Positions 1 to 64,000 of a DNA stretch of 64,000 bases are shown piece by piece (within the stretch, counting starts at the first letter, position 1; each line of letters starts with the position of its first letter). This DNA is from Cryomorphaceae bacterium (lineage in GTDB: Bacteria; Bacteroidota; Bacteroidia; Flavobacteriales; Schleiferiaceae). The translations under genes were made by a program, and so were the position numbers. The stretch covers positions 62,001 to 126,000 of the forward strand of contig JAJTFK010000005.1 of assembly GCA_021298655.1 (NCBI GenBank). The letters run 5' to 3'. The notes under the pieces were generated by a model. The model ran no database searches. It had not been told where the DNA came from and worked only from the letters and a program-made list of their open reading frames with translations.

Positions 1-36
1 GTCCGCGCGCTTTGTTGCCAAAAATACCCAGCACGC

Positions 37-909
37 TTAGGGAATCAGGTTGGTCAAGAGGTAGGCGAGCACCGCACAGCCCTGAAGGAATAGACTTCGC
101 CCTTTGTTGGGCTGGAGTGCGTAGGCGATTGCGCCGGTGGCGGCGATTCCCAGGGCGAGGGCTGCGGCAAGCAGGCTCGGGTCGGAATCAGCGTTCATCA
201 TGGCGCCTACGGCCACCGCCGTTACGGCCACGGTTAGGGCGGCGGCGCCCCAGGTGCCCAGCCGCGCGGAATAGCTGTCGCGGTAGTCGGTTTCTTGGTC
301 GGGCGACAGGCACTTGCGCGCAATTTCTATTTGGGCACTCAGTGCCCAGATGGACCAACCGTGCCACCACAGGGCCGACGACCAATCGAGGCTTTGGGTG
401 AGCGCGGCGTAGGCCACCCACTGAAGCAGGAGCATTTGGGCCAGCATCACCACGTTGTAGAGGTAGAATCGGGGTTTTAGCCAGCGAAGCGGACCGATTT
501 CGTAGCGCGCCGCCAGGCTGTAGACTAGGAGTCCGGCCGAAAGAAGGCCCGATAGCGGGTCAAGTAGGCTGTGCAGCGTGACGAAGATTCCGCCGTTGGC
601 GTAACCGACCTGAGTCAGTTCGCGCTCGGTGACGAGTCCGCGCTGCAGGGGACGGTCCGGGTGGTGCAGGTCGTCGACGTCGCGGTCGCGCAGCTCATCA
701 ATGATGCGCGTGTGCAGCAAAAAGCTGATGCCGGCCACGCCCAAGGTGACAAACTTCCACAGGGGTTCGCTTAGACCCTGGTCCGCCATGATGGCCCAGG
801 TTGAATACAGTACCGCGGCCGTGGTCGGAATCAGGGCGATCAGCGGAAAGCGCTCGGCCTGATAGGTCCAAAGGCGGCGCAGCAGCGGTTTAGGATTTGG
901 TGTAGGCAT
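37..909 (-). CDS. UbiA-family-like integral membrane protein
   Basis: The 290-residue product is dominated by hydrophobic segments, about eight of them, so it sits in the inner membrane. Near residues 70-90 it has an aspartate-rich stretch, DELRDRDVDDLHHPDRP, followed by LQRGLVT. This matches the first prenyl-diphosphate-binding loop of the UbiA prenyltransferase superfamily. A second polar loop, around SPDQETDYRDSYS (about residue 205), could be the second loop, but it is less canonical. The gene overlaps the 3' end of the upstream DUF3419-like gene by 20 bp, so the two are probably one transcript. The substrate cannot be read from the sequence. Family assignment is fairly safe; any specific reaction such as quinone or lipid prenylation would be inference. 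Confidence 0.6.
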   Translation of the reverse strand: MPTPNPKPLLRRLWTYQAERFPLIALIPTTAAVLYSTWAIMADQGLSEPLWKFVTLGVAGISFLLHTRIIDELRDRDVDDLHHPDRPLQRGLVTERELTQVGYANGGIFVTLHSLLDPLSGLLSAGLLVYSLAARYEIGPLRWLKPRFYLYNVVMLAQMLLLQWVAYAALTQSLDWSSALWWHGWSIWALSAQIEIARKCLSPDQETDYRDSYSARLGTWGAAALTVAVTAVAVGAMMNADSDPSLLAAALALGIAATGAIAYALQPNKGRSLFLQGCAVLAYLLTNLIP

Positions 910-1784
910 GGACGGAGTGGTAAAAAGGTACGCGGTCGGCGGGCAGCGGGGTTGCGGGCTTCCAGGTTTCGAGCCAGCTGGGCGGCGGCGTGGTTCGAAA
1001 GCGGTGGTCCCAAAAAATCAGGGTAGACCCGGGGGCGCAGGCGCGGTCGACGGTTTCGAAGAACGTCGCGACTTCGCGCGCGCTGCGGCCTTCAAGGATG
1101 TCGGAAGCGTGGATCCCGCGACGGGCCGCCGGAGCGGTGCGCAAGGCGTCGTCGAGGCTTTGGTGGTTCAGGGTCAGCTGCTTCAGCACCGGTCCGCTCA
1201 GTCCCTGGTCGAGGTAGGGAATCCCCGAAGCCCGGTAGCCGCCAAAAAGTGGGTATTCGGCGAAGGGATTGTCGGCCAGGGGGTGGGTGCCCAGCAGCGT
1301 GCGGAATTGCCCGAGGTAGTTGATGGGGTGCTTGGTTCGGCTCGCGTTGGCCGAGCCGTCGGTCGTGAGGCCGGGGTGTCGCGCGGACTCGTCGACCCTT
1401 TTTGGCTCAAAGTAGCGGTGGGCGACCCACTTCCACCGCGCGGTTTGCCAACAGCAGCGGCAGGATGCGGCGTGCAAAAAGCCCCAGGAAGCCTTCGAGT
1501 CGGCCGTCGTGCAGCAGTCCGTGGGGGCCGTTTCGGTAGCCAAAGCGCCGGTTGCGCTCCGTTTCGGGGCGGTTAAGTGCCTCGATTTTGGCGGCGATGT
1601 GGGCGAGCTGCGCGGATTCCAGGTCGTAGAGCTGCAGGTTTTGGTGCCCGCGGAGCAAAAGGTCGAGGGCGTGGTCACCGCCCGAGGCGATGAGGTGGTA
1701 GTGTTCGGCCGGGTACTGCTGCCATAAGGCATGCAGGAGTCGGGGGTCTTCCCAGGACTGGGCGTAGTGCGGTCGAACGGCCAT
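890..1784 (-). pseudogene. DUF3419 / BtaA-like aminocarboxypropyltransferase gene, split by a +1 frameshift
   Basis: The N-terminal frame, from ATG at 1784 to a stop at 1407, begins with YAQSWEDPRLL followed by a SAM-binding-like stretch (LIASGGDHALDLLL, LYDLESAQ). The second frame continues from about 1430 to 890 with HRYFEP, SDILEG and DRVPFYHSVHAY. These are the two halves of one DUF3419 protein, the family of S-adenosylmethionine:diacylglycerol 3-amino-3-carboxypropyltransferase (BtaA, betaine-lipid synthesis). The frames differ by one extra base. Removing one base of the C run at 1426-1428 joins them smoothly, giving about 297 residues. It could be a real loss-of-function mutation or a base error in the assembly. 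The downstream UbiA-like gene overlaps its end. Family assignment is moderately confident; activity and substrate are not shown. Confidence 0.65.
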
Positions 1785-1872
1785 GTTCAAATATCTGCAA
1801 TTGCGGGGCTCGGTCCGCGGTAGTATTCGCCGAATCTCGATGCAGTCGTGGGATTTTCTGCGGATTCGCGCC

Positions 1873-1880
1873 GTATTTTC
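1873..1880 (+). promoter_or_regulatory. Candidate -7 box for tRNA-Leu
   Basis: The sequence TATTTTCG differs by one base from the Bacteroidota -7 consensus TAnnTTTG. It lies 11 nt before the first base of the tRNA, a plausible distance for a short 5' leader. Confidence 0.4.
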
Positions 1881-1891
1881 GCGATCCACCT

Positions 1892-1977
1892 GTCCAAGTG
1901 GTGAAATAGGTAGACACGAGGGACTTAAAATCCCTTGGCCAGTGATGGCCGTGCGGGTTCGATTCCCGCCTTGGGCA
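1892..1977 (+). tRNA. tRNA-Leu (anticodon TAA)
   Basis: The 86-nt gene folds as a class II tRNA. The seven-base acceptor stem GTCCAAG pairs with CTTGGGC with one G-T wobble. The D-loop has the TGGTGAAATAGGTAGACAC pattern usual for leucine tRNAs. The anticodon stem AGGGA/TCCCT encloses the loop CTTAAAA, giving anticodon TAA. A long variable arm follows, then the T-arm GCGGGTTCGATTCCCGC. The discriminator base is A, as expected for leucine. The 3' CCA is not encoded. An AT-rich segment begins immediately downstream. Confidence 0.95.
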
Positions 1978-2697
1978 CGCACTTCTTTCTTCAATTTTCC
2001 CGTACTTTGGATATAATCATTTGATTCAAGGTTGATATGAAAAAGGGAATTTGCATAGCTTTTTGGTTTGTTTCATTTCTGTCATTTGGGCAGACGCTAG
2101 AGATTGTCGAGAGAATTAGATATGAGCAGATTAAGCTGAATAAGTTCTTTGGTTCAGAATCATTTTTTGTTGAAGTAAGTCACCTCAAGGTTTGTGAGTT
2201 GACTGATGTTGACGCAGGAAGCATCAGTAAGAAATCGAGTAAAGAGTTCGCATTGTTGCAGTTTCAGTCTACAAAATCTGAGGCGATGGGGGTTAGTTAT
2301 GGTGCAGCAACGTCTGCAGGAAGAAGCGCTTTAGGATTGTCGTTAAATACGAAGCTCATTCGTAATTCGGGTACATTGTACCTAGATTCAATTCAGAGTA
2401 GTGAGTTGAGTAAAGCGATTAATGATTTATTTGTTGCATTTCAAACCTTTAAAATTGCGGGGAATGCGGACTTCGCCATTCGATTAATGACATCTTTTGG
2501 TTTGGAATTAACCAATGATGGAGATGAAATAGGACTACTCTATGATGGTATGAAGTATATCATCCCGGAGTCTGAACTTAAGCGATTGTATTCAGTGATT
2601 TCTAAAGTCGAATGAGGAATTGGTTTCTAATTCTTCTTGGACTGCTAACAGTTTTTAAGGTTGAGGGACAGAATCATTTAGCAGTATTAATTTGTCA
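1978..2697. other. AT-rich, probably acquired segment directly downstream of tRNA-Leu
   Basis: From just after the tRNA to about 2697 the sequence is clearly richer in A and T than everything around it, with runs such as ttttggtttgtttcattt. It returns abruptly to GC-rich sequence at about 2698. It holds one complete small gene and the first 29 or so codons of the next one. Position next to a tRNA 3' end, deviating composition and a boundary inside a reading frame all suggest transfer. No integrase and no repeat of the tRNA end were found, so the mechanism is unknown. Confidence 0.6.
2037..2615 (+). CDS. Secreted protein of unknown function
   Basis: The 192-residue product starts with a signal peptide (MKKGICIAFWFVSFLSFGQ), so it is probably periplasmic or outer-membrane associated. 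The mature part is mixed alpha/beta with no motif I recognise. There is a glycine/alanine stretch (GAATSAGRSALGLSL) near residue 95. Base composition and codon use (AAA, TTT, ATT, AGT) differ strongly from the surrounding genes, pointing to acquisition from a lower-GC source. The stop codon overlaps the ATG of the next reading frame (ATGA at 2612-2615). I cannot assign a function. Confidence 0.65.
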   Translation: MKKGICIAFWFVSFLSFGQTLEIVERIRYEQIKLNKFFGSESFFVEVSHLKVCELTDVDAGSISKKSSKEFALLQFQSTKSEAMGVSYGAATSAGRSALGLSLNTKLIRNSGTLYLDSIQSSELSKAINDLFVAFQTFKIAGNADFAIRLMTSFGLELTNDGDEIGLLYDGMKYIIPESELKRLYSVISKVE

Positions 2698-3680
2698 GCC
2701 CGACACCGCTTGGCGTCCCGAAGTGCTCGCTTACGTGCGGAACACGGAGTTTTTTCATCCCGCCGAAGAGGGGCGTACGCGAATTGGGGTGCTCGCAGGA
2801 ATGCGCCGACGGAATGCGCCGACGCTACGATTTTGCTCCGGGCCGAAGTGCGGAACTCGGCGGCTTCATCCACCAGGAGTTTGGGGCGCAGCCACGCTTA
2901 GTTCCGTGGATTCGCCTGGAATACCGGCACAGTAAGGCGACGATGGCCTTCGGTAGCATCCGCGACCGAAGCCACGGGCTTCCGCGCTACCTGATTAATC
3001 CGGATTTGCGCTACGCGGTCCCGATGGTCTACGGCCTGGAGGGTTCCGCTACAAAAAATCACTGGATCGCCCACTATTGGGTGGAATGGCTGAAGGCCAT
3101 TAACTACGGCAGTCCGTTTAAGGAGCGGATTCACGGCGGAGTGACCGCTGGATATGCGGCGGAGTGGCTCGAAGTCAAGGGAGTGCTGCAGTACCACCAC
3201 GTGGGCGGACAAATTGATACGTCGCCGGATTCAGATGGTAACCGCTTGAATTACGGGGCGTTCGCACGGGTACATCTGGGGTCATCGTGGTCGCTGCGCG
3301 CGGCACAGCTATACTTCGCGGATCCGCTGGCTTCATTCAGTCCGGAGTCGTCGGGTCGGGGTACCTCGGTGGAGGGTGTTTGGCGCATGTCGAAGCGGCT
3401 CGCCGCCGAGGTTAGCTACTGGGACGGGCGCAATTTTCAGGCTCCGCTGGGGCAGGGTCTTTTTCAGAGTCGGAACCCCGAAGCGCCGCTGGGTTGGCAT
3501 GCGCAGGACCGCCGAATGCTCGGATTCGGATTGGCCTGGGAGGGTGCGAGTTCGCTGCGCATTCGAGGTTGGTACGACCTGGACGACCGTCGCGTGCAGC
3601 CCTCGGTCACGTGGGTTAAGTACGTGGTGCTGGATCCGCCTTCGGCGACCAAGCGTAAAACAGGCCAAGCCCCGCAATAA
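2612..3680 (+). pseudogene. Outer-membrane beta-barrel-like protein gene, frame broken by a 13-bp tandem duplication
   Basis: One frame runs from ATG 2612 through residues NTEFFHPAEEGRTR to a stop at 2935. A second open frame covers the rest to 3680. The frames meet exactly at a 13-bp unit present twice in tandem at 2798-2823. Deleting either copy restores one uninterrupted protein of about 351 residues reading AGMRRRYDFAPGRS across the repair. The mature part has alternating aromatic/polar strands (WIRLEYRHS, LRIRGWYDL), as in outer-membrane barrels. The first 29 codons are AT-rich and supply a signal peptide, whereas the rest is GC-rich, so the 5' end looks replaced by the neighbouring acquired segment. 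Its 3' end overlaps the convergent next gene by 65 bp. Function unknown. Confidence 0.75.
2798..2823 (+). repeat. Two tandem copies of a 13-bp unit
   Basis: The unit ggaatgcgccgac occurs at 2798-2810 and again, identically, at 2811-2823. Thirteen is not a multiple of three, so the second copy shifts the reading frame of the surrounding outer-membrane protein gene. Replication slippage could add or remove it. Confidence 0.95.
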
Positions 3681-4248
3681 GGTGGTTTCCGGCGAGCCGA
3701 ACCCGCCAGTGCGGGTTGATTCGGTAATCGACCGTGAGGTTGGCACCGGCAAATACTCCGCCCTCTGGGCCGTCGACCGAAAGCAGTGCCGGACGCTCCA
3801 GCGTATGCACGAGGTGGTAGCCTGAAAGTCCGCCTGCCTGAAGACCAAGGCGCCAGGTTGGATTTGGCGTATAGCTTACCTCGCCGCCCAGCATGAAGGA
3901 GAGCTGGTGCCAAGAGTTCCACATGGCGGATTGGATGAGGCAAAACTGCCAGCGCGAGTAGGGTTTGGCTCCAAGACGAATCCGAGTAGTGAACATGGGG
4001 TGGTTGTGGTTGAATCGGTACGCCCACGAGGTGTCGCGAAAGGTGAAGGCGTACTGGCTCTCTCCGGGCAACGTGGCGGGGTTGCGCCAGGTTCCGGGAA
4101 CTTGGATCCAATCTCGGCGGGTCACGGCGTCGTCTGCGTGCCAGGTGCGGAGATATCCGAGTTCAAATTGAATTCGCGGCGTTTGGGCAGCGAGCCCGAG
4201 AACGGACGCCCAAATTGCGAGGGCGAGGGCAAGAATTCTGGGTTTCAT
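3616..4248 (-). CDS. Outer-membrane protein of unknown function
   Basis: The 210-residue product has a signal peptide ending LGLAAQ. The rest has a high content of aromatic residues in alternating strands (WRLGLQAGGL, NLTVDYRINPHWRVRLAG), typical of a small beta-barrel at the outer membrane. I recognise no catalytic motif. A candidate -7 box sits 4 nt before the ATG, and the GH13 amylase is transcribed divergently from the 69-bp space between them. The 3' end overlaps the convergent broken barrel gene by 65 bp. No specific function can be given. Confidence 0.65.
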   Translation of the reverse strand: MKPRILALALAIWASVLGLAAQTPRIQFELGYLRTWHADDAVTRRDWIQVPGTWRNPATLPGESQYAFTFRDTSWAYRFNHNHPMFTTRIRLGAKPYSRWQFCLIQSAMWNSWHQLSFMLGGEVSYTPNPTWRLGLQAGGLSGYHLVHTLERPALLSVDGPEGGVFAGANLTVDYRINPHWRVRLAGNHLIAGLGLFYAWSPKADPAPRT

Positions 4249-4252
4249 GAAC

Positions 4253-4260
4253 GAAATCTA
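4253..4260 (-). promoter_or_regulatory. Candidate -7 box before the 4248 gene
   Basis: On the minus strand TAGATTTC (one mismatch to TAnnTTTG) lies 4 nt upstream of the ATG at 4248. That spacing would start the mRNA at or next to the start codon. Confidence 0.4.
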
Positions 4261-4305
4261 CAGGTATTTTAAAAAGTTTTTATAAAGTGTACGGAGTACG
4301 CTTAG

Positions 4306-4313
4306 TATTTTTA
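4306..4313 (+). promoter_or_regulatory. Candidate -7 box of the amylase gene
   Basis: TATTTTTA (one mismatch to TAnnTTTG) ends 4 nt before the ATG at 4318. The upstream stretch is AT-rich (tattttaaaaagtttttat), the only such stretch nearby, which supports a promoter here. Confidence 0.45.
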
Positions 4314-4317
4314 AGGC

Positions 4318-7059
4318 ATGAAGAACATGTTCGTCGCCCTTACTGCCGCGATTAGTGTGCCATTGGGTGCGCAGATTTTAAGCGTCACCCCAGCCTTCCC
4401 GACCCAAAACGATACGGTTACGGTGGTGTACGACGCGACCCAAGGCAATGCGGCGTTGACGGGTGTTTCGCCGGTGTATGCCCACGCGGGGTTGATTACT
4501 AGTGCGTCGACTTCGCCGACGAATTGGCAGTTTGTGCAGGGCACCTGGGGGCAGCCGACGGCCAAGGTGCTGATGACCAATTTGGGCAACAACAAGCACC
4601 AGATCAAGTACCATATTCCGACTTTTTATGGGTTTCCGGGCGGGACCCAGGTTCAGCAACTGGCTTTTGTGTTCCGCAACGCAGCCGGTACGGTGGTGGG
4701 GCGCAGCGCCGACGGAACGGACATTTACTACCCCATTTATCCGGCGAACTCCGGCTTGCTCGCGGCCTTTTTTGCGCCAAGCGGACCGCAAATCGCCAAT
4801 CCCGGCGACACGCTCAAGCTGGTGGCTGCAGCGAACCAAAGTGCGGTACTCAAGATCTACGACAACGGGGTACTAAAGACGACGGTAGCCAATACTGCAT
4901 CGCTGAATTACAACCTCATTGCAACGACCCCGGGCGCGCACACCGTGGTGCTCGAAGCGGTTTCGGGTACGTCGACCGCCTACGACACGATTCACTACAC
5001 AGGGAACCCGATTCAAATGGTGGCTCCGGTCCCGCAGGGTTGGTTGGATGGCGCCAACTACCTCAACGACAGCACGGTGGGCTTGGTCTTGAGGGCGCCA
5101 TTCAAGGAGTTTGTGTATGTGCTGGGCGACTTTAACGATTTTTTGCCGTCCACGAGCTACTTCATGAATAAGAGCACCGACGGGGAGCGGTTTTGGTTGA
5201 CCATTCCGGTGGCGGCTGGCCAGCAGTACGCCTACCAGTACTGGATTGACGGGGCGATTAAGGTGGCCGATCCCTTGGCGGAGCTGATTTTGGATCCGAA
5301 TTCCGACGGCGGAATACCGGCGGGAACCTGGCCGGGCTTGCATCCGTATCCGACCGGAAAGACCACGGGGTTTTGCGCCCTGCTGCGCCCTGGGGCGCCC
5401 GAGTACGCCTGGAAGAACTCGTCGTTTACCCCGCCCGGGAAGGCCGACCTGATTATTTACGAACTGCTGGTGCGCGATTTTATCGCCGCCCGAAACTACC
5501 AAGCGCTCATTGATACGTTGGGCTACCTGCAGCGCCTGGGCATCAACGCCATCGAGCTGATGCCCAACAGCGAGTTTGAGAACAACGAGAGCTGGGGCTA
5601 TAATCCGAGCTTCCACATGGCGCTGGACAAGTACTACGGGACGCCCGAGAAGTTCAAGGAGTTCGTGGATTCCTGCCACAGCAAGGGGATTGCGGTGATT
5701 GCCGACATGGTGCTCAACCACGCCTTTGGGCAAAATCCGATGGTGAATATGTACTGGGATCAAGTAAACAGTCGGCCGGCGTCGAACAGTCCCTGGTTTA
5801 ATGCGGTGTGTCCGCACCCGCCGTACTGCTGGGGCTACGATTTCAACCACGAAAAGCAGGCAACCAAGGACTATGTGGACCGCGTGACCACGTTCTGGTT
5901 GCAGGAGTACCGGATCGACGGCATTCGCTTTGACTACACCAAGGGCTTTATGAACGGTAGCGCGGGGGCTTCGGCCGTGCGGCAGGCGATCATTAAGCGC
6001 ATCGGCGATACGATTTGGTCGGTCAATCCCAACGCCCACCTGATTTTGGAGCACTGGGCGGACAATTCCGAAGAAAAGGCCTTGGCGGACTATGGGTTTA
6101 TGCTTTGGGGAAATTCCACCTACAATTTTCACCAAGCGGGGCAGGGGAACACGCAAAGTAATTTTTCTTGGGCCTACCACGGCGCGCGCGGCTGGACCAA
6201 GCCGGGTTTGGTTTCCTACCCCGAAAGCCACGACGAAGAACGGCTGATGTACGAGGTGCTGACCTACGGCAGTACGGCCAACCCGAACCACAATCCGCGC
6301 CAGCTCGCCACCGGGCTGCGCCGCGCCGAGGCGGTGAATTTGTTTGCCTACCTGATTCCGGGTCCCCGAATGATTTGGATGTTCGGCGAGCTCGGCTACG
6401 ACGTATCCATCAACAACCCCTGCCGCGTGTGCAACAAACCGATTCGCTGGAACTACTACCAGGTACCGGAGCGCCGGCGGCTGTATGACGTAACCTCGGC
6501 CATTTTTAATCTGCGGCGGGCCCATCCGGCGACCTTCCGCGACGGACAGTTCACCTACAGCTTCTCGGGAAATACCAAGCGCATGGTGTTCAACAGTTCG
6601 GGCATGGACGCGGTGGTGTTGGGCAATTTTGCGGTAACCACCCAGTCCATTATTCCAGCCTTTCCGAGTGCCGGCACCTGGTACGATTACTTCAGCGGCG
6701 ATTCGATTACGGTTTTGGACGTAAACGCCAGCATTTCGCTCGCGCCGGGTGCCTACCGGGTATACACCAGCGTTAAGCTGGCGCAGCCGCAGATTGCGCT
6801 GGATGTCGCGGAACTCCCTACGGCTTCGGCCTCGCGGGTATACCCCAATCCGGCGGCGAACGGTTTTTGGTTTGAATCCGCCGGCCCAGGCGGGCGCCTC
6901 ACGCTGGTCGATGCGCAAGGCCGTGTGGTGCGCACCTGGGATCGAAGCGGCCTGAGCCAAGAGTTTTATGATTTGGGTTCCGTACCGGCCGGTTGGTACG
7001 TGGTGGTTTTGGAGCGCGACGGCGTTTTGGAGCGGCATGCCCTTCAGATTCAACCCTAA
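4318..7059 (+). CDS. Secreted GH13 alpha-amylase-family glycoside hydrolase with T9SS sorting domain
   Basis: The 913-residue protein has a signal peptide ending GAQ at residue 20 and two immunoglobulin-like modules (about 20-230). Next comes a CBM48-like E-set module (about 240-330, VYVLGDFNDFLP). The GH13 barrel spans about 370-730. Conserved regions are visible: ADMVLNH; RIDGIRFD with nucleophile D539; ILEHWAD with acid E578; and ESHDEE with D639. The last 80 residues (VYPNPAANG to the end) form a type A C-terminal sorting domain, so export across the outer membrane would use the type IX secretion system. It should hydrolyse or rearrange alpha-glucans at the cell surface or outside. The PAP2 gene follows 5 bp later. 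Family is certain; exact linkage specificity is not. Confidence 0.93.
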   Translation: MKNMFVALTAAISVPLGAQILSVTPAFPTQNDTVTVVYDATQGNAALTGVSPVYAHAGLITSASTSPTNWQFVQGTWGQPTAKVLMTNLGNNKHQIKYHIPTFYGFPGGTQVQQLAFVFRNAAGTVVGRSADGTDIYYPIYPANSGLLAAFFAPSGPQIANPGDTLKLVAAANQSAVLKIYDNGVLKTTVANTASLNYNLIATTPGAHTVVLEAVSGTSTAYDTIHYTGNPIQMVAPVPQGWLDGANYLNDSTVGLVLRAPFKEFVYVLGDFNDFLPSTSYFMNKSTDGERFWLTIPVAAGQQYAYQYWIDGAIKVADPLAELILDPNSDGGIPAGTWPGLHPYPTGKTTGFCALLRPGAPEYAWKNSSFTPPGKADLIIYELLVRDFIAARNYQALIDTLGYLQRLGINAIELMPNSEFENNESWGYNPSFHMALDKYYGTPEKFKEFVDSCHSKGIAVIADMVLNHAFGQNPMVNMYWDQVNSRPASNSPWFNAVCPHPPYCWGYDFNHEKQATKDYVDRVTTFWLQEYRIDGIRFDYTKGFMNGSAGASAVRQAIIKRIGDTIWSVNPNAHLILEHWADNSEEKALADYGFMLWGNSTYNFHQAGQGNTQSNFSWAYHGARGWTKPGLVSYPESHDEERLMYEVLTYGSTANPNHNPRQLATGLRRAEAVNLFAYLIPGPRMIWMFGELGYDVSINNPCRVCNKPIRWNYYQVPERRRLYDVTSAIFNLRRAHPATFRDGQFTYSFSGNTKRMVFNSSGMDAVVLGNFAVTTQSIIPAFPSAGTWYDYFSGDSITVLDVNASISLAPGAYRVYTSVKLAQPQIALDVAELPTASASRVYPNPAANGFWFESAGPGGRLTLVDAQGRVVRTWDRSGLSQEFYDLGSVPAGWYVVVLERDGVLERHALQIQP

Positions 7060-7064
7060 GCATT

Positions 7065-7796
7065 GTGCGTACCTACTTAGTAACCTTAGCCGTGCTGGCT
7101 TCGCTGCAGGCCAGCGCCCAGATTCCGTACCGCATCCGCCCGGCGGTCGATGTGCCCGTTTATGGGGTTTCGCTTGGATTGGTCGCGGTAAACGGTCAGC
7201 TGGGCGACCGGCTTACTTCATGGACCGAGGCGGAACTGCAGCTTCTGGAGCCCCGTAACGTACCCGCCTGGGATGCGGTGGCCCTCAACCGATGGAATCC
7301 GTCGGCCGGAACCCGTTCGGACTTGGGCATGTTTGCGGCATTTGGCGCGGCAGGCCTTACGGTCTTAGCCAACACCCCCCGTGAACAGTGGGTGCGCGAT
7401 GGGGCGGTACTGGGTAGCCTGTGGTTTCAGACCAACCTGAGTACGCTGATGCTGACGGATTTGGTCAAGAACAGCGTGAAGCGCAACCGACCCTTTGTCT
7501 ACTACGACGGAGCGCCCTTGACCGACCGAATGGAGTCGGACGCGCGCAAGTCGTTTTTTTCGGGGCATTCGAGCATCACGGCCTGCAATGCCGTTTTTGC
7601 GGCCAAGATCTGGACCGATATGCATCCCGATTCCAAGCTAAAGCCCTGGGTTTGGACGGCTGCAGCTGCCCTTCCGGCCTACGTGGCCTGGCAGCGCGTG
7701 GAGGCCGGCAAGCACTATCCTTCGGATGTGTTGGTGGGCCTTGCTGTGGGCGCGGCTATGGGCTACTTGATCCCGCAGCTCCACCTGGCGCGTTAA
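7065..7796 (+). CDS. PAP2-superfamily membrane-associated phosphatase
   Basis: A GTG at 7065 is chosen because it places a signal peptide (VRTYLVTLAVLASLQASAQ) at the N terminus, giving 243 residues. The acid phosphatase/PAP2 signature is present in three parts: KNSVKRNRP, then FFSGHSS (the catalytic His region), then RVEAGKHYPSDVLVG with the second His and Asp. Such proteins remove phosphate from lipid phosphates or undecaprenyl diphosphate on the periplasmic side; which substrate applies is open. It lies 5 bp after the amylase stop and is likely cotranscribed. Its 3' end overlaps the convergent barrel gene by 41 bp. Confidence 0.85.
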   Translation: MRTYLVTLAVLASLQASAQIPYRIRPAVDVPVYGVSLGLVAVNGQLGDRLTSWTEAELQLLEPRNVPAWDAVALNRWNPSAGTRSDLGMFAAFGAAGLTVLANTPREQWVRDGAVLGSLWFQTNLSTLMLTDLVKNSVKRNRPFVYYDGAPLTDRMESDARKSFFSGHSSITACNAVFAAKIWTDMHPDSKLKPWVWTAAAALPAYVAWQRVEAGKHYPSDVLVGLAVGAAMGYLIPQLHLAR

Positions 7797-9003
7797 TCCA
7801 CCGAATGTAGCCCTTGGGGCGTTCCAGCCGTACCCAAACTTGGCTGATTTTTCCGGATTCAAGTCGGACGCTGTCGGTTGGAAGTTTCCAATCCCATCCG
7901 GTCGGCGCCGATCCGCGCACGGCATAGGTTCCGGGCGGAATGTGGTCCTTCCATTGCCGTTCCTGGGGCAGAACCTGGACGCGGTAGGTTTGGGTTCCGC
8001 AAAATTCCAGGTAAAGAGCAGGCGGTGAGCCCGTCATCTCGACGTTGAGGTCGATCCAGGCGGGCGCGCTTGCCGCTTCGCGGTCGGCCGGACGGGGTTC
8101 CTTGGGGCGAAACCCGTGACGGGCCGAAATGCCGGCTGCGAATGCATGGCTTTGTGCACTCCACTCGCCGAAAAAACGCATGCTTCGGTAGCTTAAGCAC
8201 GCCCGATGGGGGTTGCCCAGTTCGACGTAGCTTCCCGAAAATGGGCTTTGGCGTGGAGCACTCCATCGAAGCGTGGCCTGCCCCGTCGACCAACCGGCCA
8301 TCCATCCGCCGGCGTCGGGGGTTTGGATCCAAGCCCGTACGTTCAATTGGGGGCTGCCGTTTCGCTCCGACAGGTGAACCCACATTCGGTGGTCTCGGAC
8401 GTTTAGCGTCCACGTTAGCTGCTGCTGGATGGAATGAGGCGTTTGGGTTCGCCGCCATTCCAAGCTAGATTCCTGGGTGTGCAGGCGAAGCACGTGGCCT
8501 CGCAGCTCCGGACCCCACAGCCATCGGGCATCAACGCTTTGGTCGTGGTAACCCAGGCTGCGGTTGGAGCCGTTCTGGTTGGCTTCGATCCACTGGTTGC
8601 CGGTTCGCCAGGTCAGGGATTGGGTACCTCCAAGGGTCCGCTGCAGGTTGATGCCGTTCCAGCTGGCGCTGCCTACCCAGCCGTGGCGCTGCCAGGTAGC
8701 TTTAGCAGACCATGGCTTGGATGCAAGCTGCCCCTCACCAGACCACATCGCACCCACGCCTCCATTTTGGGCGTGCCAAATACCCGTTCCTCGGCGTGTC
8801 AGGCTCCAGCCCCATCCCGCCATTTGGCTTCCGTACACCAGGGACCAGTCGCCGCGGCGTGCCGCAAGTTGCGGACGGCCTCCGAAGCGCGTGGGCGATG
8901 ACTGAAACCACAGGGAGTGCTTCGAATCCGACCAGGACAGCCCAAGGGCCGGCCAAAGTCCGCCCGGGATCGTGCTCAAGGCCCACCATAGCGCGAAGCT
9001 CAT
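7756..9003 (-). CDS. Beta-barrel protein with C-terminal Ig-like domain, possible reduced usher
   Basis: The ATG at 9003 is chosen because it overlaps the stop of the upstream chaperone-like gene (ATGA), giving 415 residues. After a hydrophobic leader, residues 25-310 consist almost wholly of short amphipathic strands rich in Trp, Ser, Gly and Arg (ATWQRHGWVGSASWNG, QATLRWS), as in an outer-membrane barrel. Residues 330-405 look like an Ig or prealbumin-like domain (PPGTYAVRGSAP, QVWVRLERPKG). It is the third gene of an operon with a pilin-like and a periplasmic-chaperone-like gene, so an assembly or anchoring role at the outer membrane is suggested. It is about half the size of classical ushers and I cannot align it to one, so this is inference. 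Confidence 0.5.
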   Translation of the reverse strand: MSFALWWALSTIPGGLWPALGLSWSDSKHSLWFQSSPTRFGGRPQLAARRGDWSLVYGSQMAGWGWSLTRRGTGIWHAQNGGVGAMWSGEGQLASKPWSAKATWQRHGWVGSASWNGINLQRTLGGTQSLTWRTGNQWIEANQNGSNRSLGYHDQSVDARWLWGPELRGHVLRLHTQESSLEWRRTQTPHSIQQQLTWTLNVRDHRMWVHLSERNGSPQLNVRAWIQTPDAGGWMAGWSTGQATLRWSAPRQSPFSGSYVELGNPHRACLSYRSMRFFGEWSAQSHAFAAGISARHGFRPKEPRPADREAASAPAWIDLNVEMTGSPPALYLEFCGTQTYRVQVLPQERQWKDHIPPGTYAVRGSAPTGWDWKLPTDSVRLESGKISQVWVRLERPKGYIRWINAPGGAAGSSSP

Positions 9004-9647
9004 GGCCGAAGGCTTGCGGTAACCTGTCCGCGTACGTTTTCGAGCCAGACCCCATCGGATTCCGGCGGGAGGACCCAGGTGCGGCGGTCGCCCGGACGCA
9101 GTACCCCGCTCGCAATTCGCTGGGTTCCGCGCTCGAGCCCTTGGAGCGTAAAGCAGGTTCCCACCCAAAAGTTGGGCCCTGCATTGGTCACGTGCACCGA
9201 ATCACCTAACCACGTAAGTTCTACTTCGTCGCCAATGGGGCCGCGGTACAAATCGACCGCATAGCGCATGGAAACCTTGAACCGTACCGTTCCCGCCACC
9301 TCAATCAGAGCGTCTTCCACGGCGGCGGTGGTCACGTAAATGCGGGTGCCTTGGCTGCTGGAGTCCGCGCTTGGCCAGTTGTAGGGTACGGCCATTCGCT
9401 CCCCCGCGTCGAGGCCCACTTCACTCGGAATTTGAATGCTGCGCTGCGTACCCCATAGGCTGTCTACCGAGAGCAATGCGGTAACGGGCTGGTCGCTGGC
9501 ATTGTAGAGTTCAATGACGCCCGTAGCGGATTCGCCTAAGGTATGAAAATGGCTGAGCCCGTTGCGCACGACGACTTGGCCCTGGGCGCAAAGGCAAGCC
9601 AGCGAGGCAGCCCCAAGGAGGCTGCCCCGCAAGCGAGCGAGCTGCAT
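9000..9647 (-). CDS. PapD-like periplasmic chaperone-like protein
   Basis: The 215-residue protein has a signal peptide (to about residue 23) and two beta-sandwich-like halves. The first half carries features reminiscent of fimbrial chaperones: an early IELYNASDQPV strand, IQIPSEVGLDAGER, and a strand-rich VRFKVSMRYAVDLYR at the domain boundary. In pilus chaperones the corresponding strands bind subunits. The gene starts 1 nt after the stop of the pilin-like gene and overlaps the barrel gene by 4 bp, so the three are translated together. The resemblance is structural and partial; the invariant chaperone Arg/Lys pair cannot be confirmed by eye. Confidence 0.5.
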   Translation of the reverse strand: MQLARLRGSLLGAASLACLCAQGQVVVRNGLSHFHTLGESATGVIELYNASDQPVTALLSVDSLWGTQRSIQIPSEVGLDAGERMAVPYNWPSADSSSQGTRIYVTTAAVEDALIEVAGTVRFKVSMRYAVDLYRGPIGDEVELTWLGDSVHVTNAGPNFWVGTCFTLQGLERGTQRIASGVLRPGDRRTWVLPPESDGVWLENVRGQVTASLRP

Positions 9648-9648
9648 G

Positions 9649-10191
9649 CTAGTAGTTGCTGAGGGTGTACTGCAGCGAGACCACGCCGGCTGTTGCGGCG
9701 TCGAGGTTTTCGGTTGCGAAATTCACCATGTGCAAAATGGGTATTCCCTGACCTGCACCTGTGCCGCTGTAGGCCGATCCGATGCCCGTTACGAGTACCC
9801 CCGACTGCTGGCTGTTGCTGAGTACGACCTCGTGCCCTGAACCCGTACTCCCGGTTCCGGCTGGATTGGCCGCCAGGGAGAGGCTTACTCCTGCGGGAAA
9901 ATCACCGCCCACCACGTCCACGCTCAGTGCCCGCTGGTCGTCGGGTGCTGCGGACTTCACCGAAGTGTACTGCAGGTACATCACTTGGCTGGCTACACCC
10001 GGGAAGGCGGCGCCCGCCTGACCCGGAGCCGTGATCTGAAACGTCAAGTTGGTTAGGTTGCCCCCTTGGGCATTTACGGCGCGGATCATGGCTGCTTCGT
10101 CAACTTCAAAAACGGCATCCACAAAATCGGCATTTTGAGCTGAAGCGGCACACGCCGCCAAAAGGGATCCGGTAAAAATCATCGTACGCAT
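9649..10191 (-). CDS. Pilin-like secreted protein
   Basis: The 180-residue protein has a clear signal peptide (ending AASAQ at 19). The mature chain is short, beta-rich and rich in Gly, Ala, Ser and Thr, with no cysteines. It opens with an alternating strand (DFVDAVFEVDEA) and ends with another (GVVSLQYTLSNY) that finishes on tyrosine. An alternating C-terminal strand with an aromatic end is the hallmark of chaperone-usher subunits and of spore-coat-U or DUF4402-type proteins. It is the first gene of the operon with the chaperone-like and barrel genes. It is probably a surface fibre subunit, by inference from fold pattern and context. Confidence 0.5.
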   Translation of the reverse strand: MRTMIFTGSLLAACAASAQNADFVDAVFEVDEAAMIRAVNAQGGNLTNLTFQITAPGQAGAAFPGVASQVMYLQYTSVKSAAPDDQRALSVDVVGGDFPAGVSLSLAANPAGTGSTGSGHEVVLSNSQQSGVLVTGIGSAYSGTGAGQGIPILHMVNFATENLDAATAGVVSLQYTLSNY

Positions 10192-10335
10192 AAAATTGGA
10201 ATTTAGTGGTTAGCGTCCCCCACCGCGGGGAACGGACCAAAACTCCGAAGCCACGTGGCGCGCAGTCGGTTCCAACGGTTTGCGAAGCCGAGGTTAAACG
10301 CAAGCCAACGCTTCGCGAGGCCACGTCCCTAAAAT
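10192..10335. other. Intergenic region with several inverted repeats
   Basis: This 144-bp space separates the aldo/keto reductase stop from the pilin-like start, both on the minus strand. It contains a CCCC-caccgc-GGGG hairpin at 10217-10230, a perfect 10-bp palindrome GCCACGTGGC at 10250-10259, and an inverted pair GCGAAGC/GCTTCGC at 10282-10288 and 10310-10316. None is followed by a T run, so they are not ordinary terminators. They could be operator sites for the pilin operon. A weak box (TAAATTCC on the minus strand, 10198-10205) lies 6 nt before the pilin ATG. Confidence 0.4.
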
Positions 10336-11319
10336 TCAGTACGGTGCTAAAATGGGCTTATTCAGTACGATGCCCTCGATGCGCTCCATGACTTCGGGGG
10401 TGAGCGAGGCTACCGCCTCGGATGCGGCCAGGTTTTCGCGCAGCTGCTCCACGCGGGTTGCACCCAACATTACGGTGGAAACGTGCGGATTTTTTAGGCA
10501 CCAAGCGATGCTTAGCTGGGCGGGAGTCACTCCAAGTTCCGCCGCTAAATCGGCGAGTCGCCCTGCAACGGCCAGCTTTTCGTCGACCACGTTGCGGTCC
10601 TTGAGCCAAGCCAATTCGTCGCGGTTAAGGCGAAAGTCGTCGCGCAGTCCGCTGCGGTACTTGTTGGTTAAAATACCCGAGGCCAGGGGCGACCAGATGG
10701 TGGTTCCGAGTCCGATGCGGTCAAAAAGTCGCAGGAACTCCGATTCCATTTTTTCGCGGTGCAGCAGGTTGTACTGAGGCTGCTCCATCGTCGGACCGAT
10801 CAGGTGGTGCTGGTCCGCCACGCGTTGCGCGTCCATGATTTCTTCGGCACTCCATTCGGAGGTTCCCCAGTACAGGATTTTGCCCTGCATGACGAGCTGG
10901 TGCATCGTCCAGACCGTTTCTTCGATCGGCGTTTGCTTGTCGGGGCGGTGGCAGAAGTAGAGGTCGAGGTAGTCGACCTTCAGCCGATCCAGGGCTTGGT
11001 GGCAGGCCTCGACAACGTGCTTGCGGTGGAGTCCGCGTTGGGTCGGAAGCTTGCCGCCTGCGCCAAAAAACACCTTGGACGACAGGGTGTAGCTGTCGCG
11101 TGCCCAGCCCACTTCGCGGAGAATTTGGCCCATAACCCGCTCGGACTCGCCGTGGGCGTAGACCTCGGCGTTGTCAAAAAAGTTTACTCCGGCCTCGTAG
11201 GCTGCAATAAAGAGGTCCTTCGCGGTGGGGTAGGGGATCTGGTTCCCGAACGTAATCCAAGTACCGAACGACAGCTCGCTAAGCTGCAAGCCAGAGCGAC
11301 CTAACCGACGGTATTCCAT
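10336..11319 (-). CDS. Aldo/keto reductase, potassium-channel beta-subunit type
   Basis: The ATG at 11319 gives MEYRRLGRSGLQLSELSFGTW, the usual family start, and 327 residues. The catalytic tetrad can be placed: Asp and Tyr in FFDNAEVYAHG, Lys in LSSKVFF, and His in YFCHRPD. The NADPH-binding C-terminal part includes WSPLASGILTNKY. The closest family is the Shaker beta-subunit/YghZ-like group, which reduces aldehydes with NADPH in the cytoplasm; the physiological substrate is unknown. The gene starts 4 bp after purS and is the last gene of a pssA-purS-reductase operon. Confidence 0.88.
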   Translation of the reverse strand: MEYRRLGRSGLQLSELSFGTWITFGNQIPYPTAKDLFIAAYEAGVNFFDNAEVYAHGESERVMGQILREVGWARDSYTLSSKVFFGAGGKLPTQRGLHRKHVVEACHQALDRLKVDYLDLYFCHRPDKQTPIEETVWTMHQLVMQGKILYWGTSEWSAEEIMDAQRVADQHHLIGPTMEQPQYNLLHREKMESEFLRLFDRIGLGTTIWSPLASGILTNKYRSGLRDDFRLNRDELAWLKDRNVVDEKLAVAGRLADLAAELGVTPAQLSIAWCLKNPHVSTVMLGATRVEQLRENLAASEAVASLTPEVMERIEGIVLNKPILAPY

Positions 11320-11323
11320 TGTT

Positions 11324-11578
11324 TTACGCTTGGTTGAACAGCTCGAACTCAAAGCCTTCCATAATGGGGTTGGCTAGGAGTTTTTCGCAGGCAATCGTTA
11401 CTTTTTCGTGCGCCTCGTCCTTGCTGGCGGCCTCGACCTCAAGGGTGATGTGCTTGCCGATGCGGACGCCACCGATTTCGGGCAGGCCGAGTGAGGGCAT
11501 GCTCTGGCTCACGGCCTTACCTTGAGGATCCAAAAGTGCCTTGTGGGGCATCACGTTGATTTCAGCGCGGAATTTCAT
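11324..11578 (-). CDS. purS: Phosphoribosylformylglycinamidine synthase subunit PurS
   Basis: The 84-residue protein begins MKFRAEINVMPHKALLDPQG and contains VSQSMPSLGLPEIGGVRIGKH, the PurS signature. PurS is the small bridging subunit of the FGAM synthase complex with PurL and PurQ, the fourth step of purine synthesis. No purL or purQ lies in this window. The start overlaps the end of pssA by 4 bp, so translation is coupled to phosphatidylserine synthase. Confidence 0.88.
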   Translation of the reverse strand: MKFRAEINVMPHKALLDPQGKAVSQSMPSLGLPEIGGVRIGKHITLEVEAASKDEAHEKVTIACEKLLANPIMEGFEFELFNQA

Positions 11579-12249
11579 AAATAGCGTTTTTCGAGGGCAG
11601 AAACTACAGGCAGCAAAGGTACGGCAACGGCCATCGCGGCCAAGCCCCAAAAGGCAAATACCCCAAGCGATGCGGCCAGCCAGGCCAAGCGGAACCGACG
11701 CTGCCCCCAGCCTTTGGGAAGGTCCTTTAGCGAGGCCACGGTGAACGGCGCATTGAGGCTGTAGACGGACCACGCCAAAGCGACCAGGAACAGGGCAGGG
11801 TGAAGGGGAAGCAGTCCGGCGTCGGCCGCGTACATCAGGCCAAGTGCGAAGGCGGTGTTGGCGGGCGTCGGCATGCCAATAAAACCTTTGGCGTCCTTCA
11901 TGTCGGAGTTAAAGCGCGCCAATCGGTACACCGAGGCGAGCGTAACGGCCCAACCGAGCACGGGCAGCGCGGGCCATGCGTAGCCGGTGTTGGACCACAT
12001 GGCGAGCTGCATCCACATAAAACCCGGAACCACGCCAAAGGTGATGGCGTCGGCCAGGCTGTCGAGCTGAACGCCGAGTTCGCCGCTTACGCCGAGTTTT
12101 CGGGCAGCCCAACCGTCCAGTCCGTCAAAGGCGAAGGCCAGCAGTACGGCCACGGCGGCGTACTCAAAATTTTGAAACATAAGGTACCAAATAGCGGCCA
12201 TGCCGCAGGCCACGTTGCCCAGCGTAAGGGCGTTGGGAATCCATCGCAT
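11575..12249 (-). CDS. pssA: CDP-diacylglycerol--serine O-phosphatidyltransferase
   Basis: The 224-residue membrane protein starts at ATG 12249 (MRWIPNALTLGNVACG). It carries the CDP-alcohol phosphatidyltransferase motif FDGLDGWAARKLGVSGELG followed by QLDSLADA, with the metal- and substrate-binding aspartates in place. About seven hydrophobic segments follow the family pattern. It makes phosphatidylserine, the precursor of phosphatidylethanolamine. A perfect -7 box (TACTTTTG) ends 4 nt before the ATG. lnt is transcribed divergently from the 31-bp gap. It heads an operon with purS and the aldo/keto reductase. Confidence 0.92.
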   Translation of the reverse strand: MRWIPNALTLGNVACGMAAIWYLMFQNFEYAAVAVLLAFAFDGLDGWAARKLGVSGELGVQLDSLADAITFGVVPGFMWMQLAMWSNTGYAWPALPVLGWAVTLASVYRLARFNSDMKDAKGFIGMPTPANTAFALGLMYAADAGLLPLHPALFLVALAWSVYSLNAPFTVASLKDLPKGWGQRRFRLAWLAASLGVFAFWGLAAMAVAVPLLPVVSALEKRYL

Positions 12250-12253
12250 CGCA

Positions 12254-12261
12254 CAAAAGTA
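12254..12261 (-). promoter_or_regulatory. -7 box of the pssA operon
   Basis: TACTTTTG on the minus strand matches TAnnTTTG exactly and lies 4 nt before the pssA ATG, implying a leaderless or nearly leaderless mRNA. Confidence 0.6.
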
Positions 12262-12267
12262 CGGCGC

Positions 12268-12275
12268 TACCTTTG
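12268..12275 (+). promoter_or_regulatory. -7 box of lnt
   Basis: TACCTTTG matches the consensus exactly and lies 5 nt before the lnt ATG at 12281. It faces the pssA box on the other strand only 6 bp away, so the two promoters must overlap. Confidence 0.6.
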
Positions 12276-12280
12276 GGGTC

Positions 12281-13879
12281 ATGGCGACGTTGAACCGAAT
12301 ACCGAATTGGGGCTTGGCCCTGCTCACTCCCGTGCTCCTCAGCTTGGCATGGCCCGGGAGCCTGGGCTACCACGAATGGCCTCTGCTGGCGCCCCTACTT
12401 TGGGTTTCCTTGGTCCCGATGCTGGTGCTCGAAGCCCGCATGCGCCCCGCCCCGCTGCGCCGGTTTGCGGGTTGGGCCCTTTTGAGTATGGCCCTGTTCA
12501 ACCTCGGAACGACCTGGTGGGTTGCCGGGGCCCACTGGAGCGGCGTTTTGGGCGCCGTACTCATCAACGGAATTCTGATGGGCGGCGTATGGACGCTGTA
12601 CAGCTACACTGCCCGACAGGTTGGGGTGCGCACCGCGCTGTGGATTTGGGTCACCGGTTGGATCGCCATCGAAATCCTCCACGAAAACTGGGCCTTTAGC
12701 TTTCCCTGGCTCAACCTCGGGAACGCCTTTGCCGAGGTTCCGCACTGGGTGCGCTGGTACGCATGGACCGGGCCCCGTGGCGGAACGCTGTGGCTGCTCC
12801 TGGCCAATGCCCTGTTTTGGCAGCTCAGCACGGGCGCAACCCGCGCTCGGCGCACCGGTGTGTGGGTGGTCGTCTTGGGGCCCATACTGCTGAGTTACGG
12901 CCTGGGCGCATGGCTCGATGCTCAAGTGCCCCACGGCCGCGTGCGCGCACTGGTCGTGCAGCCCAACGTGGACCCCTACACCGAGAAGTTTCAAACTCCG
13001 GACTGGGACCAAGCGCGGAAGTGGGCCTTGCTGGCTTCGGCCGAAGCCGATTCCGCCCCCGGATTGCTTGTTTTGCCTGAGACCTTTTTGCACGAAGGCC
13101 TGGACGAGAATTACGCATCCAATTGGCCTTCCCTGCTCGCGTTCGAGCCCCTGCTTCGGGCGAATTGGGGCGTGATTTTGGGCGCGACAACCTACCGGCT
13201 TCACGGTCCGGAACCTGAAAACCCTGCAGCTCGGAAACTCGACGACCGCCGCTACGTGAGCTGGGCCAACAGCGCGGTCTTTGCCCGGGCGGGCCTTCCG
13301 CTGCAGGTTTACCGCAAGTCGAAGCTGGTAGTCGGCGTCGAAACGATGCCCATGGCGGGTACGCTCAACCGAATCTTGGGCGACCTGACCCTTTCGTTGG
13401 GCGGAACGAGCGGAACCCTCGCCACCCAAGAGCAGCGCGCGGTGTTTGAAGCGGGTCCCGACCTGCCTCGGGTAGGAACGCCGATTTGCTGGGAGCAGGA
13501 TTTTGGACCCTACGCGGCCGAGTTTTCGAACGCCGGGGCCGAAGTCTTGGCCGTACTTACCAACGACGGTTGGTGGGGAAACACCTCGGGCCACGTCGCC
13601 CACCTGCACTACGCCCGACTGCGCGCCATAGAGCAGCACCGCGCGGTGCTTCGCAGCGCCAACACGGGAATTTCGGCCGTGATTGGCCCCGACGGCCAGA
13701 TTCAGCAGTCGCTGGGTTGGGACCAAGAGGGCATGCTTCGCGCCACGGTCCCTACCTACGATACGCCCAGTTTTTTTGCGCGCCACGGCGACATTATGGG
13801 CGATTGGGGCCTCTTTGTCTTCGGCTTTCTGTCCCTGAGTTTGCTGGTGCGCCGCATTCGGGGTGCCAACGGCCCCTAG
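12281..13879 (+). CDS. lnt: Apolipoprotein N-acyltransferase
   Basis: The 532-residue protein has about six N-terminal transmembrane helices, a periplasmic nitrilase domain (about 220-490) and a final helix. The catalytic triad can be placed at Glu in LLVLPETF, Lys in YRKSKLVVGVE, and Cys in GTPICWEQDFG. It adds the third acyl chain to the N-terminal cysteine of lipoproteins. The start at 12281 follows a perfect -7 box by 5 nt. Several lipoproteins in this window (SusD, OmpH-like, the 38148 product) would be substrates. Confidence 0.93.
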   Translation: MATLNRIPNWGLALLTPVLLSLAWPGSLGYHEWPLLAPLLWVSLVPMLVLEARMRPAPLRRFAGWALLSMALFNLGTTWWVAGAHWSGVLGAVLINGILMGGVWTLYSYTARQVGVRTALWIWVTGWIAIEILHENWAFSFPWLNLGNAFAEVPHWVRWYAWTGPRGGTLWLLLANALFWQLSTGATRARRTGVWVVVLGPILLSYGLGAWLDAQVPHGRVRALVVQPNVDPYTEKFQTPDWDQARKWALLASAEADSAPGLLVLPETFLHEGLDENYASNWPSLLAFEPLLRANWGVILGATTYRLHGPEPENPAARKLDDRRYVSWANSAVFARAGLPLQVYRKSKLVVGVETMPMAGTLNRILGDLTLSLGGTSGTLATQEQRAVFEAGPDLPRVGTPICWEQDFGPYAAEFSNAGAEVLAVLTNDGWWGNTSGHVAHLHYARLRAIEQHRAVLRSANTGISAVIGPDGQIQQSLGWDQEGMLRATVPTYDTPSFFARHGDIMGDWGLFVFGFLSLSLLVRRIRGANGP

Positions 13880-13938
13880 CTTGATCTGCAGCCCGGGCAA
13901 ATCCGCCCCTTCGGCGCCCCGCGCACGCCCGTGAGGCC

Positions 13939-13946
13939 TACCTTTG
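13939..13946 (+). promoter_or_regulatory. -7 box of lpdA
   Basis: TACCTTTG is an exact match to TAnnTTTG and ends 4 nt before the lpdA ATG at 13951. The leader would be 0-1 nt. Confidence 0.6.
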
Positions 13947-13950
13947 CGGT

Positions 13951-15345
13951 ATGGAATACGACGTACTGGTTATCGGCGCCGGCCCCGGAGGCTACGTGAG
14001 CGCCATTCGCTGCGCCCAGCTGGGTTTGAACACGGCCTTGGTTGAAAAAGACCCCACCCTCGGCGGAACCTGCCTCAACGTGGGTTGCATCCCGTCGAAG
14101 GCGCTGCTGGACTCGTCGGAGCACTACTACAACGCCACCCATGCCTTTGCGGAGCACGGCATCGACGTCGAGGCCCCCAAGATCAACTGGCCCCAGATGA
14201 TGGCCCGCAAGAAGCAGGTGGTCGACACGACCTGCTCGGGCATCGATTTTTTGATGAACAAGAACAAGGTTACGGTCCTCAAGGGACTGGGGTCCTTCGT
14301 CGATGCCCACACCGTGAAGGTTTCGGGCGCCGAGGAGCAGACGGTGAAGGCCAAGCACCTCATCGTGGCCACCGGGTCTACCCCCATCGAGCTGCCCTTC
14401 GCCAAGTTTGACGGCGAGCGCATCATCAGTTCTACCGAGGCCCTGAGCCTCCCCGAGGTGCCCAAGCGCCTGATCGTCATCGGCGGCGGCGTAATTGGCC
14501 TGGAGCTCGGCAGCGTCTACAAGCGCCTGGGCGCCGAGGTGACGGTGGTGGAGTTCGCGGATTCCATCCTCGCCACGATGGACGGCTCCATCGGCAAGGA
14601 GATGCAGCGCGTACTCCGCAAGATGGGCATGAACTTCCATCTGGGAACCAAGGTCGAAGGCGTTTCGCGCACCGGCGACGTCGTGACCGTGACCGCAACC
14701 GATAAGAAAGGCAACACCGTAACGGTCGAGGGCGACTACTGCTTGGTGGCCGTGGGCCGCAAGGCCAATACGGCCGGACTGAACTACGAGGCCGCAGGGC
14801 TTACCGCCGACGAGCGCGGACGCCTGAACGTGAACGACCACCTGCAGACCAGCCAGCCCCACATTTACGCCATCGGCGACGTGGTGCGCGGCGCAATGCT
14901 GGCCCACAAGGCCGAAGAAGAGGGCGTCGTGGTCGCCGAGCAAATCGCCGGTCAGAAACCGCACATCGACTACAATTTGATTCCTGGGATTGTCTACACG
15001 TGGCCGGAGGCGGCGAGCGTGGGCAAGACCGAAGAGGAGCTCAAGGCCAGCGGCCGCGGCTACAAGGTGGGCAACTTCCCGATGCGCGCACTGGGACGCA
15101 GCCGAGCCTCGGGCGACACCGACGGCTTTGTGAAGATCCTGGCCGATGCCGGCACCGACGAGGTGCTCGGAGCCCACATCGTGGGTGCCCGCGCCGCCGA
15201 CCTGATCATGGAATTGGCCGTGGCGATGGAATACCGTGCTTCGGCTGAAGACGTGGCCCGCATTTGCCACGGTCACCCGACCTACACCGAGGCCATCAAA
15301 GAAGCCGCCCTCGACGCAACGGCGAAGCGGGCCATACACATGTAG
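13951..15345 (+). CDS. lpdA: Dihydrolipoyl dehydrogenase (E3)
   Basis: The 464-residue flavoprotein has the FAD-binding GAGPGGYVSA at residues 9-18 and the redox disulfide in GGTCLNVGCIPSK (C41, C46). It also has the NAD-binding GGGVIGLELGSVYKRLGAEV and, near the C terminus, the catalytic His-Glu pair H442/E447 in HGHPTYTEA. It reoxidises lipoamide for the pyruvate, 2-oxoglutarate and branched-chain dehydrogenase complexes. The E1/E2 genes are not in the window. pabB starts 4 bp after its stop, so an operon lpdA-pabB-tilS-dsbD-like is likely. Confidence 0.96.
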   Translation: MEYDVLVIGAGPGGYVSAIRCAQLGLNTALVEKDPTLGGTCLNVGCIPSKALLDSSEHYYNATHAFAEHGIDVEAPKINWPQMMARKKQVVDTTCSGIDFLMNKNKVTVLKGLGSFVDAHTVKVSGAEEQTVKAKHLIVATGSTPIELPFAKFDGERIISSTEALSLPEVPKRLIVIGGGVIGLELGSVYKRLGAEVTVVEFADSILATMDGSIGKEMQRVLRKMGMNFHLGTKVEGVSRTGDVVTVTATDKKGNTVTVEGDYCLVAVGRKANTAGLNYEAAGLTADERGRLNVNDHLQTSQPHIYAIGDVVRGAMLAHKAEEEGVVVAEQIAGQKPHIDYNLIPGIVYTWPEAASVGKTEEELKASGRGYKVGNFPMRALGRSRASGDTDGFVKILADAGTDEVLGAHIVGARAADLIMELAVAMEYRASAEDVARICHGHPTYTEAIKEAALDATAKRAIHM

Positions 15346-15349
15346 GGCT

Positions 15350-16660
15350 ATGGGCTGGAGTCAACGCGTTTGGTCCAAGCCTCCGGCGGACCTCGCGGAC
15401 GAACTTCAGCGCCGCGGGTCCGAGGCGGACTATTTTGCATTTTACGAAACGTCTCCGGCCGCGCCGGCGGAGCCGCTTAACGGCCTGCGTTGGATCGCGG
15501 CGGGCGGTTGCCGCGCCGTGCACCGCATCGATCGGGCGACCCCCGCAGCATGGGCAGACCTCGCTGCGGCCTGGCGCGACCGACCTACGTGGTGGTTTGG
15601 GGTGCTGGGCTACGACCTGAAGAATGCGTTTGAGCCTTCGATTCCGGCCCGCGGCGATGCCTGGTGCGGTCAGCCCGATTTGGCCCTTTGGGAGCCGGAG
15701 TGGGTGGTGGAATGCCGCCAGGACGGAACCGTCGTGGAGTACGGAAGCGCTCAAGCCTGGCTTCAAAACGAGGGTCAGCGCCCGGGTCGGGATCCGCAGC
15801 CGGCAGCCCTCGGGGCGAGTCCGACTTCGTGGGTCCTGGATTGGTCGGCTGCGGACTACGTAGAAAAAGCAGAGCGCCTTAGGGTTCACCTGAACCGCGG
15901 CGACATGTATGAAGTCAACCTGTGCGTGAACGCGGTGGCCCGGGGGGCGCGCGACTTGGGAAGCCTGTTTCACGGATTGCAGCAGCGCGCTGAAGCCGGA
16001 ATGGCCGGAATGCTGCGCTGGGGCGATTACGCCGTGGCCAGCGCCTCGCCCGAACGCTACCTGCAGGTTTCGGTCGACGGCCGAATTCGCAGCCAGCCCA
16101 TCAAGGGCACCGCGCCCCGCCGAAGCGATCCGGTGGCGGACGCTGCCGAAGGCTCCGCCCTGCAGCGCGCCGAAAAGGAGCAGGCCGAAAACGTCATGAT
16201 TGTGGACCTGGTTCGGCACGACTTCAGTAGGGTGGCGGCGCAGCAGACGGTGAAGGTGCCTCGCCTGCTCGAGCTCAACTCGTTTAAAACGGTTCACCAT
16301 TTGGTGAGCACCGTGGAGGCTCAGCTGCGGCCGGGGCTCGACTGGCTGGACGCGGTGGCCGCAAGCTTCCCGATGGGCAGCATGACGGGTGCGCCCAAAC
16401 TCCGCGCAATGGAGTTGATTGACGCCCACGAATCCCGCCCGCGGGGTTGGTACAGCGGCGCCATGGGCTACGTGCGCCCGGACGGAAGCGCAGATTTTAA
16501 CGTACTGATTCGCACGCTGTTTGGGCATGTTCCGTCGGCGTCCTGGCAGGTTTGGGCCGGCAGTGCCCTGACGCTGGCGGCCGATCCGCAATCCGAATGG
16601 GATGAGTGCCTGCTCAAGGCGTCAACCCCTCAAAACGTCTGGAATGAGTGCGTGGACTAA
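15350..16660 (+). CDS. pabB: Aminodeoxychorismate synthase component I (chorismate-binding)
   Basis: The 436-residue protein has the chorismate-binding enzyme motifs: IKGTAPRRSDP, ENVMIVDLVRHDFSR and FPMGSMTGAPKLRAMELID. The start at 15350 is the first ATG after lpdA. Aminodeoxychorismate synthase makes 4-amino-4-deoxychorismate for folate; folC, later in the window, acts in the same pathway. Anthranilate synthase (trpE) is the alternative, but the shorter length and lack of neighbouring trp genes favour PabB. The last 17 bp overlap tilS. Confidence 0.82.
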   Translation: MGWSQRVWSKPPADLADELQRRGSEADYFAFYETSPAAPAEPLNGLRWIAAGGCRAVHRIDRATPAAWADLAAAWRDRPTWWFGVLGYDLKNAFEPSIPARGDAWCGQPDLALWEPEWVVECRQDGTVVEYGSAQAWLQNEGQRPGRDPQPAALGASPTSWVLDWSAADYVEKAERLRVHLNRGDMYEVNLCVNAVARGARDLGSLFHGLQQRAEAGMAGMLRWGDYAVASASPERYLQVSVDGRIRSQPIKGTAPRRSDPVADAAEGSALQRAEKEQAENVMIVDLVRHDFSRVAAQQTVKVPRLLELNSFKTVHHLVSTVEAQLRPGLDWLDAVAASFPMGSMTGAPKLRAMELIDAHESRPRGWYSGAMGYVRPDGSADFNVLIRTLFGHVPSASWQVWAGSALTLAADPQSEWDECLLKASTPQNVWNECVD

Positions 16661-18008
16661 GGCCGATCCCCGGTTTCGGGCCGCGGTTTCGTCGGAGCTC
16701 GAGTCGCTCCTGGGCGCGCCGTCGCTGCCGGTCGTTGCCCTGATTTCCGGCGGGCTCGACTCGATGCTTTTGGCCGAGGCACTCCAGGCCCACGGCTACC
16801 CGGTCCACGTGCTCCACGTAAATTACGGGCTTCGCGGGGCGGACTCGGACGGCGACGAAGCCCTGGTGCGGGAATGGGCCGAGCGGGCTGGCTGTCCGAT
16901 TCAGGTGGTCACGGCGCCCGTGAACTTTGGCGACGCGCCCGACCTGCAGGCGCGGGCACGGGCCTTGCGCTACGACGCGGCCGCCCAATGGGCGAGTGAG
17001 CTTGGTTCCAACTTGGTGGCTACCGCCCACCACGCCGACGACGCCATCGAAACCTTTTTGCTTTTTGCGGCGCGCGGAACCGGAATCGACGGCCTGGTGT
17101 CGCTTTCGCCCCAAAACGGTCTGCTCCGCCGTCCCCTGCTTGAATTCCACAAATCGGAACTCCGCGTGGAGGCCGAGGCCATGGGGCTGACTTGGCGGGA
17201 AGACGCGTCGAACGAAGGCGACAAGTACACCCGAAACCACCTGCGCCACCACGCCCTCCCGGCGCTCGAGCAGGCGATTCCGCAGGCCCGCGACGGCATC
17301 CGAACCACCATGCGCCGCCTGCGGCACCTGCAAAAGTTTGCTGAGGTCGCCATTCAACGCGAGTCCAGCCTGTACACGGCGATGAGCCGACAGCTTCCCG
17401 GGGCCCGCGTGCTCTACCGCGACGCGCTGGCCCATCCAAATTCCGAAGTCATGGTGCACCAGCTGCTCAAGCCCTACGCGCCCTTTGACCTGGAGGCCTT
17501 GCGCCAGCTCGCGGAAGCCCAGGTGGGGGCCTACCTCGAGCGCGACGGCTGGCAAATCTGGGCCGACCGCGAAGGGCTGCTGCTGCTTCCGGTGTCCGAC
17601 GTGGAGTTTGTGCCCCGCAGCGCAACGGGGAGGGTAGACGTTCCGCTGTGGGACGGCGAAGTGTGGCACCCGCGCACCGCACTGCTGCACACGGAACTCG
17701 GTCAGCGCCCCAAGCAGTTGGGCAACGCGACCGAACCCGTAACCACCCTGCTGCCCGACGGCGCCTGCTGGCGCAGCTGGCTCGAGGGCGATTTCATCCA
17801 ACCCTTTGGGCTCAACGGCCGCAAGAAGGTAAGCGACGCCCTGACCGAGGCCAAGGTTCCGAGTCCGGTTCGCCGTAACGTGGTGGTTTTGGCGCGCGGA
17901 ATCGACCCGGGCGAGGTTCTGTGGATTCCGGGAATCCGACTTAGTCAAGCCTTGGCCCTCTCGAGCGACGCAACCCACGTGCTCCGTTGGACTGTGAATT
18001 ACCTTTGA
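16644..18008 (+). CDS. tilS: tRNA(Ile)-lysidine synthase
   Basis: The 454-residue protein carries the PP-loop SGGLDS at residues 35-40 and HVLHVNYGLRG shortly after, both diagnostic of TilS. A helical middle region and a C-terminal substrate-binding domain (RKKVSDALTEAKVP near the end) complete the architecture. It converts cytidine 34 of the AUA-reading tRNA-Ile to lysidine and is essential in most bacteria. The start at 16644 overlaps pabB by 17 bp, which points to cotranscription. Confidence 0.93.
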   Translation: MSAWTKADPRFRAAVSSELESLLGAPSLPVVALISGGLDSMLLAEALQAHGYPVHVLHVNYGLRGADSDGDEALVREWAERAGCPIQVVTAPVNFGDAPDLQARARALRYDAAAQWASELGSNLVATAHHADDAIETFLLFAARGTGIDGLVSLSPQNGLLRRPLLEFHKSELRVEAEAMGLTWREDASNEGDKYTRNHLRHHALPALEQAIPQARDGIRTTMRRLRHLQKFAEVAIQRESSLYTAMSRQLPGARVLYRDALAHPNSEVMVHQLLKPYAPFDLEALRQLAEAQVGAYLERDGWQIWADREGLLLLPVSDVEFVPRSATGRVDVPLWDGEVWHPRTALLHTELGQRPKQLGNATEPVTTLLPDGACWRSWLEGDFIQPFGLNGRKKVSDALTEAKVPSPVRRNVVVLARGIDPGEVLWIPGIRLSQALALSSDATHVLRWTVNYL

Positions 18009-18013
18009 CTCCT

Positions 18014-20083
18014 ATGAACCGATTTTTCCTCGCTGCCTTCGCCGTACTGCTCCCTCTGGGCACCGCGGTAGCCCAAATTCTTCAGCCCGTTTCGTGGACC
18101 ACTTCGGTGCGGAGCCTGGACGGCGGCAAACTCGAGCTCGTGGCCTCCGCCAAGATCGACGCCGGCTGGCACGTGTATTCCCAGTTCATCGGAAGCGATG
18201 GCCCCATTCCTACGGCCTTCAAGCTCCCGGAGTCCAAGGACCTTAAGACCGAGGGTCCGGTCCGCGAGCCCAAGCCCATCAAGGAATTCGACAAGAACTT
18301 CGGGATGGAACTGGCCTACTTCGCCAAGAAGGCCGACTTCGTAATCGCCGCACAACGCATCAGCCCCAAGGCCTTTACCTACACGGCCGAAGTGGAATTC
18401 ATGGTCTGCGACGACGAGCGCTGCCTTCCGCCCGACTACGTGAACTTGGTGTTTAAGGTGCCTGCAGCCCCGGCTGCCGGCGCGACGGCGTCGCCAACCG
18501 ATGCCGACGCCTCGACCGGTACCGATCCCGCCGCGAAAACGCCGACGACTGAAGCCCCGGCCGACGAGGCGACGCCCGCCGAAGAACCCGCGGCAGAAGC
18601 CGGGGATGTTCCGGTAAACCCCGAAACGCCCGCCGAAGCACCCGAAGCCCTAAATCTTTGGGCCCTCTTTGGCGCCGGAATGCTCGGCGGCTTCTTTGCC
18701 CTGATCATGCCCTGCATCTTCCCGATGATCCCGTTGACCGTGAGCTTCTTCCTCAAGCAAAGCAAGTCCAAGGCCGATGGCGTGCGCAAAGCCTTGATTT
18801 ATGGCCTGAGCATCAACGTCATATACGTCGCACTGGGCCTGCTGGTGACGGTCGTTTTTGGTTCAGATGCCCTCAATGCCATGGCCACCAATCCCTGGTT
18901 TAACCTGGCGTTTTTTGCCCTGTTTGTGGTCTTCGCCATCAGCTTTTTTGGGGCTTTTGAAATCACCCTTCCCTCGTCGTGGGTCAACAAGGCCGACGAC
19001 CAGTCCCAGCGCGGCGGACTCCTCGGCATCTTCTTCATGGCCTTTACCTTGGCCTTGGTGAGCTTTAGCTGCACCGGTCCCCTGATCGGCCAGCTTTTGG
19101 TGGCGACCGCCGTGAGCGGCGAGCTGCTCGGGCCGGCCATGGGCATGTTCGGCTTCAGCTTTGCCCTCTCGCTGCCGTTCGTCCTGTTCGCGGCCTTCCC
19201 CGGTTGGCTCAAGGGCCTGCCTAAGTCGGGCGGATGGCTCAATACCGTCAAGGTTACCCTGGGCTTTCTCGAGCTGGCGTTCGCGCTGAAGTTCCTGAGC
19301 ACGGCCGACATGGTTTGGCAGCAGCACTGGCTGGAGCGCGAGCTGTTTTTGGCGCTGTGGGTGGCCATTGCCTTCGCGACGGCGCTTTACCTCTTTGGCG
19401 TGTTCCGCATGCCCCACGACGACGAGCCCAAGGGCGGACTTGGGGTGGGCCGCATGCTGACGGGCCTGTTGTTTCTGGTAGCCGGTTTTTACCTGCTGCC
19501 CGGAATTTGGGGCGCACCCGTCAAGCTGGTGGCCGGATTTCCGCCGCCCGCATTTTACGCCGAAAACCCCAACGGAATGGGATCGGGTTCCGCGCCCGCT
19601 GCCGACGCGAAGCTGAGCGAAGACGCCCACTGTCCGCTCAACCTGCCCTGCTTCAACGACCTTGAGGAGGCCCGCGCCTACGCGCTCGAGGCCGGCAAGC
19701 CCTTGCTGCTCGACTTCACGGGCTGGGGCTGCGTGAACTGCCGCAAGATGGAGGAAGAAGTCTGGTCGCGTCCCGAAGTGCGCCGCCGCCTCGCCGAAGA
19801 CGTCGTCCTCGTTTCGCTCTACGTCGACGAGCGCTCCAAGCTGCCGGAGTCGGAGGTGCGCGTGAGCGAAACCACGGGGAAAACGATTAAAACGGTGGGC
19901 CAAAAGTGGGGCGACCTTCAGGCCCAGTACTTTAACGCCAACGCCCAACCCTACTACGTGCTGATGGATCCGGCGGTTGAGGCTCCGAACGCACTCAACG
20001 GCCACACGGCCTACGACCCCGATCCCGCGGTCTTTCTGAACTGGCTTGATGCGGGGCTCAAAATCTACGCTGGCGCCAAGTGA
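18014..20083 (+). CDS. DsbD-family thiol:disulfide interchange protein
   Basis: The 689-residue protein has a signal peptide (ending AVAQ) and an N-terminal periplasmic domain with a Cys pair in CDDERCLPP (about residue 137). An Ala/Pro/Glu/Thr-rich linker (about 155-215) leads to eight or so membrane helices of the CcdA/DsbD type (about 218-510, with MPCIFPMIPL). It ends in a thioredoxin-like domain with WGCVNC (C573, C576). It should pass electrons from cytoplasmic thioredoxin to periplasmic substrates such as apocytochromes or disulfide isomerases. It starts 5 bp after tilS, and its TGA overlaps the GTG of the next gene. Confidence 0.9.
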   Translation: MNRFFLAAFAVLLPLGTAVAQILQPVSWTTSVRSLDGGKLELVASAKIDAGWHVYSQFIGSDGPIPTAFKLPESKDLKTEGPVREPKPIKEFDKNFGMELAYFAKKADFVIAAQRISPKAFTYTAEVEFMVCDDERCLPPDYVNLVFKVPAAPAAGATASPTDADASTGTDPAAKTPTTEAPADEATPAEEPAAEAGDVPVNPETPAEAPEALNLWALFGAGMLGGFFALIMPCIFPMIPLTVSFFLKQSKSKADGVRKALIYGLSINVIYVALGLLVTVVFGSDALNAMATNPWFNLAFFALFVVFAISFFGAFEITLPSSWVNKADDQSQRGGLLGIFFMAFTLALVSFSCTGPLIGQLLVATAVSGELLGPAMGMFGFSFALSLPFVLFAAFPGWLKGLPKSGGWLNTVKVTLGFLELAFALKFLSTADMVWQQHWLERELFLALWVAIAFATALYLFGVFRMPHDDEPKGGLGVGRMLTGLLFLVAGFYLLPGIWGAPVKLVAGFPPPAFYAENPNGMGSGSAPAADAKLSEDAHCPLNLPCFNDLEEARAYALEAGKPLLLDFTGWGCVNCRKMEEEVWSRPEVRRRLAEDVVLVSLYVDERSKLPESEVRVSETTGKTIKTVGQKWGDLQAQYFNANAQPYYVLMDPAVEAPNALNGHTAYDPDPAVFLNWLDAGLKIYAGAK

Positions 20084-20700
20084 CGCTTCACGAAATGCCA
20101 ACGCTGGACCGAATTCTTGGGCTGCTCGAGGCAGCCATCGAGGACTACCATGTGCGGGACCGTTGGGATTCGCCCTGTCCGCCGGCCTTTGCCGCGGGCA
20201 GTTTGGAGCAGGCCTGGTACGCCAAGGCCTGGATCGACACCGTGCAGTGGCACCTCGAAGACGAGGTTCGCCGCACCGACCTCGCCGCCGAGGACCTGCT
20301 GGCCATTAAGCGGCGCATCGACGCCCTGAACCAGGAACGCACCGACGCCGTCGAAGACCTGGACCGGCGCATGGCCGCGCTGCTGCAGCCCGAGGCCTCG
20401 GGGAACGGCGTGCTGCGCACCGAATCCCTGGCTTGGGCCCTGGATCGGCTCTGTATTTTGCAGCTAAAGCGCTACCATTTGCGCGCCGAGGTGTCGCGCT
20501 CCGATGCCGACGGCGAGCACGTTGCGGCCTGTTCGGCGCGTTTGGCCGCGGCGGACGCCCAGCACGCTGATTTGATGTCGGCCTGTTCGACCCTCTGGGC
20601 CGAGCTTGCCTCGGGTGCCGTGCGCTACACGCCCTACCGTCAGTTCAAGCTGTACAACGATCCGGCCACCAATCCGGCGCTCTATGGCGGGCAAGGCTAA
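20080..20700 (+). CDS. DUF4254 family protein
   Basis: The GTG at 20080 overlaps the upstream stop (GTGA) and gives 206 residues; an ATG at 20095 would remove five. The protein is all-helical with the conserved LEQAWYAKAWIDTVQWHLEDEVRR stretch (about residues 40-65), which resembles the DUF4254 family of Bacteroidota. It ends with a TPYRQFKLYNDP segment. No catalytic site is known. The glycosyltransferase family 9 gene that follows overlaps it by 17 bp, suggesting they act together in envelope glycan assembly. Confidence 0.7.
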   Translation: MTLHEMPTLDRILGLLEAAIEDYHVRDRWDSPCPPAFAAGSLEQAWYAKAWIDTVQWHLEDEVRRTDLAAEDLLAIKRRIDALNQERTDAVEDLDRRMAALLQPEASGNGVLRTESLAWALDRLCILQLKRYHLRAEVSRSDADGEHVAACSARLAAADAQHADLMSACSTLWAELASGAVRYTPYRQFKLYNDPATNPALYGGQG

Positions 20701-21634
20701 GCGCCACTTGGGCGTCGTTCGGTTTTCGGCCTTTGGCGACGTGGTTTTGCTTCATTCCGTTTTGGCGGAGTCTGCGGATGCGGGCGACCGCATCACCCTT
20801 TTTACCCGGCCCCGTTGGGCGGAGCGCCTTCCGGCGCATCCCCAGATTGAGGTGCACGGGCTCGACGTGGACCGCGGACCCTACGCCGGGTTTTTTGGCC
20901 TTCTTTGGTTTTGGTGGGGCTGGATGCGCTCGGCGGACTTGACGGCCTGGTACGACGGACACCACCACATTCGCACCCGGAGCAGCCGGTTTATTGCTTG
21001 GCTTCTGCGGATTCCCCGGGGGGTGGTGCCCAAGCCTCGTGGCGCGCGCCGCGCGCTCCTGCGCGGGGGCGCCGGGCAGGTCCCCAATGCCTACGAGCTG
21101 CACCGCGCGGCCCTGGCCGCGCTTGCCTGGCCCGCCATTCAGCCCCTGCCGTCGCTTCCCCGATCGGGCCGCGTGGTGCTGATTGCGCCCCATGCCAGCC
21201 GCGAAACCAAGCGCTGGCCGCTGGATCAGGCAGCCCAGCTCGCCCGGCAGCTCGAGGCCGAAGGCTACGAGCCGGTGTTTTTGGGCGGCCCCGGCGACGC
21301 GGCCCCCGAGGGATTTCGCGCCCAACTGGGCTCAAGTCCCTCAGAAGAAGACGCGCTTTGGCGCAGCGCCCGGGCCGCGGTGGTATGCGACTCGGCTGCC
21401 CAGCATTTGGCTTACCGCTACCAGGTTCCGGCCATTGCGCTCTGGGCCGGCACGCATCCGGTCGGTGGGTTTGCGGCGCCGAGCCCGGTTCGCCACCTTC
21501 CCGATTCGGAGCGGATTTCCTGCCAGCCCTGCAGCATTTTGGGCGCAGATTCCTGCCGCCGTGGGGATTGGGCCTGCCGCCAGAAGATCCAGGCGGAGGC
21601 GGTGCGCGAGGCCCTCAGGGCATTGGGGGTTTAG
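20684..21634 (+). CDS. Glycosyltransferase family 9 (heptosyltransferase-like)
   Basis: The 316-residue protein begins with the GT9 N-terminal pattern VVRFSAFGDVVLLHSVL. It has the nucleotide-sugar-side motif IAPHASRETKRWPLDQAAQLARQL and, near the end, VCDSAAQHLAYRYQVPAIALW, where heptosyltransferases recognise the activated sugar. It lacks membrane helices and should work on the cytoplasmic face of the inner membrane, adding a sugar to lipopolysaccharide core or a similar acceptor. Donor and acceptor are not determined. It overlaps the DUF4254 gene by 17 bp. Confidence 0.85.
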   Translation: MAGKAKRHLGVVRFSAFGDVVLLHSVLAESADAGDRITLFTRPRWAERLPAHPQIEVHGLDVDRGPYAGFFGLLWFWWGWMRSADLTAWYDGHHHIRTRSSRFIAWLLRIPRGVVPKPRGARRALLRGGAGQVPNAYELHRAALAALAWPAIQPLPSLPRSGRVVLIAPHASRETKRWPLDQAAQLARQLEAEGYEPVFLGGPGDAAPEGFRAQLGSSPSEEDALWRSARAAVVCDSAAQHLAYRYQVPAIALWAGTHPVGGFAAPSPVRHLPDSERISCQPCSILGADSCRRGDWACRQKIQAEAVREALRALGV

Positions 21635-21670
21635 TCTGCAACAATTTCGGATTAAGCGGGTTACCTACGT

Positions 21671-22075
21671 ATGCAGGAACAGCGCTACCGACTCCGTTTT
21701 GGGGATCGAATTGTGGGCTACCTACGCCGAATCGAGGGTACGGATTTTTATTCTCCCGATGGTTTTTGGTGGACGGGCAAGCCCTTTGACTACGCGCATG
21801 TTGACGAAGCGGTAGGCCTTCGCGACAAGTTCCGCGTTCACCTGTACGAATGGGATATTGTTCGGTTTAAGCCGATTCCGGATGGCGCCGAGGAATTGGG
21901 CGTTTTTCTCTGGAATAAGGGCCAAAAGCGGTGGATTTTGCGCAGCATCGAGTCGGAGGTAGACTACCACTTGGAACTTGGCGGTCATCCCTTGATTCAG
22001 TCGTCCGACGTTCAGCTGCACAGCCACGTGTTTTTGAATCCGGAACTCCAGCGCGTTTGGGGTTTGGAGGAGTGA
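21671..22075 (+). CDS. Small cytoplasmic protein of unknown function
   Basis: The 134-residue product has no signal peptide or membrane segment. It is rich in Trp, Tyr, Phe and charged residues, with strands such as YRLRFGDRIVGYLRR, and ends in acidic residues. The middle (LRDKFRVHLYEWDIVRFK, then WNKGQKRWILRSI) loosely recalls phage-type YopX proteins, but the match is too weak to name. It stands alone between the GT9 gene and yifB. A sequence TACCTACG lies just before the ATG, closer than the promoter boxes of its neighbours. Confidence 0.55.
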   Translation: MQEQRYRLRFGDRIVGYLRRIEGTDFYSPDGFWWTGKPFDYAHVDEAVGLRDKFRVHLYEWDIVRFKPIPDGAEELGVFLWNKGQKRWILRSIESEVDYHLELGGHPLIQSSDVQLHSHVFLNPELQRVWGLEE

Positions 22076-22108
22076 GTTCCCGCGGCGCAAGCGCATAAAA
22101 CGGGTACT

Positions 22109-22116
22109 TACGTTTG
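22109..22116 (+). promoter_or_regulatory. -7 box upstream of yifB/comM
   Basis: TACGTTTG matches TAnnTTTG exactly and lies 39 nt before the chosen ATG at 22156, giving a leader of about 35 nt. No start codon exists at the 4-5 nt spacing seen in other genes here. Confidence 0.45.
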
Positions 22117-22155
22117 CCACCGACTCTCGGCCACGGTGCGTCGGAGGTTTGCGTC

Positions 22156-23568
22156 ATGGTCGCATCACTTACAACGTGGGTTTGGGCGGACGCCCGATGG
22201 CATGAGCTTCGTGTAGACGTAGCTGCTACCCCTGGATTTTCTTTTCACATGGTCGGAACCCGAGACCCTTCGGTCCGTGAGGCTCCGAACCGAATACATG
22301 CCGCATTGCTGGAGGTCGGAGCCAAATGGCCCGGTAAACGGATTACGGTGTCCTTTCATCCAACACGACCATGGCAACTGGGCAGTTCCATGGATCTGCC
22401 CATTGCTTTGGGGGTTTTAATGGCGTCCGGGCAAGTTCCGTACCGCGATGGATTGCGGGTTTTGGGCACCTTGGATTTGAAATCGGCCGTGTCCTGGGTC
22501 GACCCCGACCGTCCCGCTCCACCCGCGTCTTTGGGCTTATTTATTTATCCCGCTCAAGCTCCGTGGCGTGCTCCCGACGGCAGCTGGGCGCCGGTATCCA
22601 ACCTTGCCCAGGCCCTGGAAGTGGTCCGCAGCGGCCGCCCGGTGCAGGGCGTTTCGCTTCCGGAGGTGCGTCGGGCGAAGTTCGTGTGGCCCAAACTGCT
22701 CTTGAGTCCACAGGCCATCACCGCGCTTGGTTTGGCTGCCGCGGGCCGCCACCCCACGTTTTTGTATGGCCCCCCGGGCGTGGGAAAGACGGAGTTTGCC
22801 CGCGCCGTGCACACGCTTCGCGAGGCGGTGGAACCCAACGTGCCGTTTGTGGAACCTCCTGCATCCCTGAGTCCGATTCAGCTGGTTGGAGCCAACGGGG
22901 CGTTTTGGGCCGCAGGTTCGGGTGTCCTTTTTTTGGATGAGTTGGGTGAAATGCCCACCCGTACCCTGGAATGCTTGAGAAAGCCCATGGAGGCGCTGTG
23001 GGGACGCGAACCGACCCTAAGTCCCATGGTTTTGGGCGCGACCAATCCCTGCCCCTGCGGATTTTTGGGCCATGCGGAGGTGAAATGCGGCTGCACCCAA
23101 TCCCGGATTGCGCGCTACCAGGAACGGTTTTCGGCACCGTTTCTCGATCGATTTCAGCTGGCCGTGGCCCTGCGCTACAGCGAGGATTCCATCGAGGTTC
23201 CTTGGGAAGAACTGGTGTTCAAAATCCGCCATGCGGTCGAGCAGCAGCGCAGCAGGGGCCCTTGGCACGGGAATGCCGCCATACCCCTCGAGTCGCTCCA
23301 GGGAGCGGACCTAACACGGGATGCCCTTGAAACCCTTCAGAATTGGCACAAAAAAAGCGGTTTGGGGCTTCGGGCCCTTCACCACGCCATTCGGGTGGCA
23401 CGAACCTCGGCCGATTGGAACCATCGATCGCGCGTAACGTCCCACGACGCCTGGCTCGCCGTGTCGTTTCATCCGAGTCAGTTTCGAACTACTTCCACGT
23501 CCGATCCTTGGGGTCCGGAGCATTCTTGGTCCAAAGCAATGGGCCTTCGCAGCCCTGGACCTCGATGA
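22156..23568 (+). CDS. YifB/ComM family Mg-chelatase-like AAA ATPase
   Basis: The 470-residue protein has the N-terminal ChlI/ribosomal-S5-like domain (about 1-165). The AAA domain follows, with Walker A GPPGVGKT at about 205-212 and Walker B VLFLDELGEM. The cysteine-bearing NPCPCGFLGH, the CGCTQSRIARYQ stretch and LDRFQL are typical of the family, and a C-terminal helical Mg-chelatase domain ends it. In Proteobacteria ComM is a hexameric helicase that aids branch migration during natural transformation; by homology this protein may do the same. The last 80 bp overlap the convergent 23489 gene. Confidence 0.88.
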   Translation: MVASLTTWVWADARWHELRVDVAATPGFSFHMVGTRDPSVREAPNRIHAALLEVGAKWPGKRITVSFHPTRPWQLGSSMDLPIALGVLMASGQVPYRDGLRVLGTLDLKSAVSWVDPDRPAPPASLGLFIYPAQAPWRAPDGSWAPVSNLAQALEVVRSGRPVQGVSLPEVRRAKFVWPKLLLSPQAITALGLAAAGRHPTFLYGPPGVGKTEFARAVHTLREAVEPNVPFVEPPASLSPIQLVGANGAFWAAGSGVLFLDELGEMPTRTLECLRKPMEALWGREPTLSPMVLGATNPCPCGFLGHAEVKCGCTQSRIARYQERFSAPFLDRFQLAVALRYSEDSIEVPWEELVFKIRHAVEQQRSRGPWHGNAAIPLESLQGADLTRDALETLQNWHKKSGLGLRALHHAIRVARTSADWNHRSRVTSHDAWLAVSFHPSQFRTTSTSDPWGPEHSWSKAMGLRSPGPR

Positions 23569-24082
23569 CGACGGAAGAAGCGCCGCCGAAGTAGGTGAGG
23601 AGCTGCTTGCGCCAGGTGCGGAATCGATCCAGGTCAAACTGGCTGCAGGGCAAGGTCAAGACCGTAATCACGGTGCCCTCAACAACCACGATGGCGGGAT
23701 CGGCGTGCGGGAGGCTTTTGGAATCACGGCCGGGCTTCACGGCATTGTGGTCAATGAAGTCCGGCATCCAGCGCTTCATGGCCCAGTTGAGGTCGTCGGA
23801 GGTTTCGAACTCAAATACCTGAATGTGGGCGTTGAGCTTGGTGCTGCGGCCAAGGTTGTCTTCGCTTTTCTCTTTGGCTTCGAGCTTAAAGTGGGTTTGG
23901 AAGGCGGGCTCCTCCTTTTCCAATGCACCCAGGCTTTCGCCCTGAAGGTTTAGGGTTTTCACGGCATAGGTCGCGGCCAGTTCCGACTGAAAGCCTTTGA
24001 TGCGCTGCTGGAGGTCGCTTGTTTGGGCCGTGGCGGTGGCGGTTGCCGCCAGAAAAACGAGAAATAACCGGATTCGATGCAT
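23489..24082 (-). CDS. Secreted protein of unknown function
   Basis: The 197-residue protein has a signal peptide (MHRIRLFLVFLAATATATAQ), then an amphipathic helical region (about 22-60) and a mixed domain with strands such as AIVVVEGTVITVLTLPC. No known motif is visible. Its promoter box, TATGTTTG, is an exact consensus match 4 nt before the ATG. It is divergent from the DUF481-like gene and its 3' end overlaps yifB by 80 bp on the opposite strand. Confidence 0.6.
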   Translation of the reverse strand: MHRIRLFLVFLAATATATAQTSDLQQRIKGFQSELAATYAVKTLNLQGESLGALEKEEPAFQTHFKLEAKEKSEDNLGRSTKLNAHIQVFEFETSDDLNWAMKRWMPDFIDHNAVKPGRDSKSLPHADPAIVVVEGTVITVLTLPCSQFDLDRFRTWRKQLLTYFGGASSVVIEVQGCEGPLLWTKNAPDPKDRTWK

Positions 24083-24086
24083 ACTG

Positions 24087-24094
24087 CAAACATA
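24087..24094 (-). promoter_or_regulatory. -7 box of the 24082 gene
   Basis: TATGTTTG on the minus strand is an exact TAnnTTTG match ending 4 nt before the ATG at 24082. Confidence 0.55.
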
Positions 24095-24112
24095 CGCGCG
24101 GCGGGAATTAGG

Positions 24113-24120
24113 TATTTTTG
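24113..24120 (+). promoter_or_regulatory. -7 box of the DUF481-like gene
   Basis: TATTTTTG matches TAnnTTTG exactly and ends 5 nt before the GTG at 24126. This spacing also supports the GTG as the true start. Confidence 0.55.
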
Positions 24121-24125
24121 GCCTT

Positions 24126-24890
24126 GTGAAGCGCATTTTTCTCGTTCTGCTGGCCTTCGGCGCGCTTCGCGTTGCGGCGCAAATTGTCAACGTCGAGGCC
24201 ATGCGCGGACCCGCGGAGCAGGACACGACGGAGCAGGTTCACGGCCGGATTGACGGGGGGTTTTACCTTGGGGGAACCCAGGCCTTGCTGCTCAAGCTCA
24301 ACGGATCGGTCAACGCGACCCGCCGCGTGGGCGATCACGTTTGGTACGGCATCGCCAGCGCAAACTGGGCTACTCGATTGGGGGATAGCAAGTTTGATTT
24401 TGAGCGAAACGGTATGCTCCACGTTCGCTACAACCGCATTTACAGCGAGAAAATCACGGCCGAGTACTTTGTGGAATGGCAAAGCAACCTGCCCATGCGC
24501 ATTGCGCGTCGCTTTAACGCGGGCGGCGGTCCGAGGTATACCGCCATTTCGGCACCGGGAGTCAAGCTGTACATCAATCCCCTGCTGATGTACGAGTACG
24601 ATGTGGAGTCCTTCACGGCCAAAACGGATCACGCGCTCCGACTCAACACCTACGTGAGCCTCGATCGGCAGTGGGATCAGTGGCGTTGGACTACGGTAGC
24701 CTACTACCAGCCCCGCTTTGGTCGCTTCGAAGACATCCGCGCCATGATTAATTCCCGGTTATCTGCCCCGCTGCGGCCCGATCTGAGCCTGGTGGTCATC
24801 GGTCAGTTGAACTACGATGCCTATCCTGCGGGAACCGACGTGCCCCAATTTACGTTGTACAGTACAACGGGCCTGAGTTGGAAGTTCTAA
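24126..24890 (+). CDS. DUF481-like outer-membrane protein
   Basis: The GTG at 24126 gives a signal peptide (VKRIFLVLLAFGALRVAAQ) and a 254-residue product. The mature part is a run of beta-strands with aromatic girdle residues (YYQPRFGRFEDIRAMINSRL, FTLYSTTGLSWKF). It ends in Phe, as outer-membrane barrels do. The pattern resembles DUF481 (YdiY-like) proteins, whose function is unknown. It starts 5 nt after a perfect promoter box. The ABC/HlyD fusion begins 34 bp downstream and may share the transcript. Confidence 0.65.
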   Translation: MKRIFLVLLAFGALRVAAQIVNVEAMRGPAEQDTTEQVHGRIDGGFYLGGTQALLLKLNGSVNATRRVGDHVWYGIASANWATRLGDSKFDFERNGMLHVRYNRIYSEKITAEYFVEWQSNLPMRIARRFNAGGGPRYTAISAPGVKLYINPLLMYEYDVESFTAKTDHALRLNTYVSLDRQWDQWRWTTVAYYQPRFGRFEDIRAMINSRLSAPLRPDLSLVVIGQLNYDAYPAGTDVPQFTLYSTTGLSWKF

Positions 24891-24924
24891 CTGACACGGC
24901 ACGCTGTTTGGTACAAGCGGCCGT

Positions 24925-27180
24925 ATGGCAAAAACAAAATCACCTGAGGCATTTAAAAGGCTGTTTTCCCTGCTGCGCTGGGACCACAAGGATATCCTTC
25001 GCATCCTCTCTTTTGCCGTTTTAAGCGGAGCCTTCAGCTTAATGCTCCCCCTGGGCGTTCAGGCGCTTGTCGGGCAATTAATGGGGGGTCGGCTTTCGTC
25101 TACCTGGCTAATTCTTACGGTTTTGGTCGTGGTTTCAAGCCTTTTTATGGGTCTTTTCGGGCTCTTTCAAATGCGCTTGTCGGAGTGGGTACAGCAGCGC
25201 CTTTTTGTGCGCAGCGCGACCTACTTCATGTCGGTTATGCCCAAGCAGGTGCCCAACGAAGATCAGGCCACATGGTACGAGCGGGTCCACCGGTTTTTTG
25301 ACACCCTAACCATACAAAAGGAGCTGCCTAAAATTCTGGTTACGGCTTCGGCGGCCCTCCTTCAGCTCCTGTTTGGCTTTTTGCTCTTGCTGCTCTACGA
25401 CTTCATGTTTGTGGCCGTCTCCTTCCTGATTTTGGCCACAGCCGTCGTCATGATTCGCTACGGGTTTTCGCGCGGACTCGGCTTCAGCATCGACGAAAGT
25501 TCCGAGAAATACCGTATCGTGGACCAGATTGAGGGCTTCGCTCGAGAGCGCTCCAATAACCCCGACAAATTGCCGCCCTACGCCGAGGTTTCACGCCTTT
25601 TGGTTGGCTATTTGCGCAGCAGGCAGGACCATTTTAAGGTGGTTTACCGCATGAACGCCATTATGGTCGGTCTGCGCTTGGCCTTTACCGCCCTGCTGCT
25701 CATCGCCGGGGGCTGGTTGGTGGTCGACCGAAGCGTTTCCATTGGCCAGTTTGTGGCCGTGGAAATCATCTTTTTGACCATTTTGACGAGCCTTGAAAAG
25801 CTGGTTTCGAGCGCGGAATCCTTGTTTGACATGCTGACGTCGGTGGTCAAGTTGGACAAGGCGTTTTGGACCCGCGAACTCAAGCCACAAGCCTTTAGTG
25901 ATTTCGATATTGAACACGCCGATATCCCAGAAGAACTTCGCAAGATTTGCATGGAAACTCGGGCAACCGACCAGTGGGTACGGCCGCGCAGGTGGATTGT
26001 TGGGGTGTCGTTTTTTGTAGTCCTTTCGTTTTTTCTTCCGTGGACCCAAACGGTGGCTACCGAAGGCAACCTGGTCTTTGATGACCCCATGGACCGCATG
26101 ATGCCCCTAGCCATGGCCGAAGATGGTCGCCTGGCGGCGTGGTTGGTCCGCGAAGGAGCAGCGGTACAGCGGGGCGATACCTTGGCCCTGCTCGAGGAGA
26201 CCCGAACCGAATACATGGACCCCAACGTGCTCAGCAACACCGAACTGGGTCGCGATGCGAAGTCGGATGCCGTTGTGGGGTACCGGCAAAAGATGGACGC
26301 CCTAGATGTACAGATTCAGCAGGCCCAGATGGCTATGCCCTTGCAGGTTGCGGCCGCGTGGCGAAAGGTTCGGGCCGACAGCGCCAAGTTTCAGGCAGCT
26401 GCCCTAGAAGCCCGATATGCCTCTTTGCAAGCCCAGCGCGCAGACAGCCTCTTTCGATGGGGCGCCTTGAGCCGCTTGGAGTGGGAACAGCGCCAGACCA
26501 AGGCCCAAGAAGCCCGGTCTAAGGCCGAATTCACGGAGCAGGATTGGCAGTCTTCGCGGCTGAACGCCCGGAGCAAGTCCGCGGAGTGGAAGGAGAAAAT
26601 TGCCAAGCTACGAAGCGAACGCGCGGCGGCGGCGGCCGACATGGCTTCGGCGCAGGACGGGCTGGCGGATGCCGAAATCAAGGTTGCCGGCGTGCAGCGC
26701 CGCCAAAGCAACCGGGCCTTGCTTGCCCCGCGGGATGGTTTTGTGGTTCAGTTGAGCTACGTGGCGCCGGGGGCATCGGTGAAAAAGGACCAGCCGCTGC
26801 TGTACCTGGCCCCGGAGGGCGCTCCGGTCGTGGTGATGGCCAAGGTCAAACCCTTTGATGTTCCCTTGCTGTCGGTAGGTGACTCGGCGCTCTGTGCGCT
26901 CGACGGTTGGCCCATACTGCAAATTCCGGGTTGGCCGCGCTCGAGTGTGGGACTGTTTGAAGCCAAGGTTCGCTACATTGCCTCACAGGCCGATGCCGAT
27001 GGGCTTTTTGCTGTGGTTCTCGAGCCAACCGAGAAGTGGCCGACCAACGCTCGTCCGGGCACGCACGTCACGGCCACCCTGCTGCTCAACGACGTCCCCA
27101 TGTGGTTCGAGCTGTGGCGCCAATTCAACGGATTTCCCGCCAACGGACCGGGCGAGCCTAAACCTGCTGCCGCGCCGTGA
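24925..27180 (+). CDS. ABC-exporter membrane domain fused to HlyD-type adaptor, no ATPase domain
   Basis: Residues 1-320 resemble an ABC exporter membrane domain: about six hydrophobic segments, LRWDHKDILRILSFAVLSG, RFFDTLTIQKELPKIL, and SIGQFVAVEIIFLTI. After a linker (about 320-350), a further membrane segment and FLPWTQTVATEGNLV start a membrane-fusion protein of the HlyD type. It has split lipoyl halves (DGRLAAWLVREGAAVQRGD and ALLAPRDGFVVQLSYVAPGA), a coiled-coil hairpin of about 150 residues and a beta-barrel domain. No Walker A, signature or Walker B motif occurs anywhere in its 751 residues. Such parts are usually separate proteins with an ATPase domain. A TolC gene overlaps its stop. 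It should span the inner membrane and periplasm; the energy source is unclear. Confidence 0.75.
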   Translation: MAKTKSPEAFKRLFSLLRWDHKDILRILSFAVLSGAFSLMLPLGVQALVGQLMGGRLSSTWLILTVLVVVSSLFMGLFGLFQMRLSEWVQQRLFVRSATYFMSVMPKQVPNEDQATWYERVHRFFDTLTIQKELPKILVTASAALLQLLFGFLLLLLYDFMFVAVSFLILATAVVMIRYGFSRGLGFSIDESSEKYRIVDQIEGFARERSNNPDKLPPYAEVSRLLVGYLRSRQDHFKVVYRMNAIMVGLRLAFTALLLIAGGWLVVDRSVSIGQFVAVEIIFLTILTSLEKLVSSAESLFDMLTSVVKLDKAFWTRELKPQAFSDFDIEHADIPEELRKICMETRATDQWVRPRRWIVGVSFFVVLSFFLPWTQTVATEGNLVFDDPMDRMMPLAMAEDGRLAAWLVREGAAVQRGDTLALLEETRTEYMDPNVLSNTELGRDAKSDAVVGYRQKMDALDVQIQQAQMAMPLQVAAAWRKVRADSAKFQAAALEARYASLQAQRADSLFRWGALSRLEWEQRQTKAQEARSKAEFTEQDWQSSRLNARSKSAEWKEKIAKLRSERAAAAADMASAQDGLADAEIKVAGVQRRQSNRALLAPRDGFVVQLSYVAPGASVKKDQPLLYLAPEGAPVVVMAKVKPFDVPLLSVGDSALCALDGWPILQIPGWPRSSVGLFEAKVRYIASQADADGLFAVVLEPTEKWPTNARPGTHVTATLLLNDVPMWFELWRQFNGFPANGPGEPKPAAAP

Positions 27181-28529
27181 TTCGAAGCCTCGGACTTTGG
27201 ATGGCACTGGCGCCAGCGGCGTTTGGTCAGGTCCTTCCGTGGAATGAATTCCTCACGGCGGTCCAAGACCGTTCGGCCGATTTGCGGATTGCCCAGGCCA
27301 AGGTGCGCGAAGCCCAGGCCAAGCGCATGGCGGCTTTTGCAGCCTTCGAGCCCCGAATCGACCTGTCGAGCGAGGGCAAGGATTACGGAAACGACCTCCA
27401 GTACCGCCTTGATCGGGCCGAGGCCCGCATCGGCCTCCCTGGGGGCATGGACCTGGTTGGCGGCGCGTCCAATGCGACGGGGGCCTTCATCAATCCCGAA
27501 CGAAAAACGCCAACCGAGGGGTTGGCCAACTTGGGTATTTCAGCCCCACTGGGCGGCGCGCTCATCTTTAGTGACCGGCAGTTGGCGTGGGGCGCGGCCA
27601 GTCGCGACCTGGAAATCGAACAGGCCAAACTCGACCGCATCGAGCGCAAGGTGATGCTTGAGGCCGTCAAAGTGTACACCCTTTGGCAGGCCCAAAATGA
27701 GGTTCAATTGGCGGTTGACGATGCTTTTGACGTTGCCGAGGAGCGGCTTAGGTTGGTGCGCGAAGCATTCCGCCTTGGCGAGCGGAGCGAAATGGATACC
27801 CTGGAAGCCTACCTATCGTGGGTGGACCGGCAGGCCGACGCGGCCAAGCAGCAAAACATGACGGTGGCTGCATTGGCCGACGTGGAGCGGCTCCTGCGGG
27901 GGGCAGACGACGTTCGTTTGTCGTTGGATGGACTTCGGCCCGACGCGCGTCCGGTACTTTTTGCGGCCCCCCGATCCGCGGCGAATCCGGCAATCGGCGA
28001 GCTGCAGGTTCCTGAATTGACCATGGTTCATGCTGCCCTGCGCCGCGAACGGCTTGCGACCACCACCGCATGGGCGCAGTGGCTACCGGCGCCCTACGTG
28101 GACTACCGCATGCTTCAGTGGGGCGGGAGCGCCTGGAATCCGGAGGCGGTTCAATGGAAGGTCGGTCTTGCGTTGCCCTTGTTCAATCAGAAGGCCCGGG
28201 CGGACTTGGCTGGCGCACAGGCCCGGCTCCGCGCTGCCCAAGCCAACGCCTCGGCAACCCAAAATCAGCTGAAAGTACTCCAAAGCCAACTTTCCCAGCA
28301 AGTTACTGCCTTGGAACAGGAACGAAATGCCCTGTTGGCGTCGGAGACCGCGGCCTACGCCCTGCTTCAGCAGGAGCGCCGCCGGTTTGCCTTGGGCGAA
28401 AGCACCATGTTCATCCTAGCCAGCCGCGAAACCAAGTACCTGGAGTGCGTTCAAAAGCGAACCCTCGCGAGCGCGAAGCTTCAGTCCCTCGAGGCCGAGC
28501 GCCGGCTTTTGACCTCGCCATCCCTGTAG
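27177..28529 (+). CDS. TolC-family outer-membrane efflux protein
   Basis: The GTG at 27177 overlaps the fusion gene's TGA (GTGA) and gives 450 residues with a short signal peptide (ending AAFGQ). The chain shows the two internally similar helical halves of TolC proteins, with long Ala/Gln/Glu-rich helices (VREAQAKRMAAFAAFEPRI, and AQARLRAAQANASATQNQL) and short strand regions. It would form the outer-membrane exit duct for the HlyD-type fusion just upstream. The 3' end overlaps folC on the other strand by 49 bp. Confidence 0.85.
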   Translation: MIRSLGLWMALAPAAFGQVLPWNEFLTAVQDRSADLRIAQAKVREAQAKRMAAFAAFEPRIDLSSEGKDYGNDLQYRLDRAEARIGLPGGMDLVGGASNATGAFINPERKTPTEGLANLGISAPLGGALIFSDRQLAWGAASRDLEIEQAKLDRIERKVMLEAVKVYTLWQAQNEVQLAVDDAFDVAEERLRLVREAFRLGERSEMDTLEAYLSWVDRQADAAKQQNMTVAALADVERLLRGADDVRLSLDGLRPDARPVLFAAPRSAANPAIGELQVPELTMVHAALRRERLATTTAWAQWLPAPYVDYRMLQWGGSAWNPEAVQWKVGLALPLFNQKARADLAGAQARLRAAQANASATQNQLKVLQSQLSQQVTALEQERNALLASETAAYALLQQERRRFALGESTMFILASRETKYLECVQKRTLASAKLQSLEAERRLLTSPSL

Positions 28530-29743
28530 GCGGCCAAAACGTCGGCGACGACAAAGCTTGATCCGCCCACGTAAATGGCCTGAAAGCCGTCGTCCAGGGC
28601 GCGGTTGAGGGCCTGCGAAACCCCAGCGCATTCGACGACGTCCTGCCCCGCATCGCGCAACCGCTTGGCCCATTCGCCGGAGGGCAATGCGCGGGGAATG
28701 CTCGGTGCGCAGGCGTAAATCCGGCCGTTCGTGGGCAGCTTGGCGATCATGCCGTCGGTGTCTTTATCGCTGACGACTCCGAGCACCATGGCCGAACGCA
28801 ATCCGGCTCGTTCCCGGTTCCATTGATTCATGGCGGGGTCCCAGCCGTGGGCGTTGTGTGCGGAGTCGGCCACCACAAAGGGTCGGCGCGACAAAACGTC
28901 CCAACGGCCGCGCAGTCCGGTATTGTTCACCACATTCCGGAGTCCGCGCCGAATTTGATGTTCGTGCACCGGGATGCCCGCCAAGCGCACCGCCAGTTCG
29001 GCGAGGCGTGCGTTGCCTTTTTGGTAGTCGCCGGCCAAGTCGGTCGGGTAGGGCGCATTTTTAGGATCGCAAAGGAAGAGAAGGCTTTGATTGGCGGCGG
29101 CGACGTCCTGAAAAACGGGTAAAATTTCGTCGTCCCATTCACCCAGGACGACCGGCACCCGGTGCTTGATGATGCCCGCCTTTTCGCGCGCAATACTGGG
29201 GCGATCCGGCCCCAAAAAGGCCATATGGTCAAGGCCAATGCTCGTAATGACCGAAACCAAGGGGGTAACCACGTTGGTGGAATCCAGTCGTCCGCCCATT
29301 CCTACTTCAATTACGGCGAGGTCAACTCGGGCGTCGCGAAAGGCCGCGAAGGCCATCCCAACGGTGGCCTCAAAAAAACTCAGTTCAAGGGCTTCGATGT
29401 CGGGCCGGTGGGCTTCCACAAAATCGGCAACCCAGCGCTCGGGGACCAAGCGGCCCCCAATTCGAAAGCGCTCCCGAAGGTCGAGCATGTGCGGCGACGT
29501 ATGTAGGCCCACGATGCGACCCGACTCCTGGTAAATGCTTGCGAGCATGTGGCAGGTCGAACCCTTGCCGTTGGTCCCGGCCACGTGAATACAGGGGTAG
29601 GCGCGGTGCGGGTTGCCAAGCACCTCAAGCCACAATCTGGTTTTTTCGAGGTCGAGTCGGTAGGTTGCGGGGGTGCCACCCTGGCGCTGAAACATTGGGA
29701 GCCGCTGGACCAGCCAACTGCAGGCCGCCTCAAAGCGATCCAT
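28481..29743 (-). CDS. folC: Bifunctional dihydrofolate/folylpolyglutamate synthase
   Basis: The 420-residue protein (start ATG 29743) has the Mur-ligase-type P-loop HVAGTNGKGSTCHMLASI at about 50, then HTSPHMLDLRERFRIGG and VIEVGMGGRLDSTNV. Next come TSIGLDHMAFLG and, in the C-terminal domain, VADSAHNAHGW. It adds glutamate to folates. pabB earlier in the window feeds the same pathway. It lies 2 bp after the tonB gene on the same strand, so it may be cotranscribed with exbB-exbD-tonB. Confidence 0.93.
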   Translation of the reverse strand: MDRFEAACSWLVQRLPMFQRQGGTPATYRLDLEKTRLWLEVLGNPHRAYPCIHVAGTNGKGSTCHMLASIYQESGRIVGLHTSPHMLDLRERFRIGGRLVPERWVADFVEAHRPDIEALELSFFEATVGMAFAAFRDARVDLAVIEVGMGGRLDSTNVVTPLVSVITSIGLDHMAFLGPDRPSIAREKAGIIKHRVPVVLGEWDDEILPVFQDVAAANQSLLFLCDPKNAPYPTDLAGDYQKGNARLAELAVRLAGIPVHEHQIRRGLRNVVNNTGLRGRWDVLSRRPFVVADSAHNAHGWDPAMNQWNRERAGLRSAMVLGVVSDKDTDGMIAKLPTNGRIYACAPSIPRALPSGEWAKRLRDAGQDVVECAGVSQALNRALDDGFQAIYVGGSSFVVADVLAAYRDGEVKSRRSASRD

Positions 29744-29745
29744 GG

Positions 29746-30519
29746 CTAGGTGCGCTGGAACGTGTAGCGAATGGTCCCGATCTGCAGCTCCAGGGCTCCG
29801 GGATCGCCCTGCCAGCGGGTTTTCAAAGCCGCTTCTTCGGCCCGGCGAATAAGGCATTCCTCGGAAGTTGTGGAGCCTTTTTGGCCTTGTCCGTCGGCGC
29901 GCTTCACCACGCCGTTGCGGTCTACATAAACCTTGACTACAACGACCCCTTCGCCGTCGCAGTCGTAGCGGGGCTTGGGTCGTTCGAGGGCGGACCGTGT
30001 GCCGAGCTGGTAGTTTCCGCCGCCCGATCCCCCGGTGCCGTTGCCGGAGCCGGTCCCGTTGGGCGAACCCTGGTCGCCGCCGCCGGTGGTGGTTCCCTGG
30101 CCGCTGCCGGTTCCTCCGACTGTGCCGCCGGGCTTGCCGAAGCCCTTGAGTCGGTTCGAAAGCTCGTTGGAGGGTTTGGGTGCCTGTTCCGCGGGCTTTT
30201 CTACGCTGCGCTCAACCTTGGTTTCTTTGGGCTTCTCCGACGTCACCGAGGGCGCATCAACGAGATCCTGGGTAACCACTTCGGATTCGGCCGAAACCGG
30301 CTCGGCCGCCGAAGGCGCATCGGATCCGTCGGGCGCTGCTGCATCGTCGCCGGCTCCATCCAACGAATTGCCGAAGCTCACCGGGATGCCGTATTCCGGC
30401 GGCGGATCTTGGTAGGTCAGCCCAAAAAACGCACAAAGGACCAGCAACACGGCGTGCACCGAAAACGTGGTCACCAAGGCTTTTTGGCGGTCCTTTTTAT
30501 CGTGCGTTTGCTGGCTCAT
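29746..30519 (-). CDS. TonB-like energy transducer
   Basis: The 257-residue protein has one N-terminal transmembrane helix (about 15-37, ALVTTFSVHAVLLVLCAFFG). A long acidic/proline/serine spacer follows, then a glycine-rich stretch (about 125-170). The C-terminal domain has GVVVVKVYVDRNGVV and ends GTIRYTFQRT. This layout matches TonB-family proteins: inner-membrane anchor, periplasm-spanning linker, and a domain that contacts outer-membrane receptors. It sits directly downstream of exbB-exbD, which supply the proton-driven motor. SusC at 45.8 kb is a possible receptor. Confidence 0.8.
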   Translation of the reverse strand: MSQQTHDKKDRQKALVTTFSVHAVLLVLCAFFGLTYQDPPPEYGIPVSFGNSLDGAGDDAAAPDGSDAPSAAEPVSAESEVVTQDLVDAPSVTSEKPKETKVERSVEKPAEQAPKPSNELSNRLKGFGKPGGTVGGTGSGQGTTTGGGDQGSPNGTGSGNGTGGSGGGNYQLGTRSALERPKPRYDCDGEGVVVVKVYVDRNGVVKRADGQGQKGSTTSEECLIRRAEEAALKTRWQGDPGALELQIGTIRYTFQRT

Positions 30520-30541
30520 AAAGGGGCGATGCAGCGGGGGC

Positions 30542-30934
30542 TTAACGGGGATCGGTCGCGAGAACCAACTTGAGTCGGTTGCGGTAGGCGATGTCCATAA
30601 TGCGCACGGTTTCGCCGGTGGGAACCGACTCGTCGGCGCGCAGGATAACCACCACTTCAGGGTCTTTGCTGGCTAGGGTAAGCAGCTGGGTTTCGACCTG
30701 CTCCATCGGAAGTACCGTTTCGTTCACGCTGACCTGGAGGTCTTTGTTGATCGTCACGGTAATCGAGGCTTTATTCACGCTTTGGGCCTTGCTCTTGGGC
30801 AAGATGACGTCCAGCGCGCTGCTGGTGACCAGCGTGGAGGTAAGCATAAAAAAGATCAGGAGCAAAAACACGAGGTCCGTCATGGACGACATGCTGAATT
30901 CGGCGCTGACCTTGCTGCGGCTGCGTAAGTTCAT
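30542..30934 (-). CDS. exbD: Biopolymer transport protein ExbD/TolR
   Basis: The 130-residue protein has a short cytoplasmic N terminus and one helix containing SSMTDLVFLLLIFFMLTST. The Asp at residue 20 is the conserved proton-carrying residue. A periplasmic domain with VTINKDLQVSVNETVLP and VVVILRADESVPTGETVRIMD follows. It forms the motor with ExbB. The gap to exbB is 2 bp and to tonB 22 bp, all in one operon. Confidence 0.92.
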   Translation of the reverse strand: MNLRSRSKVSAEFSMSSMTDLVFLLLIFFMLTSTLVTSSALDVILPKSKAQSVNKASITVTINKDLQVSVNETVLPMEQVETQLLTLASKDPEVVVILRADESVPTGETVRIMDIAYRNRLKLVLATDPR

Positions 30935-30936
30935 GG

Positions 30937-31650
30937 CTACAGCGGTTCGTGCAGAAGATCCAGAAACTCGGTCGCGTTGACCTCCATCTTGTAAATAACC
31001 GATTCAACGCGCATTACCAGGTAGTTGTAGGCGAAGTAGGCGATAATGCCCACGATGAGGCCGGCTACGGTCGTGGTGAGGGCCACGTAAATGCCCTCGG
31101 CGAGCATGTCAACCTGCACTCCTGCGCCGGCATTGGCCATTTCGCGGAACGAGAGGATCATGCCGATAACCGTACCGAGGAATCCGAGCATCGGGGCACC
31201 GCCCGCGATGGTTGCGAGGTAGGGCATGTTCCGCTCGAGCTGCTGGATTTCCAGCTTTCCTTGGTTTTCGATCGAAGCCGAAATGTCTTGAAGGGGCTTC
31301 CCGATGCGCTTAATGCCTTTGGCAATCATGCGGGCAACCGGCGTATCGCTCCGCTCGCAGGTATTGAGGGCCGACTGCATGTTTCCGGCTCCGATAAAGT
31401 CCTTGATGTCGCGCATGAATTTATCGTCGAGCTTGCTCGCACGCTGCACGGCGAGGTAGCGGTCCACAAACAGGTAGACCATGAGCACCGAAAGGGCGAC
31501 CATGGTTCCCATAATTAACTGACCACCAATACCGCCCGAGAACATAAGGTCCATTACGGTCATGGTTTTTTCGGTAACTACCGGCTCTGCCGCGACGGCA
31601 CCGGAGGCGGCGTCGGCGGGCATTTCAATTTGAAGGAAGGGCAAATACAT
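30937..31650 (-). CDS. exbB: MotA/TolQ/ExbB proton channel protein
   Basis: The ATG at 31650 gives 237 residues. Three membrane helices are visible: LIMGTMVALSVLMVYLFVDR, then APMLGFLGTVIGMILSFREM, then YVALTTTVAGLIVGIIAYFA. The latter two are the conserved pore-lining helices of the MotA/TolQ/ExbB family. It works with ExbD to convert proton flow into force on TonB. It heads the operon exbB-exbD-tonB-(folC). A TGTATTTG box upstream (minus strand) is a possible promoter but not an exact match. Confidence 0.93.
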   Translation of the reverse strand: MYLPFLQIEMPADAASGAVAAEPVVTEKTMTVMDLMFSGGIGGQLIMGTMVALSVLMVYLFVDRYLAVQRASKLDDKFMRDIKDFIGAGNMQSALNTCERSDTPVARMIAKGIKRIGKPLQDISASIENQGKLEIQQLERNMPYLATIAGGAPMLGFLGTVIGMILSFREMANAGAGVQVDMLAEGIYVALTTTVAGLIVGIIAYFAYNYLVMRVESVIYKMEVNATEFLDLLHEPL

Positions 31651-31705
31651 AGGCACTAAATTCCGAAGACTTCGGAACAAATACAGTGCCGAAGCCCACA
31701 AGTTA

Positions 31706-33013
31706 TTAACCGAAGATAATCCAGCGCTGGACCGCGTAGACGGCAATTCCCGCCAAATAGCCCAACAAGGCGAGAAACGAAATCTTCTTTAAGTACCAGC
31801 CAAACGGAATTTTCTCCAAACCCATTACGGCAACGCCTGCGGCGGAACCAATGATGAGGATGGATCCGCCGGTACCCGCCGTGAAGGCCAGGTACTTCCA
31901 AAAGAACTCGTCTTGGGCGAAGAAGGTGCCCGGAACCATGTCGTACATGCCCATGGCGGCGGCCACAAGCGGAACGTTGTCAATAATGGCGCTGAGCACG
32001 CCGATGATTCCGCCCACGAGGTACACGCCGAGTTCGGTGGTGGTGTCAAAGGTGGAATCCAAGGTTCCCGCCAAATCCTTGAGCTGGCCGGCGGTTTGCA
32101 GGCTGGCCACGGCGAGCAGGATTCCGAGGAAGAAGAGCACCGAAGGGGTGTCGATTTTGCGGATGACACCGAGTATTCCCAACTCGTTGCGCACGGCGTC
32201 GGACTTCTTGCGGTGCAGCAGGTCGGTGACCACCCACAGCACGGCCAAGCTGAGCATCATGCCCATGAACGGAGGGAGGTGCGTGACGGTCTTGAAAATT
32301 GGAACAAAAAGAAGTCCCCCGACGCCGAAGGCCAGGGCCAATGTTTTTTCGCGCTGGGTTATGTGACCCGACCCTTCGTTGTCGGCAACGGCGGGTCGTT
32401 CGATCTGTCCTTTGAGGGTAAAGCTCAGGTACACGAGGGGGGCGAGCAGGACGGCAACGGACGGCAAAAAGATGTAGGTCATGAGGGTGCCCGTTGAGAC
32501 GTATCCGCCGATCCACAGCATGGTGGTCGTCACGTCGCCAATGGGGCTCCAGGCGCCGCCGGCGTTCGCGGCGATGACGACGATTCCGCCAAAAATCCAG
32601 CGCATTTGCTGGTCGTTCACCAGTTTGCGGACCAGGGATACCATGACGATGGCGGTTGTCAGGTTGTCCAATACCGACGACAAAAAGAAGGTGAGCCAAC
32701 CGAGGGTCCACAGCAAGACCACGGGTTTGGTGGTGCGGATGCGGTCTGTGATGACCGAGAAGCCCTGGTGGGCGTCGACTACCTCGACGATGGTCATGGC
32801 GCCCAGCAAAAAGAACAAGATGGAGGCAATTTCGCTGAAGTGCTCCAGGAGCTCGTGTTCGATGAGGTGGATGTCGGCGCCGCCGAGCACGTATACGGAC
32901 CACAGGATAACCCCCGTGAGCAGGGCCGATGCGGCCTTGTCGATTTTAATGCTGTGCTCAAAGGCGATGGCCGCGTAGCCAAGCACAAAAAGGGCAATCA
33001 TCAGGGTGTACAT
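31706..33013 (-). CDS. nhaD: NhaD-type Na+/H+ antiporter
   Basis: The 435-residue protein has about a dozen hydrophobic segments. Motifs typical of NhaD/ArsB-like transporters are present: FFLSSVLDNLTTAIVMVSL, NAGGAWSPIGDVTTTMLW and AIIDNVPLVAAAMGMYDM. The buried Asp/Asn residues in these loops bind the ions. It would export sodium in exchange for protons, fitting a marine or saline habitat. A TACCTTAG box on the minus strand (33040-33047) lies 26 nt upstream. It appears to be transcribed alone, with 55 bp between it and exbB. Confidence 0.92.
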   Translation of the reverse strand: MYTLMIALFVLGYAAIAFEHSIKIDKAASALLTGVILWSVYVLGGADIHLIEHELLEHFSEIASILFFLLGAMTIVEVVDAHQGFSVITDRIRTTKPVVLLWTLGWLTFFLSSVLDNLTTAIVMVSLVRKLVNDQQMRWIFGGIVVIAANAGGAWSPIGDVTTTMLWIGGYVSTGTLMTYIFLPSVAVLLAPLVYLSFTLKGQIERPAVADNEGSGHITQREKTLALAFGVGGLLFVPIFKTVTHLPPFMGMMLSLAVLWVVTDLLHRKKSDAVRNELGILGVIRKIDTPSVLFFLGILLAVASLQTAGQLKDLAGTLDSTFDTTTELGVYLVGGIIGVLSAIIDNVPLVAAAMGMYDMVPGTFFAQDEFFWKYLAFTAGTGGSILIIGSAAGVAVMGLEKIPFGWYLKKISFLALLGYLAGIAVYAVQRWIIFG

Positions 33014-33075
33014 AGGTCTAGGAATGTAGTTTAGTGGACCTAAGGTAGGTGCTTCAGGTTAATTCTGCGGTTGAT

Positions 33076-34191
33076 TCAGGTTAGGTTTTTGGTTCCCCCG
33101 TACACGACGCCGTCGCATCCGTCGGCCTGGCCACCGGCATAGGAGCGCAGGACATTGGGTTCGCCGATCAGCCGCAGTAGGCCCAAGTAGGCAAAGGCCA
33201 GGGCCTCCTTGGATTCCAGTACCTCGCGGGATGCGACCTGCCACGTCCATTCGGGCGCGTGCTCGCTTATTCGTCGGATCAGGTCGCTGTTCCAGGCGCC
33301 GCCGCCGCTCAGCAGCGCGGTACCGTGGGGAGCCTTGGCCACCCGAAGGCCCTGGGCGATGCTCCACGCAATGTGCTCGGCGGCCGTGGCCAAGGCATCG
33401 GTGGGTTTCGGTGGGCGGATGGCGTTGAAGGCAGGCCAGAATTCCCGTTCCATCCATTCGCGTCCCAGGCTTTTGGGGAAGGGCGCCGAGTAGTAGGGGA
33501 GGCGGCAGATGGGTTGGAGCGCGGAACCCGCAACCTGGCCGGTGGCGGCGTGCTTGCCCTCGGGGTCGTACTCGAGTCCGAGTTCGGCGGCCAAGGGGTT
33601 GAGGAGGCCGTTGCAGGGCCCAAGGTCGCCGGCGCGGCGCAGGCCTTCGGAATCCGTCCACGAGGCATTGGAAAATCCGCCCAGGTTGAGGCAGACGGCG
33701 AAGTCGGCGAAGAGGTCGCGATCGGCTAAAGGAACGAGGGGCGCGCCCTGGCCGCCGCGGGCCACGCTTGCGCTCCGAAAGTCGCCAACCACCGGAATGG
33801 GGCTCGAATCAAAAACCGAGGCTTCGTGGCCAATTTGCGCGGTGATGCCGCGAGCGGGATCGTGTTCCACGGTATGGCCGTGGTGGGCAACGGCCTGGGC
33901 GCCGAAGGCGTGGCGGCGGTCAAAATCGGTCCATTGATCGCGGCACCACGCGGCAAAATCGAGGCTGGTTTGGGCGCGGACCGCTCCGCGTTCGCGGTAG
34001 GCCTTCGTTAGGCGTTCGGGCCATGGGGTTCCGCGGTAGGAAACGGTTTCAAAGGCCAAAATGGCCGCGGACCACCGTCCGTTTTGGAAGCGGAATTCCG
34101 CCCCGCAGAGGTCGAGGCCGTCGAGGGACGTGCCGGACATGACGCCGAGCACGCGGAAGGGGCCGTTTTGGGTCCAAATTGGGTGATGCAC
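33076..34191 (-). CDS. anmK: Anhydro-N-acetylmuramic acid kinase
   Basis: The GTG at 34191 gives 371 residues. The ATP-binding VLGVMSGTSLDGLDL near the N terminus is diagnostic of AnmK. LNLGGFSNASW, GPCNGLLNPLA and LLSGGGAWNSDLIRR follow in the usual order. It phosphorylates and opens 1,6-anhydro-MurNAc released by cell-wall turnover, making MurNAc-6-phosphate for recycling. A CACCTTTG box lies 4 nt before the start. It is divergent from the acyl-CoA dehydrogenase gene. Confidence 0.94.
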   Translation of the reverse strand: MHHPIWTQNGPFRVLGVMSGTSLDGLDLCGAEFRFQNGRWSAAILAFETVSYRGTPWPERLTKAYRERGAVRAQTSLDFAAWCRDQWTDFDRRHAFGAQAVAHHGHTVEHDPARGITAQIGHEASVFDSSPIPVVGDFRSASVARGGQGAPLVPLADRDLFADFAVCLNLGGFSNASWTDSEGLRRAGDLGPCNGLLNPLAAELGLEYDPEGKHAATGQVAGSALQPICRLPYYSAPFPKSLGREWMEREFWPAFNAIRPPKPTDALATAAEHIAWSIAQGLRVAKAPHGTALLSGGGAWNSDLIRRISEHAPEWTWQVASREVLESKEALAFAYLGLLRLIGEPNVLRSYAGGQADGCDGVVYGGTKNLT

Positions 34192-34195
34192 CGAA

Positions 34196-34203
34196 CAAAG
34201 GTG
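34196..34203 (-). promoter_or_regulatory. Candidate -7 box of anmK
   Basis: CACCTTTG on the minus strand (one mismatch to TAnnTTTG) ends 4 nt before the GTG at 34191. Confidence 0.45.
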
Positions 34204-34217
34204 GGGCCTGCGCGTGT

Positions 34218-34240
34218 TATTTTTGCGTCCTCAACCTTTG
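34218..34240 (+). promoter_or_regulatory. Two candidate -7 boxes of the acyl-CoA dehydrogenase gene
   Basis: An exact box TATTTTTG lies at 34218-34225, 20 nt before the ATG. A second, AACCTTTG (one mismatch), lies at 34233-34240, 5 nt before it. Either could serve; the second has the spacing seen before many other genes in the window. Confidence 0.45.
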
Positions 34241-34245
34241 ACATC

Positions 34246-35400
34246 ATGCATTTTCAGCTTACCGAGGAACACCTCATGATCCAGCAGGCTGCCCGCGACT
34301 TTGCGCGCGCGGAGCTGCTTTCCGGCGTAATCGAGCGCGACGACCACCAAAAGTTTCCGGCGGATGCCGTTCGCAAAATGGGCGAGCTCGGCTTTATGGG
34401 CATGATGGTGTCGCCGGAGTACCAGGGCAGCGGAATGGATACGATTTCCTATGTGCTGGCCATGGAAGAAATTTCGAAGATTGACGCTTCGGCGTCGGTC
34501 GCCATGAGCGTCAACAATTCCCTGGTTTGCTGGGGACTCGAGAAGTTTGGCACGCCCGAACAAAAGGAAAAATACCTCAAGCCCCTGGCGTCGGGCCAGA
34601 TCATTGGCGCCTTTTGCTTGAGCGAGCCCGAGGCCGGTTCCGATGCGACCTCGCAGAAGACCACCGCCGTGGACATGGGCGACCACTACCTGCTCAACGG
34701 CACCAAAAACTGGATTACGAACGGCAATTCCGCCAGCGTGTACCTCGTGATTGCGCAAACGGATGTGGCCAAGGGCCACCGCGGAATCAACGCGCTGATT
34801 GTCGAGAAGGGCATGCCCGGGTTCATGGTGGGAAAGAAGGAAGACAAGATGGGTATTCGCGGCAGCGACACCCACTCGCTGATGTTTACCGACGTGAAGG
34901 TTCCGAAGGAAAACCGCATCGGCGAAGACGGTTTTGGATTCAAGTTCGCGATGAAGACCCTGAGCGGTGGACGCATCGGCATTGCGGCCCAGGCCCTGGG
35001 CATCGCGAGCGGCGCCCTCGAGCTCGCTTCGAAGTACGCCACCGAGCGCAAGTCGTTTGGCAAGCCCATCGGCGAGCACCAGGGCGTGGCGTTCAAGCTG
35101 GCCGACATGGCGACCAAGGTCGAGGCCGCGCGATTGCTCGTGCTGAAGTCGGCGTGGCTCAAGGACCAAGGCATGCCCTTCGACAAAGAGTCGGCGATGG
35201 CCAAGCTCTATGCCTCGGAGGTGGCTATGGAGGTCACGACGGAGGCGGTACAAATTCACGGTGGCTACGGGTTTGTGAAGGAGTACCACGTGGAGCGCCT
35301 GATGCGCGACGCCAAGATCACCCAGATTTACGAGGGCACGAGCGAAATCCAACGCATCGTGATTTCGCGGGCGGTGCTCAACGAGGCGGCGGGAATCTAG
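34246..35400 (+). CDS. Acyl-CoA dehydrogenase (short-chain type)
   Basis: The 384-residue flavoprotein begins MHFQLTEEHLMIQQAARDFA. It contains CLSEPEAGSDATS and NGTKNWITNG (FAD- and substrate-binding signatures), then GGRIGIAAQALGIASGALE. Near the C terminus IYEGTSEIQR carries the catalytic base E363. Position of the base and overall length fit short- or branched-chain acyl-CoA dehydrogenases such as butyryl-CoA dehydrogenase; exact chain length is not determined. It introduces the trans-2 double bond in beta-oxidation. A strong bidirectional terminator follows 37 bp after the stop. Confidence 0.92.
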   Translation: MHFQLTEEHLMIQQAARDFARAELLSGVIERDDHQKFPADAVRKMGELGFMGMMVSPEYQGSGMDTISYVLAMEEISKIDASASVAMSVNNSLVCWGLEKFGTPEQKEKYLKPLASGQIIGAFCLSEPEAGSDATSQKTTAVDMGDHYLLNGTKNWITNGNSASVYLVIAQTDVAKGHRGINALIVEKGMPGFMVGKKEDKMGIRGSDTHSLMFTDVKVPKENRIGEDGFGFKFAMKTLSGGRIGIAAQALGIASGALELASKYATERKSFGKPIGEHQGVAFKLADMATKVEAARLLVLKSAWLKDQGMPFDKESAMAKLYASEVAMEVTTEAVQIHGGYGFVKEYHVERLMRDAKITQIYEGTSEIQRIVISRAVLNEAAGI

Positions 35401-35437
35401 GTGTTCGCTGTGCGCCGAAGCGCCGAATAAAAAAGGA

Positions 35438-35463
35438 AAACCCCGGGCGCGAGCCCGGGGTTT
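35438..35463. terminator. Bidirectional rho-independent terminator
   Basis: An 11-bp perfect stem, AAACCCCGGGC with GCCCGGGGTTT, encloses the loop GCGA. A/T-rich runs flank both sides. It sits between the convergent acyl-CoA dehydrogenase and ompH genes and can serve both. Confidence 0.85.
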
Positions 35464-35491
35464 CTTTATTGAAGGTAGATTTAGCCGGGAA

Positions 35492-36064
35492 TCACTTCTT
35501 GGCGGCTGCCTCTTCTTTGGGTTCCGGCTTCGGGAGTTTGTTGAGGTACTCGGCCAGCTTGGTCGTGTAGTCCAGGGCTTCGCTGCCGTAGAGCACGTTG
35601 GTTTCGTAAATCAGCACCAGGTCGATTTCTTCTTCGCCCTTCATGGCTTCAATGGCCTTGTCGACCTGTTCCTTGACGGTTTCGTTGATGGCCAGCTCCA
35701 TTTGCTGCAGTTCGCCGCCCTTTTGCTGCTCGAGCATCTGGTAGGTGTTCTGAATGCGCTGAAAATCCATTTGGGCTCGCTCGAGTTCCACCTTGCTCAG
35801 GCTGGGAGCGGCACGCTGCAGCACGTCGTACTCGGCCTGCAGGTTTTGCTGCCCGCGCACGAGTTCGGCCTCGGCCTTTTTGGCGGCGTCTTCGTACTTC
35901 GCCGACATTTCTTTGTGGTACTCGTACAGGTTGACGAGGCTGTCGAGCCGCACGTAGACGATGCGCGCACCGCCTTCGCTCACCGGCGCGGAACCGTTAG
36001 ACTGGCACGAAACAGCGCCAAGGGCCAGCAGGGCCGCGGCAGATAGGGCAATGATTTTTTTCAT
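35492..36064 (-). CDS. OmpH/Skp-family periplasmic chaperone
   Basis: The 190-residue protein has a lipoprotein-like signal (LALGAVSC). It continues into IVYVRLDSLVNLYEYHKEM, the usual start of the OmpH/Skp domain, and then a long coiled coil of charged helices (about 45-140) typical of the chaperone's tentacles. A lysine/glutamate/alanine-rich tail ends it. It should hold unfolded outer-membrane proteins in the periplasm, for which this window has many clients. The signal suggests it may be lipid-anchored, unlike E. coli Skp. Confidence 0.85.
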   Translation of the reverse strand: MKKIIALSAAALLALGAVSCQSNGSAPVSEGGARIVYVRLDSLVNLYEYHKEMSAKYEDAAKKAEAELVRGQQNLQAEYDVLQRAAPSLSKVELERAQMDFQRIQNTYQMLEQQKGGELQQMELAINETVKEQVDKAIEAMKGEEEIDLVLIYETNVLYGSEALDYTTKLAEYLNKLPKPEPKEEAAAKK

Positions 36065-36069
36065 GGCGG

Positions 36070-36077
36070 TGAAGGTA
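36070..36077 (-). promoter_or_regulatory. Possible -7 box of ompH
   Basis: TACCTTCA on the minus strand (two mismatches to TAnnTTTG) ends 5 nt before the ompH ATG. It lies inside the 16-bp gap after hutU, so ompH may also be read from the hutU transcript. Confidence 0.3.
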
Positions 36078-36080
36078 GGA

Positions 36081-38087
36081 TTAAAAATGTTCGGCTGCCA
36101 CGCGGTCGATGAGTGAATCGTCGGCCAGTGCGGGCAGGGTGACGCGAAGCCCGGAACTGCGCTCGAGTTCGCGGCGAATGGCCGTGAGGGCCTCGGCGTT
36201 CCGCGCCCAGGCACGGCGGGCAATCCCGTTGTTTACGTCGTAAAACAGCATGCGTTCGAGCTTGGTATCGGCTTCGGCGCTGCCGTCGAGCAGCATGCCA
36301 AACCCGCCGTTGATGACCTCGCCCCAGCCCACGCCGCCGCCGTTGTGCAGCGAAACCCAGGTTGCGCCGCGAAAGCTGTCGCCGATGGCGTTGTGAACGG
36401 CCATGTCGGCGGTGAAGCGCGACCCGTCGTAAATGTTGGAGGTTTCGCGGTAGGGCGAATCGGTGCCGCTTACGTCGTGGTGGTCGCGTCCGAGGACCAC
36501 GGGACCCAGCTCGCCCCGGCCAATGGCTTGGTTGAAGGCTCGGGCGATGGCGATGCGGCCCACGCTGTCGGCGTAGAGGATTCGCGCCTGGGAGCCCACC
36601 ACCAGGCGGTTTTGCTCGGCCTGCTCGATCCAGCGAAGGTTGTCTTCCATCTGCAGGCGGATGTCGTCGGGCGCCGCTGCGGCCAGGGCGCGAAGCACGT
36701 CGGCGGCGATGCGGTCGGTGGCGCGCAGGTCGTCGGCGGAACCGCTGGCGCAGACCCAGCGGAACGGGCCAAATCCGTAATCGAAGCACATGGGCCCGAG
36801 GATGTCCTGAACGTAGCTCGGGTAGCTGAAGTCGAGGCCGTTCTCGGCCAGTACTTCGGCGCCGGCCCGGCTGGATTCGAGCAAAAACGCGTTGCCGTAG
36901 TCAAAAAAGTACATGCCGCGGGCGTGCAGCGTGTTGACGGCCGCGACGTGGCGACGCAAGGTGGCCTGTACTTCGGTGCGGAATCGCTCCGGATTTTCGG
37001 CCATCAGTCGGTTGGATTCTTCGTAGCTGAAGCCTTGCGGGTAGTAGCCTCCCGCCCAGGGGTTGTGCAGCGACGTTTGGTCCGATCCCAGGTCCACGTG
37101 GACGTTGCGGGCGACGAGGCGCTCCCACAGGTCCACGGTGTTGCCGACAAAGGCGATGGACGTGTTGCCCTGTACCGCTTGGGCGGCCAGCGCGAGGTCG
37201 ATGGCTTCGTCGGCCGAGTAGGTCAGGCGGTCCACCCAGCCTTGGGCGTGTCGCTTTTCGGCGGCGGCGGCGTTGATTTCGCTGGTGATGCTGACCAGCC
37301 CTGCGATCGAGGCCGCTTTGGGCTGCGCGCCGCTCATTCCGCCCAGTCCGGCGGTGACGAAGAGCTTGCCCTCGAGCGGACCCTTGGTGAACTTGCGGGC
37401 CGCGTTCATTACGGTGATCGTGGTTCCGTGCACGATGCCTTGGGGGCCGATGTACATGTAGCTGCCGGCGGTCATTTGGCCGTACTGGCTGACGCCCAGC
37501 GCATTAAACTTCTCCCAGTCGTCGGGCTTCGAGTAGTTCGGGATGACCATGCCGTTGGTGACCACCGCGCGCGGAGCCTGCGGCGACGACGGAAAAAGCC
37601 CTTGGGGGTGCCCCGAGTGCATGTGCAGCGTCTGGTCCTCGGTCATGGTGGCCAGGTACTGCATCGTGAGCAGGTATTGGGCCCAGTTTTGGAAGACGGC
37701 GCCGTTTCCGCCGTAGGTAATTAACTCGTGGGGGTGCTGGGCCACCGCCGGATCCAGGTTGTTTTGGATCATCAGCATAATCGCGGCAGCCTGCGGCGTG
37801 CGCGCCGGGTAGTCGCCAATCGGCCGGGCGTGCATTGCGTAGGTTGGGCGGAACCGGTACATGTAGATTCGGCCGTAGCGGCGGAGTTCCTCGGCGAATT
37901 CCGGAGCCAAAACCTCGTGGTGGCGCGGTTCGAAGTAGCGCAGCGCGTTGCGCAGGGCGAGTTTTTTCTCGTCGGAACTCAAGATGTCCTTGCGCACCGG
38001 AGCATGCGAAACCTGGGGATCGATGCCGGGGTGGACGGGCAGTTCTGCCGGGATTCCGGCCAAAATGGATTCAGCGAAGGAGTGCAT
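36081..38087 (-). CDS. hutU: Urocanate hydratase
   Basis: The 668-residue protein (start ATG 38087) is of the longer urocanase type. Recognisable stretches are MYRFRPTYAMHARPIGDYPA, LITYGGNGAVFQNW, TMHSGHP-like LHMHSGHPQGLFPS, QMTAGSYMYIGPQGIVHGT and the NAD-binding GLGGMSGAQPKAA. It converts urocanate to imidazolone propionate in histidine breakdown. The other hut genes are absent from the window. A GACCTTTG box lies 4 nt before the start. Confidence 0.93.
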   Translation of the reverse strand: MHSFAESILAGIPAELPVHPGIDPQVSHAPVRKDILSSDEKKLALRNALRYFEPRHHEVLAPEFAEELRRYGRIYMYRFRPTYAMHARPIGDYPARTPQAAAIMLMIQNNLDPAVAQHPHELITYGGNGAVFQNWAQYLLTMQYLATMTEDQTLHMHSGHPQGLFPSSPQAPRAVVTNGMVIPNYSKPDDWEKFNALGVSQYGQMTAGSYMYIGPQGIVHGTTITVMNAARKFTKGPLEGKLFVTAGLGGMSGAQPKAASIAGLVSITSEINAAAAEKRHAQGWVDRLTYSADEAIDLALAAQAVQGNTSIAFVGNTVDLWERLVARNVHVDLGSDQTSLHNPWAGGYYPQGFSYEESNRLMAENPERFRTEVQATLRRHVAAVNTLHARGMYFFDYGNAFLLESSRAGAEVLAENGLDFSYPSYVQDILGPMCFDYGFGPFRWVCASGSADDLRATDRIAADVLRALAAAAPDDIRLQMEDNLRWIEQAEQNRLVVGSQARILYADSVGRIAIARAFNQAIGRGELGPVVLGRDHHDVSGTDSPYRETSNIYDGSRFTADMAVHNAIGDSFRGATWVSLHNGGGVGWGEVINGGFGMLLDGSAEADTKLERMLFYDVNNGIARRAWARNAEALTAIRRELERSSGLRVTLPALADDSLIDRVAAEHF

Positions 38088-38091
38088 GGCG

Positions 38092-38099
38092 CAAAGGTC
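38092..38099 (-). promoter_or_regulatory. Candidate -7 box of hutU
   Basis: GACCTTTG on the minus strand (one mismatch) ends 4 nt before the hutU ATG. Confidence 0.45.
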
Positions 38100-38147
38100 G
38101 GGCAAAGCGGCCTAGAGTTGGCGCCGCACCCCGGGGTGAAGCGGCAC

Positions 38148-39329
38148 TTATTTGGGTGTCGCGGTCCCTTTGGGCTCGGTTTGGGCCGGACTCGAAGCGG
38201 TCCACGGCATCCACCGGAGCGTCCAGCGCGCCTGCTCCCCGTCGTCTTCGCGCAGGGTCCAGAGGTCGCCGCCTTGGCCGCGAAGCAAGTCCGCTTGAAC
38301 AAAGTCTCCGTCGATGGCCACCGGTTCGAGGCGGAACACCACACTCCGCGCAAAACGCAGCGTGTCGTCGGTGCTGACCCAAACGCTTCCGTAGGATTTG
38401 GTGTACCGGTACGGTGGGTAGGCGCTGGTCCACCGGTCGGTGACCGAATCAAGGTGGGTCCAGTGGGCGAGGTAGTGGCTGCTGTCGGCCCACTGCTGCC
38501 ACGAGGCCAAAACAAAGGGTGCTCGGCGCACATAGGTTCGCCATGCGCCCTGTCCGGAACCGAGGGTTTCGAGTTCGCGCTCGTCGTCGGTAAAGCCAAT
38601 GGAATTGCCCGCTACCGATACACAGCTGCTGTCTACGGGCGGAAGCATCACGGTTCCACGGGATTTCAGCGGGGCGGCCACGCTGTCGGGGTAGGTGATT
38701 TCTTCGCTGCGCAGGCTGCGGGGGCCGGACCACGTAAAGGTTAGGGCCTGGGGCGCACCAAATTGCGCCGCGGCATCGGAACCCATCGAAATTCCGCCCT
38801 CGGGCAGCTGCTGGAGCAGGAATTCGCTGGCGCTGTCGAGCCGGGCCGGCGCCTGGGCGCGCCGGAGTACTTCCTCAAGCAGCAGGTCGCTGGTGGTAAT
38901 CCACAGAAAATCGTCGCTGCTGGCCGCTGCCCAGCCGTCGCCTTCGTACAAGCTGGTGCCGTTGTAGGTGCGCACCTCGTAGGGTTGCCGAAGTTGGTTG
39001 GGGGACCAGGATCCGCGGGGCGCCGTCAGCATCCACGAACGGCCAAACTCGCCGGTGCGGTGCACGCTGAGCAGGGCCCGGCCTTCCGTCCATTGGCTTT
39101 GGGCCGAATGGATGATTTTCAGGTCGCGGTAGGCCTCGCCCAAGCTGTCCAGGAGTCCGGCTTGCGCGCTGGCGCCCGCCATCGATGGCACGTCGGCTAC
39201 CCACAAGGCATTGCCGGCCATTCCCGGGCCCATGGGGTGGTTGCTGGTGGGTTCGGTGGCGCAGGACGCCGCAGCCAAGGCGGCGATGGCGGCGAGGGCA
39301 ACCCGCAGGTTGGGGCGGTTCCAGTTCAT
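38148..39329 (-). CDS. Lipoprotein of unknown function
   Basis: The ATG at 39329 is chosen because it overlaps the rnhB stop (ATGA) and gives a lipoprotein signal with lipobox AAASC near residue 23; the product has 393 residues. The mature chain mixes helices and strands with repeated Trp and Ser (GSWSPNQLRQPYEV, GYTRYTKSYGSVWVS-like region near 320). It shows no motif I can name. It should be anchored in the outer or inner membrane facing the periplasm. It is the last gene of a short operon after the GT4 and rnhB genes. Confidence 0.6.
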   Translation of the reverse strand: MNWNRPNLRVALAAIAALAAASCATEPTSNHPMGPGMAGNALWVADVPSMAGASAQAGLLDSLGEAYRDLKIIHSAQSQWTEGRALLSVHRTGEFGRSWMLTAPRGSWSPNQLRQPYEVRTYNGTSLYEGDGWAAASSDDFLWITTSDLLLEEVLRRAQAPARLDSASEFLLQQLPEGGISMGSDAAAQFGAPQALTFTWSGPRSLRSEEITYPDSVAAPLKSRGTVMLPPVDSSCVSVAGNSIGFTDDERELETLGSGQGAWRTYVRRAPFVLASWQQWADSSHYLAHWTHLDSVTDRWTSAYPPYRYTKSYGSVWVSTDDTLRFARSVVFRLEPVAIDGDFVQADLLRGQGGDLWTLREDDGEQARWTLRWMPWTASSPAQTEPKGTATPK

Positions 39330-39904
39330 AAATTGAGGCGAAGTTGGCTTGGTTTCCATGCAAAACTACGTCGGTGCCAGGTGCAGGCACCGTGCGCCTC
39401 AAGGGCGGACCGGTGGCCTTGGCTGGGGTAGCCCATGTTTTGGTTCCACCCGTAGTACGGAAAGTCCGCGTGCAGCCCCCGCATGATGTGGTCGCGCTCG
39501 GTCTTGGCGAAAATGGAGGCGGCCGAAATGGCCGCGAAGCGCGCGTCGCCCTTGACCTCGCAGCGGTGCTCGATGCCGGGGTAGGCTTTGAAGCGGTTGC
39601 CGTCGATCAGCAGCAGCGCGGGAGCCGGGTCGAGCTGGGCAATGGCCCGGTGCATGGCGAGGTAGGTGGCTTGGAGAATGTTCACTTCGTCAATTTCAGC
39701 TGGACTCGCGCTGCCAACCGCCCAGTGCCCGGAAGGCAGCAGGTCTTCGAGTTCGCCGCGCAGGCGTTCGCGCTGGGTGGCACTCAGTTTTTTGGAGTCG
39801 GTCAGTCCCTCGAGGCGGTAGTTCGGCGACCACAGTACGGCCGCGGCCACCACGGGGCCGGCTAGGCAACCGCGACCTGCTTCGTCTACGCCGGCCGTAT
39901 TCAC
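39326..39904 (-). CDS. rnhB: Ribonuclease HII
   Basis: The GTG at 39904 overlaps the upstream glycosyltransferase stop (GTGA). The 192-residue product begins with the signature AGVDEAGRGCLAGPVVAAAV, whose Asp-Glu pair binds metal. LTDSKKLSATQRERL and LLLIDGNRF (third Asp) follow, then SAASIFAKTERDHIM. It removes ribonucleotides from RNA-DNA hybrids in the cytoplasm. Its neighbours are unrelated in function, so the coupling is probably only positional. Confidence 0.94.
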   Translation of the reverse strand: MNTAGVDEAGRGCLAGPVVAAAVLWSPNYRLEGLTDSKKLSATQRERLRGELEDLLPSGHWAVGSASPAEIDEVNILQATYLAMHRAIAQLDPAPALLLIDGNRFKAYPGIEHRCEVKGDARFAAISAASIFAKTERDHIMRGLHADFPYYGWNQNMGYPSQGHRSALEAHGACTWHRRSFAWKPSQLRLNL

Positions 39905-41055
39905 GGGTTCGGGTTCAAGGTTTGAAGCGTTTGCCGCACGACCTCGGCGCTGCGGTCCCACGAAAAATGCGTAGCCCGTTCCAGTCCGCGAGCGATCCAG
40001 GGGGCTGGGTCCTCGGTGGCGGCGCGGTGCAGCAGGTTGACCCATTCGTCCACCGAGTCGGGGTTCGCGTACCGTGCCGCCTCGCCCGCGATTTCGGGCA
40101 TGCAGCTGGCGTTGCTGCTCAGAACGGGGCAGCCCGAGGCCATGGCTTCAACCAAGGGAATGCCAAATCCTTCAAAGCGCGAAGGGAAGGCGAAGGCAAG
40201 GGCGCCTGCGTACAGCGCGTTGAGTTCGCCCCCCTCGGCGCGGCCGGCCCAAACCACGCGGGGTCCCGACGTTCGGGCTAGGGCTTCGAGCTCGGCGTCT
40301 CGGTGGAGGGGGTTGCCGACCAAGACCAGGCGCTCGGCCCGCTCCGGGAAGCGTTCGCAATAGGTATTAAAGGCTCGAATCAGGGTGGCGACGTTTTTGC
40401 GCGGCGTAAAGGCTCCGACAAACAAAAAGTAGGGGAATCCGCCGGCCCAGCGCATTTGGGCGGCGGGCGCGGAATCCGGCATGGCCTCAAAAGCTTGCTG
40501 GGGCGCGTTGGGGGCCACCACGATTTGGGCGGGGTTTATTCCGTAGGTCGCGGCTAAGTCCTCCTTCGAGGTCTCCGAAACGGTCAGGAGCACGTCGGCC
40601 TCGCGCGCGCTCCGCGACACCACCCGCCGGTAGTAGCTGCCCACCCGCGGCGGAATGCCCTCGGGTTGGTGCACGAAATTCAGGTCGTGCACGGTCACGG
40701 CCAGGCGAAGGGATTCGAGTCCGACCCGCTTCAGCGCGGTGCGCGACGGCAAGAGTCCGTCCGGCGACCAGTAGGCGTCGGCCTTGATGCGCCTCAGGGC
40801 CGAGGGTACCGAGCGCTCGTTCCACAGCGTCCAAAGCCAAGGGTGCCGCGCGGGCCAGCCCACGACGTGCGGTACCGCACCGGGGTAGTTAACGCCGTCG
40901 ACGCGGCGATCCATGAACAGGTGCACTTCCCAGTTCGGGGTGCTGCAGAGCCGTTCGAGCAGCCGGTGGCTGTACCAGCCCGTGCCCTCAAGGGATCCGG
41001 GGAGCAGCCAGCGGGCGTTGACCGCCAAGCGAAAGGGTCGGGGGGCATGCGCCAT
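39901..41055 (-). CDS. Glycosyltransferase family 4
   Basis: The 384-residue protein has the GT-B fold pattern. The N-terminal domain carries LRLAVTVHDLNFVHQPEGIP and LLTVSETSKEDL. The C-terminal donor-binding domain has FLFVGAFTPRKNVATLIRAF and PSRFEGFGIPLVEAMASGCPVL, the EX7E motif of retaining GT4 enzymes. It probably transfers a sugar from a nucleotide donor during surface polysaccharide synthesis, given the divergent flippase, sulfotransferase and Wzz/polymerase genes next to it. A perfect box TACTTTTG lies 5 nt before the ATG. Confidence 0.9.
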   Translation of the reverse strand: MAHAPRPFRLAVNARWLLPGSLEGTGWYSHRLLERLCSTPNWEVHLFMDRRVDGVNYPGAVPHVVGWPARHPWLWTLWNERSVPSALRRIKADAYWSPDGLLPSRTALKRVGLESLRLAVTVHDLNFVHQPEGIPPRVGSYYRRVVSRSAREADVLLTVSETSKEDLAATYGINPAQIVVAPNAPQQAFEAMPDSAPAAQMRWAGGFPYFLFVGAFTPRKNVATLIRAFNTYCERFPERAERLVLVGNPLHRDAELEALARTSGPRVVWAGRAEGGELNALYAGALAFAFPSRFEGFGIPLVEAMASGCPVLSSNASCMPEIAGEAARYANPDSVDEWVNLLHRAATEDPAPWIARGLERATHFSWDRSAEVVRQTLQTLNPNP

Positions 41056-41060
41056 GCCGC

Positions 41061-41068
41061 CAAAAGTA
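41061..41068 (-). promoter_or_regulatory. -7 box of the GT4 operon
   Basis: TACTTTTG on the minus strand matches TAnnTTTG exactly and ends 5 nt before the GT4 ATG at 41055. Confidence 0.6.
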
Positions 41069-41069
41069 T

Positions 41070-41077
41070 GACCTTTG
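41070..41077 (+). promoter_or_regulatory. Candidate -7 box of the flippase gene
   Basis: GACCTTTG (one mismatch) ends 4 nt before the flippase ATG at 41082. It lies 1 bp from the GT4 box on the opposite strand, so the divergent promoters overlap. Confidence 0.45.
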
Positions 41078-41081
41078 CGCC

Positions 41082-42341
41082 ATGCCGTATTCATGGTCGT
41101 CCCTTCCGGAGTCGTGGCAGCTCGTGCTTCGCCGCTCGAGCCTTGTGCTGGCCCTGAAGGTCGCGGGTGCCCTCGCGGGCTACCTCTTTGCTTTTGTGGC
41201 GCTCCAGCGCTTGGGTGCCGCGGGCTACGGCTACTTTGAGCTCGCGTTCACGGTATTGAGCATCGCGTCGGTGGTGGCGAAGTGGGGCTTGGACGGCCTG
41301 ATGATTCGCGAGGTGCCGGCCCGAAGCAGCCTGGAGGCGCAGCACTTCATCCGCCAGGCCATGACCGCGTCCCTGTTGGGGTCTGCGCTCCTTGCCCTAG
41401 GTCTCTGGGCGGTGGCACCCTGGATTGCGGCCTACTACGGTGGATTCACGTCCCTTTGGCGCAGTGTGGCCCTGGTGCTCCCGGCCTGGACGCTGATGCA
41501 GGTTTGGTCCGAGGCCCAGCGCGCCCAGCACCGCTACCTCCTTTTTGGGGTGCTTCAAAGCAGCGTGCTCCTCGGAACGGTGGCCCTGGCCATGCTCGCC
41601 CTGCCCTGGTTGGACCGGGTTGAGCGGGTGCTGCTCGGCCTCCTGGCCGCAACCCTAATCCTTGTTGGCCGCGGTTGGCTCGCGCTTCGCAGGGTGGAAC
41701 TGCGCAGCCTTTGGACCCTGCGGGCCCCGGCCACGGCCATGTTTCTGACGGGAACCCTTTTTATGGTCATGACCTGGACCGATACCCTGATGATTGGGTA
41801 CTTTTTGGAACCCGAAGTGGTCGGAGGATACCGGGTCGCCTTCAAAATCGGGACCCTCATCACCTTTGCGCAGTTTGCCGTCAACGCGTCGCTCGGGCCC
41901 CGCATTTCGGAACTCTGGACGCGCGGACGCCGCGACGAACTGCAGTCCGAAGTGCGCCGCGTAACCCTGCTGAACGCGGCGGTGAGCCTGCCGGCTTTTG
42001 CCGGAATTATGCTGCTTGCGCCCTGGTTGCTCTCGTTTTTTAGCCCGGATTTAGTGCCCTACGCTGGGTTGCTGCGCGTCTTGGCCCTGGGCCAGGTGGT
42101 CAATGCGCTCTGCGGACCGGTGATGTACCTGCTCAACCTGACCGGTCACGAGCAGTCCGCGCGGCGAACGATGACGGTGGCGGTGCTGGTAAATGCCGTG
42201 GCCAACCTTGCGCTGATTCCCTGGCTGGGCGTCGTCGGTGCGGCCTGGGCCACTTCGGCAAGTATGGTTTTGTGGAACGTGTGGGCTACGGTCGCGGTCT
42301 ACCGCAAAACCGGAATACGAACCCTGTTTTTCTGGCGTTGA
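41082..42341 (+). CDS. Polysaccharide flippase (Wzx-like, MATE/MOP superfamily)
   Basis: The 419-residue protein is made almost wholly of hydrophobic helices, about twelve. It has the early GYGYFELAFTVLSIASVVAKWGLDG-type region (about 45-70) common to oligosaccharide repeat-unit transporters, and later MYLLNLTGHEQSARRTM. It would move lipid-linked oligosaccharides across the inner membrane. The sulfotransferase starts 5 bp after its stop. Family is clear; the cargo is not. Confidence 0.88.
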   Translation: MPYSWSSLPESWQLVLRRSSLVLALKVAGALAGYLFAFVALQRLGAAGYGYFELAFTVLSIASVVAKWGLDGLMIREVPARSSLEAQHFIRQAMTASLLGSALLALGLWAVAPWIAAYYGGFTSLWRSVALVLPAWTLMQVWSEAQRAQHRYLLFGVLQSSVLLGTVALAMLALPWLDRVERVLLGLLAATLILVGRGWLALRRVELRSLWTLRAPATAMFLTGTLFMVMTWTDTLMIGYFLEPEVVGGYRVAFKIGTLITFAQFAVNASLGPRISELWTRGRRDELQSEVRRVTLLNAAVSLPAFAGIMLLAPWLLSFFSPDLVPYAGLLRVLALGQVVNALCGPVMYLLNLTGHEQSARRTMTVAVLVNAVANLALIPWLGVVGAAWATSASMVLWNVWATVAVYRKTGIRTLFFWR

Positions 42342-42346
42342 AATCC

Positions 42347-43264
42347 ATGCTTGACGCGGTATTGATCGGTGTTCCCAAGTCGGGAAGTACGACCCTTGCG
42401 GACTGGCTTCAGTCCCATCCCGGGGTGGCGATGTCGCGCATCAAGGAACCGAATTTTTACGCGGCGGAGCTCGATCCGAGCACATTCAGCCCGGCGTTTT
42501 TGCGCATTTCGCCCGATGCCGACGCGGCCTATTGGGCCCAATCCGACCCCTTGCCGGTTCGGCACCAGGCTTTTGTTCGCCGGGAAGCCCAGTATGCGCG
42601 GTTGTGGGCGCATGCCCAGCCCGGTCAGCTTCGCGTCGAGGCCTCGACGAGCTACTTCTGGAGTCCATCGGCCGCCCAAAGCCTGCCGCAGGCCAATCCC
42701 GTCGCCAAGGTCATTTTGGTGCTGCGGAACCCCGTAGACCGAGCCTTTTCGCACTACCGAATGGCGCTGAAGTACGGGCTTGTTTCCCAAAGTTTTTTGG
42801 AGGAATTAGCCGCGGACGCCGAAGGCCCCGCGGCATGGGGTCGGCGCGAAAACTTCGTTGCGTTGAGTCGGTATGCGGAATCCTACCGCCGGTGGTCGGC
42901 TTCCGGACTTGAACTCAGGGTGGTACTCTATGAGCAGGCGTTTGATGCTCCGGAAGTATTTTGGGCGGAAGTGCAGGACTTTTTGGGATTGCATCCGATT
43001 CCGCTGCCCCACGCGGAACGGGTCCACGCGGCCCACGACCCGAGGTGGCCCAAGCTCGCGCGCTTTGTTCAGCACCACCCCGCCGGCCGGTGGATTAAGG
43101 ACCTGCTGCCCGTGGGCCTAAAGAACCGGGCCAAAATGGCCTCGGCCTCGCCGGTGCCCAAGCGCCTTACGGAGGCGGAGCGCGCCGAGGCCTGGACCTA
43201 CTTTGCCGACGACGCAGCGCAGCTCGAGCAGCTGCTCGGCAAAAACCTATCTTTGTGGACCTGA
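42347..43264 (+). CDS. PAPS-dependent sulfotransferase
   Basis: The 305-residue protein starts AVLIGVPKSGSTTLADWL, the 5'-phosphosulfate-binding loop of sulfotransferases. KVILVLRNPVDRAFSHYRMAL follows (about 125-145), the 3'-phosphate-binding motif. The conserved Arg and Ser of that motif are present. It would transfer sulfate from PAPS onto a hydroxyl group, probably of a sugar, given its place between a flippase and a Wzz-like gene. The acceptor cannot be read from the sequence. Confidence 0.85.
   Translation: MLDAVLIGVPKSGSTTLADWLQSHPGVAMSRIKEPNFYAAELDPSTFSPAFLRISPDADAAYWAQSDPLPVRHQAFVRREAQYARLWAHAQPGQLRVEASTSYFWSPSAAQSLPQANPVAKVILVLRNPVDRAFSHYRMALKYGLVSQSFLEELAADAEGPAAWGRRENFVALSRYAESYRRWSASGLELRVVLYEQAFDAPEVFWAEVQDFLGLHPIPLPHAERVHAAHDPRWPKLARFVQHHPAGRWIKDLLPVGLKNRAKMASASPVPKRLTEAERAEAWTYFADDAAQLEQLLGKNLSLWT
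43248..43255 (+). promoter_or_regulatory. -7 box of the Wzz-like gene
   Basis: TATCTTTG is an exact match at the very end of the sulfotransferase gene, 22 nt before the ATG at 43278. The leader would be about 16-18 nt. Confidence 0.5.
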
Positions 43265-43277
43265 ATTTTTTCTGACT

Positions 43278-44288
43278 ATGGACCCCAGTTCGCAGAACCT
43301 GCTGCTCTTTTTGTTTCGCAACCGCAAGGCGCTCCTGGCCGCGCCCCTGATTGCCGCCGCCGCCGCCGCGGTGTTCTCGGGCCCCTGGTTCATTACCCCC
43401 CTCTACGAATCTTCGGTGGTGGTGTTTCCGTCGACTACGAACTCGGCGTCTAAGGCCCTGCTTCCCCAGAATACCTTTCAGGACCAAGATTTCTTGGAAT
43501 TTGGTGCCGAAGAACAGGCCGAGCAGCTGCTTCAAGTGCTTTCTTCCGACGCCATTTTTGATTCGGTGACGACCCGATTCAACTTAATCGAACACTACGA
43601 CCTTGATCCGTCGAGCAAAACCCTGCGCACCGACCTCCACGAAGAGTTCAGCGACAAGATCTCGTTTGAACGCACCCAATTCATGAGCGTGCGCATCAGC
43701 GTGCTCGACGAGGACCCGCAGATGGCCGCCGACATCGCCAACGCCATCGTAGACCTGCTCGACCGCGTAAAGAGCCGCATTCAGCGCGAGCGCGCCGCCG
43801 TTGGACTCAATTTGGTGAAAAACGAGTACCAAAAAATCCGCAAGGAATTGCGCGACATGGAAGACGAAATCAAGGCCCTTCGCGGCAAGGGCGTGCACGA
43901 GTACGAGGGCCAGTCCATGGTGGTTTCGGAGCAGTACGCCACCGCCATCGCCGAGGGCCGTAGCGAGAAGACGATCAAGCAGCTGAAGTCCGTGCTGGAC
44001 ACCCTTGCGAAGTACGGCGGTCGCTACGTGGCCCTGCGCGACGAGCTCCACCTGATGAAGGAGGAGGAGGTCAAGGTTAAGACCAAGCTGGATCAAGCCC
44101 GCGTGGACGCCGAACAGGTGCTCCCGGCCACGTTCCGGGTGAATGCTGCGGTTGCGGCCGACAAGAAAAAGTACCCGATTCGCTGGCTGGTCGTCGCCGT
44201 TTCGGCCCTCTCGGCCTTTGTCGGAACGATGGTCGTCATTCTGGGCGCCAACACATGGAAGGAGCTCAAGGAACAGCTTCCGTCCTAA
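43278..44288 (+). CDS. Wzz-like polysaccharide chain-length/co-polymerase protein
   Basis: The 336-residue protein has one membrane helix near the N terminus (about 18-40) and one near the C terminus (about 305-325). Between them is a long periplasmic domain with coiled-coil helices (about 155-285, rich in Lys and Glu). This two-helix layout is that of Wzz-family co-polymerases, which set the length of O-antigen or capsule chains. It lacks the C-terminal tyrosine kinase domain. The ligase/polymerase gene overlaps its end by 34 bp. Confidence 0.8.
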   Translation: MDPSSQNLLLFLFRNRKALLAAPLIAAAAAAVFSGPWFITPLYESSVVVFPSTTNSASKALLPQNTFQDQDFLEFGAEEQAEQLLQVLSSDAIFDSVTTRFNLIEHYDLDPSSKTLRTDLHEEFSDKISFERTQFMSVRISVLDEDPQMAADIANAIVDLLDRVKSRIQRERAAVGLNLVKNEYQKIRKELRDMEDEIKALRGKGVHEYEGQSMVVSEQYATAIAEGRSEKTIKQLKSVLDTLAKYGGRYVALRDELHLMKEEEVKVKTKLDQARVDAEQVLPATFRVNAAVAADKKKYPIRWLVVAVSALSAFVGTMVVILGANTWKELKEQLPS

Positions 44289-45685
44289 GCGGGCGAACCG
44301 GTATCGGGGCGGCTGCCGTTTTGGTGGCGGTTACCGCGGCGGTTGTGGCCTTTGAGGCCTATGCCCTTGCGGCGGTGCCGTTTGCCCTGGCGGTCGTGTT
44401 TTGGGCCCTGTACCACGTCGAAAGCCTGTTGCTCGCCGCGGTCGCCCTTACGCCCCTTTCGGTGACCCTCAAGGAATCCGATTTTAATGTGGGCCTCAGC
44501 CTGCCGGGCGAAGTCCTGCTCGCCGGCCTAACGTTTTTTGCCCTCATTCGCTTTTTGCATCAGGGCCGCTTGCCCTGGCCCATTCTGAAGCAGCCCCTGA
44601 CCTGGGTTATCTTGTTGCAGCTCAGCTGGATGGCGGTAACCGTGCTCTTCAGCGAGATGCCGCTGGTTAGCTTTAAGGCCCTACTCAGCCGCGTCTGGTT
44701 TTTGGTTCCCATGTACTTCATGCTGGGAACGGCCCTGGAAAAGCCGTGGGCCCGAAACCTGATTTTTCCGCTTTATTCGTTTAGCCTCGCGGTAGCCGCC
44801 CTTTGGACCCTCTACGTGCACTCCCAATACGGATTTTCGAAGGAAACCTCGACGTGGGTCATGTACCCGTTTTATAAGGAGCACACCCTGTACGGCATGG
44901 CCCTGGCCTTTGTGTATCCCTGGTCCATCTGGGCGCTGTTTCGACCCCAGTCGCTCGTGGCGCGGTTCATTCACCTCGGACTCTGGGCGCTGCTCACCGT
45001 GGCCCTGGTTTTTTCCTACACCCGCGCAGCCTGGCTCAGCTTGGTGGCCGCCGGTGCGGTCTACGTGATTTTCGCGTGGCGGATTTCCGCACGCCAAATT
45101 GCGGGCATTGCCGTCCTCGTCCTGGCGACGTTGTGGGTGACCCAAGATCAGTGGATTCGAATTTTTACCAAGAACGACACGGTTTCGAGCGACAACTTCA
45201 GCGAGCACATTCAAAGTGCCTCCAATATTTCGACGGACGCGTCCAATTTGGAACGGCTAAATCGCTGGGCCTCGGCGTTTCGGATGTGGCAGGAGCGGCC
45301 CCATACGGGTTGGGGCCTTGGAACCTATCAGTTTCAGTATGCGCCCTTCCAGCATTCGTCGCAACTCACCGTCATTTCGACCAACGCCGGCGATCTGGGT
45401 AACGCGCATTCCGAGTACATTGGGCCGCTCGCCGAACAGGGCTGGCCCGGATTGGTCTTGGTGCTCCTGTTGCTCGTGCTGCTTTTTCGAACGGGGTCTC
45501 GCGCCTACCGGCGCATGGAGCCGGGGACCGACCGGACGTTGGTCCTTTTGGCCATGTTGGGCCAGGTGACCTACTGGGTCCATGGCGTACTCAACAACTT
45601 CCTGGACCTCGATAAGGGCGCTGTTTTGGTGTGGATGAGCGCTGCCGTGATTGCTTGGGCCGACCGAGCCGCAGCGCGGGATTGA
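44255..45685 (+). CDS. O-antigen ligase/polymerase family membrane protein
   Basis: The 476-residue protein has about eleven hydrophobic segments. A large periplasmic loop contains LNRWASAFRMWQERPHTGWGLGTYQFQ, the Wzy_C/WaaL signature region (about 330-350). HSEYIGPLAEQGWPGLVL follows, with the conserved His. It either polymerises repeat units or ligates the finished glycan to lipid A-core; family members do both and the sequence does not decide. The ATG at 44255 overlaps the Wzz-like gene by 34 bp; a later start is possible because the first 15 residues are hydrophilic. Confidence 0.85.
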   Translation: MEGAQGTASVLSGRTGIGAAAVLVAVTAAVVAFEAYALAAVPFALAVVFWALYHVESLLLAAVALTPLSVTLKESDFNVGLSLPGEVLLAGLTFFALIRFLHQGRLPWPILKQPLTWVILLQLSWMAVTVLFSEMPLVSFKALLSRVWFLVPMYFMLGTALEKPWARNLIFPLYSFSLAVAALWTLYVHSQYGFSKETSTWVMYPFYKEHTLYGMALAFVYPWSIWALFRPQSLVARFIHLGLWALLTVALVFSYTRAAWLSLVAAGAVYVIFAWRISARQIAGIAVLVLATLWVTQDQWIRIFTKNDTVSSDNFSEHIQSASNISTDASNLERLNRWASAFRMWQERPHTGWGLGTYQFQYAPFQHSSQLTVISTNAGDLGNAHSEYIGPLAEQGWPGLVLVLLLLVLLFRTGSRAYRRMEPGTDRTLVLLAMLGQVTYWVHGVLNNFLDLDKGAVLVWMSAAVIAWADRAAARD

Positions 45686-45773
45686 GCCCGCATTCCGCGC
45701 GTTGGGCCCCGGTGTCATAACGCATTTAAATGCCAGTTATTGGATTACGTGAAGAACGGAAGTGAATTTTCAC

Positions 45774-45780
45774 TACTTTG
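45774..45780 (+). promoter_or_regulatory. Possible -7 region of susC
   Basis: TACTTTG, one base short of TAnnTTTG, lies 28 nt before the susC ATG in an AT-rich 123-bp intergenic region. A TTGG at 45751-45754 is at a reasonable -33 distance. Confidence 0.4.
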
Positions 45781-45808
45781 CAATCACCTTAACAATTCAT
45801 TAACACTT

Positions 45809-48800
45809 ATGAAACGCAGAGCATCTTTTCTTGCCTTCGTTGCAGCGGCCCTCCTGTCCGTGTCTGCCTTCGCGCAGCGCACGGTTTCGGGTACGGTAAC
45901 CGACGCAGCATCGGGCGAAGGCCTCCCCTCGGTATCGGTCCGAGTGAAGGGCACCAACAATGCAGCGGTCTCCAACTATGACGGTAAATACACCATCACA
46001 GCTGGCCAGAACGCCGTATTGGTATTCTCCGCACTCGGTTACGCGACCCAAGAGGTTGCCGCATCGGGTGCTGTGGTCAACGTGAAGTTGGCGGAATCCA
46101 CGAGTAAGCTGGACGAAGTTGTCGTAACGGCTCTTGGTATTACGCGCGACAAAAAGACTGTTGGCTATGCCGTCCAAGAGGTGAGCGGTGCCGAAGTAAC
46201 CAAAGTGAAAGACGCCAACTTCATGGCTTCGCTTTCCGGTAAGGTTGCGGGAGTTACCATTCGCCAATCGGGAACGATGGGCGGTTCGTCAAACGTCGTG
46301 GTTCGCGGTTACAAGTCGCTCACCGGCAACAACCAAGCCTTGTTTGTTGTCGACGGCATCCCCATCTCGAACGACATCTACAACTCGAGCGACCAGCGCA
46401 CGGGACGTGGCGGTTACGACTACGGTAACGCGGCCATGGACATCAACCCCGAAGACATCGACAAGGTTACGGTACTGAAGGGTGCTGCGGCTACGGCGCT
46501 TTACGGTTCGCGCGCTGCCAACGGCGTGGTATTGATCACCACCAAGAAAGGCGCCGCCCGCAAGGGACTCGGCGTAACGCTTTCGAGCGGAATCACGGTG
46601 GGCAGCATCAACCCCGACACCTACGTGAAGTACCAGAAGTCCTACGGTCCGGGCTACGGTTCGTACTACGGAAACACCGACACCATCAACGGCTACTACA
46701 CGAACTACCGGATGTACGACTACGATTTTGACGGCGACGGCAACGTGGACATGGTTACGCCCATGGAAGAGGATGCTTCGTTCGGCATGAAGTTCGACCC
46801 CAACTTGATGGTCTACACCTGGGAATCTATGGTAGATGGTGAGAAGCACCCCTTTGTTGCGGGCGCCAACGACCCTACCACCTTTTGGGAGAACTCAACG
46901 ACCTTCAACAACAACTTGGCCATTGACGGAGGAAGCGACAACGGTTCGTTCCGCCTGAGCGCCACCAAGTTTGACATGAAGGGTATTCAGCCCAACTCAA
47001 ACCTTCAGCGCAACACGTTCAACTTCAACGGCAGCCTTAAGGCTTCGAACCGCTTGACGGTAAGCACGATGGCCACCTTTACCCAGCAGAAAGGCCGCGG
47101 CCGTTCGGGTACCGGATACGATTCACGCAACGTGAACCAGTCGTTCCGCCAGTGGTTCAACGTGGGTGCCGACATGGCCAAGCTGAAGCAGTACTACAAC
47201 GACACGAAGCGCAACATTACGTGGAACCCCTACGGTCCGCTTTACGCGAACCCCACGCAGCCGCACTACTTCGACAACCCCTACTTCATGGTTAATGAGT
47301 CGTACCAAAATGACGAGCGCAACCGCTTGATCGGTAACATGACGGCCAACTACCGCTTGAACGACTGGTTGGATTTGACGGCCCGTGCCAACATTGACAC
47401 CTACACCGACCTCCAAGAAGAGCGAATTGCGGTAAGTTCAGTTGATGTTCCAATGTACACGCGCCGCAACCGCAACTTTACGGAGTCCAACCTCGACTTG
47501 ATCTTGACTGCCAACCGCATGATTGGCAGCAACATCAACTTCAACGGTAACCTGGGTTCCAACGTGCGCCGCACCTACTTCGACTACATCGGGGCTTCGA
47601 CCAACGGTGGACTCGTGGTTCCGGGCGTGTACTCGTTGAGCAACTCGGTTAGCGCACCGGCCGCTCCGTCCGAGCAGCACTACGCCATCGGCATCAACGG
47701 CTACTTTGGTCGTGCTAGCTTCCTGTACAAGGACTACCTGTCTCTTGACCTGACGGGACGCTACGACATTTCGTCTACGCTTCCTGCAGCGAGCAACAAG
47801 TACTTCTACCCGTCGGCTTCGCTGGGCTTGATCTTCTCTGAGCTTATGGATGTTGACGGAATCAGCTTCGGTAAGGTTCGCGCCAACTTCGCCAGCGTGG
47901 GTGCCGATGCTCCGGCGAATTCGCTCCGCGACATCTACGTGATGGGTACGCCGTTCAACGGAACTCCGTTGGCTACCGCTCCGACGACGTCCAACAATCC
48001 GGGTCTTCTACCGGAGACTACGACTTCGTACGAAGCCGGTTTGGAAATGCAGTTCGCCGACAACCGCTTTGGTTTTGATTTGACCGCCTACCGCGCCATT
48101 TCAGAGAACCAAATCATGCCGGCTCGCGTGTCTTCGGCCACGGGTACCATTTTCAAGTACGTCAACGCCGGGGTGATCCAAAACCAAGGTGTAGAATTGG
48201 TGCTGAACGCTTCGGCCATTCGTACCAAGGACATGGGTCTTGATTTCGCCCTGACCTACACGCGCAACCGCAACAAGGTGGTTGAGTTGTTCGGCGATGC
48301 CGAAAGCCTCCAGCTGACGTCAAACCAAGGTGGATTCCAGCTTCTTGCCAAGACCGGCGAGGCCTACGGTACCATCTTTGGCATTGCGCACGAGCGCGAC
48401 GAGAACGGCCTGCCGATTGTGTACCCAATCAGTGCCAGCCGCGGCTACCGCTACCTGCGCACCACCGCTCCGCAAACGATTGGAAACATCAACCCCGACT
48501 GGTTTGGCGGTTTGAATACCTCGTTCCGCTACAAGAAGTTGACGGCAAGCGTACTGCTTGACATGCAAATGGGCGGAAGCTTCTTTAGCCTTGATACGTG
48601 GTACGGCTACGCAACCGGTATTTACGACTGGACGGCGGGTGTGAACGACCGCGGAACCGAGCGTCGTGAGCTTGTTTCGAACAACGGCGGCGTGAACATG
48701 GGTAACGTTGCGGTTTGGGACGGTACGACCGTTGATGCCGACGGCAACCCCGTTACGGCAGCGAACACCGAGGCTATCTACGGCGACATGAACTACTACG

Positions 48801-49087
48801 GTAACTCATTTGGCTACGCTCGCGCTCCGCAAGAGTACCACGTGTGGGATGCTTCGTTCATCAAGCTTCGCGAAGTGGCGATTAACTACAGCTTCCCCAT
48901 GGACCCCAAGGGTTCAATCAAGGGGCTGGACGTTTCATTGGTGGGCCGCAACTTGGCCATCCTTTGGAAGAACTCCCCGTACACCGATCCGGAGGCCGGA
49001 CTTTCTGCGGGCAACCTGCAGGGCTACCAGTCTGGCGCGTACCCCGCGGTTCGCGAAATTGGTTTGAATGCTAAACTGAAATTCTAA
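45809..49087 (+). CDS. SusC/RagA-family TonB-dependent outer-membrane transporter
   Basis: The 1092-residue protein has a signal peptide (ending SAFAQ). A carboxypeptidase-regulatory-like N-terminal domain follows (VSGTVTDAASGEGLPSVSV), then the TonB box (LDEVVVTALG). Next are the SusC plug signature (LSGKVAGVTIRQSG, VVDGIPISND, VLKGAAATALYGSRAANGV) and a 22-strand barrel ending in Phe. It imports oligosaccharides or peptides across the outer membrane with energy from ExbB/ExbD/TonB. The susD gene starts 8 bp after it. No glycoside hydrolase, sensor or sulfatase lies beside the pair, so the ligand is unknown. Confidence 0.95.
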   Translation: MKRRASFLAFVAAALLSVSAFAQRTVSGTVTDAASGEGLPSVSVRVKGTNNAAVSNYDGKYTITAGQNAVLVFSALGYATQEVAASGAVVNVKLAESTSKLDEVVVTALGITRDKKTVGYAVQEVSGAEVTKVKDANFMASLSGKVAGVTIRQSGTMGGSSNVVVRGYKSLTGNNQALFVVDGIPISNDIYNSSDQRTGRGGYDYGNAAMDINPEDIDKVTVLKGAAATALYGSRAANGVVLITTKKGAARKGLGVTLSSGITVGSINPDTYVKYQKSYGPGYGSYYGNTDTINGYYTNYRMYDYDFDGDGNVDMVTPMEEDASFGMKFDPNLMVYTWESMVDGEKHPFVAGANDPTTFWENSTTFNNNLAIDGGSDNGSFRLSATKFDMKGIQPNSNLQRNTFNFNGSLKASNRLTVSTMATFTQQKGRGRSGTGYDSRNVNQSFRQWFNVGADMAKLKQYYNDTKRNITWNPYGPLYANPTQPHYFDNPYFMVNESYQNDERNRLIGNMTANYRLNDWLDLTARANIDTYTDLQEERIAVSSVDVPMYTRRNRNFTESNLDLILTANRMIGSNINFNGNLGSNVRRTYFDYIGASTNGGLVVPGVYSLSNSVSAPAAPSEQHYAIGINGYFGRASFLYKDYLSLDLTGRYDISSTLPAASNKYFYPSASLGLIFSELMDVDGISFGKVRANFASVGADAPANSLRDIYVMGTPFNGTPLATAPTTSNNPGLLPETTTSYEAGLEMQFADNRFGFDLTAYRAISENQIMPARVSSATGTIFKYVNAGVIQNQGVELVLNASAIRTKDMGLDFALTYTRNRNKVVELFGDAESLQLTSNQGGFQLLAKTGEAYGTIFGIAHERDENGLPIVYPISASRGYRYLRTTAPQTIGNINPDWFGGLNTSFRYKKLTASVLLDMQMGGSFFSLDTWYGYATGIYDWTAGVNDRGTERRELVSNNGGVNMGNVAVWDGTTVDADGNPVTAANTEAIYGDMNYYGNSFGYARAPQEYHVWDASFIKLREVAINYSFPMDPKGSIKGLDVSLVGRNLAILWKNSPYTDPEAGLSAGNLQGYQSGAYPAVREIGLNAKLKF

Positions 49088-49095
49088 TACGAGCC

Positions 49096-50517
49096 ATGAA
49101 AAAGATTCTTTTATCTGCCGGCATCGCCGCTGTAGTGGCCTCGTGCACCAGCGACATCACAAGCCTCAACGTCAACCCCAAGGCGCCTGAAAAGGTGCCC
49201 GCCGGGGCGCTGATTGCCAACGCAACCGTGAGCCTCACGGACTACTTGGCGAGCATCAACGTCAACTTGAACAACTTCAACCTGTGGGCTCAGCACATTA
49301 CCGAGACAACCTACACGGACGAAGCCAACTTTGACTACGCCAACCGCGACGTCAACGGAAACACGTTTGACCGCCTGTATACCGACGTACTCCGCGACCT
49401 GCAGGAAGCAGAGAAGGCGGTAGACGTGGACATCAACCTTACTGCAGCCCAAAAGGAGCAGCAGCATGCGGTGATCGACGTGCTTGAGGTGTACACCTAC
49501 CACGTGCTGGTAGACATCTTCGGCGACGTTCCCTACACCGAGGCACTCGATGCTTCGACGGTGGTTCCGGCCTACGACAAGGGCGAAGACATCTACACCG
49601 ATTTGGCTGCCCGTTTGACGGCTGACATCGCGGTACTGGGTGGCGACAACGGCCTTGGGTCGTACGACCTGCTGTACGGCGGCAACTCCGACGGCTGGAA
49701 GAAGTTCGCTTCGTCGCTTCTGCTCAAGTTGGCGGTACGCGTGGCGGATCACGACATGACGCGTGCTACCGCGTGGGGTGCTACGGCCTTGTCGGGCGGG
49801 GTAATCTTGGATGCTGCCGATGCGGCGACCTTGGATTACGCTTCGGCTCCGCCGCACGCTAACCCCTTGTGGGACGATCTCGTGCAGTCTGGACGTTCGG
49901 ACTTCATTGCCGCCAACACCTTGGGCGACGTAATGAATACGCTGAACGATCCGCGCCGCGCGATCTACTTCCGCAACAACAACACCGACGGTACCGTAAA
50001 CGGTGCGCCCTACGGTTTGGCTTCGTCGTACGCCCTGTTCTCGCAGCCGGGTGATGCGCTGGAGGACCCGACCCTTCCGCATACCCTCATTGACCACGTA
50101 GAAGTGCACTTCTTGCTGGCTGATGCTGCGGCACGCGGTGTTACGATTCCTGGAGCCACGGCTGAAGGACTGTACCAAGCTGCGGTTACGGCTTCGATCC
50201 TGAACTGGGGCGGAAGCGCAACGGATGCGGCAACCTACTTGGCTCAGTCTTCGGTTGCTTGGGATGCCACCAACTGGAAGTCGCGTCTGGGTACGCAAAA
50301 GTGGATTTCGCTCTTCACGCGCGGAAACGAAGCTTGGGCTGCACAGCGCCAGTACGACCTGCCGATGAACGTGGCTGCTGAGGCGCAGCGCGTAACGCCG
50401 AAGCGCATGAGCTACGGGGTTGACGAGTACGCCTTGAACAACGCCAACGTTACCGCGGCCGGCGACAACTACCAAGGAGACAAGGACACTGCGCCGATCT
50501 TCTGGGACAAGAACTAA
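49096..50517 (+). CDS. SusD/RagB-family surface lipoprotein
   Basis: The 473-residue protein has a lipoprotein signal with lipobox VVASC at residues 13-17. It then shows the helical TPR-like core of SusD proteins (YTYHVLVDIFGDVPYTEAL, WKKFASSLLLKLAVRVAD, GVTIPGATAEGLYQAAVTAS). It forms the lid over the SusC barrel and binds the ligand outside the cell. A strong terminator follows 23 bp after the stop, closing the susC-susD operon. Confidence 0.94.
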   Translation: MKKILLSAGIAAVVASCTSDITSLNVNPKAPEKVPAGALIANATVSLTDYLASINVNLNNFNLWAQHITETTYTDEANFDYANRDVNGNTFDRLYTDVLRDLQEAEKAVDVDINLTAAQKEQQHAVIDVLEVYTYHVLVDIFGDVPYTEALDASTVVPAYDKGEDIYTDLAARLTADIAVLGGDNGLGSYDLLYGGNSDGWKKFASSLLLKLAVRVADHDMTRATAWGATALSGGVILDAADAATLDYASAPPHANPLWDDLVQSGRSDFIAANTLGDVMNTLNDPRRAIYFRNNNTDGTVNGAPYGLASSYALFSQPGDALEDPTLPHTLIDHVEVHFLLADAAARGVTIPGATAEGLYQAAVTASILNWGGSATDAATYLAQSSVAWDATNWKSRLGTQKWISLFTRGNEAWAAQRQYDLPMNVAAEAQRVTPKRMSYGVDEYALNNANVTAAGDNYQGDKDTAPIFWDKN

Positions 50518-50540
50518 TCCCCTTGGGATAAGTTAACGGG

Positions 50541-50574
50541 AAGCCCCGCCGGAAACGGCGGGGCTTCTTTTTTT
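50541..50574 (+). terminator. Rho-independent terminator of susC-susD
   Basis: The stem AAGCCCCGCC pairs with GGCGGGGCTT around the loop GGAAAC and is followed by CTTTTTTTT. Confidence 0.9.
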
Positions 50575-50622
50575 GCACCTTGCAACTGGGTTACTAGGTA
50601 CTAGTCACTGGTATTTGGGAAT

Positions 50623-50652
50623 GAAAAAACCCGCCGGGGACTCCGGCGGGTT
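50623..50652 (-). terminator. Rho-independent terminator of efp
   Basis: On the minus strand the stem AACCCGCCGG/CCGGCGGGTT (loop AGTCC) is followed by a run of six T. It lies 24 bp beyond the efp stop. Confidence 0.88.
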
Positions 50653-50675
50653 CAACGATTTGGGCGGGGCTCCGC

Positions 50676-51239
50676 TTACTTCGCGCGCTCCTTGTAGGTG
50701 CCTTCGGCCGTGTTGATCACAATGCGCTCTCCGGTTTCGACGAAGAGGGGAACACGGATCTCGGTTCCGCCCTCCACCGTGGCCGGCTTCAGGGTGTTGG
50801 TCGCCGTATTGCCGCGAATTCCCGGCTCGGTGTAGGTCACTTCGAGCGTAACCGTCGAGGGAAGCTCCACCGAAAGGGGGCGGTCCTCGTCGGCGTGGAA
50901 CATCACCATGCACTCCATACCGTCCTTAAGGAACTGCGGGGCGTTGATTACTTCCTTGGGCATGGGAATCTGTTCGTAGGAGTCCATGTTCATGAAGTGG
51001 AAGCCGTCGGCGTCGTTGTACAGGTACTGGTAGGTGCGGAATTCGATTTTGATTTCGTCGAGCTTGGTTCCGCTTGGGAAGGTGTGCTCCAAAACGCGGC
51101 CGTCGTTGAGGTTGCGCATCTTGGTGCGCACAAACGCGGCGCCCTTGCCGGGCTTCACGTGGAGGAATTCGATGATTTGGTACGGCGCGTGGTTAAAGTG
51201 GATGCACATGCCGTTCTTGATGTCTGCAGTCGATGCCAT
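50676..51239 (-). CDS. efp: Elongation factor P
   Basis: The 187-residue protein has the three-domain EF-P layout. The N-terminal KOW-like domain holds FLHVKPGKGAAFVRTKMRN, where Lys 32 or so is the tip residue that is modified in other bacteria. The C-terminal OB domain has TYTEPGIRGNTATNTLKPATVEGG, the EF-P signature. It relieves ribosome stalling at polyproline. The promoter box TACCTTTG lies 16 nt upstream, inside the end of the ABC ATPase gene; a terminator follows. Confidence 0.96.
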   Translation of the reverse strand: MASTADIKNGMCIHFNHAPYQIIEFLHVKPGKGAAFVRTKMRNLNDGRVLEHTFPSGTKLDEIKIEFRTYQYLYNDADGFHFMNMDSYEQIPMPKEVINAPQFLKDGMECMVMFHADEDRPLSVELPSTVTLEVTYTEPGIRGNTATNTLKPATVEGGTEIRVPLFVETGERIVINTAEGTYKERAK

Positions 51240-51243
51240 ATCG

Positions 51244-51876
51244 CTAAAATTTTGGCAAAGGTACGGAATCGCCCTGCGGCGATAAGCCGAGTTGGCAGTG
51301 GGCCACTTCGCCGGGGTGGTGGTTGCTGGCCACAAAGACCATCCGAGCGGATCCCGGCGCTGGCGCCAATTCGGCGCCAAGGGTGGCGTGGAACCAGGCC
51401 TGGCCCTCGGCGTCCAGGTGGTTACAGGGCTCGTCCAGCAGGAGTAGGGGCGACTCGGTGCAGATGGCCACGGCCAGCTGAAGGCGCTGGCGTTGCCCGC
51501 TCGAAAGGCTTTTGAGCGGACGGGACCAAAGGGCTTCGCTCGCATCGAGGTAGGTCCAGGGGCTGCGCCGCCAGGATCGCAGGGCGCCGTGCAGCGCAAC
51601 CCACTCGAGGCCGGTGGCGTCCAGGGGAGGCTGCACGTTGGGGCCGGCCCAGCTCACCTGTCGGGTCCAGGAGTCGGCTTCGAGCACGTCCGAGGTCAGG
51701 ACGCCTACAGACGGCGGCATTTGGCCGCTGAGCAGGCTGAGTACCGTGCTCTTTCCGGACCCGTTGGCACCGAGAATGGCCACGCGGTCGGTTGGACCCC
51801 ATTGGGCACTCCAGGGCGCAATCAGTTCCGTTCCCGAAATCTGCTTGCCGACGCCGTTCCAGTGCAGGCCCGTCAT
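51244..51876 (-). CDS. Orphan ABC-type ATPase subunit
   Basis: The 210-residue protein has Walker A ILGANGSGKSTVLSLLSG, the signature LSSGQRQRLQLAVAI, Walker B LLLLDEPCNHLD and the switch His in VASNHH. It has no membrane segment of its own and no permease gene adjoins it. It begins 4 bp after lpxA and ends 4 bp before the efp start. It may pair with a permease elsewhere or act in a soluble role, as ABC-F-like proteins do, though only one nucleotide-binding domain is present. Its target is unknown. Confidence 0.8.
   Translation of the reverse strand: MTGLHWNGVGKQISGTELIAPWSAQWGPTDRVAILGANGSGKSTVLSLLSGQMPPSVGVLTSDVLEADSWTRQVSWAGPNVQPPLDATGLEWVALHGALRSWRRSPWTYLDASEALWSRPLKSLSSGQRQRLQLAVAICTESPLLLLDEPCNHLDAEGQAWFHATLGAELAPAPGSARMVFVASNHHPGEVAHCQLGLSPQGDSVPLPKF
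51256..51263 (-). promoter_or_regulatory. -7 box of efp
   Basis: TACCTTTG on the minus strand matches exactly and lies 16 nt before the efp ATG, within the last codons of the ABC ATPase gene. efp can therefore be transcribed apart from the lpx operon. Confidence 0.55.
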
Positions 51877-51880
51877 GGGG

Positions 51881-52654
51881 TTACTGCTTGCGCACGATTC
51901 CGCGGTCCGACGCCAGCACAAACTTGATCAGTTCGGTTCGTTCGGGGCTTGCGGTGACTTCGCGCTCGATTTCGCTGACCGCTTGGGTCGTGTTGAATCC
52001 GCTTTGGTAGAGCAGGCGGTAGGCGTGGTGAATCTCTTCGATGCGGGCGTTGGTGAATCCGCGGCGGCGCAGGCCCACCGCGTTCACGCCCTCAAAGGTC
52101 AAGGGTTCGCGCGCCACGGTAATGAAGGGCGGAATGTCCTTGCGAACCAGGGATCCGCCGCCCACCATGACGTGGGAGCCGATTTTCACGAACTGGTGTA
52201 CGGCCGAGAGTCCGCCCAAGATGGTCCAATCGCCAATCTCGACGTGGCCGGCGAGGGCGACGTTGTTGACCAGGATCACGTGGTCGCCGATGATGCAGTC
52301 GTGGGCAACGTGAGCGTAGGCCATGACCAGGCACTCCTTGCCGAGGGTGGTTTTGCCGTAGGCCTTGGTGCCCCGGTTGATGGTGGCGCACTCGCGCACA
52401 ATGCAGCCGTCGCCCAAAAAGACTTCGCTGTATTCGCCGCTGAATTTCAGGTCCTGGGGCATTCCGCCTACGACGGCGCCTTGGTGGATGCGGCAGTTTT
52501 TGCCCAAGCGGGAGCCGGCGAGCACGTGGGCGCCCGACATAATCCAGCTGCCCTCTCCGAGCACGGTGTCGTGTTCGACCACGGCGAAGGCGTCGATGCG
52601 GACGTTACCCGCAATCTTGGCGTCCGGATGGACGGAAGCAAGGGGAGAAATCAC
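51881..52654 (-). CDS. lpxA: UDP-N-acetylglucosamine O-acyltransferase
   Basis: The GTG at 52654 gives 257 residues. The protein is a left-handed beta-helix of hexapeptide repeats (about 1-190). The catalytic His lies in VMAYAHVAHDCIIGDHV and the substrate-binding GGLSAVHQFVKIG follows. A helical C-terminal domain (VNAVGLRRRGFTNARIEEI) matches LpxA. It adds the first acyl chain to UDP-GlcNAc in lipid A synthesis. It starts 5 bp after lpxC/fabZ. Confidence 0.95.
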   Translation of the reverse strand: MISPLASVHPDAKIAGNVRIDAFAVVEHDTVLGEGSWIMSGAHVLAGSRLGKNCRIHQGAVVGGMPQDLKFSGEYSEVFLGDGCIVRECATINRGTKAYGKTTLGKECLVMAYAHVAHDCIIGDHVILVNNVALAGHVEIGDWTILGGLSAVHQFVKIGSHVMVGGGSLVRKDIPPFITVAREPLTFEGVNAVGLRRRGFTNARIEEIHHAYRLLYQSGFNTTQAVSEIEREVTASPERTELIKFVLASDRGIVRKQ

Positions 52655-52659
52655 GGGAC

Positions 52660-54036
52660 CTACTTGTCTTTGGTGATGAGTGCGGTGAACAAGCCTTCGC
52701 TCACCAGTTTTTGTCCGACGTACGCGGCACCGCGCATGACCACGATTCCGCGCCGAATGGGCTGGGTGAGGGTCAAATGAAAGTAGAGGGTGTCGCCGGG
52801 GCCAACTTTGTTTTTGAACTTGACCTCGTCCATTTTGAGGAAGTAGGTCAGGTAGTTTTCGGGGTCGGGCACCGTGCTGAGCGCCAGAATTCCGCCAACT
52901 TGGGCCATGGCCTCGAGCTGCAGGACGCCCGGCATTACCGGAGCCCCCGGGAAGTGGCCCAAAAAGTAGGGCTCGTTCATCGTGACGGCCTTGCTGCCCC
53001 AAACTTCGCTCTCGGACATCGAGTGGATTTTGTCGACCAGCATAAAGGGCGGACGGTGCGGCAAAATGCTCATGATTTTGGTCGCGTCCATCAGGGGAAC
53101 CTCGTTCGGATCAAAAAAGGGAACGGGGTTAGCGGAGTCGAGCTGTTCCATAATGCACTGGGCTAAAAGGGTGTTAATGCGGTGGCCTGGTTTAAAAATA
53201 CGAATGTTTGCGGCAACGGGGCGCCCGATGAGGGCAAGGTCGCCGAGGACGTCCAGCATTTTGTGGGCGGCGGGTTCCGCGGCCATGCGGAAGGGCGTAA
53301 GCGGCAGGGCACCGAGGGCGTTTCCGCGTTCCAGCGGCTGCTTGTTGAAGTGCTCGAGGGCGGACCAGTCGTCTTCGCTGAGGTCGCGGTCAATGACGAC
53401 AATGCCCGAGCCTTCTTGGGCGCCTTGAAGCAGTCCGCGGTGAATCATGGGAAGCAGGTGGCTGACCAGCGTGAAGGTGCGCGCCGGCGCGACGCGGTGG
53501 GCGTAGTCGTCGGAATGCGAAAATTCAAAGCTGGTGGGGCCCACGGCCTCGGCCTCGTGGCTAAGGGTGACGCGGTAGTGGGGGAGCAAGGAGGGCGTGG
53601 CTTCGGCCCAGGCGCCCGTTTCGGGGTCTTCGACGCGAACGGCGGAGCGCAGGGCGTATCCCCTCAGGGGACCGACGGGATGCCGTCCGACCTTGGTCAC
53701 CAAGTCAACCCAAGGTTGGGCGGATCCGTCGAGTATCGGCAGTTCGGGCGCCGTGCAGTGGATTTCGGCATCCAGAATTCCCAGTCCAAATAGGGCCGAG
53801 AGCAGGTGTTCCGCGGTGTGTACCGCTACCGGCCCGTCGCTCAGGGTAGTGCAGCGGTCGGTTTCGCTGACGCGGCCGGGGTGCAGCGTCATTGCGGGTG
53901 CGCCTTCGAGGTCCAGCCGTACAAAAAGGTAGCCCGCTCCCGGGGCGCCGGGTTTGACGGTGACCGAGCAGGGAAGTCCGCGATGGATTCCGCGACCTTG
54001 AGCGGTAAATTCTTGACTAAGGGCGTATTGGATCAA
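52660..54036 (-). CDS. Bifunctional LpxC deacetylase / FabZ 3-hydroxyacyl-ACP dehydratase
   Basis: The 458-residue protein is a natural fusion. Residues 1-300 are LpxC, with VHTAEHLLSAL and HKMLDVLGDLALIG providing the zinc ligands. Residues 312-458 are FabZ, with HRPPFMLVDKI and LGHFPGAPVMPGVLQLEAMAQ holding the catalytic His and Glu. LpxC commits UDP-acyl-GlcNAc to lipid A; FabZ dehydrates hydroxyacyl-ACP, the acyl pool shared with LpxA and LpxD. The fusion is known in Bacteroidota. The start is TTG at 54036, overlapping the lpxD stop (TTGA). Confidence 0.95.
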   Translation of the reverse strand: MIQYALSQEFTAQGRGIHRGLPCSVTVKPGAPGAGYLFVRLDLEGAPAMTLHPGRVSETDRCTTLSDGPVAVHTAEHLLSALFGLGILDAEIHCTAPELPILDGSAQPWVDLVTKVGRHPVGPLRGYALRSAVRVEDPETGAWAEATPSLLPHYRVTLSHEAEAVGPTSFEFSHSDDYAHRVAPARTFTLVSHLLPMIHRGLLQGAQEGSGIVVIDRDLSEDDWSALEHFNKQPLERGNALGALPLTPFRMAAEPAAHKMLDVLGDLALIGRPVAANIRIFKPGHRINTLLAQCIMEQLDSANPVPFFDPNEVPLMDATKIMSILPHRPPFMLVDKIHSMSESEVWGSKAVTMNEPYFLGHFPGAPVMPGVLQLEAMAQVGGILALSTVPDPENYLTYFLKMDEVKFKNKVGPGDTLYFHLTLTQPIRRGIVVMRGAAYVGQKLVSEGLFTALITKDK

Positions 54037-54965
54037 CCTTTGGCGGACTTTTGGGCTGCAAATAAACGGCGGAATTCTCGGGCGTCTACCGCAGGACTCC
54101 CAAGTACTTCAGCGCCAGGAGGCAAGGATTTCGCCACGCCGCTTTGGCCCCCAATTCGTGCGCCGCGACCGATGTGAAGGTGGCCGGCAATGCCCGTTTG
54201 ACCGCCCACGACCACGTAGTCTTCGAGCACCGTCGATCCGGCGATGCCTACCTGGCCCGCAATCACGCAGTGGGCCCCGAGGCGCACGTTGTGGCCGATC
54301 TGGCAGAGGTTGTCGATTTTGCAGCCGTCGCCGACGACCGTTTCGCCGACCACGGCCCGGTCCACGCAGGTTCCGGCGCCGAGTTCGACGCCGTTGCCCA
54401 CCCGAACGCGGCCCAAGTGCGGAATTTTGGTCCATCCGGCCGCCGCACCGTGGGGCGGAACAAAGCCGAAGCCGTCGGCGCCCAGCACGACGTTGGCGTG
54501 CAGGATGCAGTCCGAGCCCACCGCCGTCCCGGGGTAGAGCACGACGCCCGGGTAGAGCACGGTCCGCGCTCCGACCACCACGTCTTCGGCGAGCTGTACT
54601 CCGGGGTGCAGCACCGCGCTGGGGTCCACTCCGGCGGGCCGAGCGCTGCTCCAAGACAGGGTCTTTTGGCCACTGGCCAAGATCATGGCCCAGGCCGCGT
54701 AGGGATTGGCGACGCGAACCACGCTGCCGGCGAAACCGGCCGGTACCGATTCGGATTCGGATGCGAGCACCGCGCTTGCGCGGGATTTGGCCCATGCCCT
54801 GCGGTAGCTGGGATTCGCAATGAAGCTGATGCCGCCGGTTCCCCCGCAGTCCAGGGTACAGGCAAAGTGGAGCTCGGCGTCGGGGCCGTCCAGCGCGCCA
54901 CCTAAAGCTGCCGCCCATTCCGAAGCGCGGCGCGGGGGAAGGGGGCTCGCCCCTAGCGGATCCAT
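54033..54965 (-). CDS. lpxD: UDP-3-O-acylglucosamine N-acyltransferase
   Basis: The ATG at 54965 gives 310 residues. An N-terminal uridine-binding domain (about 1-100) is followed by a left-handed beta-helix with hexapeptide repeats. VLGADGFGFVPP and CQIGHNVRLGAHCVIAGQ contain the family's catalytic His. It adds the second acyl chain in lipid A synthesis. The 5' end overlaps the HD-domain gene by 13 bp; lpxC/fabZ follows with a 4-bp overlap. Confidence 0.93.
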   Translation of the reverse strand: MDPLGASPLPPRRASEWAAALGGALDGPDAELHFACTLDCGGTGGISFIANPSYRRAWAKSRASAVLASESESVPAGFAGSVVRVANPYAAWAMILASGQKTLSWSSARPAGVDPSAVLHPGVQLAEDVVVGARTVLYPGVVLYPGTAVGSDCILHANVVLGADGFGFVPPHGAAAGWTKIPHLGRVRVGNGVELGAGTCVDRAVVGETVVGDGCKIDNLCQIGHNVRLGAHCVIAGQVGIAGSTVLEDYVVVGGQTGIAGHLHIGRGARIGGQSGVAKSLPPGAEVLGSPAVDAREFRRLFAAQKSAKG

Positions 54966-56206
54966 GGAAGTTCTTTGGGCCAACAAACGAAGGGTCGGGT
55001 GATTACTTGACTGTAAACGCTCAACGGGAGGATTTCGGATGCCTGCGTCAGGGGAAGTACCGTTCCGTTGCGTTTTAAAAGCTTAATTTCCTGTTTATCT
55101 GATGCGTAGGTTTTGTTCGAGGCAACCCCTTCCAGCACAAAATGGGACGCATCCTCGGGCGAAATGCCCATGGACTCGCTCACCGAGGCCTCGAGGGCAC
55201 GGCGGTCTTCGGGGGCCAAGGGTGCGTCCAAAAACTTAATTCGGAACAGCTTGCGCTGGATGATGCGCGTGCTCAGGGCGCGCAGCACCGGATCGGGGTG
55301 GCGCTGCCACTGCTTGATGGCGCTAAGTATGTCGCTGTCGTCCAGCTGCGTAAACCATTCGAGGAGCTCGGGTTCGGTGGTGAATTCGGCGTGGTTCGGG
55401 CGGCGGCGAAGCAGCATGCCCAATTCTTCGCTGGCGAACAGCGTTGCGCCCGATTGAACGAGCATCGAAGCCCGTCGCAGCACTTCGACCAGCATGTGTT
55501 CGGCGCTCAGTACCGTTTTGTGCATGTAGACCTGCCAGTACATCAGGCTGCGGCTCATCAAGAACTTTTCGATCGAGGTGATGGCCTTGTGCTCCAGAAC
55601 CAGGTGGCCGTCGGCCACATGCAGCATTTCAAGCAGGCGGTCGCTGTTGATGGCCCCCTCGATGACGCCGGTGTAAAAAGCGTCGCGCTTGAGGTAGTCC
55701 ATGCGGTCCATGTCGAGCTGCGACGAAATCAACTCGTGCAAAAATCCCTTGGGGTGGGTGCCCTCAAAAATGGCGATGGCCTCGTCAAGGCTTCCGCCGA
55801 ATTCGGCGTTCAGGCGGCGCATGATGAGGCGCGAAACGGTTTCGTGGTGCACGCCGTCGAGCAGCGTGTGCTCCAGCGCATGGCTAAACGGGCCGTGTCC
55901 GATGTCGTGAAGCAGGATGGCGATCTGGGCGGATTCGGCCTCGGAATCGGTGATGTCCACGCCTTTTCGCCGGAGTACGGCAATGGCTTTGTGCATCAAA
56001 TGCATGGCGCCAAGCGCGTGGTGAAAGCGGGTGTGGTAGGCGCCTGGGTAGACCAAGTAGCTCAGGCCCAGCTGGCTAATTCGGCGAAGCCGCTGAAAGT
56101 AGGGGTGCTCAACGAGGTCAAAAATCCGCTCCGACGGCAACGAAATAAAACCGTAGATCGGATCGTTAAAAAGTTTGAACTTGTTGGTCGCGGGGACGGG
56201 CGGCAT
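54953..56206 (-). CDS. HD-domain phosphohydrolase (dNTPase/SAMHD1-like)
   Basis: The 417-residue protein has the HD metal site: FQRLRRISQLGLSYLVYPGA and HTRFHHALGAMHLM, then AILLHDIGHGPFSHALEH, and later SSQLDMDRMDYLKRD with the final Asp. The family includes SAMHD1 and dGTPases, which remove triphosphate from dNTPs; the substrate here is not proven. It heads the HD-lpxD-lpxC/fabZ-lpxA-ABC operon. A perfect box TAAGTTTG lies 18 nt before the ATG, and porX is transcribed divergently. Confidence 0.88.
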   Translation of the reverse strand: MPPVPATNKFKLFNDPIYGFISLPSERIFDLVEHPYFQRLRRISQLGLSYLVYPGAYHTRFHHALGAMHLMHKAIAVLRRKGVDITDSEAESAQIAILLHDIGHGPFSHALEHTLLDGVHHETVSRLIMRRLNAEFGGSLDEAIAIFEGTHPKGFLHELISSQLDMDRMDYLKRDAFYTGVIEGAINSDRLLEMLHVADGHLVLEHKAITSIEKFLMSRSLMYWQVYMHKTVLSAEHMLVEVLRRASMLVQSGATLFASEELGMLLRRRPNHAEFTTEPELLEWFTQLDDSDILSAIKQWQRHPDPVLRALSTRIIQRKLFRIKFLDAPLAPEDRRALEASVSESMGISPEDASHFVLEGVASNKTYASDKQEIKLLKRNGTVLPLTQASEILPLSVYSQVITRPFVCWPKELPWIR

Positions 56207-56224
56207 GGAACGAGCTTGATTACC

Positions 56225-56232
56225 CAAACTTA
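56225..56232 (-). promoter_or_regulatory. -7 box of the HD-lpx operon
   Basis: TAAGTTTG on the minus strand is an exact TAnnTTTG match 18 nt before the ATG at 56206. It lies in the 37-bp divergent space shared with porX, for which no clear box was found. Confidence 0.55.
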
Positions 56233-56243
56233 ACCACAAAAAC

Positions 56244-57800
56244 ATGGAAAATTCGCGGATTTTATGGGTCGACGACGAAGTCGAGGCGCTAAGGCCCCAC
56301 ATTCTCTACCTCGAGGGGCGCGGAATCCATGTGCTGACGGCCACCAACGCCGCCGACGCGCTTGCGGCGATCCGCGCAGAATCCTTGGACTGCGTGCTGC
56401 TCGACGAGCACATGCCGGGGCCCAGCGGCCTCGACGTGCTGCCCCAAATCAAGGCGCTGAAGCCGGCGCTGCCCGTGGTCATGGTAACCAAGAGCGAAGA
56501 AGAGGGCCTTATGACCGACGCCCTGGGGTCGCAGCTGGCCGACTACCTGCTCAAGCCGGTGCAGCCGCGCCAGGTTCTTTCGACACTGACCCGCATCCTT
56601 GGTCAAGGGGTCCTTCAGGGTGCGCGCAGCGCGAGCCGCTACCAGCAGGAGTTCCGAGAACTGGGCACTCGGATTTCGGACGCGGCGAGTTGGGAAGCGT
56701 GGACCGAAATCTACCGGGAGCTGCTCCGTTGGGATCGGGAGCTGGCCGGTGGTGAGGCCGAATCGATGCGGGCCATGCTCGACCACCAACGCGAGGAGGC
56801 CAACCGGCTCTTCACTCGGTGGTGGGCGACGGCCTACCCCGCCTTGCTGCACGACGACGAGGCGCCCTGCCTGTTTAGCCACCAGCTGCTCGACGTTCGG
56901 GTCAAGCCCTTGCTGGATCGGGGCGAAAAAGTGGTGCTTTTGGTCTTTGACAACCTGCGCCTCGATCAGTGGCAAGAAATTCAGTCGCTAATGACCAGCA
57001 GGTACCGGGTCGAGTCCGACGAACTCTACGCGAGCATTTTGCCCACGGCGACGCAGTATGCCCGCAATGCCTTGTTGGGCGGAGCCATGCCCTCGGAACT
57101 GGCCAAGCGCCACCCCGACCGATGGGTGCGCGACGTGCTCGATGCCGAGGGCGGACGCAACGCCCACGAAGAGTTTTACTTGAGCAACTGGGCGGCGCGG
57201 AACGGGATTCCGACGCCCGGCTACGCCAAATTGACCCACGCAACCAGCGAGCAGCGCTTTGTGGCCAAGTGGCGCGAGCTTCGGAACAACGAGTTGGTAG
57301 CCGTGGTGGTAAACTTCATTGACCGAATGAGCCACGCCAAGACCGACGAGGTGATCTTGCGCGACCTGGCGCGGGACGACCGCGGATTCCGCAGCCTCAC
57401 GGCTTCGTGGTGGACGCATTCGCCGCTTCGCGCTTGGGTTGACGATTTGGCCCAGGACGGCGTGACCCTGGTCGTAACCACCGACCACGGAACGGTCACG
57501 GTGCGCAAGCCGGTTTCCGTGCGCGGACCCCGAGACCTGACGGCCAACCTTCGCTACAAGGTGGGCCGCGGCATGGAATTCAAGGAAAAGGAGGTGGCCC
57601 TGGTTTCGGACCCGGAGCGCCTGGGCATTCCGTCGACGAGTTTGGGCGACAAGGCGATTTTCGCCGGCGAACAGGACTACTTTGTCTACCAGAGCCAGTA
57701 CCACCACCACGTCGAGAAGTTCGATAAGAGCTACCAGCACGGCGGAATTTCGCTCGAAGAAGTCATCGTGCCGTTTGCGGTGCTGCGCCCGCGGGGCTGA
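56244..57800 (+). CDS. porX: PorX-type response regulator with PglZ domain
   Basis: The 518-residue protein begins with a receiver domain: acidic D10/D11, phosphorylation site D54 in LLDEHMPGPSGLD, T82 and K104. A helical linker follows, then a PglZ domain of the alkaline phosphatase superfamily (about 205-518) with VLLVFDNLRLDQW, SILPTATQYARNA and VVTTDHGTVTVRKP as metal-site segments. PorX controls the type IX secretion system together with PorY. The amylase at 4.3 kb carries a T9SS tail and would be affected. No porY lies in this window. Confidence 0.93.
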   Translation: MENSRILWVDDEVEALRPHILYLEGRGIHVLTATNAADALAAIRAESLDCVLLDEHMPGPSGLDVLPQIKALKPALPVVMVTKSEEEGLMTDALGSQLADYLLKPVQPRQVLSTLTRILGQGVLQGARSASRYQQEFRELGTRISDAASWEAWTEIYRELLRWDRELAGGEAESMRAMLDHQREEANRLFTRWWATAYPALLHDDEAPCLFSHQLLDVRVKPLLDRGEKVVLLVFDNLRLDQWQEIQSLMTSRYRVESDELYASILPTATQYARNALLGGAMPSELAKRHPDRWVRDVLDAEGGRNAHEEFYLSNWAARNGIPTPGYAKLTHATSEQRFVAKWRELRNNELVAVVVNFIDRMSHAKTDEVILRDLARDDRGFRSLTASWWTHSPLRAWVDDLAQDGVTLVVTTDHGTVTVRKPVSVRGPRDLTANLRYKVGRGMEFKEKEVALVSDPERLGIPSTSLGDKAIFAGEQDYFVYQSQYHHHVEKFDKSYQHGGISLEEVIVPFAVLRPRG

Positions 57801-57806
57801 CCTTTG
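57799..57806 (+). promoter_or_regulatory. Candidate -7 box of tsaE
   Basis: GACCTTTG (one mismatch) ends 5 nt before the tsaE ATG and overlaps the porX stop codon. Confidence 0.4.
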
Positions 57807-57811
57807 CATTC

Positions 57812-58231
57812 ATGGACGAAGCGATTATTGACCGGCCCGAAGACTGGTTGGGCTGGGCCGAGGCCCACCGCGAAGCGCTCCAGGGCGTCGTCGCGCTGCG
57901 GGGCGAAATGGGCGCAGGCAAGACCACGGCAGTTGGTTTCTGGTTGAAGGCCATGGGCTCCACGGACCGCTCCAGCAGCCCAACCTTCGCACTGGTCCAT
58001 GAGTATTTGGCGCCGGGAGGGCCGATTTTCCACTTTGATTTGCACCGCCTGGATCGAGCGGACCAGGTTGCCGCCCTGGGCTTTGAGGACTACGTCGCAA
58101 GTGGGCAGCCCTGTTGGGTGGAATGGGCCGATCGCGCGGGAACCTTGATGCCCGAAGACGCCTGCGAAGTCCGCATTGAAGTCGGCGACGATGGCGCGAG
58201 AAGGGTTACCTTCGTAGGACCCCACCGATAA
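57812..58231 (+). CDS. tsaE: tRNA threonylcarbamoyladenosine biosynthesis ATPase TsaE
   Basis: The 139-residue protein has the P-loop LRGEMGAGKTTAV at about 29-41. SSPTFALVHEYL, FHFDLHRLDRADQ and WVEWADRAG follow, all typical of TsaE. With TsaB and TsaD it adds threonylcarbamoyl to A37 of ANN-reading tRNAs. It starts 11 bp after porX and is followed 11 bp later by ald. Confidence 0.94.
   Translation: MDEAIIDRPEDWLGWAEAHREALQGVVALRGEMGAGKTTAVGFWLKAMGSTDRSSSPTFALVHEYLAPGGPIFHFDLHRLDRADQVAALGFEDYVASGQPCWVEWADRAGTLMPEDACEVRIEVGDDGARRVTFVGPHR
58207..58214 (+). promoter_or_regulatory. Possible -7 box of ald
   Basis: TACCTTCG (one mismatch to TAnnTTTG) lies inside the last codons of tsaE, 28 nt before the ald ATG. 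Confidence 0.3.
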
Positions 58232-58242
58232 AACCAAGGTTT

Positions 58243-59421
58243 ATGGAAGCCGCACCCGTGTTTCGGACTCAAGAAGAGCGCCTGATGGTCGATGCCAAGG
58301 CACAGCGCTTGCGCATCGGGATTCCGCTGGAATCAACCTGGGCTGAAAACCGAGTTGCCCTCACGCCCGAGGGCGTACACTTGCTTGTTTCGCAGGGCCA
58401 CGAAGTCGTTTTGGAATCCAATGCCGGCGTGGCCGCCCGCTACAGCGACCGCGAATATTCGGAGGCCGGAGCCGAAGTGACCACCGACCGCCGCGTGGTG
58501 TTTGGCTGCCCGGTGCTCGCTAAGGTCGAAGCGCCGTCGGAGGCCGAATGGCCGCTGATGGCCCAAGGTCAGGTGCTTTTTTCGACGCTGCAGCCCGGTA
58601 CCCTTACGGCGCCCTTCCTTGCGGCCCTCAAGGCCAAGCGCTGCACCGCCTTCAGCTACGGGAGTATTTTGGACGAAGACGGCCGCGCACCCTTTGTGCG
58701 CTCCATGGCTGAAATCGGGGGGAGTCAGGCGATTACCGTGGCGATGGAGTACCTGTCCACCTGGTCCGGCGGCAAGGGCTACGCGATGGGTGCCGTTACG
58801 GGCGTTCCGCCCACCGAAATTGTGATTTTGGGCGCCGGGACGGTGGGGACTACGGCTGCGCGTCTGGCCACCGCCCTGGGTGCTTCGGTCAAGGTTTTTG
58901 ACTCGTCGCTCACCCGACTGCAGCGCCTGCGCGAGCAGGTCGGCGACGTGTATACCTGTACGCTGCAGCCCCAAATTTTGGCCAAGGCCCTTCGCCGCTG
59001 CGACGTGGTCATTGGCGCCCTGCGCCCGGTCAACGGCCGCACGCCGGTGGTGGTCACGGAGGCCATGGTGGCCGCCATGAAGCCGCGCAGCGTGGTGGTT
59101 GATTTGAGCATCGACCACGGAGGATGCCTTGAGACCAGCGAAGTAACCTCCTGGGATGCCCCGGTTTACACCAAGTTTGACGTGACCCATTTCGCGGTGC
59201 CGAATATTGCGTCGCGGGTTGCGCGAACCGCGTCCTTTGCGCTCAATAACCTGACCTCGCCCATGCTTCGGGAGCTTGCCGACCTGGGTGGGGTCGAAGA
59301 GGCCCTTAGGGCGAAACCGCACTGGCGCAGCGGGGTCTACCTCTACCACGGTCAGCTTACGAGTGCGCCGCTTGCGCGGTCCATGGATCAACCGTTTACC
59401 GATTTGGATTTGCTCCTGTGA
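58243..59421 (+). CDS. ald: Alanine dehydrogenase
   Basis: The 392-residue protein starts with a 20-residue extension seen in Bacteroidota homologues. It continues with RIGIPLESTWAENRVALTPEGV, the usual N-terminal substrate site with Arg and Lys/Asn variants. The NAD domain has IVILGAGTVGTTAARLATALGA. VVDLSIDHGGCLETSEVT and HFAVPNIASRVARTASFALNN complete the family pattern. It interconverts alanine and pyruvate with NADH. The stop overlaps the GTG of the DUF4258 gene. Confidence 0.9.
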   Translation: MEAAPVFRTQEERLMVDAKAQRLRIGIPLESTWAENRVALTPEGVHLLVSQGHEVVLESNAGVAARYSDREYSEAGAEVTTDRRVVFGCPVLAKVEAPSEAEWPLMAQGQVLFSTLQPGTLTAPFLAALKAKRCTAFSYGSILDEDGRAPFVRSMAEIGGSQAITVAMEYLSTWSGGKGYAMGAVTGVPPTEIVILGAGTVGTTAARLATALGASVKVFDSSLTRLQRLREQVGDVYTCTLQPQILAKALRRCDVVIGALRPVNGRTPVVVTEAMVAAMKPRSVVVDLSIDHGGCLETSEVTSWDAPVYTKFDVTHFAVPNIASRVARTASFALNNLTSPMLRELADLGGVEEALRAKPHWRSGVYLYHGQLTSAPLARSMDQPFTDLDLLL

Positions 59422-59792
59422 AGCTGCTGCGCCGGATTCTTTGGTACAGCCTGGGCGTGGGGCTCGGCGTGCTCCTGGTCGGGGCCCTGTTCAGCGACCG
59501 CGATTTGGAGTGCAGCTACTTTCCCAACGACCGGGTGCTCACCGAACTGCACCGCAAGCCGGTTCGCGGCGCGGATTCAAGCGTTTGGGCCGGCTTGGGC
59601 GCCGACTCCAGCCTGCTCCAAGCGTTTTTAACCTTGGGCGAAGTGGACTTTTCGGACAGCCGTACGCGTACGCGCCATGCTGCCGATGTTCCGGCCTACT
59701 GGATTGACGTGGAATTCCAAGGTCGCACCTGGCGTGGACTTTGGGAAGTTCGCCGCGACAGTGCCTGGCTGGTGCAGCTAACTGGTCACTAG
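59418..59792 (+). CDS. DUF4258-type membrane-anchored small protein
   Basis: The GTG at 59418 overlaps the ald stop (GTGA) and gives 124 residues. One N-terminal helix (about 8-26, ILWYSLGVGLGVLLVGALF) anchors it in the inner membrane, with a short extracytoplasmic domain carrying CSYFPNDRVLTELHRKP and YWIDVEFQGRTWRGLWEV. The pattern resembles DUF4258 proteins, which I recall being encoded next to ald in other Bacteroidota. Function is unknown; linkage suggests a role near alanine metabolism or only shared regulation. Confidence 0.6.
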   Translation: MKLLRRILWYSLGVGLGVLLVGALFSDRDLECSYFPNDRVLTELHRKPVRGADSSVWAGLGADSSLLQAFLTLGEVDFSDSRTRTRHAADVPAYWIDVEFQGRTWRGLWEVRRDSAWLVQLTGH

Positions 59793-60995
59793 CTACCGGT
59801 TCGCCCGGCGAGCGGCCTCCTTGCGCAGCATCATGAGCTCGCGTCCGGTTTGGCCGGCGACCGAGGTGTTTTCTTCGGCGCGGCGCAGCAAGTAGGGCAT
59901 GACGTTGACGATGGGGCCGAACGGCAGGTACTTGGCGACGCGGAATCCGTGGTGGCCCAAAATGAAGCTGATGAAGTCGCTCATGCCGTAAAGCTGCGCG
60001 AACCACACGGGGGCGTCGCCCGGATTCCAGCCTTGGGCGCCGAGCAAATCAACGCCGAGCTGCGTGCTTTCTTCGTTGTGGGTTCCGATGACCACGCCAA
60101 CGTGGCCCGGGTTTTCGGGGGTTCCTAAGGCGTCGATTGCGAGGCGCAAGCAGGCGTCGTACTCGGCGTCGGTACCGGCCTTGTCGGGCTGAATGGGCGA
60201 GGGGTAGCCCATAGCGGCCGCTCGATCGCGTTCTTTTTCCATGTAGGCGCCGCGGACCAGCTTCACGCCGAAGTAATAGCCATGGTCGGTTGCGTGGGCT
60301 AAATCGGCCTGCAGTTGGGCCGTACGGCCCACCCGGTAGCACTGAATGGTGGTCATGATCACCAAGCGTTCGCGGTTGAATTCCATCATGGCTTCGCGCG
60401 CAAGCTGGTCGATAGCCCCCTGAATCCAGGTTTCTTCGGCATCGATCATGAGCGTGCGTCCCGACTTGGCGGCGAACTGCGCCATGCGGCGAATTCGGGC
60501 GCGAACCCGGCTGAGTTGGGCCTCTTCTTCGGCATTCAGCGCGGACCCTTCGGTCATCTTTTCCAGAAGTTCGTGGGGCGCGATGCCCGTCATTTTAAAC
60601 ACCCCGAGGCTGAGACCGGGTTCGTGGGCGGCAAGCGCAAGCGTTTGCAGCGCCACCTCGACGGTTTGGTCAAAGGCCGCGTCGGTGGTTTGGCCTTCGA
60701 CCGAATAGTCCAAAATGCTGCCCACCTTGGCATTCCACAGGCGCTGTATGGCGGGACGGCTTTCGGCCACGGTTTCTCCGCCGCAAAACTGGCGGAACAC
60801 GGTCGCCCGAATCAATCCCTTAACCGGAAGGCGCCACTTCAATGCCCAGAGGCTCAGGGATTTTCCGGCTGCAACAAGGGCAGGCGAAGCGAGCACGCCA
60901 AACAGCAAGCGGGCTCGACGCAGGTCGGCGGGAGCGGCGTGCTGGAAGGCCAGCGCGGTATCCGAAAAATCGAGCTTCACGGGGCTAAGGATCAA
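59793..60995 (-). CDS. Proline dehydrogenase
   Basis: The protein of up to 400 residues has the PRODH barrel motifs: MIDAEETWIQGAIDQL, TIQCYRVGRTAQLQAD, YYFGVKLVRGAYMEKER and IGTHNEEST. The C-terminal AKYLPFGPIVNVMPYLLRRAEEN carries the proline-binding YLxRR. It oxidises proline to pyrroline-5-carboxylate with FAD and passes electrons to quinone. The start is uncertain: TTG at 60995 shares its first base with the divergent aroB ATG, and a GTG at 60980 would shorten it by five residues. The stop abuts that of the DUF4258 gene. Confidence 0.92.
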   Translation of the reverse strand: MILSPVKLDFSDTALAFQHAAPADLRRARLLFGVLASPALVAAGKSLSLWALKWRLPVKGLIRATVFRQFCGGETVAESRPAIQRLWNAKVGSILDYSVEGQTTDAAFDQTVEVALQTLALAAHEPGLSLGVFKMTGIAPHELLEKMTEGSALNAEEEAQLSRVRARIRRMAQFAAKSGRTLMIDAEETWIQGAIDQLAREAMMEFNRERLVIMTTIQCYRVGRTAQLQADLAHATDHGYYFGVKLVRGAYMEKERDRAAAMGYPSPIQPDKAGTDAEYDACLRLAIDALGTPENPGHVGVVIGTHNEESTQLGVDLLGAQGWNPGDAPVWFAQLYGMSDFISFILGHHGFRVAKYLPFGPIVNVMPYLLRRAEENTSVAGQTGRELMMLRKEAARRANR

Positions 60996-62023
60996 TGGGT
61001 CCTCGGGCTTGGAACGAGCTGAGCGATTGGCTTTTACGGGTTTCGGACCGCTACACCTCGGTGCATGTTTTGGTCGACCGTACGACCCACGAGTGCGTGC
61101 TGCCCCGGTTTATGGCCGAAATCGACGGACTTGCCGACGCCCATATTCTCGAAATCGAGCCGGGCGAAGCCTCCAAGGAACTTGCCCTGGTGGAGCAGCT
61201 CGCGCTCGGACTGCGCGACGAAGGAGCGGACCGCGGGGCCCTGTTGATTGCCCTTGGCGGCGGCGTCGTCTGCGACCTGGGGGGGCTTTTGGCCACCCTC
61301 TACCTGCGCGGAATCGACCTGGTTCTGGTTCCCACCACGCTACTCGCCATGGTCGATGCGGCCTGGGGCGGTAAGAACGCCGTCGATTCCGAAGGGACCA
61401 AAAACCTGCTTGGCGCCTGGCGTCCCGAGGCTCCGGTTTTTGCCGACCTGCGTGCGCTCGAAACCCTGCCGGACCGCGAGTGGCGTCAGGGGTGGGCCGA
61501 GCTGCTCAAGCAGGCCTGGATTGCGGGCGGATCCCTGTGGGCCGAGGTGGCGTCCAAGGGCATGGATCATGCCGCCTTTTTTGTGGCCGAGGCGGCCGAG
61601 GTCAAGCTTGGGGTCGTTGCCGAAGACCCCTTCGAGCAGGGCACCCGACGTTCCCTGCTCAACATGGGCCACACGGTGGGCCACGCGGTGGAAAGCCTGG
61701 CGCTGGCTGCAGATTGGGATTTGGGCCACGGCGACGCCGTAGCCTTTGGTCTTTCGATTGAATCGCGCATCCTCGACGCCTCGGGAGCGCACGGCGTTTC
61801 GGCGCGCGCAGCACTGCGTGCCCGACTCGAGGCGGACTTTGATTTTTCGGCCTTCCGAAGCCTTGATCCCGAGCGGGTTTGGGCCTTCATGCAGCACGAT
61901 AAAAAGAAGCGCGGAGGCGTACTTCGTTCGGTATGGTGCGCCGAACCGGGCGAGCCCGAATCGGTTTGGGAGGTGACGCATTCGGCCCTTCATCAAGCTT
62001 GGGATTCCGATGCGGTCCGTTGA
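60995..62023 (+). CDS. aroB: 3-dehydroquinate synthase
   Basis: The 342-residue protein has the NAD-binding IALGGGVVCDLGGLLATLYLRG-type region (about 86-106), then LVPTTLLAMVDAAWGGKNAV. The metal ligands lie in WAELLKQAWI and the NMGHTVGHAVE motif. It makes 3-dehydroquinate from DAHP, step two of the shikimate pathway. The loop after GGK reads NAVDSEGTKN where most AroB have a TGVN-type sequence. It overlaps aroA by 14 bp, so the two shikimate genes are coupled. Confidence 0.92.
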   Translation: MGPRAWNELSDWLLRVSDRYTSVHVLVDRTTHECVLPRFMAEIDGLADAHILEIEPGEASKELALVEQLALGLRDEGADRGALLIALGGGVVCDLGGLLATLYLRGIDLVLVPTTLLAMVDAAWGGKNAVDSEGTKNLLGAWRPEAPVFADLRALETLPDREWRQGWAELLKQAWIAGGSLWAEVASKGMDHAAFFVAEAAEVKLGVVAEDPFEQGTRRSLLNMGHTVGHAVESLALAADWDLGHGDAVAFGLSIESRILDASGAHGVSARAALRARLEADFDFSAFRSLDPERVWAFMQHDKKKRGGVLRSVWCAEPGEPESVWEVTHSALHQAWDSDAVR

Positions 62024-63149
62024 GCTTCCCTACGCCAAAAGTCTGGCTAACCGCGTCATGACGCTGCGGGCGGTACGGGGTGAATCCCTGCCCGAGCCGG
62101 ACGCCTGGTGGAGCGACGACATATGGGCCATGCGTCGGGTGCTCGAACCCAGCCTCCGCGCCGACGGCCTTAAGGTCGCTCAGGCCGGCCCCGCCGGAAC
62201 GGCCTACCGTTTTGGCCTGGCGTATTGGGCGGCGCAACCCGGAGCCGAGGTGCTGCTTGCGGCCGACGAACGCCTGCGCCAACGGCCCATTCAGCCCTTG
62301 GTCGATTCGCTTCGCGCGCTGGGCGCGAAGCTGGAGTCGAGCCCCGAAGGGTGGCGAATTTGGGGAACGAGACTTTCGGGCGGACCCGTTGCGGTTGATG
62401 CCCGGCAGAGTTCCCAGTTTGCGTCGGCCCTGCTGCTCATTTCGGAATGCGGTGCGGCCCCGATCCAGCTGCAGCTGCCGAAAGGCGTCGTCAGCGCCCC
62501 CTACGTGGCCATGACCGAGGCCCTCGTTCGCGAGAAGGCGCTGACGTGGCCGCCCGAGCGGGATTGGTCGTCGGCCCTGGTTTTTTTGGCCGCCGTCGGG
62601 TTGACGCAGGAAGCGGTGCGCCTCCCGGGCCTTCGATTGGCCAGCCTTCAGGGCGATGCCCGCTGTTCGGATTGGGGTAGGGAGCTCGGATTTGTCCTGC
62701 GCACGGATGCCGACGGCGTGCTCGTGGCGGAACCGGCAGCCGATGGGGGCGATGCGGAATCTACTCGGGGTCCCTGGATGGTCGACTTTGGCAACACCCC
62801 CGATTTGGCGATGCCGGCCGCGGTAGCGGCGGCCCTGCGCGGCCGTTCGGGTCGCGCAACCGGCCTACAAACCCTGAATGCAAAGGAGTCCCCCCGACTG
62901 GATGCCACCGCCCGTTTGCTCGCGGACCTGGGCTGCGCCGTGCGTTCGGGCAGCGACTGGCTGGAGTGGGATGCTCCGCTGGCTCTTGATTCGTCGGTAA
63001 AGGAACTCGACAGCTTGGGCGACCACCGCATGGCGTTTTGTGCGGCCCTGATTTCGCTGCGCTGCCCGGTTCGGCTCGCCGGTGCCGATGCGGTCGCGAA
63101 GTCGTTCCCGGATTTTTGGCGGCAATTCGGCCGCGCGCCTCGGACCTAG
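62010..63149 (+). CDS. aroA: 3-phosphoshikimate 1-carboxyvinyltransferase (divergent EPSP synthase)
   Basis: At 379 residues this is shorter than the usual 420 or so. Key segments remain: the N-terminal KSLANR (Lys and Ser for PEP and shikimate), AGPAGTAYRFGL in place of AGTAGTAMRF, RQRPIQPLVDSLRALGA, SSQFASALLL, NAKESPRLDATARLLADLG and ELDSLGDHRMAFCAAL. The order and the catalytic Lys, Arg, Asp and Glu positions support EPSP synthase activity, step six of the shikimate pathway. Coupling to aroB by a 14-bp overlap agrees. Divergence and shortening are notable but typical of many Bacteroidota. Confidence 0.88.
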   Translation: MRSVELPYAKSLANRVMTLRAVRGESLPEPDAWWSDDIWAMRRVLEPSLRADGLKVAQAGPAGTAYRFGLAYWAAQPGAEVLLAADERLRQRPIQPLVDSLRALGAKLESSPEGWRIWGTRLSGGPVAVDARQSSQFASALLLISECGAAPIQLQLPKGVVSAPYVAMTEALVREKALTWPPERDWSSALVFLAAVGLTQEAVRLPGLRLASLQGDARCSDWGRELGFVLRTDADGVLVAEPAADGGDAESTRGPWMVDFGNTPDLAMPAAVAAALRGRSGRATGLQTLNAKESPRLDATARLLADLGCAVRSGSDWLEWDAPLALDSSVKELDSLGDHRMAFCAALISLRCPVRLAGADAVAKSFPDFWRQFGRAPRT

Positions 63150-64000
63150 TCCAAGGACCACCGTGCGCGAAGGCTAGCGCTCCAGCCGCTGGGGGAGCGA
63201 CGAATCCGGATGCTCGCTTGGTTGGCGTCGCGGCGGAAGGTCCATGCCGCTTCGCCGGTAAGCCCCGGTCGCCAAAGGCTCATGGGGCCAAGGGCTCGTG
63301 GGAACACGGCGTACCTTGAGGTGATGCTCGCTAGGCCCAGTTCCACGATGTGACTCCAGCTTTGGTGCCGAAGCTGAAGGGATGCACCTTGGGCACGCCC
63401 CAGGTAGGCCAGTCCGCGCAGGCTGGTGGCCGTGGAGTCCGTTCCTTCCGAGAGGTTCAGGTAGCGACCCATGGCGACGTGCCCCGGTATCCAAGCCACC
63501 GAGGTTTGCCGGTCGGCCCAGCTGGCGGATCGGCCCGTTGGGGTTTGCGCTAGGGTGAGGCGGCCGGCCCACAGCGGCACAGCCGCTGTGGCGCGGTTCC
63601 CGCGCAGCGCGCGCCAGGGCGTGGCGTCCGCGCCCGGCCGCACCCACCCAAGCCCATTCGCTTCCCCTCGAAACCCTTCGCGCTGAACTTGAACCAACAA
63701 ACCGCCGGGCCCGTACCACGAGCCCTGGAGCAGCCACCAGCCGCCAGCACCCAAGCCGGCAGCAGCAGCCCAGGCAGCCCGGCGAACCGCGACCTCTCCC
63801 AGCAACGGACTCGAGGCGCTTCGCCCCAAGGCCAAACGCTCCACGTCCCGCAGCAAGCGGGGTGCCCCCGCGCGGGCCTTTCCCGGCTGCAGCGCCAGGG
63901 CGTAGCTCCCGGGTTCGGCCCAGCCACGAAGAACTTCATCCGACGGACTTCGAATGGACCAGGGAACAATGCCCAACGACGAGGTTGCGCCCACCAGGCC
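63146..64000 (-). CDS. Beta-strand-rich protein, C-terminal part (runs off the right edge)
   Basis: The open frame enters from beyond 64000 and ends at 63146, so only the last 284 or so residues are visible. They consist mainly of short amphipathic strands with Trp, Arg, Gly and Ser (ASLQLRHQSWSHIVELGLAS, SWYGPGGLLVQVQREG), ending SASLRARWSLD, which suits an outer-membrane barrel. Parts loosely recall the C-terminal barrel of helix-hairpin-helix proteins of Bacteroidota, but the N-terminal domain is outside the window. Its stop overlaps the aroA stop by 4 bp. Confidence 0.5.
   Translation of the reverse strand, partial: GLVGATSSLGIVPWSIRSPSDEVLRGWAEPGSYALALQPGKARAGAPRLLRDVERLALGRSASSPLLGEVAVRRAAWAAAAGLGAGGWWLLQGSWYGPGGLLVQVQREGFRGEANGLGWVRPGADATPWRALRGNRATAAVPLWAGRLTLAQTPTGRSASWADRQTSVAWIPGHVAMGRYLNLSEGTDSTATSLRGLAYLGRAQGASLQLRHQSWSHIVELGLASITSRYAVFPRALGPMSLWRPGLTGEAAWTFRRDANQASIRIRRSPSGWSASLRARWSLD

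Follow-up and report, generated by a model that had tools for sequence, protein, structure and literature searches.

A three-gene operon in a 64,000-nucleotide stretch of a Cryomorphaceae contig (the window) probably encodes a genome-streamlined assembly system of a diderm bacterium, in which chaperone-capped subunits would be exported via an outer-membrane barrel as a fibre. The probability of this reading is put at about 0.58. The proteins involved are a small secreted subunit, a chaperone related to the WxLIP proteins of Gram-positive bacteria and a short, strand-rich third protein, the candidate barrel. Fibre assembly in Bacteroidota is known mostly through the type V (FimA/Mfa) pili. No description of such a system in Bacteroidota was found in the literature searched, which took in no preprints and few subscription papers, so a prior account elsewhere is possible. 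The operon of the window stands at the reduced end of this widespread and apparently undescribed kind of system.

Table 1. Genes of the operon, with their positions in the window.
Gene	Position	Strand	Product
Subunit gene	9649-10191	minus	180 aa, secreted fibre-subunit-like protein
Chaperone-like gene	9000-9647	minus	215 aa, WxLIP/PapD type, periplasmic
Third gene	7756-9003	minus	415 aa, candidate outer-membrane beta-barrel

The host genome is a Bacteroidota genome of 1.6 Mb. The first-pass annotation described the three genes as coupled, with a 1-nt gap followed by a 4-bp overlap, and the open reading frames were indeed found intact at the positions in Table 1. Within the genus, the junction of the subunit and chaperone genes varies from -1 to +6 nt, and the 4-bp overlap between the chaperone and barrel genes, as seen in the window, recurs in 8 of 11 related operons. 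All named carriers of the operon belong to Flavobacteriales; they are metagenome-assembled genomes of freshwater and marine origin that are filed under Cryomorphaceae or Schleiferiaceae (for example, BACL7 and UBA972). Pfam and NCBIfam scans of the three window proteins gave no direct family match. Type V pili and type IX secretion were considered as explanations and set aside, as none of the three proteins has a Pfam match to either.

As regards the neighbouring genes, a PAP2-phosphatase-like gene (6993-7796, plus strand) overlaps the 3' end of the barrel gene convergently by 41 bp (7756-7796), and a comparable overlap is found in two relatives (L039, L041). The upstream neighbour of the window operon is an aldo-keto-reductase-like gene. 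In the sister genus and in a second subclade of the window genus, this place directly upstream of the subunit gene is taken by two Crp/Fnr-like regulator genes (L045, L046, L047, L048, L049 and L050).

The relationship of the chaperone-like protein was reached through its wider family. A PDB search with the single window sequence returned only noise, and a profile built from the genus only (A2) gave no match; the link to WxLIP therefore depends on the wider family. When 35 long-form chaperones from this family were combined into a profile (A14), it matched the EfmWxLIP1 structures 9i25 and 9i1y over both domains (E 8e-17). The window chaperone, in turn, aligns with A14 over 183 columns, covering both domains (hhalign 98.3%). 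One chaperone relative passes the cut-off of WxLIP_PGBD (PF06030), and a tblastn search with a single family sequence picked up Streptomyces proteins annotated as DUF916. The window chaperone is thus linked to the WxLIPs by way of the wider family, and two Ig-like domains are expected in it. It had earlier been called a two-domain PapD-like protein. In that wording this is not supported, since the nearest relative of the chaperone family with known structure is WxLIP; PapD_N appears in 8 of the 35 relatives, weakly and below the cut-off (best E 8.8e-4), and the window protein itself gave no PapD_N match in the Pfam scan. When the translation was read by eye, no hydrophobic C-terminal membrane helix was seen (it ends in ...GQVTASLRP). 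In one genus with genomes of 2.1-2.7 Mb, a WxLIP-like chaperone stands alone, with no adjoining subunit or barrel genes (L096, L097, L125).

The subunit has a signal peptide, a short disordered N-terminal segment, an eight-strand beta-sandwich and a conserved last strand, VSLQYTLSNY. In the AlphaFold2 model (20 sequences; pLDDT 85, pTM 0.74), the chain is unstructured after the signal peptide, shows no strand before residue 33 and closes with a strand at 171-179. As modelled, the fold is a beta-sandwich. When 350,542 PDB chains were searched with Foldseek, the best matches were four CfaB entries (E 0.005-0.018, prob 0.97-1.00; E 0.005 and prob 0.99 for the first of them), and CS17, Caf1, Csu and Fim subunits were also among the first 50. 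The protein had been described as pilin-like, and its closest folds are indeed CfaB-type pilins, but at E-values that are not significant: none is below 0.001, and the TM-scores are about 0.35-0.36, which counts against the assembly reading. It had also been said to end in Tyr, which is true of the window subunit, but this residue is not conserved, the last position in relatives being I, N, S or Y. Common to the subunits across the Bacteroidota survey is a C-terminal motif, (P)GTYTTxVTYTI, which resembles, by eye only, the end of a WxL-bearing Streptomyces protein (PVGDYAGTLTLTLL).

A further family, DUF4402 (PF14352), is matched by 6 of 46 subunits of relatives (best E 3.9e-9), and the distant relative L104 exceeds its gathering score, but the window subunit and its relatives in the genus do not match it. 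Across 60 genomes drawn from the genus, family and order of the window, no PF14352 match exceeded the gathering score. To our knowledge, DUF4402 is a family without an assigned function, and no paper naming it was found in the literature searched. A comparison of the subunit profiles A6 and A16 has rows in common and hence provides no independent evidence.

WxL clusters have been described almost entirely from Lactobacillales and Bacillales. Their WxLIPs are reported to be built of two Ig-like domains, with a hairpin that is predicted to complete the WxL sandwich or to add a strand to it (PMC10599100). By analogy, the WxLIP-WxL arrangement is donor-strand logic without an usher. The window system resembles these Gram-positive (DUF916-DUF3324) clusters in its chaperone family, homologous over both domains as described above, and several of its relatives group a small subunit, a larger subunit with the shared terminal strand motif and a WxLIP-like protein. 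It differs from them in its diderm host, in a chaperone with no apparent C-terminal membrane helix and in the added candidate outer-membrane barrel. The subunits are also unlike WxL, being without the dual Trp-x-Leu motif. No WxL match was found among the 46 subunits, and PF13731 was found in 0 of 21 genomes (the Lactococcus control was found).

The operon might instead encode a surface complex that does not polymerise and is laid out like WxL/WxLIP. In that case the WxLIP-like protein would be a permanent partner of the subunit, and the barrel with its C-terminal domain would anchor the pair in the outer membrane as an adhesin or ligand-binding patch. In favour of this, the chaperone has its closest relatives among the WxLIPs, and these serve as structural partners rather than being recycled as chaperones (PMC10599100), the window operon has a single subunit gene, and peptidoglycan-binding SPOR domains are present near the C-terminus of some long usher-like proteins (L104:4745-8455, L108:1270-4989). 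Yet the chaperone, unlike WxLIP, has no apparent transmembrane helix, and the subunit's fold matches are polymerising pilins. Further, relatives have several near-identical subunits in tandem, as a polymer would predict; an Emticicia MAG, for example, has four tandem paralogous subunit genes before the chaperone gene (L143 2192-4695). This explanation is the strongest of the rivals, but we consider it unlikely.

The usher (PF00577) consists of an N-terminal domain, a 24-strand barrel with a plug, and C-terminal domains. For the third protein of the window, AlphaFold2 (13 sequences) gave a model of moderate confidence (pLDDT 79, pTM 0.51), with about 26 short antiparallel strands and tight turns over residues 2-298 and a prealbumin/Ig-like C-terminal domain at 315-394. 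The model has no N-terminal domain and no plug, and as these are the parts for chaperone docking and gating, both steps are left unexplained, which counts against the assembly reading. A further point against it is that the start of the protein lacks the usual positive charge and is not a classical signal-peptide start; the first residues could be a signal peptide or a strand. The top Foldseek match by E-value is FimD (9fxb_D, E 3e-6, TM 0.32), and after it FimD and PapC entries appear among lyases and porins, including porins of the OccK and OmpU type, with TM about 0.3. The low TM-scores of the third protein and the subunit (0.32-0.36) are counted against the assembly reading. The usher-like barrel of the first-pass annotation is not supported as worded: the model is rich in strands and ushers come best by E-value, but its confidence is moderate and the TM-scores are low. 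Under the assembly reading, the protein would be a closed outer-membrane barrel. Other usher-like genes, whether of the long type or PF00577, were not found in the genus, and PF00577 was found in 0 of 88 family genomes (the E. coli control was found). The few A5 matches in the genus touch only the CarboxypepD_reg segment of large open reading frames.

The longer relatives place this protein in a series. In a survey of 392 Bacteroidota genomes, the chaperone was found in 43, and in the typical neighbourhood one to three small subunits and the chaperone are followed by a usher-like protein of 900-1340 aa, often together with larger subunits (340-480 aa) of the same terminal strand motif. The tandem subunit paralogues and these larger subunits speak for the assembly reading. 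In genera of the same family with genomes of 3-4 Mb, the gene order is the same and the third protein has 903-907 aa, and for counterparts in related genera the range is 905-930 aa. The long protein begins with two Ig-like domains, continues with a strand-rich, barrel-like region and ends in two domains of the CarboxypepD_reg/prealbumin-like type; in one long form, the C-terminal domain gave a weak match to CooC_C (CS1 pilus assembly). In a lineage that is sister to the window genus and has genomes of about 1.8 Mb, the third protein measures 741-762 aa, against 410-425 aa in the window genus itself. The earlier remark that the outer-membrane candidate is of half size is borne out by these lengths. 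The C-terminal domains of the short and long proteins align (hhalign 76%, E 2e-5), and the third gene occupies the same syntenic position in both kinds of operon, but the barrel portions have no detectable sequence homology, the C-terminal domain alone aligning, and this is a point against the assembly reading. The size series reads as a stepwise reduction in streamlined genomes, an argument which rests on synteny and the C-terminal domain.

The lack of similarity in the barrel part, together with the OccK and OmpU type porins among the fold matches, could also mean that an unrelated outer-membrane protein, porin-like or carbohydrate-binding, has replaced the ancestral assembly protein and that no fibre is now built. 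We hold this to be quite improbable, as the position and the 4-bp overlap are conserved, the C-terminal domain matches that of the long forms, ushers are the top fold matches by E-value, and intermediate forms of 750 aa exist in the same family.

With the alternate (CS1/CFA/I, class 5) chaperone-usher pili, the operon shares the order of subunit, chaperone and outer-membrane protein, a subunit fold closest to CfaB, ushers as the third protein's top fold matches by E-value and, in one long relative, a CooC_C-like C-terminal domain. It is unlike chaperone-usher systems in that no PF00577 usher occurs in the 88 family genomes, the chaperone is nearer to WxLIP than to PapD, and the assembly protein, which is roughly half as long, lacks the N-terminal and plug domains and carries a single C-terminal domain. 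Since defining features of chaperone-usher systems and of WxL clusters were looked for in each case and not found, the system is not to be filed as either, though it may still work like one of them.

The operon is well maintained. The subunit and chaperone genes are present in an identical set of 17 genomes (14 of the 22 in the genus and 3 of 3 in the sister genus), and a third gene of 410-425 aa follows wherever the contig permits. It had been suggested that related genomes be searched for the three genes kept together, and this gene order is conserved in the genus, in the sister genus and across Bacteroidota. Subunit homologues occur in 28 of 88 family genomes. The reading frames are unbroken in every genome having the complete sequence. 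All three genes are under purifying selection: between closely related genomes, the subunit gene has a dN/dS of 0.11-0.19, the chaperone gene of 0.16-0.24 and the barrel gene of 0.11-0.21. The operon is a maintained unit and not debris, and its conservation is well beyond chance. That it is what remains of a decaying pilus operon and no longer has a function, as its absence from 8 of the 22 genomes of the genus and the strongly shrunk third gene might suggest, is very improbable, being already disfavoured by the intact reading frames and the dN/dS of 0.11-0.24 in close pairs.

Under the preferred reading of a streamlined assembly system, the small subunit would be exported by Sec, and an alternating strand of the WxLIP-type chaperone would cap its incomplete beta-sandwich in the periplasm. 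A candidate donor strand, chosen from the sequence pattern alone, is the alternating chaperone strand GTVRFKVSMRYAVDLYRG, perhaps near residues 119-136. The chaperone would then hand the subunit to the plugless barrel, through which subunits would pass to the surface. There, the flexible N-terminal segment of each subunit would join the subunits into a thin fibre or a short stalk. Of this mechanism, the analysis shows the gene unit and its conservation, the fold of the subunit, the relationship to WxLIP by way of the wider family and the strand-rich model of the third protein; an outer-membrane location, a closed barrel, donor-strand exchange, translocation (export) and polymerisation are inferred. 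Reduction in the window lineage would have removed from the assembly protein its N-terminal Ig domains and one of the C-terminal domains, leaving a single barrel and a single type of subunit. No tip-adhesin-like gene was found in the operon across the genus, and this is counted against the assembly reading.

A second widespread subunit-chaperone-barrel system would be a new branch of surface-fibre biology. The shortened barrel offers a natural experiment on the parts that an usher can do without; should about 400 residues lacking an N-terminal domain and a plug be able to export a fibre, current views of how ushers are gated and how chaperones dock would have to be revised. The WxLIP-type chaperone points to a possible common origin of the chaperone-usher pathway and a Gram-positive adhesive system. 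As a tentative proposal, which we hold to be doubtful, the Gram-positive WxL/WxLIP clusters and the Gram-negative chaperone-usher pili might both descend from one ancestral subunit-plus-strand-donor module. The systems of Bacteroidota and Deinococcus, in which CfaB-like subunits would be handed by a WxLIP-type chaperone to an outer-membrane barrel, would be what survives of the link, and the barrel of the window lineage would have been reduced to a minimal usher of ~400 residues.

A plasmid search with a long-form barrel as the query gave no match. A plasmid of Deinococcus sp. NW-56 (L186, 4944-10517) carries the chaperone (E 2e-41), a usher-like protein of 1013 aa (E 4e-19) and two subunit-like genes; their order is that of the Bacteroidota operons, which speaks for the assembly reading. 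This system looks complete, and it belongs to a diderm-like phylum beyond Bacteroidota. On a Streptomyces goshikiensis plasmid (L185:2918-4858), a GH43/ricin-lectin protein that weakly matches WxL (E 0.0011) adjoins a DUF916 protein.
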